From: Sorangium cellulosum
Lineage (GTDB): Bacteria; Myxococcota_A; Polyangia; Polyangiales; Polyangiaceae
Direction of reading: 5' to 3'
Length of the DNA: 43,964 nucleotides
Assembly (NCBI RefSeq): GCF_001589285.1
Contig: NZ_JEMA01000783.1
Span: 1-43,964 of the forward strand
Shown piece by piece: positions 1-43,964 of this stretch. How positions within the stretch are numbered: the stretch's first letter is position 1; each line of letters starts with the position of its first letter. A program made the position numbers and the translations under genes. The notes under the pieces are model-generated. The model searched no databases and was not told the DNA's origin. It saw only the letters and a program-made list of their open reading frames with translations.

Positions 1-40
1 ACAGGGGCCGCACGTCCACGGGCCGCCGGGCCGCTCGCCG

Positions 41-1318
41 ATGCAGGCGCAGGGGCATGTGCCGCAGCACGGCGCTCCCGCGCAGTACGGCGTCCCCGCG
101 CGCCCCATGGCGGGGCCCGCTCCGCACGGCGCCAGGCACCCGGCGTACGCGCATTCCCCCGCCGGCTACCCTGCGGTCGTCCGGGTCGCGCGGAGGCCCG
201 ACCCGGACCGGCGGCGGCGCATCGCCGGGCTGTGGCTCTGGGCCAACGGCATCATCGCCGGCACGGTCCTCAACGTGATCTTCACGCTCTTCGGCGTGCT
301 CGGGTCCGGGGGGAGCATGCTGAGCGCCATGGTCGTCGGAGCGCTCTTCGCGTTCCCGCCGCTCGTCATCTACCTGTTCGTCCCGATGATCATCGATCGG
401 TACGATCCGGAGCCGTGGTGGTGCCTGCTGATGGCGTTCCTCTGGGGCGCGCTCGCGGCGACCGGCTTCTCGATCCTGATCAACACCGGCGTTCACGTCG
501 GCGTCTCCAGCAGCTTCGGCGAGCCGCTGGGAGAGCTCGTGAGCGCGTCGGTCAGCGCGCCGTTCGCGGAGGAGCTGTTCAAGGGGCTCGGCGTGTTCGG
601 CTTCTTCTACTTCCTGCGCCGGGAGTTCGACGGCATCGTCGACGGCATCATCTACGCCACCTTCTGCGCGCTCGGCTTCGCCGCGGTGGAGAACGTCCTC
701 TATTACGCGCGCGCCTCGATGCAGGGCAGCGACGTGCTCGCCGGCACCTTCGTCCTGCGAGGCGTGTTCACGCCCTGGCTTCACCCGCTGTTCACGTCGA
801 TGACCGGGATCGGCTTCGGGCTCGCCCGGGAGTCGTCGAAGACGTGGGTGCGCGTCGCGGCCCCGATCGGCGGCTACCTGCTGGGCGTCGCGCTCCACGC
901 GGTGTGGAACTTCCTCCCGACCGCGCTGGGTCGCGCGATGGGGGACCTCTTCATGCCGTGGCTCCTGCTCTGGCTGTGCTTCGTCGCCTCGTTCTTCGGC
1001 ATCATCGTGGCGCTCGTGATCCGCAAGGGCTGGGTGATCCGCGATCATCTGCGCGACGAGGTGGCGCTCGGCATGCTGACCCAGGACGAGCTCGAGCTCG
1101 TCTGCTCGCCGATCGGCCGGCTCCGGTGCACCCTGGGCTGGCGCGGCGCGACAGGGCGGAGCTTCATCCGCGCCGGCGCGCGCCTCGCGCTCAGCAAGTG
1201 GCACACGGCGCGCGCGATGGAGGGGCGGAACCGGACGCTGAGCGCCGACTTCATCGGCCCGCTCCGCGACGAGATCGCGCAGCTCAGGCAAGAGCTCCTC
1301 GCCCGCGCCCCCCGCTGA
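41..1318 (+). CDS. PrsW-family intramembrane glutamic protease
   Basis: Polytopic membrane protein of about 425 residues with the PrsW motif set: EE-x2-K at about 177-181 (FAEELFKG), F-x3-EN at about 213-218 (FAAVEN), a membrane His in WLHPLF at about 248, and LHAVWN at about 285-290. PrsW proteases cleave anti-sigma factors or other membrane substrates within the bilayer, and the conserved Glu and His residues are the presumed active site. The first 60 residues are a His/Pro/Ala/Gln-rich cytoplasmic tail, followed by about eight hydrophobic segments and a charged C-terminal tail. The frame is open to the left window edge without a stop, and no clear ribosome site precedes this ATG, so the true start may lie upstream. 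No anti-sigma/sigma pair lies beside it, so the substrate is unknown. It converges on the acetyltransferase gene. Confidence 0.85.
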   Translation: MQAQGHVPQHGAPAQYGVPARPMAGPAPHGARHPAYAHSPAGYPAVVRVARRPDPDRRRRIAGLWLWANGIIAGTVLNVIFTLFGVLGSGGSMLSAMVVGALFAFPPLVIYLFVPMIIDRYDPEPWWCLLMAFLWGALAATGFSILINTGVHVGVSSSFGEPLGELVSASVSAPFAEELFKGLGVFGFFYFLRREFDGIVDGIIYATFCALGFAAVENVLYYARASMQGSDVLAGTFVLRGVFTPWLHPLFTSMTGIGFGLARESSKTWVRVAAPIGGYLLGVALHAVWNFLPTALGRAMGDLFMPWLLLWLCFVASFFGIIVALVIRKGWVIRDHLRDEVALGMLTQDELELVCSPIGRLRCTLGWRGATGRSFIRAGARLALSKWHTARAMEGRNRTLSADFIGPLRDEIAQLRQELLARAPR

Positions 1319-1340
1319 CCTCAGGCGCGGGCGGCGCGGG

Positions 1341-1931
1341 TCAGCTTTGCGAGCCGTTCGTCTCTTCGGCGTTCGGCGCGGTCGGCCGCGCGGCGGCCTG
1401 GGCCGCTCGGTCCTCGCGCCGCTGCACCGGCTTCGCGGGGATGCCGACGACCGTCGTGTTGGGCGCGACGTCGTGCACGACCACGGCGTTGGCGCCGATC
1501 CGGGCGCCGTCGCCGACAGTGACGCCGCCGACGATCTTCGCGCCCGCGCCGATGAAGAGGTCGCTCCCGAGCACCGGAGTCTGCCGCCGATCGGCGCCGA
1601 TGGTCACCTGGTGCTCGATGAGCACGTTCGAGCCGCCGCGGACATTGCCGTTGATGACGACGCCGTTCGAGTGAATGAGCACGAAGCCCGGCCCGAAATC
1701 CGCGCCACGCCCGATGACGCAGCCGCCGGCGAGGTTGGTCGCCTTGTTGAGCACCATTTCGAGCACAGGCATCCGGTGGGCACGCGCGGCCTGCGTGAAC
1801 CTGTAGAGGACCATCGCCGCCGTGCCGTCGGTCGCCAGCGTCTTCAGGATCGTCGGCAATGGATCGCTGCCGTAGCACCATGTCGCCTTCTGGCGCACGT
1901 CGGCCGCGATGAGTCGCAAGGTCCGCAGCAT
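1341..1931 (-). CDS. CysE-like serine O-acetyltransferase / left-handed beta-helix acyltransferase
   Basis: A 196-residue protein made largely of hexapeptide repeats (for example VIGRGADFGPGF, VTIGADRR, KIVGGVTVGDGARIGANAVV), which form a left-handed beta-helix, ending in the GIPAKPV motif typical of CysE-like enzymes. The short N-terminal helical part (RLIAADVRQKA) resembles the truncated serine acetyltransferase group. The His in LIHSNGVVI sits where the catalytic His is expected. The likely reaction is acetyl-CoA-dependent O-acetylation of serine for cysteine synthesis, but other acceptors (sugars, secondary metabolites) are possible because no cysK is adjacent. The ATG at 1931 was chosen over one 54 bases upstream, which would add only a low-complexity stretch. 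The C-terminal 25 residues are polar and not family-like. It is divergent from the response regulator gene. Confidence 0.75.
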   Translation of the reverse strand: MLRTLRLIAADVRQKATWCYGSDPLPTILKTLATDGTAAMVLYRFTQAARAHRMPVLEMVLNKATNLAGGCVIGRGADFGPGFVLIHSNGVVINGNVRGGSNVLIEHQVTIGADRRQTPVLGSDLFIGAGAKIVGGVTVGDGARIGANAVVVHDVAPNTTVVGIPAKPVQRREDRAAQAAARPTAPNAEETNGSQS

Positions 1932-1988
1932 CGCGACGAGAATAGCGCATCCCGCCCCGCCCGTGCGACCTTTCGCAGCCGCCATGCC

Positions 1989-2035
1989 CGCGTCGGCGAC
2001 GCGCGCCGCCGTGCCCGCGCCGCGTCGGCGACGCG
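1989..2035. promoter_or_regulatory. Two copies of a perfect inverted repeat in the divergent promoter region
   Basis: CGCGTCGGCGACGCG, with 7-bp arms around one central base, occurs at 1989-2003 and again at 2021-2035. The centres are 32 bp apart, close to three helical turns. Both copies lie between the divergent acetyltransferase (start 1931) and response regulator (start 2187). The shared sequence runs on to 2009 and 2041, so it is also a 21-bp direct repeat. The spacing and symmetry suit a dimeric regulator binding on one DNA face. The GC-rich background makes such palindromes commoner, so this is only a candidate operator. Confidence 0.35.
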
Positions 2036-2141
2036 CGCCGCTGGCCGCGTCTCACGCGCGTCGGGCCATCTCCACGCGAATCGAGAGCAACGGGGGCACC
2101 GTGTTGCCTGCCGAGCTCGGCCGCACGTCGCTGTTGCTGTT

Positions 2142-2159
2142 CGGTCATCGGTCCGTCAC
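2142..2159 (+). promoter_or_regulatory. Pho-box-like site upstream of the response regulator
   Basis: The sequence reads CGGTCAT-CGGT-CCGTCAC. It matches the PhoB-box layout (CTGTCAT, 4 bp, CTGTCAC) with one mismatch in each 7-bp half, and the two GTCA cores are exactly 11 bp apart (2144 and 2155). The spacer is not AT-rich as in E. coli. A weak -10-like TACATG begins at 2170, 10 bp after the box, which is the geometry of PhoB-activated promoters. The site ends 27 bp before the ATG of a PhoB-type regulator, suggesting autoregulation. Function is inference. Confidence 0.45.
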
Positions 2160-2186
2160 ATCGCTCGGGTACATGCGCTATCCAGC

Positions 2187-2894
2187 ATGGCGCGGATTTT
2201 GGTTATCGAGGACGAGCCGGCGCTCCAGAAGGTGCTCGATTACAACCTCAGGCAGGCCGGGCATGAGGTGCTCCTCGCGGGGCAGGGCGGTGAAGCGGTC
2301 CGGCTGGCGATGGACCAGCGACCCGATCTCATCCTGCTCGATCTGACGCTGCCCGACATCTCCGGGACCGATGTGTGCCGCGCGCTCCAGCAGGGCGAAG
2401 GCACCCAGCAGATCCCCGTGATGATCGTCTCGGCGCGCGGAGAAGAGGTCGATCGCATCGTCGGCTTCGAGCTCGGCGCCGTCGATTACGTGGTCAAACC
2501 GTTCAGCGTCCGGGAGCTCGTGTTGCGGGTGCAGGCCGTTCTCCGGCGCGCCAGGTCCTCCGGGGCAGGGGACCGGTGCATCGAGTTCGGGTGCCTGCGG
2601 ATCGACGAGGGCGCTCATCGCGTGTGGGTCGAGCGCGAGGAGGTCGAGCTGACGCTCCTCGAGTTCAAGCTCCTCGTCGCGCTCTACGAGGCGCGCGAGC
2701 GCGTGCAGACGCGCACCGCGCTCCTCGACGGCGTCTGGGGCATCGACGTGAGCATCACGACGAGGACCGTCGACACCCACGTCAAGCGGCTGCGCGACAA
2801 GCTGCGTCGCGCGGGCGATTACATCCAGACCGTCCGCGGCATCGGATATCGATTCGCCGCGTCGCCCGAGGTGCCCGAGAGCCGCAGCGCCTGA
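2187..2894 (+). CDS. OmpR/PhoB-family response regulator
   Basis: A 235-residue two-domain regulator. The receiver domain (about 1-120) has the acidic pocket E8-D9, the phospho-acceptor D52 (LILLDLTLPD), S82 and K104 (VVKPFS). The winged-helix DNA-binding domain (about 130-226) ends in the family pattern TVDTHVKRLRDKL...TVRGIGYRF. Sequence style is PhoB-like, but PhoB, KdpE and other OmpR-type members cannot be separated by eye. ATG 2187 starts exactly at the receiver domain; the frame is open far upstream without coding character. No histidine kinase gene is in the window, so it is an orphan here. It lies 177 bp upstream of the TonB/ExbBD/receptor block on the same strand, and a Pho-box-like element precedes it, which makes a phosphate-responsive role plausible but unproven. 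Confidence 0.9.
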   Translation: MARILVIEDEPALQKVLDYNLRQAGHEVLLAGQGGEAVRLAMDQRPDLILLDLTLPDISGTDVCRALQQGEGTQQIPVMIVSARGEEVDRIVGFELGAVDYVVKPFSVRELVLRVQAVLRRARSSGAGDRCIEFGCLRIDEGAHRVWVEREEVELTLLEFKLLVALYEARERVQTRTALLDGVWGIDVSITTRTVDTHVKRLRDKLRRAGDYIQTVRGIGYRFAASPEVPESRSA

Positions 2895-3071
2895 GCGCGG
2901 TATCGGGAGATCCACGACAATCGTTGCCTCCCCGTCATCCTGCCGCAACGCGATCGAGCTACCGTACGGACATCGGCTCACACGACGGGCCACACCGAGA
3001 AAGCCCTCCTGTCCCTCTCGTGAGATCAGGCGGTGCTCCGGTGTTCGCGCCAGAGGGCGCCGGGAGCTTCG

Positions 3072-3845
3072 ATGCACCTTGAGACGTGGAATGCGGGGGA
3101 GGCCGATCCTGAGCGAGCGAAGCGGCTCGCCATCGGGTACGCGGCGGGTCTCCTGCTGTTCGCGGGCATCGCGCTCTCCGCCGCCCGCCTGAGCGGCGCG
3201 ATCAGGCCTCCTCCGCCCGAGGAGGACGTCGTCGACGTCAAGCTCGCCGCCCGCATCCCCGAGGCGCCTCCCGTCGCCGCGGCGCCTCCGCCCCCGCCGC
3301 CGGCGGCGGAGGCTCCGGCGCCTCGCGCTGCGGCGCCCAGGCGAGCGGCGCTTGTCGCGCCGAGCGCTGTACCGAAGGAGGCGCCGCCCGAGGCCGACCC
3401 GAGCGAGGCCACGCCGAGCGACGACGACACGTACGGAGAGCCCGGCGGTGCGCCAGGTGGCGTGCCCGGCGGGATCCCCGGCGGGATGGGGACGGCTGGG
3501 GTAGCGGCGCCGCCGCCGCCTCCTGCGCCGCCGCCTCCTGCTCCGCAGCCGAGAGGGCCGATCCACCTGCCCGAGAACGCGACGCCGCCGGTCGCGCTCT
3601 CCTGCGCGCCGCCCGTCCCTCCCGAAGCTGCGCTGAGCGCGGGGGTGGAAGCAACGGTGGCGGTCCGGTTCGTGGTCACCGAGACGGGCGAGGTCACGAA
3701 TGTCACGATTGTCCGCGGCCATCCCCTCTTCAATGACGCGGTCCTCGCGGCGATGAAGGCGTGCCGCTACAAGCCGGCGATCTCCGATGGGAGGCCGGTG
3801 TCCGTCTGGCGGACGGTGCCATTCCGCTTCAAGGCGAAGCGATGA
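3072..3845 (+). CDS. TonB-family energy-transducing protein
   Basis: A 257-residue protein with a single N-terminal membrane segment (about 18-40), a long Pro/Ala-rich periplasm-spanning linker (about 44-170, including GGAPGGVPGGIPGG) and a C-terminal TonB domain (about 175-257). That domain has the expected pattern: V-x-V-x-F-V-x-T-x-x-G-x-V, then AVLAAMKACRYKPA and a final VPFRF. TonB carries proton-motive energy from ExbB/ExbD in the inner membrane to outer-membrane receptors. ATG 3072 is preceded by GGGAG at 3062; an earlier in-frame codon at 3033 has no such site and adds no domain. It heads a run followed by exbB, two exbD genes and a TonB-dependent receptor, so it probably serves that receptor. 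The DNA of the linker is highly GC-biased. Confidence 0.85.
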   Translation: MHLETWNAGEADPERAKRLAIGYAAGLLLFAGIALSAARLSGAIRPPPPEEDVVDVKLAARIPEAPPVAAAPPPPPPAAEAPAPRAAAPRRAALVAPSAVPKEAPPEADPSEATPSDDDTYGEPGGAPGGVPGGIPGGMGTAGVAAPPPPPAPPPPAPQPRGPIHLPENATPPVALSCAPPVPPEAALSAGVEATVAVRFVVTETGEVTNVTIVRGHPLFNDAVLAAMKACRYKPAISDGRPVSVWRTVPFRFKAKR

Positions 3846-3902
3846 TTTTCAGCGCACGGCCGCGCACGCGGCCTCTCGCGCGAGGAACGAAGGAGGTTAG
3901 CC

Positions 3903-4610
3903 ATGATGCAGTTTGATCTCGGGCACATCTGGGCGAGCATGGGGCTCCTGAGCAAGCTCGTCGCGTTCGCCCTCGTGCTCATGGCGCTGGCGAGCGTCGC
4001 TGTCGTGGTCGAGCGGCTCATCGCCCTCGCGCGCCAGGCGGCCGAGACCCGGCGCTTCGCGAGCGAGGCGCGGCCGGTGATGGAGGCGTGGGACACCGCG
4101 CGGCTCGTGGAGATCGCAGGCCAGTACGAGCGATCGGCGCTCGCCCGGGTCGTCGCGGCGGCGGTGCGCCGGTTCCAGCGCGCCCTCGACGCCGGCGAGG
4201 GCGGCGTGCCCCCGGTGGAGCTCGCGCGCCGCGAGGTGTCGCGGCGCCGCGAGGCGATCTCGGCCGATCTGCGCCGCGGCCTCTCGGTCCTCGCCACGGT
4301 CGGCTCGGTGGCGCCTTTCGTCGGGCTGCTCGGCACCGTCATCGGCATCATCACCGCCTTCCAGACCATCGCGTCCACCGGCTCTGGTGGCCTCGGCGCC
4401 GTGAGCGCCGGCATCGCCGAGGCGCTCATCGTGACCGCGCTCGGGCTCGGCGTCGCCATCCCGGCGGTGCTCTGCTTCAACTACCTCACCACCCGGATCG
4501 CCGCGCTCGAGCTCGCGCTCGAGCGCAGCGCGGGTGAGCTCATCGACGAGATGGAGAACGAGCATGGGCGTTCAAGTGGAGAGCAAGCGCTCCGGTCGGC
4601 AGCAGCCTGA
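3903..4610 (+). CDS. exbB: ExbB/TolQ/MotA-type proton channel protein
   Basis: A 235-residue inner-membrane protein with the ExbB/TolQ layout: one hydrophobic segment near the N terminus (about 15-37), a cytoplasmic helical region (about 40-135), then two further membrane helices. The conserved MotA/TolQ/ExbB core is visible as LATVGSVAPFVGLLGTVIG at about 138-156 and AEALIVTALGLGVAIPAVL at about 170-188. With ExbD it forms the pentamer-dimer motor that energises TonB. A strong ribosome site (AAGGAGG at 3890) precedes ATG 3903; a second ATG follows immediately. The last 47 bases overlap the next gene, implying translational coupling. TolQ is the alternative, but neighbouring TonB and a TonB receptor favour ExbB. 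Confidence 0.9.
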   Translation: MMQFDLGHIWASMGLLSKLVAFALVLMALASVAVVVERLIALARQAAETRRFASEARPVMEAWDTARLVEIAGQYERSALARVVAAAVRRFQRALDAGEGGVPPVELARREVSRRREAISADLRRGLSVLATVGSVAPFVGLLGTVIGIITAFQTIASTGSGGLGAVSAGIAEALIVTALGLGVAIPAVLCFNYLTTRIAALELALERSAGELIDEMENEHGRSSGEQALRSAAA

Positions 4611-5022
4611 GCCCGACATCAACGTCACGCCGCTCGTCGACGTGGTGCTCGTGCTGCTCATCATCTTCATGGTCATCGCGCCCCAGATGGAGCACGGCGA
4701 GCGGGTCGAGCTCCCGGCGGTGTTTCAGCCGGATCCGAAGTCGAGATCGAAGCTCGATCCCATCTATGTCACGATCACCGGCGCCGGCGCTGTGTACCTG
4801 GAGAAGGAGGCGGTCGCCGACCTCCGGTCGCTCGGCGAGCGGCTGCGGGCCATCCGCGCCGCGGCGCCGGAGCGCCGGGTGGTCATCAAGGGCGACGCCT
4901 CCGTGAGCTACGGCCGCGTGCGGGAGGCATTCGCGCTGTGTCAGGAGGTCGGCTTCGCCGGGATCTCGCTGCAGGTGAGCCAGCGGGGCGGCGGGGTCGC
5001 CGAGCAGCCGGAGGAGGGATGA
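4564..5022 (+). CDS. exbD: ExbD/TolR-type biopolymer transport protein (first copy)
   Basis: A 152-residue protein with a short cytoplasmic tail, one membrane helix carrying the family signature INVTPLVDVVLVLLIIFMV (about 19-37), and a periplasmic domain. D26 in LVDVV corresponds to the proton-carrying Asp of ExbD. ATG 4564 lies inside the end of exbB (47-bp overlap); the open frame extends 30 bases further upstream but this start gives the usual short N terminus. The periplasmic part ends in a typical ExbD fold pattern (RVVIKGDASVSYGRVREAF). It differs clearly from the second ExbD in its periplasmic half, so the two are paralogues rather than a recent duplication. Confidence 0.9.
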   Translation: MGVQVESKRSGRQQPEPDINVTPLVDVVLVLLIIFMVIAPQMEHGERVELPAVFQPDPKSRSKLDPIYVTITGAGAVYLEKEAVADLRSLGERLRAIRAAAPERRVVIKGDASVSYGRVREAFALCQEVGFAGISLQVSQRGGGVAEQPEEG

Positions 5023-5026
5023 CGCC

Positions 5027-5464
5027 GTGGGGATGAGCGGTCCGCAGAGCGGAGGCAGGAAAGGCGGCGTCGCGCCGAGCATGAACGTGACGCCGCTCGT
5101 CGACGTGGTGCTCGTGCTCCTCATCATCTTCATGGTCGTGACGCCGCTGCTCGCGAAGCAGTTCTGGCTGAACCTGCCCAGGAAAGACGACACAGCGAAG
5201 CTCGAGCCACCTCCCGACGACGCCAGCAGGCCCGTGGTGCTCACGGTGGACCAGCGCGGCGTCCTCCGCGTCAACCAGACCGAGGTGCAGCGCGGCGAGC
5301 TGCAGGAGCGGCTCGCCCGCATCTTCGCGGCGCGCTCGGACGACGTGCTTTACTTCGACGCGGAGGACGAGGCCGCCTACGCGATCGCGGTGGAGGCCAT
5401 GGACGCCGCGCGCATGGGCGGGGCGAAGACGATCGCCGTCCTGACAGAGAAGACCGGGCGCTGA
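5027..5464 (+). CDS. exbD: ExbD/TolR-type biopolymer transport protein (second copy)
   Basis: A 145-residue second ExbD with the same helix signature (MNVTPLVDVVLVLLIIFMV, about 19-37, proton-path D26) but a different periplasmic domain containing a DASRPVVLTVDQRGVLRVN strand region and YFDAEDEAAYAIAVEAMDAA. GTG 5027 was chosen because GAGGAGGGA ends 7 bases before it; an ATG two codons later is also possible. Only four bases separate it from the first exbD. Myxobacteria and several other Gram-negative groups have ExbB with two different ExbDs, which may form a mixed dimer in the channel; that interpretation is inference. Confidence 0.9.
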   Translation: MGMSGPQSGGRKGGVAPSMNVTPLVDVVLVLLIIFMVVTPLLAKQFWLNLPRKDDTAKLEPPPDDASRPVVLTVDQRGVLRVNQTEVQRGELQERLARIFAARSDDVLYFDAEDEAAYAIAVEAMDAARMGGAKTIAVLTEKTGR

Positions 5465-5554
5465 GCGGAGCTCAGCCCCGATGAGCCGCTGACGAGGCGC
5501 GCACGGGCGCCTGCGCCCGAGGGCGCGATCGCGGCGCGGTGCACGCGAGAGGGC

Positions 5555-5576
5555 GGCGGGGAGCTGGCTCCCCGCT
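5555..5576. terminator. GC-rich hairpin between exbD2 and the receptor gene
   Basis: GCGGGGAGC at 5556-5564 can pair with GCTCCCCGC at 5567-5575, giving a 9-bp stem with a 2-nt loop. There is no T-tract, so it may attenuate, stabilise or process the transcript rather than stop it fully. It lies in the 192-bp gap that separates tonB-exbBDD from the receptor, so the receptor may be transcribed partly independently. Confidence 0.35.
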
Positions 5577-5656
5577 CTCCTCATCGAAGGGCGCAGGTGC
5601 GCCCGACCATCGGATCGACAGGCGCGCCCGATCTCGGGGCGTGAAGGGACAGTTGC

Positions 5657-8581
5657 ATGATTCGCAGAAGGATCTCAGGGGTAGTCGCAGCGCTCGTGGC
5701 ACCGCTGTGCTGGGGGGCCACGGCCCTCGCCCAGGGCGAGCCCGGCGCGGCCGCGCCGCCGCCTGGAGGCGCGGGGATCCCGGCCGACGCCCCGGCGGCG
5801 GAGAACGCCGCCGGGCTCGACGAGCCGAGCCCGGCGCGCCCACCCTCCGCCGGGAAAGGCGTCGTATGGGGCGTCGTCACGGACTCCGCCACGAAGGAGC
5901 CCGTCTTCGACGCCCAGGTGTCCGTCATCGGGACGAAGCTCAAGGTCATCGCGGATCTCGACGGACGGTATCGCCTGGAGCTCCCGCCAGGGAGCTACCG
6001 GCTGCGGGTCTGGTACGAGGCGTACAAGCCTCAGCGCGTGCAGGACGTGCGGGTGACCGCCGGGCAGGTGGTCCAGGTCGACGTCGGCCTCGATCCGGAT
6101 CAGCAGGTCGAGGAGGTCGTCGAGGTCGAGTTCGAGCCGGAGCGGGCGAGCGTCGCGGCGCAGCTCCTCATCCGGAAGAACGCGCCCCACGTGGGCGACG
6201 CCGTCGGCGCGAAGGAGATCGCGAAGACGCCCGATCGCAACGCCGCGGAGGCCGCGAAGCGCGTCGTCGGCGCGACCGTGATCGACGGCAGGTACGTCTA
6301 TGTGCGCGGCCTCGGCGATCGCTACACGAACGCTCTGCTGAACGGCGCGCCGCTTCCGAGCCCCGAGCCCGACCGGCAGGCCGTCCCGCTCGATCTCTTC
6401 CCCTCGCTCGTCCTCAGCGACATCACCATCGTCAAGACGTTCACGCCCGACGTCCCCGGCGACTTCGTGGGCGGTTCGGTCCAGATCAACACGCGCGAGC
6501 TCCCGACCAGGTTCCTCCTCCAGGCATCGCTCTCGCTTGCTGCGAACACCCACAGCACGTTTCGAGATCGCCTGACCTACTCCGGATCGAGCACCGACTG
6601 GCTCGGGATCGACGACGGCGCGCGCGCGTTGCCCGGCGAGATCCCCGAGTACAAGGTGGCCCGCGGGATCCGCCGGCCGGACGGCGCGCTGATCACGAGG
6701 GACGACATCGCGGTCTACGGGAGGGCGATCAACTCGTCGATGGCGACCCGCCGGTCGTTCACGCCGCCGAACGGGAGCGGCAGCGTCGTCGTCGGTGACA
6801 CCCTGAAGCTCCGCGGCGAGCAGCGCCTCGGCTACCTCGCCACGCTGAGCTATGGCCGGAAGTTCGCCCCGCGCGCCGACGAGATCAGCCGGACTTACGC
6901 GTTCGATCCCACGAGCGAGAGCGGCCTGAGGCAGCTCAACGACTCCGCGGTGGACAGCATCCGTGATCAGGTGTCCTGGGGGAGCTTCGCGAGCGTCACC
7001 TACACGCCCGATCGGGATCACAAGGTGATGCTCACCGCGCTCCACAGCCGCTCGTCGGACGACGTGGCGCTTCAGTCGAGGGAGGTCATCGAGGAGAGCG
7101 GCGGGGCGGTGTACCGCGACACGCTGCAGCGCTTCGTCTCCCGGGCGCTCACCCTGGGCCAGCTCTCGGGGGAGCATCGCATCGCGGCGCTCGGGAACGG
7201 CACGCTCGACTGGAAGGCGTCCGTCTCCCGGGCGACCTCGGACGAGCCCGACGCGAGGGAGAACGTCTACGCGAGGGACGACACGAGCGGCGCCTGGTCC
7301 TGGGACGACGGCACGCTGAGCGGATCGCACGTCTTCATCGATCTGGCAGACACGAACTACGGCGGGCAGCTCTCTTACGCGCTGCCGCTCATCCGTGGAG
7401 ACGCCCCGACCCGCCTGAAGCTTGGCGGCCTGCTGAATTTCCGAAAGCGTGAGTTCGACGCGCGCCGGTTCCGGTTCAAGACGCTCCGGCTCGCCGACAC
7501 GACCGTGCTGCGACAGGAGCCGGGCCCGCTGTTCTCGGACGAGAACATCGGCACCCTCTTCGAGCTGGAGGAGACCACACGCGACACGGACGACTACACG
7601 GCCAGCACCGATCTCTACGCGGGCTACGTGATGACCGACACCCACATCACGCGGTTTCTCCGGGCGATCCTCGGCGCCCGGATCGAGGCCTCCATGCTGT
7701 CGATGGATGTCCCGGATGATGCCGAGAAGAATATCGACAACAAGGACGTGGATGTCTTGCCCGCGGCCAGCCTCGTGTTCAAGACGAGCCCGAAGTCGAA
7801 CCTCAGGTTCAGCGTGACCAGGACGCTCGCTCGACCCCAGCTCATCGAGCTCAGCCCGGCGCTGTCCCAGCCAGGATACAGCGCGCGGGAGGTGGAAGGC
7901 AATCCCGACCTGGAACGGACGCGCGTGGTGAACGGCGACCTCCGGTTCGAGCTTTTCCCGACCACCGGCGAGGTGGTGGCGACCAGCATCTTCTACAAGC
8001 ACTTCGAGGACCCGATCGAGGAGATCATCAAGCCCAGCAGCGGCAAGGGGAGGCTGAGCTGGACGAACGGGGACAGCGGCTATGTCGCGGGTCTCGAGCT
8101 CGAGATCAGGAAGAGCCTGGACTTCATCGACCCGCTCCTGCGGGACGTCACCGTGCTCGGCAATGTCACGCTCGCCACCTCGGAGGTCGAGATCAACCCC
8201 GAGCCGGACGAGGGAGGGATCGCGATCCAGAGCACCGCGACGCACCCGCTCCAGGGGCAATCCCCCTTCGTCGTCAACCTGGGGCTCGACTACAGCGGCG
8301 AGTCGACCGGCACGAGCGCCCGGCTCCTCTACAACGTGTTCGGCGCCCGGCTCCGGACGGTGGGGAAGAACATGCCGGACGAGTACGAGCAGCCGCGGCA
8401 CCAGATCGATGTCACGGTCGCGCAGCGCCTCGGCGAGCACGTCGAGCTGAAGCTGGCCGGCGAGAACCTCATCGATGCTCCCGTCCGCGTCACGCAGGGC
8501 AAGGAGAGCACGGACGACAACATCGTGCTCGACTACCACGTTGGTACGACCGTTACCCTGAGCGCGGCACTGACTTATTGA
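5657..8581 (+). CDS. TonB-dependent outer-membrane receptor with N-terminal carboxypeptidase-regulatory-like domain
   Basis: A 974-residue receptor. A signal peptide (1-26, cleavage after ATALA-Q) is followed by a Pro/Ala-rich spacer. Next comes a carboxypeptidase-regulatory-like beta-sandwich (about 69-147: GVVTDSATKEPVFDAQVSV...DLDGRYRLELPPGSYRLRV) and a Val/Glu-rich stretch (about 150-160) that could act as TonB box. The plug domain (about 164-280) ends in DFVGGSVQINTRE, and a large beta-barrel runs to a terminal Tyr, as is usual for outer-membrane insertion. The domain order resembles SusC-type receptors, which import large ligands with a partner lipoprotein. AAGGGA precedes ATG 5657. The substrate cannot be told from sequence. 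It follows tonB-exbB-exbD-exbD and is followed 81 bp later by a surface-type lipoprotein. Confidence 0.9.
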   Translation: MIRRRISGVVAALVAPLCWGATALAQGEPGAAAPPPGGAGIPADAPAAENAAGLDEPSPARPPSAGKGVVWGVVTDSATKEPVFDAQVSVIGTKLKVIADLDGRYRLELPPGSYRLRVWYEAYKPQRVQDVRVTAGQVVQVDVGLDPDQQVEEVVEVEFEPERASVAAQLLIRKNAPHVGDAVGAKEIAKTPDRNAAEAAKRVVGATVIDGRYVYVRGLGDRYTNALLNGAPLPSPEPDRQAVPLDLFPSLVLSDITIVKTFTPDVPGDFVGGSVQINTRELPTRFLLQASLSLAANTHSTFRDRLTYSGSSTDWLGIDDGARALPGEIPEYKVARGIRRPDGALITRDDIAVYGRAINSSMATRRSFTPPNGSGSVVVGDTLKLRGEQRLGYLATLSYGRKFAPRADEISRTYAFDPTSESGLRQLNDSAVDSIRDQVSWGSFASVTYTPDRDHKVMLTALHSRSSDDVALQSREVIEESGGAVYRDTLQRFVSRALTLGQLSGEHRIAALGNGTLDWKASVSRATSDEPDARENVYARDDTSGAWSWDDGTLSGSHVFIDLADTNYGGQLSYALPLIRGDAPTRLKLGGLLNFRKREFDARRFRFKTLRLADTTVLRQEPGPLFSDENIGTLFELEETTRDTDDYTASTDLYAGYVMTDTHITRFLRAILGARIEASMLSMDVPDDAEKNIDNKDVDVLPAASLVFKTSPKSNLRFSVTRTLARPQLIELSPALSQPGYSAREVEGNPDLERTRVVNGDLRFELFPTTGEVVATSIFYKHFEDPIEEIIKPSSGKGRLSWTNGDSGYVAGLELEIRKSLDFIDPLLRDVTVLGNVTLATSEVEINPEPDEGGIAIQSTATHPLQGQSPFVVNLGLDYSGESTGTSARLLYNVFGARLRTVGKNMPDEYEQPRHQIDVTVAQRLGEHVELKLAGENLIDAPVRVTQGKESTDDNIVLDYHVGTTVTLSAALTY

Positions 8582-8662
8582 CCATATGCCACCCAATCGT
8601 CACGTGGCGACATCCACGATGTTGCCAGTGCGGACTAGCTTCGCCCTGGAGGTAAGAAGACC

Positions 8663-10066
8663 ATGAGGACATCGAGAATTGCCTTGGTTTGCGCGTCGGC
8701 GCTCGCCGTCGCGATGGTTGCCGCTTGCGGCGATGACGAGGGCGGGCCGAGCCCGGCCAGCACGCCGTCGACGACCAGCGGCGGCGGCGACGGCGGTGGC
8801 GGCGACGGCGGCAATGGCGGTGGCGGCGCTGGCCCAGACTGCGCCAAGCCGGTGGAGGTGACCGAGGCGATCGAGGCGGACACGACGTGGAGCGCTGATA
8901 ACTGCTACCTCATGAAGGGCGTCATCCTCGTCGAGGAAGGCGCCACCCTCACCATCGAGCCCGGCACGACCATCATGGGCGACAAGGAGAGCCTCGCGAC
9001 GCTCGTCGTGAAGCCGGGCGCCAAGATCGACGCCAAGGGCACCGCCGACAAGCCGATCGTGTTCACGAGCCAGAGCCCGGAGGGCGAGCGCTCCGCGGGC
9101 GACTGGGGCGGCGTCATGCTGCTCGGCAATGCCCCCATCAACGTCCCTGGCGGCAAGGCGGAGGTCGAGGGGATCGTCGGCGTCGAGTACGGCGGTGATG
9201 TGGCGGACGACGACAGCGGTGTCCTCGAGTACGTCCGCATCGAGTTCAGCGGGATCCTGCTCTCTCAGGACAACGAGGTGAACGGCCTCACGTTCGCCGG
9301 CGTGGGCTCCGGGACGACGGTCGACCATGTGATGGTGCACCACACGCTCGACGACTGCTTCGAGTTCTTCGGCGGCACCGTCAACGCGAAGCACCTCCTC
9401 TGCGCGCAGAACGGCGACGACGGCTTCGACTGGGACCTCGGCTACACAGGGAAGCTCCAGTTCCTCGCCCTCCAGCAGGACCCCACGGTCGCCGACGAGA
9501 CGAACGGCTTCGAGGGCGACAATGACGCGGATGGGTCCGAGAACACTCCAGTCAGCGAGCCGACGATCTACAACGTGACCCTGTGCGGCAAGGACAAGGA
9601 CGTCGACAAGCAGCAGTACGGCATGCTGCTCCGCCGCGGGACCAAGGCCCATATCTTCAACACGATCGTGACCGGCTTCGAGGCGGGCCTGGATCTCAGG
9701 AACGAAGGGACCGAGGTGGAGCTCGCGAGCTCCATCATCTCGGGCAACGTCAACGCGGAGGCGAACATCGCTTACGAGGAGACCGACGTGAACGAGTCCA
9801 CCGAGTCGAAGCTCGACGACGATGACGACGGCGGCGTGGACGAGGTCGCGTGGTTCGAGGGCGAGGAGACCAACAGCGTCGAGGATCCGGAGCTCGCCGA
9901 CTGCTTCGCGGCCACGCCGGACTTGCGTCCGGCGGCCACGCTCACCGAGAACGCAGCGACCCCGCCCGACGACGGCTTCTTCGACGCCGAGGCGGCCTAT
10001 ATCGGCGCCTTCAAGGCCGATGACACCTGGGCGACGGGCGCCTGGGTCTCGTTCGACGCCGAGTGA
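8663..10066 (+). CDS. Beta-helix lipoprotein, probable partner of the TonB receptor
   Basis: A 467-residue lipoprotein: signal peptide with lipobox MVAAC (lipidated C22), a Thr/Ser/Gly-rich flexible linker (about 30-56), then a repetitive region of short strands and turns. Motifs such as [43 protein letters not shown] and [16 protein letters not shown] resemble a family of right-handed parallel beta-helix proteins that I recognise chiefly from Bacteroidota, where its function is not clear to me. A strong GGAGGT site precedes the ATG. It is 81 bp behind the SusC-like receptor and ends just before a strong hairpin, so the two probably share a transcript. Inference: a surface-exposed ligand-binding partner, playing the role SusD plays for SusC but with an unrelated fold. 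Several Asp-rich loops (LDDDDDGG) could bind calcium. Confidence 0.8.
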
Positions 10067-10133
10067 GGCCGCGCCGTCCGCCCCATCTCACACGGTCGCT
10101 CGGGGCGGACCGGATCTGCTTCACGCACAATGG

Positions 10134-10161
10134 CGAAGGCCGGCTCTTCAGCCGGCCTTCG
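10134..10161. terminator. Strong bidirectional hairpin terminator
   Basis: CGAAGGCCGGCT (10134-10145) pairs perfectly with AGCCGGCCTTCG (10150-10161) around a CTTC loop: a 12-bp stem. It lies between the 3' ends of the convergent beta-helix lipoprotein gene and the zinc-ribbon gene, and can serve both. No long T-tract follows in either direction, which is common in very GC-rich genomes. Confidence 0.75.
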
Positions 10162-10194
10162 TCGTCCCCAGCATTGCGGCTCCGCCGCAAACGC

Positions 10195-10842
10195 TCAGCG
10201 CACCCGCGGCGTGAAGCCGGACACGTGGCTCCGGTGCTCGCCGCACACGCCGCGCGCGTCCGGGCTGTCCTTGAATGACACCCTCCCGCACACCTCACAG
10301 ATGCAGAGGTGTGCGCGATAGAACTCGCGATCGAGCAGGATGTCGGCAGCGAGCAAGCTGAGCACAATGTCACCGAGGAAGTCGATCTCGCGGGGCGAGG
10401 CGACCCAGACGGGACGGCCGCCGACAGCGGCCCGGCGGACCCTGCCGCCGTAGATCGCCGCGTTCAGGAACCGATCGTCGGCGACGGGCGCGATGAGCCC
10501 CCGCAGGGCCGTGATGACGCGGCCGCGGGCCTTGTAGATCAGCTCCTCTAGGTTGCTGCCGCCGTCGGCGCGCGGATCGAGCATGACGGGCGTCGCGCCG
10601 GGCTCGCGCACAATCTGCGGGCGCTTCATCAGGCCCGGGGTCACGAGGTGGTCGACGAACCAGTCCTGAAGGTCCTTGATCGTCCACTCGGACGCCGGCC
10701 ACTCCAGGAACTCGAGCGCGCCGCGCAGGCCGGTGATGCTCTGGAGGCCGGGGTGGGTGGGGAAGCTCGGCAGGGTGCGGGATGTGTGCAGGCGCCGGGG
10801 TGAGCGACGACCCGCCTCGTCGATGTTGCGGCCGGAACCCAT
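10195..10842 (-). CDS. Uncharacterised protein with C-terminal zinc-ribbon-like motif
   Basis: A 215-residue soluble protein that I do not recognise as a named family. Its C-terminal part holds a probable metal site, CICEVCG...GVCGEH (C-x-C-x2-C, 14 residues, C-x2-H, about 184-205), similar in placement to the zinc ribbons that close CGNR-type regulators. The middle region has LQDWFVDHLVTPGL and a helical segment FLGDIVLSLLAADILL, and contains no transmembrane stretch or enzyme motif. ATG 10842 was chosen because GAGGTGA sits 5 bases upstream; an in-frame extension to 11010 would run into the divergent promoter. It is divergent from the FHA-sigma54 activator gene, with a 206-bp shared region, so it may be that regulator's partner or target; this is inference. 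Confidence 0.6.
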   Translation of the reverse strand: MGSGRNIDEAGRRSPRRLHTSRTLPSFPTHPGLQSITGLRGALEFLEWPASEWTIKDLQDWFVDHLVTPGLMKRPQIVREPGATPVMLDPRADGGSNLEELIYKARGRVITALRGLIAPVADDRFLNAAIYGGRVRRAAVGGRPVWVASPREIDFLGDIVLSLLAADILLDREFYRAHLCICEVCGRVSFKDSPDARGVCGEHRSHVSGFTPRVR

Positions 10843-10999
10843 GTTCACCTCGAGGGCAGACCCCCGGTCCCGATGGATGCGAGCTCGTGCAGAGGCCACC
10901 ATACCGAGGAAACAAGCACAACTTGTGCCGAACCTGGCGATCGGGGCGAGCTGGATTTCTCGGGACTTGCGCCCAGGGAAACCATGAACGTCGTGTAAG

Positions 11000-11020
11000 T
11001 GGCCGGCCACTGGCCGGCCA
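11000..11020. promoter_or_regulatory. Tandem palindromes TGGCCGGCCA upstream of the sigma54-activator gene
   Basis: Two identical 10-bp perfect palindromes, TGGCCGGCCA at 11000-11009 and 11011-11020, are separated by one base. Their centres are 11 bp apart, about one helical turn. They end 28 bp before the ATG of the FHA/AAA+ regulator and about 160 bp upstream of the divergent zinc-ribbon gene. The arrangement suits an operator bound cooperatively on one DNA face, possibly by the Fis-type domain of the regulator itself. This is a pattern-based proposal. Confidence 0.4.
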
Positions 11021-11048
11021 GGTTCTTGAACGGGTAAGATAGCTCCTG

Positions 11049-12443
11049 ATGGACCACTCCACTGTCCGCGTCTCGGTTCCCCCCGAGCCCTCGGTTGCCG
11101 AGCCCGTGCCCGGCATCGTGCTGATTTTCTCGGGGAATCAGCCGCGATGCGCGCCGATCCCGCTGGACGGCGGCGCCGTCGTGGTGGGCCGCGGTGGCGT
11201 GGGCGGCGTGCCCCTCATGGACGACTCGCTGATGTCGCGGCGGCACGCGCGCATCGCGTACGACGGGACCGCGTGGACCGTGGAGGACCTCGGCAGCACC
11301 AACGGCACCTCGGTCAACGGCGAGCCCATCCGCGGCGAGGTCCGGCGGGAGGCGATCCAGGTCGTCGGCGCGGGGACGTCGGTGTTCCTCGCGCTGCCGG
11401 ACATCCGGTGCTTCGCGCGCGGGGGCGTGCGCATCGAGAAGGAGAGCGTCCTCGGGCCCAGGCTCCAGCAGACCTACGACACCATCGTGCGCGCGGCGGC
11501 GGCGGGGGACAGCCTCCTCGTGACGGGCGAGAGCGGCACGGGCAAGGAGCTCGCGGCGCGCGCCTACCACGAGGCGGGGCCGCAGGCGCGCGGCCCGTTC
11601 GTGGCCGTCAACTGCGCGGCCATCCCGGAGGGGCTGGCCGAGCGGCTCCTGTTCGGCGCCCGCCGCGGCGCCTACTCCGGCGCGACGCACGACACCGAGG
11701 GCTACGTGCAGGCCGCCCACGGAGGCACGCTCTTCCTCGACGAGGTGGCGGAGCTCGACGCGGCGGTCCAGGCGAAGCTGCTGCGCACGATCGACACGCG
11801 GCAGGTGCTCGAGCTCGGCGCTGTCGCGCCTCACCCGGTGCAGATCAGGATCTGCGCAGCGACACACGACCTGCGCGCCCGCGTCGCCCAGGGCCGCTTC
11901 CGTGACGACCTCTATTATCGCATTGGCCGTCCCGAGGTCCGGCTCCCGCCGCTTCGCGAGCGGATCGAGGAGATCCCCTGGCTGCTCGCGCAATGCGCGA
12001 AGGCTGTCGGAGCGGCCTTGCACGGCGCGACGCCGACGATTCACCATTCGCTGATCATCGCGTGCGCGCTGCGCCGCTGGCCAGGGAATCTGCGCGAGTT
12101 CGTGGGCGAGGCGCGGCGCGCGGTGACGCGCGCGCTCGACGAGGGGCGCCCATCGGTCGAGGCCAAGGATCTGGACCCGCTCGCGGGCGTCGGGCTCGGC
12201 CCGGAGTCGCTCGACGCGCACGCCCGGCAGACATCGAGCGATCTTCGACCGACGCCGGCGCGCGCGAGCCAGGCGCCGCCCGAAGATGAGATCGCCGGGG
12301 CGCTTCGCCTCGAGCGAGGCAATGTGTCTCGCGCGGCCAGCAGGCTCGGCGTGCACAGGAACCGAATTCGACGCTGGCTGGAGAAGAATGGCGTGGATCG
12401 TTCACATTTCGCCGAAGGGGGCGAGCTGCCCGATAACGACTGA
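11049..12443 (+). CDS. FHA-domain sigma54-dependent transcriptional activator
   Basis: A 464-residue enhancer-binding protein. An N-terminal FHA domain (about 24-116) has the phosphothreonine-binding pattern GRG...SRRHA...STNGTSVNG. It is followed by an AAA+ domain (about 130-365) with Walker A GESGTGKE (160-167), Walker B GGTLFLDE (225-232) and arginine-finger region RFRDDLYYRI (283-292). The sigma54-contact loop is GAYSGA (207-212) instead of GAFTGA. A C-terminal Fis-type helix-turn-helix (about 405-445, VSRAASRLGVHRNRIRRWL) completes it. There is no receiver domain, so the input is presumably phosphorylation of a partner by a Ser/Thr kinase sensed through FHA, a theme common in myxobacteria. 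The ATG at 11049 lies just behind a double palindrome. I found no convincing -24/-12 promoter nearby, so its targets are unknown. Confidence 0.9.
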   Translation: MDHSTVRVSVPPEPSVAEPVPGIVLIFSGNQPRCAPIPLDGGAVVVGRGGVGGVPLMDDSLMSRRHARIAYDGTAWTVEDLGSTNGTSVNGEPIRGEVRREAIQVVGAGTSVFLALPDIRCFARGGVRIEKESVLGPRLQQTYDTIVRAAAAGDSLLVTGESGTGKELAARAYHEAGPQARGPFVAVNCAAIPEGLAERLLFGARRGAYSGATHDTEGYVQAAHGGTLFLDEVAELDAAVQAKLLRTIDTRQVLELGAVAPHPVQIRICAATHDLRARVAQGRFRDDLYYRIGRPEVRLPPLRERIEEIPWLLAQCAKAVGAALHGATPTIHHSLIIACALRRWPGNLREFVGEARRAVTRALDEGRPSVEAKDLDPLAGVGLGPESLDAHARQTSSDLRPTPARASQAPPEDEIAGALRLERGNVSRAASRLGVHRNRIRRWLEKNGVDRSHFAEGGELPDND

Positions 12444-12742
12444 GACGTGCCCGTCGACGTATGCACAAGCACAGAAGCGGGTCAATGTCCGCGCCGCCTC
12501 GCTGGCAGCGTTTGCTCGCCTCGCCTCGGTCGGATGACGAAGTCGCGCCGGGCGTAGGCGGTTGAGCCCGACAGGGCGGCCGTTCCATACATTGCCTCCA
12601 GCGACCGCTGAGTCCCTCCACGTCATTGGAGCCTATGCGACGGCGCGCTCTCTCAGCGATGACGAGCCCGGTCGTCGCAGGGTTGCCTTCATCCGGCGAC
12701 GCGGCGCCAGGCTCGATTCGACCTTATGGCATGTACAGGGTC

Positions 12743-12771
12743 TTTACAGGCCCCGTTATGCAGGATGTAAT
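12743..12771 (+). promoter_or_regulatory. Sigma70-type promoter in a gene-free region
   Basis: TTTACA (12743-12748), one mismatch from TTGACA, is separated by 17 bp from TGTAAT (12766-12771), one mismatch from TATAAT. This is the best housekeeping-type promoter match I found in the window. Transcription would start near 12778 and run toward the GRAS gene at 13479, 700 bp away, with no good gene in between. A small hairpin (CCTCG at 12784, CGAGG at 12796) lies just after the expected start. Confidence 0.45.
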
Positions 12772-12935
12772 AGGGTGTGTAAGCCTCGTCCCCGGCGAGG
12801 TGCTGTCACGGTCACGGTCAAGTCAACGTGTCCGGCGCGCGCGGCGCGCCAGGTCGAAGCGCGCGGTGCGCCATCGCGACGCGCCATGAAGAGAGCTGCG
12901 GTGATGTGCCCGGTATGCTGCGCCTCGCGCTCGGT

Positions 12936-13045
12936 CCGTGTGTTCGAGTCCACGCGCGCGTCTCGCGGCCCGTGTGTTCGAGTCGGCGCGCGCGTCTCGC
13001 GTCGCGCGGCCCGCGTGCTCGAGTCCGCGCGTGTCGCGCGTCGGG
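12936..13045. repeat. Degenerate tandem repeat, three copies
   Basis: Units beginning CCGTGTGTTCGAGTC start at 12936 and 12970, and a variant CCGCGTGCTCGAGTC at 13011, each followed by a run of CG dinucleotides and a GTCTCGCG-type tail. The first period is 34 bp and the second 41 bp, the latter through an extra GTCGCGC. The block lies in the gene-free stretch upstream of the GRAS gene. The conserved core GTTCGAGTC looks like a tRNA T-loop, but no T-stem pairing is present. Confidence 0.6.
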
Positions 13046-13478
13046 GGATATCCACCTGCGGCGGGGCCGCGGCGCCCCCGTCGGACGCCCACGAGCGCCT
13101 ACGTCTGCCGCCAGGAGGCTCGCGTGGCGCGAGGGACACGAGGAAGGGGGCGCGACGCAACAAGGCCATCTTGGGCTTGACCGAGCGGGCGGCTTCATCG
13201 ATGAACAGGTACAGGGAGTTGCCTCTCGAGCCCTCGTGCGAGCTCCGATCCTACCGCGTCATGGGCGGGCGCCGCGCTTCGTGGCCCCGCCCGTGCGCTC
13301 CGCAGCGGAGCGCCTGCTCCCCTGCTCGCCGTCGGGCTATCCCGCAACGACGTCAGCAAACATTGAAACCCCCGGCTCCTGCGAGGTGGTCGACGTCATG
13401 CGTTCGCGCTTGAAATCGGCTGATCGCGGAGAGCCCAGCCAGGACGGCGGGCCTCCTGGTTGAACAGCCCTGGACACC

Positions 13479-14795
13479 ATGACCGCGATCCGTAGATACG
13501 CATCGTCCGAAGAGGCGCCTGTAGGCCCGGGAACGCACATCGAGGGGCCCGCGAGCGGCGCCGCCTCGGGTCCCGGGGCAGGGCAGCAACCGAGCTCGGG
13601 AACCCGGCAGACGCACTCCCGACGTCGGCCGTTCCTGAGCCGCCTCCTGGCGGCGGGCGAGGCGATCGACGTGGGAGATCACGAGCGCGCGCGGGCCCTC
13701 GTGGAGGGCATCCTCCGGACAGAGCCCGATACGGGGGATGCCTCGGAGCGCATCTCGGGGGTGTTCGGCCGGGCGCTGCTCGCCCGCCTGGACGGAGATC
13801 GCTCCGGCGATGGCAACCTGTACCTGCGCAGCGCCGGTCCGCGGGACATGCTCGCGGCGTTTCAGCTCCTCGTGCACGCGACGCCGCTCATCCGGTTCGG
13901 CTACCTCAGCGCCAACGCGGCCATCGTCGAGGCGTTCCAGGGTGAAGACGAGGTCCATGTCATCGACATCGGCGTCGGCGGCGGGACGCAGTGGCCTTTC
14001 CTGCTACATCGGCTGGCGTCGCGCCCGGGCGGCCCGCCGCGGGTCCGCCTCACCGGGATCGACCTGCCGTGCCGGGGCCCTGATCCCGAGCAGCGGCTGC
14101 GCTGGGCGGGCGCGTTCATCGGGGGTTGGGCGGAGCGGCTGAACGTCCCCTTCGAGTTCCACGGCGTCGCCTCCTCGGTGGAGCGCGTCGACTGGACCCG
14201 TATCGCGGCGCGCTCCGCGGCGCCCATCGCCGTGAACGCCGCCTTCGCATTGCACCACGTGCCGGACGCGTCGGTGCACCCGACCGCGAACCGCGACACA
14301 ATTCTCACCAGGATCCGCGGGCTGTCGCCGCGCGTGCTGACGCTCGTCGAGCCGGACGTGGAGCACAACGCGCTCCAGTTCCTCCCGCGGCTGTCCGAGG
14401 CGATCGCCCATTACTATGCGGTATTCCAGGCGCTCGAGGCGCTGCTCCCGCCGCACATCGCCGCGCGCGAGACCATCGAGCAGGTCTTCTTCGGGCAGGA
14501 GGTGATGAACGTTGTGGTGGGGGAGGGGGCGGCGCGGGTCGAGCGGCACGAGCGCCGGGGCGCCTGGCAGCGCCGCCTCCGCATGAACGGCTTCGAGCCG
14601 CTGCGCGTCTCGCCCCACGAGCCGCTGGTGCGCGGAGGGCTCCGCCTGAACCAGGGGTTCGACGTCCGGACGGACGAGCCGGCGCTCCTGCTCATGCGCA
14701 ACGGGGTGTCCATCGTGGCCGCGTCGGCGTGGCGGCCGCGGCAGGTCCCGCCGCCCTCGCGGTTCATCTCCGGGCTGTTCCGCCGGGCCGGCTGA
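13479..14795 (+). CDS. Bacterial GRAS-family protein (Rossmann methyltransferase-like fold)
   Basis: A 438-residue protein matching the plant GRAS domain along its whole length. The leucine-rich helical region (about 53-110) contains LLAAGEAIDVGDHERARALV. The VHIID motif is VHVIDIGVGGGTQWPFLL (159-176), followed by RPGGPPRVRLTGID (182-195). Next come VNAAFALHHVPD (252-263) and TLVEPDVEHN (288-297). The PFYRE-like region includes FFGQEVMNVVVGEGAARVER (337-356), and the SAW region runs from AWQRRLRMNGFEPL to the closing SAWRP (362-420). GRAS domains are Rossmann-fold, related to methyltransferases. Plant members act in gibberellin signalling and development, while bacterial members are thought to bind or modify small molecules. 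The glycine-rich GVGGGT suggests that a cofactor pocket could be retained. The first 50 residues are a disordered Gly/Ser/Pro-rich tail. It stands alone, behind about 1 kb of noncoding DNA. Confidence 0.88.
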   Translation: MTAIRRYASSEEAPVGPGTHIEGPASGAASGPGAGQQPSSGTRQTHSRRRPFLSRLLAAGEAIDVGDHERARALVEGILRTEPDTGDASERISGVFGRALLARLDGDRSGDGNLYLRSAGPRDMLAAFQLLVHATPLIRFGYLSANAAIVEAFQGEDEVHVIDIGVGGGTQWPFLLHRLASRPGGPPRVRLTGIDLPCRGPDPEQRLRWAGAFIGGWAERLNVPFEFHGVASSVERVDWTRIAARSAAPIAVNAAFALHHVPDASVHPTANRDTILTRIRGLSPRVLTLVEPDVEHNALQFLPRLSEAIAHYYAVFQALEALLPPHIAARETIEQVFFGQEVMNVVVGEGAARVERHERRGAWQRRLRMNGFEPLRVSPHEPLVRGGLRLNQGFDVRTDEPALLLMRNGVSIVAASAWRPRQVPPPSRFISGLFRRAG

Positions 14796-14841
14796 GCGCT
14801 CCGCTGCCCGGAAACGCAGGCGACGCGAGCGGCGCTCGCCC

Positions 14842-15258
14842 TCAAGGCCCCTGGGCCGCGAGCGCCGCCCAGAGCACCAGCGCGCCGATCGCGACGGCCG
14901 CAAGGACGAGCCACGAGGCGAGGCGCCTGCGCGGGAGCATGGCGCCCGGGCCGTGGAAGAGCTCGGGGGCGCGACCGGCAAGGCCCTCGGCCTCGGGCTC
15001 AACCTCGCGCGGAGGGAGCGGGCTCAGGCCCTGAAGCCTGACCATATCGAAGAGCACAGAGCCGCGCGCCTGCGCTCGCGCGAGCCGCTCCAGCATCTCA
15101 CGACGGCAATGGAGACAGAACATCGACGCGTCGCCCTCGACGTCATCGAGGCCGAACTCCCGTAGCTTCTGCTGTTCCCAGCTCTCCCTTGCTTGCCGCG
15201 CCTCGCGCAGATCGTCGGCTCGACGGCCGTGGTGGTGTGGGCTGTCCTTGGCGCTCAT
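14842..15258 (-). CDS. Small protein with CxxC motif and C-terminal membrane anchor
   Basis: A 138-residue protein that I do not recognise. It begins with a His-rich polar segment (SPHHHGRRADD), continues as a charged helical region (about 12-38), and has MFCLHCRREM (C-x2-C with flanking His, about 45-54), a likely zinc or redox site. It ends in one hydrophobic helix (about 113-135, WLVLAAVAIGALVLWAAL), giving a tail-anchored layout with the bulk in the cytoplasm. AGGAG sits 6 bases before ATG 15258; a longer in-frame start at 15357 lacks this. It converges on the GRAS gene with 46 bp between stops. An alternative is that only part of the frame is translated, but the ribosome site and membrane helix support a real gene. 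Confidence 0.6.
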   Translation of the reverse strand: MSAKDSPHHHGRRADDLREARQARESWEQQKLREFGLDDVEGDASMFCLHCRREMLERLARAQARGSVLFDMVRLQGLSPLPPREVEPEAEGLAGRAPELFHGPGAMLPRRRLASWLVLAAVAIGALVLWAALAAQGP

Positions 15259-15888
15259 CGCTGCTCCTGATCCCTGCCGCAACGTGCGACTCCTACCAGG
15301 ATCTATTCCAGTTAGCTGCGTGAAATTCTCTCGCGACGCGCTCCGAGGGGCCCGCAACCCGCGTCCCGGCGCGCGGCGCCGAGCAGGCGCCTTCCGCGAG
15401 AGGCCTGCGGCTGCTCACGGCTGCTCGGGTTTGCTCGGGTTTGCTCGGGTTTGCTCGGGTTTGCTCGGGTTTGCTCATGTGGCTTACGGCTGCCGGGGAA
15501 TTTCGTCACGAAGACACGGAGGTTCTCTGCGTCTGGTTCGGTCAGCTCATGTCGCTACATCGCAGCCGGCGATCCGTGGTGGCATGCATTCCCCTGCGCG
15601 ATGGGAAATTCCATCGTTTTGCGGACGCGTGCGTGGATGCACGAGGTGCATGAGAGGTCGCCACCGCGCTGCACGGAGTTCATGGACCGGTGGCGCGCGA
15701 TCAGACGGGCGAGCCCATGGGATGTGGTGCTTCCCTGGTAAAAATAGAAATAAAGAAGATTTGTCCGCATGTGTTGTGGAGAACACAGGCCCGGCGTCGA
15801 GCGATGGCCGATTTCGCCGAGGGCGAAGCACGCGCCGCGCGGGTCTCCTTGCCCGAGGTCCAGGCTGCCGGAGAGCGCGGCGCCGAGC
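15259..15888. other. Gene-free stretch with an AT-rich patch
   Basis: No frame in this 630-bp stretch has protein character. It holds the 10-bp tandem repeat at 15423-15472 and an unusually AT-rich patch at about 15738-15765 (GGTAAAAATAGAAATAAAG), which stands out sharply in this genome. The stretch is the upstream region of the small CxxC membrane protein (minus strand) and lies beyond the 3' end of the alcohol dehydrogenase gene. I see no terminator hairpin of note. Confidence 0.5.
15423..15472. repeat. Perfect 10-bp tandem repeat, five copies
   Basis: GCTCGGGTTT is repeated five times without mismatch (starts at 15423, 15433, 15443, 15453, 15463), followed by a broken sixth copy, GCTCATGTGG. 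Degenerate GCTGCTCACG-type units precede it. The 10-bp period places each unit nearly on the same DNA face. It lies 165 bp upstream of the start of the small CxxC membrane protein. Perfect copies suggest recent slippage expansion. Confidence 0.9.
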
Positions 15889-16884
15889 TCAGCGCGTGAC
15901 GAGCACCTTGAGGGCGCCTGGCGCCGCCGCGGCCTGCAGCGCGTCCGCGGCGCGCTCGAGCGGGAGCCGGGCCGACACAAGGGAGCGGACGTCGATGCTG
16001 CGGTCCTCGAGGGCGCGCAGCGCGGGCTCGAACAGCCCGCAGCGAGACCCGACGACCGTGATCTCATGGACGACGAGCTCGGCGAGGTGGACGCTGGAGA
16101 GCCCGGCCACCGTGCTCTTCAGCACGAGCGTGCCGCGCGGTCGGGTCGCGCGGACCGCCCTCGCGAACCCCTCGGCCGAGCCCGTGGCCTCGACAACGAG
16201 CTCGGCCGGCTCGCCTGCCCACGCGCCCCGCCGAGGCGCCGCACCGGCGTCGGCCTCGCCCGCGGCCTCGGCGAGAAGGAGCTCGGTCGCGATGCCCCGC
16301 GCGCGCAGCAAGGCGAGCTTCTCCTCGTGCTTGCCGACAGCGAGGACGCGGGCGCCCGCCTGCTGGAGCACCTGCGCGATGAGCAGGCCGAGCTTCCCGT
16401 CGCCGAACACGAGCGCGGACGTGCCCGGCGCCACGCGCACCTGCTCCAGGATCGCGAACGCCGCCGCGAGCGGCTCCGTGAACACCGCCTCCTCGTCGTC
16501 GATGCGGTCGTCGACCGCGTGGAGGTTCGCGACGGGCACCGCGACGCGCTCCGCCAGCGCGCCGTCCGCGCCGACGATGCCCATCACCGTGCGCGCCGGG
16601 CAGTGCCGCCCCAGCCCGCGCGCGCAGGTGCTGCAGCGGCCGCACGCGAAGTTGATCTCTCCCACCACGCGGCGACCCCGCCACGCGGCAGGCCCGTCCA
16701 CGACGTCGCCGACGAACTCGTGCCCGAGCGTGCCATGGAAGCCCATGTACCCCCGGACAATCTCGAGATCCGTGTTGCAGATGCCCGCGCACCGCACCTC
16801 GACCACGGCCATGCCGGCCGTGGTCGAGGGGGGCTCGCGGTCGACGACGCGCGCGACAGTGCCGTCCCAGACCAGCGCGCGCAC
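15889..16884 (-). CDS. Zinc-dependent medium-chain alcohol dehydrogenase
   Basis: A 331-residue medium-chain dehydrogenase/reductase. Catalytic zinc ligands are visible as Cys in CAGICNTD, His-Glu in GTLGHEFVG, and the later Glu in VFTEPLAAAF. The structural-zinc lobe is CGRCSTCARGLGRHC, with four Cys. The Rossmann segment is ALVFGDGKLGLLIAQVLQQAGARVLAVG, atypical in having GDGKLG rather than GxGxxG, so the choice of NAD or NADP is unclear. Such enzymes oxidise alcohols or polyols; the substrate cannot be assigned. The start is GTG 16884, only 9 bp after the gltD stop, so it is probably co-transcribed with gltBD and translated from the same message. That pairing is unusual and has no obvious metabolic reason. 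Confidence 0.85.
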   Translation of the reverse strand: MRALVWDGTVARVVDREPPSTTAGMAVVEVRCAGICNTDLEIVRGYMGFHGTLGHEFVGDVVDGPAAWRGRRVVGEINFACGRCSTCARGLGRHCPARTVMGIVGADGALAERVAVPVANLHAVDDRIDDEEAVFTEPLAAAFAILEQVRVAPGTSALVFGDGKLGLLIAQVLQQAGARVLAVGKHEEKLALLRARGIATELLLAEAAGEADAGAAPRRGAWAGEPAELVVEATGSAEGFARAVRATRPRGTLVLKSTVAGLSSVHLAELVVHEITVVGSRCGLFEPALRALEDRSIDVRSLVSARLPLERAADALQAAAAPGALKVLVTR

Positions 16885-16893
16885 GGACGAGCC

Positions 16894-18325
16894 CTAGCTC
16901 GCCGCCAGCGACAGCCGGCGCTTCGCCGGCTGCATCAGGTACGCGTCGACCGCCTCCGCGGCCTTGCGCGCCTCCGCGATCGCCCAGACGACGAGGCTCT
17001 GGCCGCGCGACATGTCGCCCGCGGCGAAGACGCCCTCCACGCTCGTGCGCCCGCCCGGGGCCTTCACGTTGCCGCGCTGGTCCATCGCCACGCCGAGCTG
17101 CTCGATCAGGCCCTCGCGCTCGGAGCCGACGAAGCCCATCGCGAGCAGGACGAGCTCGCACGGGATCTCGAAGTCGCTCCCCGGGACGGGCACGAACTTC
17201 CCGCCCTCCAGGATCACCCGCGTCGCCTTGAGCGCGCGGACGTGCCCGCGCTCGTCCCCGAGGAACGCCGTCGTCGACACCGACCAGTCCCGCTCGCCGC
17301 CCTCCTCGTGCGAGGACGACGTGCGGAGGATGAGCGGCCACGCCGGCCACGGGTTCGTCAGCGAGCGCTGCTCCGGCGGGCGCGGCAGGAGCTCGAGCTG
17401 CGTGACGTGCGCCGCGCGGTGGCGGTGGCTCGTGCCGAGGCAGTCCGAGCCGGTGTCGCCGCCGCCGATGACGACCACGCGCTTGCCCGTCGCGAGGATC
17501 GCCTCGCTCTCCGGGATCACGTCGCCGGCCACCCGCTTGTTCTGCTGGGTCAGGAAATCCATCGCGAAATGGACGCCCTTCAGCTCCCGGCCCGGCACCG
17601 GCAGGTCGCGCGGCCGGCGCGCCCCGCCGCAGAGCACGATGGCGTCGTACTGCTCGCGCAGCGCGTCGCCGGTGATGTCGACCCCGCAGTGCACGCCCGT
17701 GCGGAAGGTCACCCCCTCGGCCTGCATCTGCTCCATGCGCCTGTCGATGAGGTGCTTCTCCATCTTGAAATCGGGGATGCCATACCGGAGCAGGCCGCCG
17801 ATGCGGTCGTCGCGCTCGAAGAGGGTCACGTCGTGCCCCTTGCGCGCGAGCTGCTGCGCGGCCGCGAGGCCGGCGGGCCCCGATCCGATCACGGCGACCT
17901 TCTTGCCCGTGCGCTGCTTCGCGATGACCGGCACGATCAGGTTCCGCTCGAACGCGCGATCGGCGACGCCGCGCTCGACGTTCTTGATCGTGACAGGCGT
18001 GCCCTCGATGTTCAGCACGCACGCCGCCTCGCACGGCGCCGGGCACACGCGCCCGGTGAACTCGGGGAAGTTGTTCGTCGCGTCGAGCGCCGCGATCGCC
18101 TCGGGGAGGCGCTCGCGGAACATGTGATCGTTCCAGTCGGGGATCAGGTTCCCGAGCGGGCAGCCGTCGTGACAGAACGGGATGCCGCAATCCATGCACC
18201 GCGCTGCCTGATCGCGCAGCTCGGGGTCAGGGATCGGGAGCTCGAACTCCTGCCAGTCGTTCAAACGCTCGGAGACGGGCCGCTTTTTGATGTCGACCCG
18301 CTGGATCTCGAGGAAGCCTCGTACC

Positions 18326-18333
<8 letters not shown>
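16894..18333 (-). CDS. gltD: Glutamate synthase [NADPH] small subunit
   Basis: A 479-residue beta subunit that passes electrons from NADPH through FAD and iron-sulfur clusters to the large subunit for glutamate formation from 2-oxoglutarate and glutamine. The N-terminal cysteine-rich region has [17 protein letters not shown] and CPAPCEAAC for 4Fe-4S clusters. The FAD-binding motif [15 protein letters not shown] lies at about 146-160 and the NADPH motif [13 protein letters not shown] at about 287-299. The [19 protein letters not shown] segment near the C terminus is the conserved FAD-contact region. The start overlaps the gltB stop by 8 bases, so translation is coupled. Length is normal for the family. 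Confidence 0.97.
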
Positions 18334-22930
<4,597 letters not shown>

Positions 22931-23010
22931 GGTGCTGACTTCACACGCGCGTAGCACATGTGGCACAAGGATTGGAGCCCTAGTTAATGCGCCGCGCCAG
23001 CTCCGGCGGA

Positions 23011-23035
23011 ATCGGGCGTAAATCGGGCATAAAAT
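23011..23035 (+). promoter_or_regulatory. 11-bp direct repeat overlapping a -10-like element
   Basis: ATCGGGCGTAA (23011-23021) is followed directly by ATCGGGCATAA (23022-23032), a tandem repeat with one mismatch and an 11-bp period. TAAAAT at 23030-23035, one mismatch from TATAAT, overlaps the second copy; no good -35 is seen. It lies between divergent gltB and the phosphoesterase gene (start 23184). An 11-bp direct repeat resembles sites of OmpR-type regulators, so this may be a regulated promoter for the phosphoesterase/transferase operon. Confidence 0.35.
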
Positions 23036-23183
23036 TGAGCGTGGCTCGGGGGCGCGGTCCCCCGCTCCGGGGCCGGGCGGGGGGAGGGCGGCGGCGCTCG
23101 GCAGTGGACGCGCGACGTCGCCCGTGGTCTGTGGGTGGGGCTGGCCGGCCCGCTGGCTCGGCCGCCGGCGACGAGTCGTTAGG

Positions 23184-24023
23184 ATGAAGCTCTTCGCACT
23201 CAGTGATCTCCACGTCGGCTATGCGGAGAACCGGTGGGCCATCGAGCGCGTCACGCCGCGGCCGAACGACTGGCTCATCCTCGCTGGGGACCTCGGGGAG
23301 ACGGAGCAGCACCTGCTCTACGTGCTCGACACGCTGGGCCCGCGGTTCAAGCAGCTCGTGTGGACGCCGGGCAACCACGAGCTCTATACGATGCCGAGTG
23401 AGCGCGGCGGGCCGCGCGGGCAGGATCGGTACGATCGGCTGGTCGAGCTGTGCCGGAGCCGCGGCGTGATTACGCCGGAGGACCCCTACGTGGTTTGGGA
23501 GGGCGAGGGCGGGCCGCACGTCCTCGCGCCGCTGTTCCTGCTCTATGACTACAGCTTCCGACCGGCCGACGTGCCCGAGCGCGACGCGGTGGCGTGGGCG
23601 GTGGAGAGCGGCATCCTCTGCAGCGACGAGGAGCTGCTCGACCCGGCCCCGTACGAGAGCCGGCCGGCGTGGTGCCGGGCTCGCCTCGCGCAGACGGAGG
23701 CTCGACTCGCCGCGATCGGAGGGCGCCCCACGGTGCTCATCAACCACTTCCCGCTGCGCGAGGAGCTCGTGCGCTTGCCGCGCATCCCGCGCTTCTCGAT
23801 CTGGTGCGGGACGCGGCGCACGCACGATTGGCACACGAGGTTCCGCGCGCGCGTGGTCGTGTCGGGCCACCTCCACATCCCGCGCACCGACTGGATCGAT
23901 GGTGTTCGTTTCGAGGAGGTATCGTTTGGTTATCCGCGCCAGCGCCCCGCCGACCGCACCGCCGACAGGTGCCTGAGGGAGATCCTGCCGGGACCGGCGG
24001 CCGCGGCGCGGCCGGAGGCATAG
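23184..24023 (+). CDS. Metallophosphoesterase, candidate phosphopantetheinyl hydrolase (PptH-like)
   Basis: A 279-residue calcineurin-like phosphoesterase with the five metal-site motifs: SDLHVG (D8, H10), LAGDLG, PGNHE, LINHFPL and SGHLHIP. There is no signal peptide, so it is cytoplasmic. Its stop codon (TAG, 24021-24023) is followed without a gap by the ATG of an Sfp-type phosphopantetheinyl transferase. In Mycobacterium tuberculosis a metallophosphoesterase, PptH, is encoded beside the transferase PptT and removes phosphopantetheine from carrier proteins. The same pairing here suggests an equivalent activity, but the sequence alone cannot exclude another phosphodiester substrate. The ATG at 23184 begins directly at the first beta strand; no strong ribosome site is seen, and the longer open frame upstream has no coding character. 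Confidence 0.8.
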
Positions 24024-24764
24024 ATGCTCGAGATCGGTCCTGGCGCCGCGCACCTCTGGTACGTCTTCTCCGACGCGGTCCGCGACGAGGCCCTGCTCGC
24101 GGCGTACCACCGGCTGATGGCGCCGGACGAGGCGACCCAGCAGGCGCGCTTCCTGTTCGCCGGCAACCGGCACGAGTACCTGCTGACGCGGGCGCTGGTG
24201 CGCACGGTCCTCTCGAAGTACGCGGACGTCGCGCCCGAGGCGTGGACGTTCGTCCGGAACGAATTTGGCCGGCCCGAGATCGCGGGCCCGCCGGGCGTGC
24301 CGCCGCTCCGGTTCAACCTGTCGAACACGCAGGGGCTCATCGCCTGCCTGGTGGCGCTGGACCGCGACGTGGGCGTCGACGTCGAGGACACCGAGCGCGC
24401 GAGCAGCGCGACGGAGATCGCCGACCGGTTCTTCTCGCCCGCCGAGGTGCGCGCGCTGCGCGCGCAGCCGCCGGAGCTGCAGCGGGCGCGCTTCTTCGAG
24501 TACTGGACGCTCAAGGAGTCGTACATCAAGGCGCGCGGGATGGGGCTCGCGATCCCGCTCGACCGCTTCTCGTTCCACCTGGACGACGGGCCGACCATCG
24601 GCATCTCGTTCGATCCGCGGCTCGACGACGACCGCGCGGCCTGGCAGTTCGCGCTCTACCGGCCGTCGGCGCGGCACACGATGGCGGTCGCGCTCCGCCG
24701 GGGGAGCGACCCGCCGCTGTCGATCGAGCTGAGGGAGACGGTGCCGCTGCTCGACAGGGGATGA
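24024..24764 (+). CDS. Sfp-type 4'-phosphopantetheinyl transferase
   Basis: A 246-residue member of the Sfp group, which transfers 4'-phosphopantetheine from coenzyme A to a serine of acyl or peptidyl carrier proteins. The two halves of the pseudo-dimer are visible. The signature motifs are GVDVED (117-122, metal-binding D119 and E121) and FEYWTLKESYIKARGMGL (158-175, with E165 and K169), separated by the usual 40 residues or so. The substrate-binding RFNLSNTQGL (96-105) is the conserved F-N-x-S/S-H-T region with Asn in place of His. Sfp-type enzymes activate polyketide and peptide synthetases, which such large myxobacterial genomes usually carry. Zero bases separate it from the phosphoesterase gene, implying coupled translation. 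Confidence 0.93.
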   Translation: MLEIGPGAAHLWYVFSDAVRDEALLAAYHRLMAPDEATQQARFLFAGNRHEYLLTRALVRTVLSKYADVAPEAWTFVRNEFGRPEIAGPPGVPPLRFNLSNTQGLIACLVALDRDVGVDVEDTERASSATEIADRFFSPAEVRALRAQPPELQRARFFEYWTLKESYIKARGMGLAIPLDRFSFHLDDGPTIGISFDPRLDDDRAAWQFALYRPSARHTMAVALRRGSDPPLSIELRETVPLLDRG

Positions 24765-24775
24765 GCCGCGGCGGT

Positions 24776-24794
24776 CGCCGCCCAGGGGGCGGCG
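24776..24794. terminator. Hairpin between convergent genes
   Basis: CGCCGCCC (24776-24783) pairs with GGGCGGCG (24787-24794) around a 3-nt loop. It sits in the 35-bp gap between the stops of the phosphopantetheinyl transferase and the convergent lipoprotein phosphoesterase, so it can act on both strands. There is no T-tract. Confidence 0.5.
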
Positions 24795-24799
24795 CGCCG

Positions 24800-26416
24800 T
24801 CAGTCCGGCCGCTCGATCGAGAGCTCGACGTTGCGCCACGAGGGGTCGCCGCTGCCGTCGCGGCCGAAGCCGGAGGTTACGTCCACGACGGCGCGACGGC
24901 GCCCCTCGGCGGCGACAGGATCGTCGTCGACGGCGTAGTCGAGGGCGACGCCGCGGATGGCGAGGTGGCCGTTGTCCTCGTCCCAGATCTCGATCACGCG
25001 CACCTGGTGCGGGTAGTCGGCGAGCGCGGAGGTCTCGAGCTCCCAGTAGGCGTGCCCGCCGCTCGGCCTCACCTCGGTGACGCGATGCACGTGCGTGTGG
25101 CCGGCGAGGTGGAGCAGCACGTTGTCGTAGCGGCCCACGAACGCCTGCCATGCGTCGGGGGTGAGCGCGCCGGGCACGGTGGGCGCGCCCGTCCCCGCGA
25201 ACGAGCCGTCGCCGAGCAGGCGCGACGCGTGGTGGGAGGCGAGGATGACCCACCTGCCGTCGCGCTGCGCTCGGTCGAGCGCCGGTTCGATGAACCGATC
25301 GACGTCGTCCTGGACGATCACGCCGCCCGGCCCGCCGGTCTCGGCGGCCGTGTCGAGCACGACGACGCGCAGGGGCGTGTCCTCCACGTCGAACTCGTAG
25401 AACGCCTTGCCGTACGCGCGCGTGTCCGGCCCGATCCCGTGCCCGTCGCCGGACGCCGCGAGCTGATCGAGCAGGGCGGGCCGGCTCAGGAATGCCCGCT
25501 GCGGGTCGGGGATGACCTCGCCGGTGACAACCGGGCCGCCGGGGAGCGACCAGTCGCGCGTCCCGCCGTCCGACGTGCTCCCGATGGGTAGCTCGGCGCG
25601 GGTGTCCACCGGGAAGTTCCCCTGGTGCAGGACGTCGTGGTTGCCGGTCACCCAGCGCCACGGCACGAGCAGCCCCTCGGCGAAGAACGGGTCCTTGGGA
25701 TCGTTGCCCGGGCCCTGCACCGGGTCGTCGTCGGCGCCGGAGTCGCACTCGACGCGCTCGGCGCCGTCGAGGATGGCGGTGAACCACGAGATCTCGTTCG
25801 TCTGCGCGCTGTCGGCGTTGTCGCCGCCGAGCAGGACGAAGTCGATCGGCGTGCTCCGGTGGAGCGCGTTGATCGTGCGGACGGCGGCGTTGAGGATCCG
25901 GCACTCGTGCCCTTCCTGCGGGCGGAACGCCGACGCGAAGGGGCCGGGCCCGTCGAAGATCGCGAGCCGGGCGGGCGACTCGTCGTCGGCGAGCTGGGTG
26001 TCGGCGAGGTGGACGAAGCGCGTGAGGCGCCTCGGCCGCGGGCCCTGCGGCGGCGGCGGGGCGCCGTCGAGCGTGGCCGGCGCGAGCGGCTGCCCCGGCC
26101 CTACCTCGACCTCGCCGTAGCCCGCCGCGAGCAGCGCCTCGATCTCCGCCGGCACAGCGGGGTTCCTCTCCGGCGGATCGAGCACCGCGGAGCGCGGCAC
26201 CAAGGTGCGATCGGTCGTCAGGGGCGGCGCGCCGCGGAGCGCCGGCAGCGGCTCCGGCGCAGGGAGGGGCGCTGGCGCGACGGACTCCTCCGACGCGCAG
26301 GCCGCGATCGCGAGCGCAAGGAAGAAGAGCGCCGCGGGGCGGCCCCGGCGCGCGCGCGGAATCGGCGGCCTGCCGTGCTCTGCCGCGCTGGCGCCCACAG
26401 CTCGTGTCTGGATCAT
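24800..26416 (-). CDS. Secreted metallophosphoesterase lipoprotein
   Basis: A 538-residue calcineurin-like phosphoesterase exported as a lipoprotein. It has a long basic n-region (RARRGR), a hydrophobic core and lipobox LAIAAC (C40). A Pro/Ala-rich spacer (about 40-130) leads to the metal-site motifs VHLADTQLADDE, LLGGDNADS, VTGNHDVL, LASHHASRL and LAGHTHVHR in the right order. It is likely to hydrolyse phosphomono- or diesters outside the inner membrane; the substrate is unknown. AAGGA just before ATG 26416 supports this start over one 21 bases upstream. It is divergent from a beta-propeller lipoprotein (277 bp between starts). It is unrelated in detail to the small cytoplasmic phosphoesterase upstream despite the shared fold. 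Confidence 0.85.
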   Translation of the reverse strand: MIQTRAVGASAAEHGRPPIPRARRGRPAALFFLALAIAACASEESVAPAPLPAPEPLPALRGAPPLTTDRTLVPRSAVLDPPERNPAVPAEIEALLAAGYGEVEVGPGQPLAPATLDGAPPPPQGPRPRRLTRFVHLADTQLADDESPARLAIFDGPGPFASAFRPQEGHECRILNAAVRTINALHRSTPIDFVLLGGDNADSAQTNEISWFTAILDGAERVECDSGADDDPVQGPGNDPKDPFFAEGLLVPWRWVTGNHDVLHQGNFPVDTRAELPIGSTSDGGTRDWSLPGGPVVTGEVIPDPQRAFLSRPALLDQLAASGDGHGIGPDTRAYGKAFYEFDVEDTPLRVVVLDTAAETGGPGGVIVQDDVDRFIEPALDRAQRDGRWVILASHHASRLLGDGSFAGTGAPTVPGALTPDAWQAFVGRYDNVLLHLAGHTHVHRVTEVRPSGGHAYWELETSALADYPHQVRVIEIWDEDNGHLAIRGVALDYAVDDDPVAAEGRRRAVVDVTSGFGRDGSGDPSWRNVELSIERPD

Positions 26417-26693
26417 CGCTTCCTTACATGACAACACGACAGCGCCTGATCAACCCGATCGAGAAATGTTCACCCTGGCGGTAGCGGCGTTGTCGACGGC
26501 GGGCGCCGATGGAGGGCACGAGGGGTGTCCCGAGCGAGCGTGGTGCATCTCACGCCCTGCGGCAGGACGTCGCAGGCGTCACGCGGATGCGTACGAGCGG
26601 GCTGAGCCATGGTAGGGCGATGTCGCGGCCCTCGCGCCGGCTGCTGCTAGGATGCGGCGCGTCCGGGCTCCGGGCGCTCTCCCGAGGTCATCC

Positions 26694-27929
26694 ATGGTCC
26701 TTTCGCGATTCCTGGGCTGCGCGCTCGCGGCGGCGACGCTGGCGAGCTGCGGCGAGCCCGATCCCATCATCGAGACCCGTTATGATGCGTACGAGGGGGA
26801 CGCCTACCCGAACCGGCGCCCCGCGATCGAGATCCCCGAGGGGGGAATGGGCGTGGTGAGCGATAGCCTCTCTGACACGATCTCCCTCGTCTCGCTCGCG
26901 ACGGGAGAGCGGTTCGGCGTTCACCCCGTGGGCCGCGATCCCGTGACGATCGACGGGCCTCATCACGTGGCCGTGGACCCCTCGGGGGACGCCGTCTATG
27001 TCGCGCTTTCGTATCCTGCCCTCGCGGGCACGATCGGCCCCCACGCGACCCACGGCGAGAGCGTGATGTCAGGCTATGTCCAGAAGCTCGCGCTCGACGA
27101 CATGCGCGTCCTCGGGCAGGTGCGCGTCGAGACCAACCCGGGTGATCTCGTGATCTCCGAGGACGGCAGCCGCCTCGTCGTCTCTCATTTCGATCTCAAG
27201 CGCGTGATCGACAACCCCGGCGACATCGAGGCGCAGCGCTCGTCTCTCGCGGTGATCGATCCCCAGCAGGTCCTCCTCTCGGGCTCTGCCGAGCCGGTGC
27301 TCATCCCGGTCTGCAGGGCCGCCCACGGGATCGTCCTCTCGCGCCCGGACGGCGCGCGCGCCTACGTCGCTTGCTATAGCGAGGACGTCCTCGCGATCGT
27401 CGACCTCACCGACCCCACCGCCGAGGTGAAGCGGGTGCCCGTGGGGCCGAGCCCGTCCCGCAGCCCCGATCCGTCCTACGGGCCTTACGCCGCCGCGATG
27501 TCGCCCGATCAGAAGACCATCGCCGTGAGCAACACGAAGAGCAGGGACGTACGCTTCTTCGATGTCGCGTCGGAGACGTTCGACGATTCCCTGACGATGC
27601 CCTTCTTCGGCGCGCCCTACTTCGTCGCGTGGACCGCCGACGGGAGCCGCATCTACGTGCCGACGCAGGTGCCCGACGCGATCACGCTGGTCGGCGTGGA
27701 CCCGGAGAACAGCGAGGCCGTCTCCCGGCAGCTCTCCGGGGAATGCTTCAGGCCGCACCTCGCGGACCTCGACGAGGAGCACGGGCTCTTCGTCGTCTGC
27801 GAGGGGGATCAGACCACCACCCCGGGCCGGGTGCTCCGGCTCGACCCCGCGACGCTGGAGACGCGCAGCGACACCCAGGTGGGCCTCTATCCCGACGCGT
27901 TCGCGCGCGTCGCGGCGGAGGCGCCGTGA
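26694..27929 (+). CDS. Beta-propeller (YVTN/YncE-like) lipoprotein
   Basis: A 411-residue lipoprotein with signal peptide and lipobox LASC (C19). The mature part consists of repeated propeller blades. Their pattern is an Asp/Gly-rich turn followed by hydrophobic strands, for example HHVAVDPSGDAVYVAL, DLVISEDGSRLVVSH, AAAMSPDQKTIAVSN and FVAWTADGSRIYVPT, roughly six or seven blades. Such YVTN-type propellers occur as surface or periplasmic scaffolds and in redox systems. GAGGT precedes ATG 26694. Its stop overlaps the GTG start of a diheme cytochrome c by four bases, so the two are translationally coupled and probably cooperate. Three or four Cys residues in the propeller could form disulfides. 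Confidence 0.8.
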   Translation: MVLSRFLGCALAAATLASCGEPDPIIETRYDAYEGDAYPNRRPAIEIPEGGMGVVSDSLSDTISLVSLATGERFGVHPVGRDPVTIDGPHHVAVDPSGDAVYVALSYPALAGTIGPHATHGESVMSGYVQKLALDDMRVLGQVRVETNPGDLVISEDGSRLVVSHFDLKRVIDNPGDIEAQRSSLAVIDPQQVLLSGSAEPVLIPVCRAAHGIVLSRPDGARAYVACYSEDVLAIVDLTDPTAEVKRVPVGPSPSRSPDPSYGPYAAAMSPDQKTIAVSNTKSRDVRFFDVASETFDDSLTMPFFGAPYFVAWTADGSRIYVPTQVPDAITLVGVDPENSEAVSRQLSGECFRPHLADLDEEHGLFVVCEGDQTTTPGRVLRLDPATLETRSDTQVGLYPDAFARVAAEAP

Positions 27930-28681
27930 GGGCGCCCAAAGGCCTCGCGGCCGCGCTCGCCTGCGCGGCGCTCGCCTGTGGCGTCTGCGGATGCACGGGC
28001 GATCCCGAGACGAAGATCGTCGACGCGACCGCCGTCGAGCACGGCGCGGCGCTCTTCCGCGACCCGTCCGTCGCGGAGACGAGCTTCAATCGTTATTCGT
28101 GCGCTACCTGTCATGAAGCCATCCCCGGCGAGGCGGGGGACGCCATGCTCCCCGGGGCCCCGCTCGCCGGCGCGGTGAATCGCCCGCATTACTGGGGCGG
28201 GCAGGAGGTCGATCTCCTCGCCGCGATCAACCATTGCCTCTATTACTTCATGACGAAGGACCTGCCCTGGACCGCTGACGACGAGGCCGCCCAGGCCATG
28301 TACGCTTACCTGGAGTCGCTGCCCGGCGACGGCGCGGCGGCCGATGCCGTCCGCTTCACGCCTGTGTTCGCGCTGGGCCAGCCCCCGCCCGGGGACCCGA
28401 AGAACGGCGAGCTCATCCACGAGCGCGCCTGCGCCTCGTGCCACGGCCGCGCTCGCTCGGGGGAGGGGAGGCTCGTCGCGCGCGCTCCGGCGCTGCCAGA
28501 TCAGACGCTCGACGAGCACCCGCTCGGCGAGTACACGGAGGCCGATCGGCTGCTGGTCTTCGTCGAGAAGGTCCGGCATGGGGGGTTCCTCGGCTACGGC
28601 GGGCAGATGCCGCCTTTCTCTCTCGAGGTCCTCTCGGACGAGGAGTTCGGCGATCTCCTCTCGTTCTACGAGCTGCCCTGA
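27926..28681 (+). CDS. Diheme c-type cytochrome, probable lipoprotein
   Basis: A 251-residue exported protein with two heme c attachment motifs: CATCH (in NRYSCATCHEA) and CASCH (in RACASCHGRA). GGQMPPFS near the C terminus offers the distal Met for the second heme. The N terminus is a hydrophobic, Cys-rich signal (ALACAALACGVCGC). ALAC or VCGC could be the lipobox, so a lipid anchor is likely but its exact Cys is unclear. The GTG start at 27926 overlaps the stop of the beta-propeller gene (GTGA). Two cytochrome c folds of about 100 residues each are expected. It may transfer electrons at the envelope, with the propeller as partner. Endonuclease III begins 6 bp after its stop. Confidence 0.85.
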   Translation: MRAPKGLAAALACAALACGVCGCTGDPETKIVDATAVEHGAALFRDPSVAETSFNRYSCATCHEAIPGEAGDAMLPGAPLAGAVNRPHYWGGQEVDLLAAINHCLYYFMTKDLPWTADDEAAQAMYAYLESLPGDGAAADAVRFTPVFALGQPPPGDPKNGELIHERACASCHGRARSGEGRLVARAPALPDQTLDEHPLGEYTEADRLLVFVEKVRHGGFLGYGGQMPPFSLEVLSDEEFGDLLSFYELP

Positions 28682-28687
28682 CACGCC

Positions 28688-29317
28688 GTGAAGCGCGCCG
28701 AGAAAGCCGCGAGGATCGGCGAGGTCCTCGATCGATTGTACCCGCAGCCCGCCATTCCGCTCGTCCACGAGGATCCGTATTCGCTCCTCGTCGCGGTGAT
28801 GCTCAGCGCCCAGACGACGGACAAGATGGTCAACGCGGTGACGCCGGCGCTCCTCGCGCGCGCCCGGACGCCCGCGGAGATGGCGGAGGTGCCTGTCGAG
28901 GAGATCGCCCGGCTCATCCGGACGGTCGGGCTCGCGCCCACCAAGGCGAAGAACCTGAAGGCGCTGAGCGAGCGGATCGCGCGCGAGCACGGCGGCGTCG
29001 TCCCCGCCTCGTTCGAGGCCCTGGAGGCGCTGCCGGGGGTCGGCCACAAGACGGCCTCGGTGGTCATGGCGCAGGCGTTCGGCCACCCCGCCTTCCCTGT
29101 CGATACCCACATTCACCGGCTCGCGTTCCGCTGGGGGCTGTCGTCCGGAAAGAACGTGGTCGAGACGGAGCGCGATCTCAAGCGCACGTTCCCTCCGGAG
29201 CAGTGGAACAAGCTCCACCTGCAGCTCATCTATTTCGGCCGCGAGCACTGCCCGGCGCTGCGCCACGACCCGGCGAGTTGCCCCATCTGTAGCTGGGCCG
29301 CTCGCCGGCGGCGCTGA
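28688..29317 (+). CDS. nth: Endonuclease III (DNA glycosylase/AP lyase)
   Basis: A 209-residue HhH-GPD base-excision repair enzyme that removes oxidised pyrimidines and cuts the abasic site. The helix-hairpin-helix LPGVGHKTA (115-123) carries the catalytic Lys (K121), and VDTHIHR (138-144) carries the catalytic Asp (D139). The N-terminal LLVAVMLSAQTTD is typical. The C-terminal iron-sulfur loop is odd: only three cysteines are present (C188, C198, C201; C-x9-C-x2-C), whereas the classical loop is C-x6-C-x2-C-x5-C. The protein ends eight residues after the third Cys. GTG 28688 is the first codon that gives a normal N terminus. It follows the cytochrome gene by 6 bp, though the pairing is probably not functional. 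Confidence 0.92.
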   Translation: MKRAEKAARIGEVLDRLYPQPAIPLVHEDPYSLLVAVMLSAQTTDKMVNAVTPALLARARTPAEMAEVPVEEIARLIRTVGLAPTKAKNLKALSERIAREHGGVVPASFEALEALPGVGHKTASVVMAQAFGHPAFPVDTHIHRLAFRWGLSSGKNVVETERDLKRTFPPEQWNKLHLQLIYFGREHCPALRHDPASCPICSWAARRRR

Positions 29318-29572
29318 GCGCGGCGCCCCTTTGACCCAGCGGGCAGCCGGCGTACGCTGCGGCTGGCGCACGCGTCCCGCCGTCGGGAAGGGCGCCAGGC
29401 TATCCGGAGCGCCGGCGGCCGTCAAGCAGGGCGCACCGCGCCGGCGAGGTCAGGAACGCGGGCGCGGGCGCGTTCCGCCGGCCGCTCGCCGCGCCGTGGC
29501 ATCGCCCGTTTCGCGCGCGCTCCGGTGCGGATCCCCGTCGCCGCGGGCGTGCGGTTCGAGTAAGGCATCCCG

Positions 29573-30634
29573 GTGGCAAAGATGGGATTTGAGATCATCG
29601 GGACGGGGCACCACGTGCCCGGCGAACCTGTCACCAACGACGACCTCGCGCGGGTAATCACGACCTCCGACGAGTGGATCTACCAGCGCTCCGGCATCCG
29701 CCAGCGGCATTACGCGCCGGACGGCGTGGGGGTGAGCGATCTGGCGTGCGAGGCGGCGAAGCGCGCCATCGAGTCCGCCCGCATTTCACCGTCGGAGATC
29801 GACTACATCCTCTTTGCCACGATGACGCCGGACTACATCTTCCCCGGCTCGGGGGCGCTGCTCGGCGCCAAGCTGGGGATTCCCGGCGTCCCGGCGCTCG
29901 ACATCCGGCAGCAGTGCGCCGCCATGCTGTTCGGCCTCCAGACGGTCGACGGGCTCATCCAGACCGGGGCCGCGAAGACCGTCCTGTTCGTGGGCGCGGA
30001 GGCGCATGCCGGCTTCATGCCCTGGGAGGACTGGGGAGCGCTCGACCCGAAGAACGGCAGGTCCGCGACGCCGGAGGCGCGGGCGCGCGCCGACCGCCAC
30101 CGGAACCTCGCGGTCCTGTTCGGGGACGGGTCCGGCGCGCTCGTGTTCCGCGCGACCGACCGGGACGCGGGCCTCCGCGCCAACAAGATCTGCTCCGACG
30201 GGCGCTTCGCCGAGCTCCTCTTCGTTCCGGGCGGCGGCTTCCGCTCGCGCCCGTACTGGAAGCAGGGGTCGTTCGAGGACGACGCGCACATCCCCCGCAT
30301 GGACGGCCGCGAGCTCTTCAAGTTCGCGGTGACCAAGCTCCCGGCGACCGCGCGGGAGCTCTGCGCCTCTCAGGGCGTCACGATCGAGGACATCGACGTG
30401 TTCCTGGCGCACCAGGCGAACGGCCGGATCAACGAGCACATCCGCAAGGATCTCGGCGTGCCCGTCGAGAAGCTCCCGAGCAACATCGACCGGTTCGGCA
30501 ACACGAGCGGCGCCACCGTGCCCATCCTCCTCGACGAGGAGATGCGCGCTGGCAGGGTGAAGAAGGGGCAGCTCGCCATGGTGCTCGCGCTCGGCACCGG
30601 CGTGCACTGGGGCTGCGCGCTCTGGAAGCTGTGA
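29573..30634 (+). CDS. 3-oxoacyl-ACP synthase III (FabH-like ketosynthase)
   Basis: A 353-residue thiolase-fold enzyme with the FabH triad: C115 in DIRQQCAAM, H280 in LAHQANGRIN and N310 in GNTSGATVP. It condenses an acyl-CoA primer with malonyl-ACP to start fatty-acid synthesis, or acts in a specialised pathway. It is longer than housekeeping FabH (about 317) through a hydrophilic insertion at about 150-178 (WEDWGALDPKNGRSATPEAR region), which resembles the variant FabH group rather than the standard one. No other fab genes adjoin it. GTG 29573 and an ATG three codons later are both possible starts; AAGG at 29564 favours the first. The Sfp-type transferase 5 kb upstream belongs to the same general chemistry but not the same operon. 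Confidence 0.88.
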   Translation: MAKMGFEIIGTGHHVPGEPVTNDDLARVITTSDEWIYQRSGIRQRHYAPDGVGVSDLACEAAKRAIESARISPSEIDYILFATMTPDYIFPGSGALLGAKLGIPGVPALDIRQQCAAMLFGLQTVDGLIQTGAAKTVLFVGAEAHAGFMPWEDWGALDPKNGRSATPEARARADRHRNLAVLFGDGSGALVFRATDRDAGLRANKICSDGRFAELLFVPGGGFRSRPYWKQGSFEDDAHIPRMDGRELFKFAVTKLPATARELCASQGVTIEDIDVFLAHQANGRINEHIRKDLGVPVEKLPSNIDRFGNTSGATVPILLDEEMRAGRVKKGQLAMVLALGTGVHWGCALWKL

Positions 30635-31143
30635 GCCGCTGAGCGGCAGCACGCGCGCCGCCGGCCCGACCCCGCTGCCGAGCCCGGCGCCGATCACGCT
30701 CTGCCACCGGACCGGCCCGAGGGTGGAAGCCCTGGAAGCCGTGGAAGGCGCAAGGCCGCACGATTTTCCACGGGAACCACCTGTGGTGGATTGCACGTGG
30801 CGTAGCCTTTGTTACCTTTCATCCACCGCCCGCAGCGAACCCGCGTCCGCAGCGCCGTCGACCTGACGCCGGCCTGCGCGGCGCCTCTCCGGCAGATCCG
30901 GCCAACACGCGCAGCGGTGAGACGAGCGCGCGCGGCGCAGCACGCGGCGCGGCGCTGCGCTGTGAACCGCCGAACGCCGCGTGAGCGGCTGTGCTCGGAT
31001 GTCGTTTCGTCTCGCTCTTATACGCACGATTCCCGGCCCTTCATGCCATCGGGGCATGTTGCCTCAGCGACAACAACCGAAACTCTTCGTATTGAGTATT
31101 GACTTGGACGCGCAATTATTGAATTTTGCATACTGAGGTGGGT
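30635..31143. other. Upstream region of the Ser/Thr kinase, no gene seen
   Basis: About 500 bp without a convincing frame. A small GCCGC-TGA-GCGGC hairpin at 30635-30647 directly follows the ketosynthase stop and may be its terminator. CCACC-TGT-GGTGG lies near 30774. The last 100 bp become AT-rich, as expected for a promoter of the kinase gene. Confidence 0.5.
31092..31119 (+). promoter_or_regulatory. Possible promoter of the Ser/Thr kinase gene
   Basis: The AT-rich run before the kinase contains TTGAGT (31092-31097) 16 bp before AATTAT (31114-31119), and an overlapping TTGACT (31099-31104), five of six matches to -35, 17 bp before AATTTT. Neither pair is a full match. The patch is markedly more AT-rich than its surroundings and ends about 20 bp before the start codon. 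Confidence 0.3.
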
Positions 31144-32811
31144 GTGACCGGAGAACACGGAGCGTCGATCTTGAGGGACACGCCGACACAGCTTGGGCTC
31201 GGCCGATATCGCCCCATTGCGAAGCTCGGCCGCGGCGGAATGGCCGACGTCTTCCTCGCGATGGCGCACGGGCCGGCTTCGGTGAACAAGCTGGTCGTCG
31301 TCAAGCGGCTTCGCAGCTTCGCCGACGAAGAGGATCGACACGTCCTCATGTTCATGGACGAGGCCAAGCTCTCGGCGCGCATGAACCACCCGAACGTCGT
31401 CCAGACCTACGAGGTCGGCAGCGATCAGGACGGCTACTTCATCGTGATGGAGTACCTCGACGGGCAGCCGCTCAAGCGCGTCATGAAATCGGCCGCCGAC
31501 CGGGAGCCGGGCACGGGCGGGCTGGTGCGCGCCACATGGCTCCGGATCGTCGCCGAGGTGCTGCGCGGGCTGCATTACGCGCACGAGCTCTGCGAGTTCG
31601 ACGGCAAGCCGCTCGGCATCGTCCATCGCGACGTCTCCCCGCACAACATCTTCATCACGTACGACGGCGCGGTGAAGCTCGTCGATTTCGGCGTGGCCAA
31701 GGCCGCGGTCAACTCCTCCCGCACCGAGAGCGGGACCTTCAAGGGCAAGCTGACCTATATGGCGCCCGAGCAGGTCACGGCGGGCAAGTCGGTGGATCGC
31801 CGGGCGGACATCTTCGCCGTGGGCGTCGTGCTGTGGGAGCTCCTCGCCGGGCGACGCCTGTTCGAGGGCGACCAGATCAGCGTGATGCACCAGCTCCTCC
31901 TCGGGAAGCTCCCGCGGCTGTCGACGGTGGTCCCGGGGATCCCGATCGCGCTCGACCAGATCGCCGCGAAGGCCCTCGAGCGCGAGCCGTCGAAGCGCTT
32001 CTCGACCGCGCAGGAGATGTGCGATGTGATCGAGAGCTACCTGCAATGGTCGGGCGAGGACGTCCGCAGCGAGTTCCTCGGCGCGTGCATGCGGGGGATC
32101 TACGCGGAGAGCAGGGCGACGATTCGCCACCAGATCAAGGCGCAGATCGAGCGGGTGGCCAGGACGTCGGGCCTGAGCGAGCCCTCCGGCCCGGTGACGC
32201 TCAGCGGCATCGGTATCGCGATGGGGCCGTCGAGCTCGCGCTCGGGCTCGGGGTCGGCGAGCCGGCTCCCCTTTATCGGGGAGCCGAGCCACCCGGGCGT
32301 CGAGCCGCATTCGGGCGCCGAGCGGTATTCCGGCCTCGCGCGGCATTCGGGCATCGAGCGGCCGAGGACGCCCGTGAGCGATTCGGTGAGCCTGCGCGCG
32401 ACGGCGATGCCGGCGCCCCCCTCGCGGCGCGGGTTCCTTGTCGGAGCGTCCGGGCTGATCGCGCTGGCCGCGGTGGCCGGAGGCGCGCTCTATGCCGCGA
32501 GCCAGCGCGCGCCCGTCGCCGCGCCCGCCGCGGCCGCGCCCCAGGCGGCGGTCACGGAGGCTGTCGAGAAGAAGCCCGACGAAGTCCCCAAGGCGAGCGT
32601 GGCGATCGCGAGCGACCCGCCGGACGCGATCGTGAGCTGGAAGGGCAAGACGCTCGGCAAGACGCCGCTCAAGACCGAGCTGCCCGTGGGGACACAGGTC
32701 GTGGTCGTGTCGAGGTCCGATTGCTTCGATGAGACGATCATGCTGACGCTCGCGCCCGCGGAGACCGTCGAGCGCTCCGTCAAGCTGCGGCCCACGAACT
32801 ACGCGAAGTAG
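31144..32811 (+). CDS. Transmembrane Ser/Thr protein kinase with PEGA-like C-terminal domain
   Basis: A 555-residue Hanks-type kinase. The N-terminal kinase domain (about 15-300) has the glycine loop LGRGGMADVFLA, the ATP Lys in VVVKRL, the catalytic loop HRDVSPHN, DFG in LVDFGVAKA, and the APE region YMAPEQ. A Ser/Pro/His-rich linker (about 350-425, with repeats of the type HSGxER) leads to one membrane helix (RGFLVGASGLIALAAVAGG). The C-terminal domain, VAIASDPPDAIVSWKGKTLG followed by KTPLKTELPVG, is PEGA-like and would lie outside the membrane. HRDVSPHN replaces the common HRDLKPEN and is typical of myxobacterial kinases. GTG 31144 has GAGGTGG just upstream; an earlier GTG (31138) or TTG is possible. 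It could supply phospho-Thr signals to FHA proteins, but this is inference. Confidence 0.92.
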   Translation: MTGEHGASILRDTPTQLGLGRYRPIAKLGRGGMADVFLAMAHGPASVNKLVVVKRLRSFADEEDRHVLMFMDEAKLSARMNHPNVVQTYEVGSDQDGYFIVMEYLDGQPLKRVMKSAADREPGTGGLVRATWLRIVAEVLRGLHYAHELCEFDGKPLGIVHRDVSPHNIFITYDGAVKLVDFGVAKAAVNSSRTESGTFKGKLTYMAPEQVTAGKSVDRRADIFAVGVVLWELLAGRRLFEGDQISVMHQLLLGKLPRLSTVVPGIPIALDQIAAKALEREPSKRFSTAQEMCDVIESYLQWSGEDVRSEFLGACMRGIYAESRATIRHQIKAQIERVARTSGLSEPSGPVTLSGIGIAMGPSSSRSGSGSASRLPFIGEPSHPGVEPHSGAERYSGLARHSGIERPRTPVSDSVSLRATAMPAPPSRRGFLVGASGLIALAAVAGGALYAASQRAPVAAPAAAAPQAAVTEAVEKKPDEVPKASVAIASDPPDAIVSWKGKTLGKTPLKTELPVGTQVVVVSRSDCFDETIMLTLAPAETVERSVKLRPTNYAK

Positions 32812-32847
32812 CCCTGTCCGGGGGAGCGCCGCCTCGACCGCCGGCGG

Positions 32848-33759
32848 TCATGACTCGTTGTGGATATAGGAGATCACCTTGGTGACGCCATCGGCGTCCA
32901 TGGCCTCCTTCACCGCCTCGGTCGCCTCCTTGACGCTGGCGACGTTGCCCTGCAGCGTGACGACCCCGTTGCGCACTGTCACGCTGAGCTTCTTCACCGC
33001 CTCGTGATCGCTGTTCGCGAGCTTGCCGCCCACCGCGTTGCGGAGCGCCTCGTCGGGCGGCCGCTTGTCCGAGCCCTTGGCCTCCTTGGTGGCGACGACG
33101 GAGCCGTCGCGGTTGAAGCTGACCTGATAGTCGTCGTCCTTCGCCGCCTGCGTCCAGGCGTCGCGCGCGCTCGCCACGGCGTTCCCGGGCTGCCCCTTGT
33201 CCCTGGCGCCGCCAGCCTGACCCTGCTGCGCCTCCCTTCCTTGCTGGCCACCTTGCTGCGGCGCGGCGTGGTCCCTGGGCGCCGCGGGCTGCCCGGCCTG
33301 CTCGCGCCCGGCCTGGCCGCGGTCGTCCTTGAGCGCGCCTGCCTGCTCGCGCCCGGCCTGGCCGCGGTCGTTCTTGAGCGCGCCTGTCTGCTCGCCGACC
33401 CTGTTCATCTGGTTGCTGACCTCGCTGCCCACCTGGCGCCCTCGCTCGGCGAGCTGCTCGGCCTTTTCACTCACCTTGTCCGCCTGCTCGCGCGCCTCCT
33501 TGCCGAGCTCCTGGCCCTCCCGGGCGAGCTGCTCGGCCTTGTCGCCCAGCCGCTCGGCCTGATCGCGCCCGTCCTGTCCGGGCGGCCGGCGCTGGCCATC
33601 GGGCGGCGCGGCCCTGTCGCCGGTCTGGTCCCCTGGCTCGCGGACCGCTCCTTCGGCTCTCTCGCTCTCGCTCCTGCAGGCGGTGCCGAAGAGGGCGAGC
33701 GCGAGGATGGTGGGGCCGGAGAACCAGCGTATTCTGCTCATCGTGCAGCGGTAACTCAT
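32848..33759 (-). CDS. BON-domain lipoprotein with long polar repeat region
   Basis: A 303-residue exported protein. The N terminus is a signal peptide with lipobox-like FGTAC (Cys at about 28). The middle (about 30-210) is a highly polar Gln/Gly/Arg/Glu/Ala region predicted to be helical or disordered. It contains DKAEQLAREGQELGKEAREQ and DKVSEKAEQLAERGRQ-type heptads and a 15-residue tandem duplication. The C-terminal BON domain (about 235-300) has VKKLSVTVRNGVVTLQGNV followed by VKEATEAVKEAMDADGVTKV. BON domains bind phospholipid or envelope components in osmotic-stress proteins. GGAGAGG precedes ATG 33759; a second ATG six codons later lacks a ribosome site. It is divergent from the MutS-like gene. 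Confidence 0.8.
   Translation of the reverse strand: MSYRCTMSRIRWFSGPTILALALFGTACRSESERAEGAVREPGDQTGDRAAPPDGQRRPPGQDGRDQAERLGDKAEQLAREGQELGKEAREQADKVSEKAEQLAERGRQVGSEVSNQMNRVGEQTGALKNDRGQAGREQAGALKDDRGQAGREQAGQPAAPRDHAAPQQGGQQGREAQQGQAGGARDKGQPGNAVASARDAWTQAAKDDDYQVSFNRDGSVVATKEAKGSDKRPPDEALRNAVGGKLANSDHEAVKKLSVTVRNGVVTLQGNVASVKEATEAVKEAMDADGVTKVISYIHNES
33297..33386. repeat. 45-bp tandem duplication inside the BON lipoprotein gene
   Basis: Two adjacent copies starting at 33297 and 33342 share the unit CCTGCTCGCGCCCGGCCTGG and its continuation, with a single C/T difference noticed in GTCGTCCTT versus GTCGTTCTT. The duplication encodes two copies of a 15-residue polar unit (GALKxDRGQAGREQA) and keeps the frame. 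It looks like a recent slippage or unequal-crossover event. Confidence 0.85.
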
Positions 33760-33949
33760 GGTGCCTCTCCGGCCGTCCACCCAGGCAGACGTCGTGCCAT
33801 GAACTCGGTCGCCCTCGGCCGTTCGGGAACAACCGCGCGGCGCGCGTGTCGGCACGGCCATGCCGAGAACTCCCCTGGCCACCGCGCGGCGGCGGCGGCA
33901 ACGGACTCCGGACGAGCGCTCCGGCCCGACGCATCGTAGGCTCGAGGCC

Positions 33950-35647
33950 GTGAGCGCGGCGTCGCCGGAACCCGTCCTGCCGGACGCCCTGCCCGGGCAG
34001 CGCGCGGCGCCGGACCTGCTCTCGCACCGGCCCGCGCTCCGGGTCGACGCGCGCGCGGTCAAGGAGTCGCTGACGTTCGCGTTCGCGGGCGGCGCCCCAG
34101 CGGGCGCGTTCGACCGGCACATCGAGTCGGCGTCGCTGCCCGCGTCGACGTGGGACCCGGCGCGCTTCGCGCAGCACGTCTTCCTGCAGGAGCTCATCGT
34201 GGGCTGCCTCCACTTCGCGAGCGAGGGGCGCACGTACATCCCGAGCCCGGCGCTGCTCGGCCGCGCGCTCTCCCAGCCGCCGAGCGACAGCGACACCGTC
34301 GAGCTCCGGCGCGACGTGTTCCGGGAGCTCGCCGGGTCGGAGGCGCTGCGCCGCGATCTCGGCCGCGCGTACGCGGCGCTCCGCCGCTGGGTGGGCCAGC
34401 TCGAGACGATGTCGATCTCCCGCCGGGAGGGCAGCCGGCGCCGGCTGGACATCCTCGTGGCCGCGAAGGAGGCGCTCGACGCGCTGGCCGACGGGTTCGC
34501 GGGCGCCCGATCCGGCCTCGCGCGGCTCCGCGCGTTCGGCGCCGCGGTGCGCGAGACGGAGGCGTACCGCCGCCTCGCGGACCTGCTCGCGTACGACGAG
34601 GAGCTCGCGACGCTGGATGTCCGGATCCGCGTCGGCCCCGACGGCCACGTGCGCGATCTCCGCGCGCTGTCGATCCGCGAGAACGCCGGGAACCGCTTTT
34701 ACCAGTCGCCGATCGGGCGCGTCGTCACGAAGCTCGTGATGCTGTGGCGGGGGTACAGGTTCAGCGACGACGAGCTGCTCACCCGCTATGTCAACAGCGT
34801 GTTCGAGGGCGTCGAGGACGAGCTCGTCGCGCTCGTCCAGCTCCTCGGAGATCTCGAGTTCTACCTCGCGGGCCTCGCGCTGCGCGATCGCGCCCGCGCG
34901 GCCGGGCTCTCCGTCTGCCTGCCCGAGCTCGCCTGGCCAGGCGGCGCGCGCGACGAGGCCCCAGCGCGCGAGCTCAGGGGGCTGTTCAACCCGCTCCTGC
35001 TCGCGAGCGCGGCGAGCATCGTGCCGTGCGACATCGCGACAGAGCGCCACGACGCCACGGTCATCGTGACCGGGCCGAACTCCGGGGGGAAGACGCGGCT
35101 GCTCGAGGCGCTCTCGCTCGCGCAGATGCTGGGGCAGGCGGGCTTCTTCGTGCCGGCCGCGGAGGCCCGCCTCTCGCCGTGCCACGGGCTGTTCGTGTCG
35201 CTGATCGAGCAGGCGCAGGCGGACCAGAGCGAGGGGCGCCTCGGGATGGAGCTCCTGCGCATCCGGTCGCTGTTCGAGGCGATGCAGGTCGGCGACATGG
35301 TGGTGCTCGACGAGCTCTGCTCCGGCACGAACCCGTCCGAGGGGGAGGAGATATTCCAGCTCGTGATCTCGCTCCTCGGGGAGCTCCGCCCTCAGGCGTT
35401 CATCACGACGCATTTCCTGGAGCTCGCGGCGCGGCTCGAGCGGGAGCGGCCTGTCGATGGGCTCGTGTTCCTGCAGGTCGAGCTCGATGCGCAGCAGTGG
35501 CCGACGTACCAGTTCGTCCGCGGGGTGGCCCGGACCTCGCTCGCGCAGCGGACCGCGGCGCGGCTCGGGGTCACGCGCGAGGAGCTCGTCGCGCTCGTCG
35601 AGCGCAGCAAGCGAGCGCACCGCCGCCGCGAGGTAGAGCCCGACTGA
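33950..35647 (+). CDS. MutS-like ATPase lacking the mismatch-recognition domain
   Basis: A 565-residue protein with the MutS lever/clamp-type helical region (about 90-330) and the MutS ATPase domain (about 360-530). Walker A is TGPNSGGKT, Walker B is MVVLDELCSGTNPSEGE, and the FITTHFLELA His switch follows. The N-terminal DNA mismatch-binding domain with its Phe-x-Glu motif is absent, and there is no C-terminal Smr nuclease, so it is neither MutS1 nor MutS2. Similar short MutS homologues exist in many bacteria without a settled role. GTG 33950 (GAGG just upstream) begins at the first family-like sequence. The frame is open to an ATG at 33860, which would add 30 Arg-rich residues; either start is possible. 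The aldo/keto reductase starts 54 bp downstream on the same strand. Confidence 0.82.
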   Translation: MSAASPEPVLPDALPGQRAAPDLLSHRPALRVDARAVKESLTFAFAGGAPAGAFDRHIESASLPASTWDPARFAQHVFLQELIVGCLHFASEGRTYIPSPALLGRALSQPPSDSDTVELRRDVFRELAGSEALRRDLGRAYAALRRWVGQLETMSISRREGSRRRLDILVAAKEALDALADGFAGARSGLARLRAFGAAVRETEAYRRLADLLAYDEELATLDVRIRVGPDGHVRDLRALSIRENAGNRFYQSPIGRVVTKLVMLWRGYRFSDDELLTRYVNSVFEGVEDELVALVQLLGDLEFYLAGLALRDRARAAGLSVCLPELAWPGGARDEAPARELRGLFNPLLLASAASIVPCDIATERHDATVIVTGPNSGGKTRLLEALSLAQMLGQAGFFVPAAEARLSPCHGLFVSLIEQAQADQSEGRLGMELLRIRSLFEAMQVGDMVVLDELCSGTNPSEGEEIFQLVISLLGELRPQAFITTHFLELAARLERERPVDGLVFLQVELDAQQWPTYQFVRGVARTSLAQRTAARLGVTREELVALVERSKRAHRRREVEPD

Positions 35648-35701
35648 TCGCGGGCACGGCGCGCTCGCCGCGAGCGGAGAAATCTGGTTGTATGCGCCGC
35701 C

Positions 35702-36685
35702 ATGGAATATCGATCTCTTGGCAGAACGGGCTTCCGCGTCTCCAGGGTGAGCTTCGGTGCCTGGGCGATCGGGGGCACCTGGGGCGACGTCGACGACAAG
35801 GAGTCGCTCGCCTCGCTGCACCGGGCCGTCGAGCGCGGCGTGAACTTCTTCGACACCGCGGACGTGTACGGCGACGGCCGGAGTGAGCGGCTGCTCGCGC
35901 GGCTCCGGCGGGAGCGGCGCGAGGAGATCGTCATCGCGACGAAGGCGGGCCGGCGGCTGAGCCCCCACAACGTGGCCAGCTACAGCGGCGAGAACCTGAC
36001 GGCCTTCGTCGAGCGCAGCCTGAAGAACCTCGAGACGGAGGCGATCGACCTGGTGCAGCTGCACTGCCCGCCGACGGACGTCTATTATCGGCCCGAGGTG
36101 TTCGATGTCCTCGATCGGCTGGTGAAGGCGGGCAAGATCCGTTTTTACGGCGTCAGCGTCGAGCGGGTAGAAGAGGCGCTGAAGGCGATCGAGTACCCTG
36201 GCGTGCAGTCGGTGCAGATCATCTACAACGTGCTCCGGCAGCGCCCGGCCGAGCTGCTCTTCCCGGAGGCGGAGCGCCGGCAGGTAGGGATCCTGGCGCG
36301 ACTGCCGCTCTCCTCGGGGCTGCTCACCGGGAAGATGAGCGCCGCGACGAAGTTCGCCGCCGACGATCACCGCAGCTTCAACCGCGAGGGCGCGGCGTTC
36401 GACAAGGGCGAGACGTTCTCTGGGGTCGACTACAACCTGGGCCTCGAGATCGTCGAGGAGCTCCGCCCGCTCGTGCCCCCCGGCGTGAGCATGGGCGCGT
36501 GGACGATGCGGTGGATCCTCATGCAGGACGCGGTGACGTGCGTCATCCCCGGCGCGAAGCGCCCTGATCAGGTGGACCAGAACGCGAGCGCCGCGGACCT
36601 GCCCGCGCTGCCGCAGGAGACGATGGCGAAGATCCGAGAGATCTACGACCGCCGGCTCCGGCCTGTGATTCACCAGCGCTGGTAG
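35702..36685 (+). CDS. Aldo/keto reductase
   Basis: A 327-residue TIM-barrel oxidoreductase using NADPH to reduce aldehydes or ketones. The catalytic tetrad is visible: D51 and Y56 in FFDTADVYGDG, K81 in IATKAG, and H121 in LVQLHCPP. The cofactor-binding segment near the C terminus is VIPGAKRPDQVDQN. The start gives the classic opening MEYRSLGRTGFRVSRVSFG. It follows the MutS-like gene by 54 bp and may share its transcript. The natural substrate is unknown. Confidence 0.93.
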   Translation: MEYRSLGRTGFRVSRVSFGAWAIGGTWGDVDDKESLASLHRAVERGVNFFDTADVYGDGRSERLLARLRRERREEIVIATKAGRRLSPHNVASYSGENLTAFVERSLKNLETEAIDLVQLHCPPTDVYYRPEVFDVLDRLVKAGKIRFYGVSVERVEEALKAIEYPGVQSVQIIYNVLRQRPAELLFPEAERRQVGILARLPLSSGLLTGKMSAATKFAADDHRSFNREGAAFDKGETFSGVDYNLGLEIVEELRPLVPPGVSMGAWTMRWILMQDAVTCVIPGAKRPDQVDQNASAADLPALPQETMAKIREIYDRRLRPVIHQRW

Positions 36686-36703
36686 GGCACCGACGAGGAC
36701 GCG

Positions 36704-36760
36704 CCGCGGCCGGCCGGGGCCGCGGGCGTCCGCGCGCGCGTGGCGCGCCGCGCGCGCGGA
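36704..36760. terminator. Two GC hairpins after the aldo/keto reductase gene
   Basis: CCGCGGCC (36704-36711) pairs with GGCCGCGG (36718-36725). Immediately after, TCCGCGCGCGCG (36729-36740) pairs with CGCGCGCGCGGA (36749-36760), a 12-bp stem with an 8-nt loop. They begin 19 bp after the reductase stop, between it and the convergent small membrane protein gene. Together they are a plausible bidirectional terminator without T-tract. Confidence 0.55.
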
Positions 36761-36944
36761 AGGCGCCCACCACCGCGCTGCCCTCGCCGGACCCCCTGAC
36801 GGACCACGATGTCCGTGGAGGCTGAGCAGAGCACGAGCGACGTGGGCAGGTGCGCTGTGACAGGATCGAGGAGATGAGGAGTCCGCCGCGGCCGGCGTGA
36901 TGAGGATGGAGGCGCAGGAGCGCTCGACTCCTGGCCGGTGGAGC

Positions 36945-37304
36945 TCAGAGGATGCGCGGCAGGAGCCACCCGGCGAAGGAGATGAGGGCGGCCGTGCCGA
37001 AGAGCGATCCGAAGCCGCGGATCTCGAAATCGTCGATCAGCTTGTCCGTCGCCCAGAGCAGCACGGAGTTCACGAGGAGGCCGAAGAAGAGGTAGGCCAG
37101 GCCGAGCGTGACGATGGCGGCGGGCAGGAGCGCCACCGCGACAAGGAACTTCACGAGCCATCCGAGCAGGAGGTTGAGGAGCGTGAACACGGCGGCGACG
37201 ACGAGCGCCGTCCCTGTCTTGCGGATGCGCACGCCAGGCATGAGCTTCGTTCCTACGAGGACCGCGATGCCCGCGGCGAGTGCCTGGATGATGAGCGTCT
37301 TCAT
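36945..37304 (-). CDS. Small four-helix membrane protein of the phage-holin-4 / YvlD family
   Basis: A 119-residue integral membrane protein with four hydrophobic segments (about 3-22, 30-52, 58-82 and 95-117). Its core (AAVFTLLNLLLGWLVKFLV, then AIVTLGLAYLFFGLLVN) and the following helix fit the family named phage holin 4 superfamily 2 / YvlD. Despite the name, chromosomal members are not part of phages, and their role is unknown, perhaps envelope-stress related. GGAGG precedes ATG 37304; the longer upstream frame lacks such a site. It lies downstream of argG on the same strand with a 113-bp gap that includes a small hairpin. No phage genes adjoin it. Confidence 0.82.
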   Translation of the reverse strand: MKTLIIQALAAGIAVLVGTKLMPGVRIRKTGTALVVAAVFTLLNLLLGWLVKFLVAVALLPAAIVTLGLAYLFFGLLVNSVLLWATDKLIDDFEIRGFGSLFGTAALISFAGWLLPRIL

Positions 37305-37397
37305 GACCACCTCCCTGGGCCGGCGCCGCTCGGGGCGGGCCGGGGTTTGCCCGTTCTTGGTGACCCAGGCGCGGGCCGGGCGCAACCTCGCCGGTCA

Positions 37398-37415
37398 GGC
37401 AGGGGCTCGCCTGCC
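37398..37415 (-). terminator. Weak hairpin after argG
   Basis: GGCAGG (37398-37403) pairs with CCTGCC (37410-37415) around a 6-nt loop, immediately downstream of the argG stop on the minus strand. It is short and has no T-tract, so read-through into the small membrane protein gene is possible. Confidence 0.35.
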
Positions 37416-37417
37416 GG

Positions 37418-38770
37418 TCACTGCTTCGGCTTGTCGCCGCCGAGCAGCTCGCCGATGGCGGGGGCGCCGCCCGGGCCGAGGGCCTGCGTGCTCTCGATGA
37501 GGTGGATCAGGAACTGGCGGTTGTCCGTCACCGAGAGGTTCTGGAGCTCGAGCGCGCCGATGCGGTCCTCGGGGGTGAAGTAGGCCTCCTCGACCTTCTC
37601 CATCGAGAGTTTGTCCGGCGCATAGGCCATGTAGTCGGCGCGCGTGTTGGTGATGCTGTAGTCGTCCCCGCGGCGCAGCTCGAGCGTCACCTCGCCGGTC
37701 ACGCCGGGCGCGATCCAGCGCGAGAGCGCGTCCTTCAGCATCATCGCCTCGGGGTCGTACCACTTGCCCTCGTAGAGCAGCCGCCCGAGGCGGCGGCCCT
37801 GGGTGAAGTACACGTCGAGGGTGTTCTCGTTGTGGATCGCGGACAGCAGCCGCTCGTACACGGCGTGGAGGAGGGCCATGCCCGGCGCCTCGTAGATGCC
37901 GCGGCTCTTCGCGTCGATGACCCGGTTCTCGATCTGGTCGCTCATGCCGAGCCCGTGGCGGCCGCCGATGCGGTTGCACTCGACGAACAGCTCGAACAGC
38001 GAGCCGAAGCGCTTGCCGTTGATGGTGGCCGGGACGCCGCGCTCGAAGCCGAGCGTCACCGTCTCGGCCTCGATGGCGACCTCCGGCCGGAAGGACGCGA
38101 CGCCCATGATCGGGTGGACGATCTTGATCCCGGTGTCCAGGCGCTCGAGGTCCTTCGCCTCGTGCGTCGCGCCGAGCACGTTGGCGTCGGTGCTGTAGGC
38201 CTTCTCCGTCCCCATGCGGTAGGGCAGCCCGTGGCGCTCGAGGTACTCGCTCATCTCCTTGCGCCCGCCGAGCTCACCCACGAATTTCGGGTCGAGCCAG
38301 GGCTTGTAGATCTGGAGCGAGGGGTCGACGAAGATGCCATAGCGATAGAACCGCTGGATGTCGTTGCCCTTGTGCGTGCTGCCGTCGCCGAAGACGTGGA
38401 CGTCGTCGTCGCGCATCGCGCGCACGATCGCGGTCGTGGTCACGGCGCGGCCGAGCGGCGTCGTGTTGAAGTACTTCTTGCCGCCCGTCGAGAGGTGGAA
38501 GGCGCCGCACTGGATGGCGAGGATGCCCTCGCGGACGAGCGCCTCGCGGCAGTCCACCAGCTTCGCGGAGACCGCGCCGTGCTGCAGGGCGATCGGCGGG
38601 ATGTCGCCGGGGGAGTCCTCGTCCGGCTGCGCCAGATCGGCGGTGTACGCATGCACCTTGAGCCCGTTGCGCGTCAGCCACGCCACCGCGCAGCGCGTGT
38701 CGAGCCCGCCCGAGAAGGCGATGCCGAGGTGGGTGCCGGCCGGGGGAAGGGAACGGAAGATCCTGCTCAT
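37418..38770 (-). CDS. argG: Argininosuccinate synthase
   Basis: A 450-residue enzyme joining citrulline and aspartate with ATP, the penultimate step of arginine synthesis. The ATP-binding P-loop is [11 protein letters not shown] near residue 19. The citrulline/aspartate region includes [20 protein letters not shown] and [18 protein letters not shown], and later [15 protein letters not shown] and [14 protein letters not shown]. This is the longer E. coli-type argininosuccinate synthase (about 447 residues) rather than the 400-residue type found in many bacteria. ATG 38770 gives the standard N terminus; the open frame upstream is noncoding. No other arg gene lies within the window, so arginine genes are dispersed here. 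Confidence 0.97.
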
Positions 38771-38875
38771 GGCGGCGCAGCATAGCCACATCGCCCGCGC
38801 ACACGCGAGCGTAGATCGCGCGGCGCGGGAGCCCCGGACGGCGGCCGCGGAGCGCGCCGCCCGGTCGGCGGCGTA

Positions 38876-38934
38876 GCGCGGCCGCCCGCTGTCGTCGCGT
38901 GGCCGCCCGCTGTCGTCGTCGCGCGGCCGCCCGC
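38876..38934. repeat. Short GC tandem repeat upstream of argG
   Basis: A unit of 21 bp, GCGYGGCCGCCCGCTGTCGTC, occurs at 38876-38896 and 38897-38917, then after three bases a partial copy GCGCGGCCGCCCGC at 38921-38934. It lies between the divergent argG and the acetyltransferase gene, and may affect spacing of their promoters. Confidence 0.65.
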
Positions 38935-38999
38935 GGGCGGGTCGGACTAGGATGGAGGGCTCCTTCTCACGCCATCCTGCTCGCCGATGAGGTGCACCC

Positions 39000-39827
39000 A
39001 TGCCGAAGCTGTCGTACGCCGAGATTGCCCGGATCGAGGAGCGCCGCCTGGCGCTCGGCACCGCCGCCGTTGTCGCCTGCGCGGAGCCCATCGCGGGCGG
39101 GTGGATGGCCTTTGATGGCGAGGGCTCCTGGGGCAACTTCGCCGTGGGGCTCGGGCTCGATGGTCCCGTCTCCAGCGAGGAGCTCGATCGGCTCGTCGCG
39201 TTCTACACGACGCGCGGCGCGGAGCCGCAGATCCAGGTCTGTCCGTTCGCGCACGAGTCGCTGGTGCGCGGCCTCGCCGAGCGGGGCTTCGTGCTGCGCG
39301 AGTTCGAGAACGTGCTGGCGCGCGAGATCGCGACGGACGAGGACCTCCGCGCGCTGCTGACGCACGGCGGCCCCGACGGGCTCGAGATCGTGCGCGTCGA
39401 CCCCGCGGACGAAGCGCAGGTCCGGGTGTTCATCGAGGTCTCGACGAGCGGCTTTCGCCCCGAGGGAGAGCCGATCACGCCGGCGCTCTTCGATGTCACC
39501 CGCCGCCTCGTCGCGCACCCGGGTTGCGACTCGTACCTGGCGCTCCTCCACGGCGAGCCTGCCGGCGGCGGCTGCGTGGAGGTCTCCGGCGAGGGCGCCG
39601 CGCTCTTCGGCGCCTCGGTGCTCCCCCGCTTCCGCGAGCGCGGCATCCAGCAGGCGCTCATCGTCCGCCGGCTGGAGCGGGTGCGCGACAGGGGTTGTCC
39701 CCTGGCGTGCATCAGCGCGAGCCCCGGCATCCCCACGGAACGCAACGCCATGCGGCTCGGGTTCTTCATGGCGTACAGCAAGGGTGTCTTCATGCGGCGG
39801 AGCGAGAATTCGCAGCAGTCCACCTGA
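39000..39827 (+). CDS. GNAT-family N-acetyltransferase
   Basis: A 275-residue protein whose C-terminal half (about 130-265) fits the GNAT fold. It has the acetyl-CoA-binding segment [21 protein letters not shown] (about 200-220; R-x-x-G-x-Q/A type pyrophosphate loop) followed by an amphipathic helix and [19 protein letters not shown]. The N-terminal part (about 1-115) is a related degenerate GNAT-like half with [15 protein letters not shown]-type sequence, so it may be a tandem GNAT. It would transfer acetyl to an amine of an unknown acceptor. It is divergent from argG but unrelated by obvious pathway. The ATG is placed at the first Met, which begins a family-like helix. Confidence 0.8.
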
Positions 39828-39987
39828 GCGCTCCCCGGGCGCCGCGGAGCCGCGCATTTGCAGGAGTGCAGCTCCGTCCTTGCAGAAGCGAAACAATCGC
39901 CCCGGACATCCATGCGAATTGCCCGGCAATCAAAGAAACGCGCCGTGGCATGCCCGGTGCATTAAGACAATGCAGCGTCGCTGGCGC

Positions 39988-40025
39988 GGCCTCTCCCCCC
40001 CCCCGAGGCCCCGGCGGCGCTTTTT
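39988..40025 (+). terminator. Possible terminator with T-rich tail after the GNAT gene
   Basis: GGCCTC (39988-39993) pairs with GAGGCC (40005-40010) around a C-rich loop. Ten bases later comes TTTTTCATTTTG, an uncommon T-rich tract for this genome. The stem is short and the tract offset, so termination efficiency is doubtful; a second, stronger hairpin follows at 40118. Confidence 0.35.
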
Positions 40026-40117
40026 CATTTTGTTGTCTCAGCGCGGTCAGGCGCTTTCGCGTTGCGAGGCGCGCGGGGAGGGCCGATGCCGAGCGGGTCC
40101 TCAGCGGCTCCACGGTA

Positions 40118-40169
40118 GGCCCCGTGAGAGGGAGTCCGCGGCGCGGCGGACTCCCCCCTTCACGGGGCC
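40118..40169. terminator. Long two-part hairpin between convergent genes
   Basis: GGCCCCGTGA (40118-40127) pairs with TCACGGGGCC (40160-40169). Inside it, GGAGTCCGC (40131-40139) pairs with GCGGACTCC (40146-40154), leaving a 6-nt loop and a small internal bulge. The 19 paired bases lie just beyond the 3' end of the anthranilate synthase gene (40195) and downstream of the GNAT gene, so it probably terminates both. Confidence 0.65.
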
Positions 40170-40194
40170 GGGCGACCCGGACCCCCCTCGTGCG

Positions 40195-42348
40195 TCACCG
40201 CCCGCTGGCCCGCCGCAGCTCGGTCACCGCGTTCCGCACGAGCCGGAGCCCCACGTTGTCGTCCTGCGACAGGATCGACTCCGGGTGGAACTGCACCGCC
40301 GCGATCGGCAGCTCCGCGTGCTCGATCGCCATCACGACCCCGTCCTCGGTCTCCGCCGTGATCTTCAGCGATGGCGGCAGCGCGTCCCGCAGCGCGTAGA
40401 GCGAGTGGTAGCGCCCCGCGTGGAACTCACGCGGCAGCCCCTCGAAGAGCCGCCCGCCGAGCACGCGCACCTTCGACGCCTTGCCGTGCATCGGGTAGTC
40501 GAGGATGCCGAGCTTGCCGCCGAAATGCTCGACCATCCCCTGCAGGCCGAGGCACACCCCGAAGACGGGAAGCCGCCGCTCGAGCAGCGCCGACAGCGTC
40601 CCCGAGAGATCGAAGTCGCTCGGCGTCCCCGGCCCGGGAGAGAGCACAACGAGGTCCGGCGCATAGCTGTCGAGCTCGCCGTGAGGGAAGCCGGCGCGGA
40701 GCGTCACCACCTCGGCGCCCGTCTGCCGGAAGTAGTTCGCCAGCGTGTGCACGAACGAGTCCTGATGATCGACGAGCAGCACCTTGAGGCCGGCCCCCGG
40801 CGCCGCGCCGAGCGCCGCCGGCGCCTGCGCGGGGACGCCGCGCGGCCTCCGGATCGCGTCGAGCAGCGCCGACGCCTTCACGTGCGTCTCGCGCTCCTCC
40901 TCGTCGGGATCGGAGTCGTAGAGCAGCGTCGCGCCCACCCGGACCTGCGCCACGCCGTCCTTGACCCGGATCGTGCGCAGCGTGAGCCCCGTGTTCATGC
41001 TGCCGTCGAAGCCGACGATCCCGACCGCGGCCCCGTACCACGCGCGCGGCGAGCGCTCGTGATCCTCGATGAACTGCATGGCCCAGGCCTTCGGCGCGCC
41101 GGTGACCGTGACCGCCCATGTGTGCGCCAGGAACGCGTCGAGCGCGTCGAACCCCTCGCGCAGGCGGCCCTCGATGTGATCGACCGTGTGGATCAGCCGC
41201 GAGTACATCTCGATCTGCCGGCGCCCGATCACGCGGACGCTCCCGGGCACGCAGATGCGGGACTTGTCGTTGCGATCGACGTCCGTGCACATCGTCAGCT
41301 CCGACTCGTCCTTCGCGGACGCGAGCAGGCGCGCGATCTGCGCCGCGTCGGCGATCGGGTCGCTGCCGCGCGGGATCGTGCCGGAGATCGGGCACGTCTC
41401 GACGCGATCGCCCTCGACCCGCACGTACATCTCCGGCGAGGCGCCGACGAGGTACTCGGACTCGCCGAGGTTCATCAGGAAGCCGTAGGGCGCCGGGTTG
41501 CGCTCGCGCAGCCGGTAGAACAGCTCGGTGGGCGGCACCGGGCAGGGCTCGTAGAGCGTCTGGCCCGGGACGACCTCGAAGAGATCGCCCCGCTTGAACG
41601 ACTCGCGCGCGAGCCGGACGAGCTCGGCGTACTCGCCCGGCGCGTACTCGTTCTGCGGCGCGCGATCCGCGCCGACATAGGCCCGCGCCGCGCCCTCGCG
41701 CGGCAGCCCCTCGGTCGAGCGATCGCCGCACGTGAGCTCGTAGCGCGTGCGCGTCGCGCGCTCGCGGCGGTGATCGACGGCGACGACCTCGTCGGGCAGG
41801 TAGAGCACGAGATCCCGCTGATCCGCCGGGCGCTCGAGGCGGAGCCGGATCGGCTCGAACTGGAAGGCGAGGTCGTACGCGAACGCGCCGTACAGCCCGA
41901 AGAGCGGATCGCCCGGGGCGCTGAACAGCTCGATGAGCCGCCGCAGCACCGAGAATATCGACGGCTGGCGGCTGCGCAGCTCCTCGGGCACCCGCTCGCC
42001 CGGCGGCCGGACGGCGCCGACCACCTCGTCCCCGCGGCGCTCGACGGCCGCGACCGCGTCGAGATCCCCGAGCGCCTCGTCGATGGCCGGGAGGATCACG
42101 CGCCCGCGCTCGTTCAGCGCGGTGAACCGGAAGTCGCGGCCCCGGGAGACGAGCACGAGCGGCGGATCGATGAAGCCGATGTCCCATCGCGTGTACCGGC
42201 CGGGAACCTCGTAGCTGGACGCCAGGACCACGCCGAGGTGGCTGTCGAGCGCCTCCACGATGGGCTGGATCGCGCCGTCGACGGCGAGCTCCTCGACCAC
42301 CCGCCGCACCGCGACTCCCTTCCGCGTAACGTTGCTCTCTCGTTTCAA
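40195..42348 (-). CDS. trpE(G): Fused anthranilate synthase, TrpE and TrpG in one chain
   Basis: A 717-residue fusion catalysing the first step of tryptophan synthesis, chorismate plus glutamine to anthranilate. The N-terminal TrpE part (about 1-510) has YEVPGRYTRWD, CPISGTIPRGSDP, the chorismate-binding region VTVTGAPKAWAMQFIEDHE and ADQRDLVLYLPDE. The C-terminal TrpG amidotransferase (about 525-717) has VLLVDHQDSFVHTLANYF, the nucleophile motif GVCLGLQGMVEHFGG and AVQFHPESIL. This order and the N-terminal sequence match the rhizobial TrpE(G) type. The start is TTG 42348, 9 bases after GGAGGA; no ATG gives a sensible N terminus. I see no run of Trp codons upstream, so no leader-peptide attenuator is evident. 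It follows pabB by 91 bp on the same strand. Confidence 0.93.
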   Translation of the reverse strand: MKRESNVTRKGVAVRRVVEELAVDGAIQPIVEALDSHLGVVLASSYEVPGRYTRWDIGFIDPPLVLVSRGRDFRFTALNERGRVILPAIDEALGDLDAVAAVERRGDEVVGAVRPPGERVPEELRSRQPSIFSVLRRLIELFSAPGDPLFGLYGAFAYDLAFQFEPIRLRLERPADQRDLVLYLPDEVVAVDHRRERATRTRYELTCGDRSTEGLPREGAARAYVGADRAPQNEYAPGEYAELVRLARESFKRGDLFEVVPGQTLYEPCPVPPTELFYRLRERNPAPYGFLMNLGESEYLVGASPEMYVRVEGDRVETCPISGTIPRGSDPIADAAQIARLLASAKDESELTMCTDVDRNDKSRICVPGSVRVIGRRQIEMYSRLIHTVDHIEGRLREGFDALDAFLAHTWAVTVTGAPKAWAMQFIEDHERSPRAWYGAAVGIVGFDGSMNTGLTLRTIRVKDGVAQVRVGATLLYDSDPDEEERETHVKASALLDAIRRPRGVPAQAPAALGAAPGAGLKVLLVDHQDSFVHTLANYFRQTGAEVVTLRAGFPHGELDSYAPDLVVLSPGPGTPSDFDLSGTLSALLERRLPVFGVCLGLQGMVEHFGGKLGILDYPMHGKASKVRVLGGRLFEGLPREFHAGRYHSLYALRDALPPSLKITAETEDGVVMAIEHAELPIAAVQFHPESILSQDDNVGLRLVRNAVTELRRASGR

Positions 42349-42439
42349 GACCGCGTCTCCTCCTGCGCGGCGAGTATATGCGGTGCGGCATGCGCGCGGC
42401 ACCGGCTTCTTCGCAGCGGGCAAGCGTTCGTCAGGCACG

Positions 42440-43939
42440 TCATCCGCGCGATGCCCTCGGCGGACGCGGGCGATGCGCGCCCCGCGCGGACGCTCGATCG
42501 GCGTCCGCGGCGCGCTCGGCGAGGTAGACGGCGCGGAGCAGCGGGAAGCTTTTGACGAGGACCTCCTCGTACTCGGCCTCGGGGCTCGACTCCGCGACGA
42601 CCGCGCCGCCGCTGCCGAAGCTGACCCCCTCGGCGTCGGCGACGAGCGTCCGGATGGCGATGTTCATATCCATGGGACCCTCGAAGGCGAGGTACCCGAT
42701 GGCGCCCGTGTACACGCCGCGCGTGCGCCGCTCGAGCGCGTCGATGATCGACGTCGTCCGGTGCTTCGGCGCCCCCGTGATCGATCCGCCGGGGAAGCAC
42801 GCCTCGAGCGCGTCGAGCGCGCCGCGCCCCTCGCGCAGCGCGCCCGTGATCACCGAGGAGAGCTGGAGCAGGGTCGCGTGCTCCGTGACCCGCATCAGCT
42901 CCTCGACCTCGATCGATCCCATCGCGCACACCCGGCTGAGGTCGTTGCGGACCAGGTCGATGATCATGAGCAGCTCGGAGCGGTCCTTGTCGCTCGTCGC
43001 GAGATCGCGGCGCAGGGCCTGCGTCTCTTCCTCGGTGGCGCCCCTCGGCCGCGTCCCCTTGATCGGCTCGCTGCGCACGCGCCGCGCCCGATCGACCGAG
43101 AGGAACCGCTCCGGCGACGACGACAGCACCGCGCCTCCCGGCAGTCTGAGGTAGGCCGAGAACGGCGCGGGGTTCGTGCGGCGCAGGACGCGGTAGAGCG
43201 CGAGCGGATCGAGCGAGGTCCGCACGTGGAACTCGTTGGTGAGGCACACCTCGTACGTCTCGCCGTCGTGGATCTCGGCGAGGATCGCCCGGGCGGCGTC
43301 GAGGTGCTCCCTGCGCGAGAGGCGCTGCGACAGCGCGAGGCCCGCGGCGAAGCCCTCCGGGACGGGCGGGAGCGCCGGCTCGGTGAGGTCCGGGAGGCCC
43401 TGGAGCCGCGCCGCGACGTCGTCGAGCCACGCGTCGCACGAGGGCGACGGCGCGGCGATCGGCGGCGGCTCGCCCGCGTCGATCGCGCACGCGTACACAG
43501 CGCGCTCGACGTGGTCGAAGGCCAGGAGTCGCCGCGCGATCATCATCGCGCTGTCCGGGAGCGCGCGGCGCGGGTGGGCGGACGCGCCGAAGCCGAGGTG
43601 CTCCTTGAGCTCGTAGCCGAGGTAGCCGACGAGCCCGCAGGTGAAGGGGAACGGAAGGCCGCTCGGCTCGAGCGACACGGACGCGAGCTCCCGCCGGAAC
43701 GCCGCGAACGGGCTCCCCTCGGACAGGGCCGGGGTGAGCAGGCCCCCCGGGCCGCCGGCGCTCCAGCGCGTCACGGCGGCGCCGTGGCTCTCGATCGCCT
43801 CGGCCGCGCTCCCCATGAACGAGAAGCGGCCGTCGCTCCCGGGCGCGCTCGAGTCGAGCCAGAACGCGTACGGCGCCGCGGCGAACAGCCCGGCGAAGGC
43901 CCGCTCCGGGTCGACCCAGGGGAGCCGGACGTGACGCAC
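42440..43939 (-). CDS. pabB: Aminodeoxychorismate synthase component I
   Basis: A chorismate-utilising enzyme of about 499 residues for p-aminobenzoate (folate) synthesis. The MST-family motifs are present: SSSPERFLSV, SEPIKGTRPRG with the Lys diagnostic for PabB-type catalysis (anthranilate synthases have Ser/Ala-type variants such as PISGT), LVRNDLSRV, PGGSITGAPKHRTTSIIDALE and YTGAIGYLAFEG. The N terminus has FWLDSS and the FTCGLVGYLGYEL region that lines the Trp-like site. The last 26 residues are Arg/Ala/Pro-rich. The GTG at 43939 is near the window edge and the frame stays open to the end, so a start a few codons further upstream is possible. PabA is not adjacent; the glutaminase partner must be encoded elsewhere. 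It precedes trpE(G) on the same strand. Confidence 0.9.
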   Translation of the reverse strand: MRHVRLPWVDPERAFAGLFAAAPYAFWLDSSAPGSDGRFSFMGSAAEAIESHGAAVTRWSAGGPGGLLTPALSEGSPFAAFRRELASVSLEPSGLPFPFTCGLVGYLGYELKEHLGFGASAHPRRALPDSAMMIARRLLAFDHVERAVYACAIDAGEPPPIAAPSPSCDAWLDDVAARLQGLPDLTEPALPPVPEGFAAGLALSQRLSRREHLDAARAILAEIHDGETYEVCLTNEFHVRTSLDPLALYRVLRRTNPAPFSAYLRLPGGAVLSSSPERFLSVDRARRVRSEPIKGTRPRGATEEETQALRRDLATSDKDRSELLMIIDLVRNDLSRVCAMGSIEVEELMRVTEHATLLQLSSVITGALREGRGALDALEACFPGGSITGAPKHRTTSIIDALERRTRGVYTGAIGYLAFEGPMDMNIAIRTLVADAEGVSFGSGGAVVAESSPEAEYEEVLVKSFPLLRAVYLAERAADADRASARGAHRPRPPRASRG

Positions 43940-43964
43940 GCGGCCGCGCCCCGACGCGCGCGCC

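Follow-up and report, generated by a model that had tools for sequence, protein, structure and literature searches.

What does a GRAS protein do in a bacterium? In plants these proteins control growth, root patterning and symbiosis, and SCARECROW, SHORT-ROOT, SCL3, SCL7 and the DELLA protein RGA are regulators, whereas the Sorangium cellulosum protein studied here, encoded in a 43,964-nucleotide stretch of DNA (the window), is a predicted enzyme. Zhang, Iyer and Aravind (2012, Bioinformatics 28:2407) reportedly proposed that bacterial GRAS proteins are small-molecule methylases and predicted their use of AdoMet; to our knowledge, no substrate is known for any of them. Comparison of the window protein with its bacterial relatives suggests a SAM-dependent methyltransferase acting on an amino-acid-derived 2-oxo acid (keto acid), a prediction from sequence to which we give close to an even chance.

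The gene itself (Table 1) is real, intact and constrained by purifying selection. Its codon-position G+C (0.75/0.53/0.90) is typical of a coding gene, and comparisons with three Sorangium copies gave NG86 dN/dS pairs of 0.038/0.303, 0.057/0.352 and 0.077/0.298 (ratios of about 0.12, 0.16 and 0.26). The original prediction had it standing alone behind 1 kb of non-coding DNA, and this was borne out: the open reading frames called in the upstream stretch lack codon bias and are poorly conserved, against 85-93% identity for the GRAS protein across three Sorangium genomes, in which the flanks of the gene are conserved as well. The top protein-database match, at 92% identity, comes from Sorangium sp. 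So ce296 and bears the name "GRAS family protein"; the copy of a relative is therefore annotated already. Directly 5' of the non-coding stretch lies a sigma-54 activator with an N-terminal FHA domain (11049-12443). A promoter search with a sigma-54 consensus found no site before the GRAS gene; its sole pattern match in the window (32042-32058) carries two mismatches, with 2.31 matches expected by chance. On the other side, convergent with the GRAS gene, are a zinc-type alcohol dehydrogenase and then the small and large subunits of glutamate synthase (15889-22966, minus strand), the two glutamate synthase genes being 92-96% identical across three Sorangium genomes. Farther away the window encodes an argininosuccinate synthase-like protein (37418-39136, minus strand; a 572-aa frame with modest Pfam scores), a TonB-dependent receptor-like protein (5657-8581, plus strand) and a PrsW-family intramembrane protease (41-1318, plus strand).

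Membership in the GRAS family holds over the full length, as originally proposed. Pfam recognizes a single family, GRAS (PF03514; E 2.8e-88, 296.8 bits against a cut-off of 27), and the alignment takes in the whole profile (residues 54-419 on positions 3-374 of 374). The profile search thus returned GRAS, and not an ordinary methyltransferase family with the GRAS score absent, which had been named as the refuting outcome. Among PDB sequences, 15 of the 16 distinct phmmer matches at E <= 1 are plant GRAS proteins, led by SCARECROW (5b3g, 4.5e-49), and identity to plant SCARECROW and SCL1 proteins is about 32-36%. The family motifs VHVIDIG (159-165, VHIID), RVERHE (353-358, PFYRE region) and SAW (416-418) follow one another in order, the stretches VHVIDIGVGGGTQWP and ASAWRP are present as first read, and the predicted structure has the GRAS fold.

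The family is rare in bacteria, again as the original prediction had it. With the centre genome counted, matches over the family cut-off were found in 17 of 377 genomes in the phylum of the window, and in 1/301, 1/149, 2/198 and 1/396 genomes in the phyla of loci L047, L048, L043 and L046, respectively (for L047, 2/301 genomes gave a match of any strength). Within the genus GRAS is present in all six genomes, that of the window included, although the end of a contig truncates one copy. Matches occur in 10 of 39 relatives altogether and in 22 of 150 genomes of the Botryobacter family. A scan of one genome per species, which relied on two peptide patterns and was therefore of limited sensitivity, gave 54 GRAS loci from Myxococcota, Bacteroidota, Bacillota, Actinomycetota and others. 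None of 14 control genomes has GRAS, and 11 pattern matches on viral contigs encode no relative. Two genomes, G343 and G260, each hold two GRAS genes about 5 kb apart (L015 with L026 and L016 with L025), one member of each pair lying in a frame much longer than the GRAS domain.

Trees resolve two groups of bacterial GRAS. The window protein belongs to clade 1, together with members from Hymenobacteraceae, Rhodothermales, Polyangia, Frankineae, Herpetosiphonaceae, Armatimonadetes and Undibacterium. The first tree held 114 rows, with six fragment proteins (P0005, P0009, P0025, P0026, P0031 and P0034) and loci that were duplicates or partial (L002-L005, L008 and L031) left out; the second kept 74 of these, without near-duplicates and without L007, L010, L052, L078 and L080, whose rows were long or odd. 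Building a tree of plant and bacterial proteins had been proposed as a check on the prediction, and in it the plant rows nest within clade 1: the group of clade 1 plus plants, which holds the window protein, is supported at 100/98, and a 36-row subset with plants, Sorangium and Pontibacter at 96/93. A constraint that shuts plants out of the clade-1 bacteria lowers the log-likelihood by 22.2 (AU p 0.027, an optimistic value because the tested clade was named after the 114-row tree was seen). The immediate sister of the three plant rows used received branch supports of only 92/69 and 85/74.

The cofactor site was compared over 47 aligned rows (33 of clade 1, 11 of clade 2 and 3 of plants). Glycines G165, G167 and G169 of motif I are present in all 44 bacterial rows, and plant rows have D, M/S and G at these positions, so that two of the three are lost in every one of them. 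The loop had been read as a retained methyltransferase-type cofactor pocket, and this pattern supports that reading, with AdoMet as the predicted cofactor. A rice SCL7 chain, aligned in the phmmer search with the clade-2 member L070, keeps glycine at the first motif-I position, so the erosion of the motif in plants is uneven. Motif I stands at the end of predicted strand 158-164 and D195 at the end of predicted strand 2 (188-195), both features of class I SAM-dependent methyltransferases. Nine residues are invariant in all 47 rows (P136, G169, Q171, L258, H259, H260, E291, R353 and W363); H296, H311 and the H259-H260 pair are conserved in the bacterial rows, with H296, like N253, in 44/44. The bacteria-wide N113, Y115, E235, N253, H296 and H311 are altered in some or all of the three plant rows, N113 and Y115 in all three. 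We infer which individual residues may face SAM (Table 1) from where they fall in the predicted class I topology. Structure prediction agrees with an AdoMet pocket: the best non-GRAS folds for the model are SAM-dependent methyltransferases, with EgtD and CysG/BelI among them and ahead of SgvM in Z. A phmmer search of the PDB with L070 found no non-GRAS methyltransferase; 15 of its 31 matches are plant GRAS (E up to 0.0017) and the other 16 cystathionine beta-synthase at E 0.8 or worse. For the 2-ketoarginine methyltransferase profile TIGR04543, 150 of 198 genomes have a match at E <= 0.001 and none has one over the cut-off.

Table 1. Features of the GRAS gene and its upstream flank, in window coordinates.
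Feature	Position	Strand	Remarks
Non-coding stretch 5' of the GRAS gene	12444..13478		No codon bias, low conservation
GRAS-family protein gene	13479..14795	+	438 aa, ATG start, exact ORF
N-terminal 48 residues, likely disordered	13479..13622	+	pLDDT < 50, residues 1-48; variable among Sorangium copies
GRAS domain (residues 54-419)	13638..14735	+	PF03514 profile 3-374
N113-L-Y115, candidate cofactor-side residues	13815..13823	+	N113 in 44/44, Y115 in 43/44 bacterial rows
Motif I, D163-I-G-V-G-G-G169 (VHIID region), candidate AdoMet glycine loop	13965..13985	+	
D195, candidate ribose-binding acid	14061..14063	+	D or E in 44/44 bacterial rows
E235, candidate adenine-side acid	14181..14183	+	43/44 bacterial rows; G or S in 3/3 plant rows
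N253 and L258-H259-H260, candidate active site	14235..14258	+	Just after strand 4 (250-255)
E291-P-D-V-E-H296, candidate catalytic/metal site	14349..14366	+	End of strand 5 (286-292)
H311	14409..14411	+	43/44 bacterial rows; Tyr in 3/3 plant rows
R353-V-E-R-H357 (PFYRE region)	14535..14549	+	R353 invariant, 47/47 rows
SAW motif, S416-A417-W418	14724..14732	+	From alignment; predicted strand 410-420

A methyltransferase needs a substrate, and the neighbours of clade-1 GRAS genes offer a clue. By our own grouping the clade comprises 11 lineages: Sorangium; Hymenobacteraceae; L043 and L045; L050; L046; L052; L048; L047; L049; L022 and L023; and L006. Neighbours were compared among these loci, the metagenome proteins P0006-P0032 being set aside. 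In five of the 11 a class I/II aminotransferase is fused to GRAS or directly abuts it. Fusion is the rule in Hymenobacteraceae: all 14 loci (L030, L032-L042, L044 and L079) hold a single frame of 717-764 aa that begins with a HisC-type aminotransferase and ends with the GRAS domain (by Pfam and NCBIfam in L041 and by NCBIfam in L030). All 22 GRAS matches of the Botryobacter family likewise fall in open frames of 716-774 aa, as judged by size only, and at least 48 proteins among the 120 listed of 627 found carry both Pfam domains. In public records the Hymenobacteraceae fusions, P0022 and P0046-P0092 among them, go by the name of histidinol-phosphate transaminase or GRAS-like transcription factor.

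Elsewhere the two genes are tightly paired. If each gene is taken to start at its in-frame ATG closest to the junction, one of several available starts, L043, L045 and L052 show a 4-bp overlap between aminotransferase stop and GRAS start, and in L046 one base separates the two; in L050 the order is reversed, and the aminotransferase ATG begins on the last base of the GRAS stop. The L045 aminotransferase was recognized from its 57-61% identity to the L043 enzyme and from the HisC profile. The PLP lysine is kept in all seven linked aminotransferases compared, and with 7-11 HisC-profile matches in each of five genomes, adjacency to GRAS by chance is estimated at <1% per locus. In a sixth lineage, L048, GRAS lies 2 nt downstream of a flavin amine oxidase gene interrupted by one in-frame stop, whose best PDB matches are L-amino-acid oxidases (9rum, 1.7e-61). 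Neither partner is found beside GRAS in the remaining five lineages (Sorangium, L047, L049, L022/L023 and L006), and the window gene accordingly has no aminotransferase next to it. The unlinked HisC-type enzyme closest to the linked ones, with 43-44% identity to the aminotransferase of L050 and up to 46.6% to that of L045, was considered as an obligate Sorangium partner and rejected, being present in three of five Sorangium genomes, with GRAS in five of five. A gene upstream of the L043 pair (1829-2386) encodes 185 residues that match an ACT domain below the cut-off.

No such association was seen at the clade-2 loci examined. A profile built from the seven linked aminotransferases matched one of 28 named clade-2 loci, some of them short, and that match (L059) is of the diaminopimelate aminotransferase type and about 1 kb away. 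Nine genes scanned around seven clade-2 loci and L014, among them a TonB receptor, CinA, an ABC permease and transketolase, revealed no recurring partner. In the Myxococcus locus L054 (10972-11523 and 11606-12010) a CinA-family gene overlaps the end of the GRAS gene, and SpoIIAA-like genes occur near GRAS in both L054 and L111 (7656-8036).

Which amino acid might the partner act on? The GRAS-fused domain scores 277.9 and 290.8 bits against TIGR01141, just above the cut-off of 276.55, like HisC-type PLP aminotransferases. Pontibacter and Botryobacter, however, possess a second HisC with 365 bits (about 280 and 291 for the fused copy), which lies between histidinol dehydrogenase and imidazoleglycerol-phosphate dehydratase. 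It is this better-scoring enzyme that belongs to the histidine operon, which makes the fused copy a paralogue outside it. No HisC match outscores the linked copy in the genomes of L045 (313.2 against 265.6) and L050 (291.5 against 237.5), and in that of L043 it is level with another (290.4 and 292.4); in these three genomes it may serve histidine synthesis. The aminotransferases of L046 and L052 belong to a different subfamily, nearer GntC but below the GntC cut-off. Among PDB sequences the fused enzyme matches HisC first and then a putative phenylalanine aminotransferase (4r2n), and its HisC-type relatives P0105, P0106 and P0107 carry chorismate mutase domains. Because of these relatives and the 4r2n match, there are hints that the fused aminotransferase acts on aromatic amino acids.

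An amino-acid-related acid could also be methylated on nitrogen (EgtD-like, histidine) or on a carboxyl oxygen (CysG/BelI-like, 3-isopropylmalate). The rank of EgtD and CysG/BelI above SgvM among the folds favours this, and an aminotransferase that is the best HisC match in two genomes would suit a histidine-related substrate. CysG has a His-His-Asp metal site as well as Arg22 and Tyr33 (PMC11408123), to be set against the GRAS His-His pair and R103 and Y115 at similar spacing; the correspondence is one of spacing, and no GRAS residue was matched to the third metal ligand, D191. The CysG/BelI family of metal-dependent carboxyl O-methyltransferases also differs in size (about 230 residues) and lacks the GRAS N-terminal and extra helices. 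The 2-oxo-acid C-methyltransferases SgvM and MppJ share 11-18% identity with the window GRAS, and the metal ligands of SgvM, H244 and H296 in its own numbering (PMC10502145), have no established GRAS counterparts. That the partner can be either a transaminase or an amino-acid oxidase speaks for a 2-oxo acid as the shared intermediate, and we hold N- or O-methylation to be unlikely, if far from negligible.

Does the protein catalyse anything? A ligand- or SAM-sensing regulator, the bacterial counterpart of plant transcriptional co-regulators, would fit the role of its plant homologues and the presence of an FHA-containing sigma-54 activator gene next door. The full glycine loop in every bacterial row, the enzymatic nature of the partners, even in fusion, and the Pfam result, which shows no domain other than GRAS in the window protein, make it improbable. 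We rate a little lower still the methylation of a small molecule from another class (gibberellin-like or other terpenoids, polyketides), with the aminotransferase link as a side branch. Sorangium is rich in secondary metabolism, which counts in its favour, but no terpenoid or polyketide genes occur among the selected neighbouring genes scanned with Pfam. Also in its favour, passages of PMC4279901, PMC4811876 and PMC10699852 describe bacterial GRAS as having a methyltransferase fold and connect it with gibberellin response. Least credible by a wide margin is a plant gene that came to Sorangium by horizontal transfer with a plant-type regulatory function. It could account for the identity to plant SCARECROW and SCL1 proteins, but plant-to-bacterium transfer is disfavoured by the tree, in which plants nest in a broad, deep bacterial clade and resist exclusion from it, and the cofactor motif is more complete in the bacterial copies. 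The literature, in the relevant passages of PMC9942845, infers a GRAS ancestor from soil bacteria and transfer from bacteria to plants.

The preferred reading, methylation of a 2-oxo acid, has its ground in what the partners would make. Since the enzymes fused to GRAS or encoded beside it in several bacterial relatives are predicted to deaminate amino acids, the substrate is probably an acid made from an amino acid; transaminase and oxidase share a 2-oxo acid as product, and with the SAM motif and the histidine pair the simplest scheme would be methylation of that acid. Pairs of a 2-oxo-acid methyltransferase and an aminotransferase are known. The PLP aminotransferase, or in one lineage the flavin L-amino-acid oxidase, would convert the amino acid to its 2-oxo acid, which GRAS would bind through its invariant His-His, Glu, Arg and Trp residues, a metal ion perhaps assisting. 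Methyl transfer would most likely be to the carbon adjacent to the keto group, and the aminotransferase could then restore the amino group on the methylated acid. For the Sorangium protein we infer this scheme by homology, and its partner would be an unlinked aminotransferase.

Published bacterial GRAS proteins and the window protein are alike in their Pfam family and Rossmann methyltransferase fold; the latter is already in print (Zhang et al. 2012, as cited in passages of PMC4279901, PMC4811876 and PMC10699852). What is put forward here in addition concerns the relatives and the substrate: an aminotransferase fused or coupled to GRAS, an amino-acid oxidase as neighbour, and 2-oxo acids as the proposed substrate class. 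Listings of openly accessible papers, a scope that leaves out Zhang et al. 2012, showed no report of aminotransferase fusion or coupling, and within that scope the amino-acid link is the new part. Plant GRAS, which in three rows have lost E235, N113, Y115 and H311 besides the two motif-I glycines, could derive from such an enzyme, the cofactor site being lost and the remainder kept as a regulatory scaffold. Whether plant GRAS, DELLA included, descend specifically from a metal-assisted 2-oxo-acid C-methylating enzyme, with Sorangium keeping the living stand-alone form and the Pontibacter fusion a complete two-step machine, is a tentative idea that we think more doubtful than the substrate class itself. 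Fusion and tight gene pairs narrow the question of the ancestral function to a short list of testable substrates, and they suggest what the conserved pocket left in plant GRAS may once have held.
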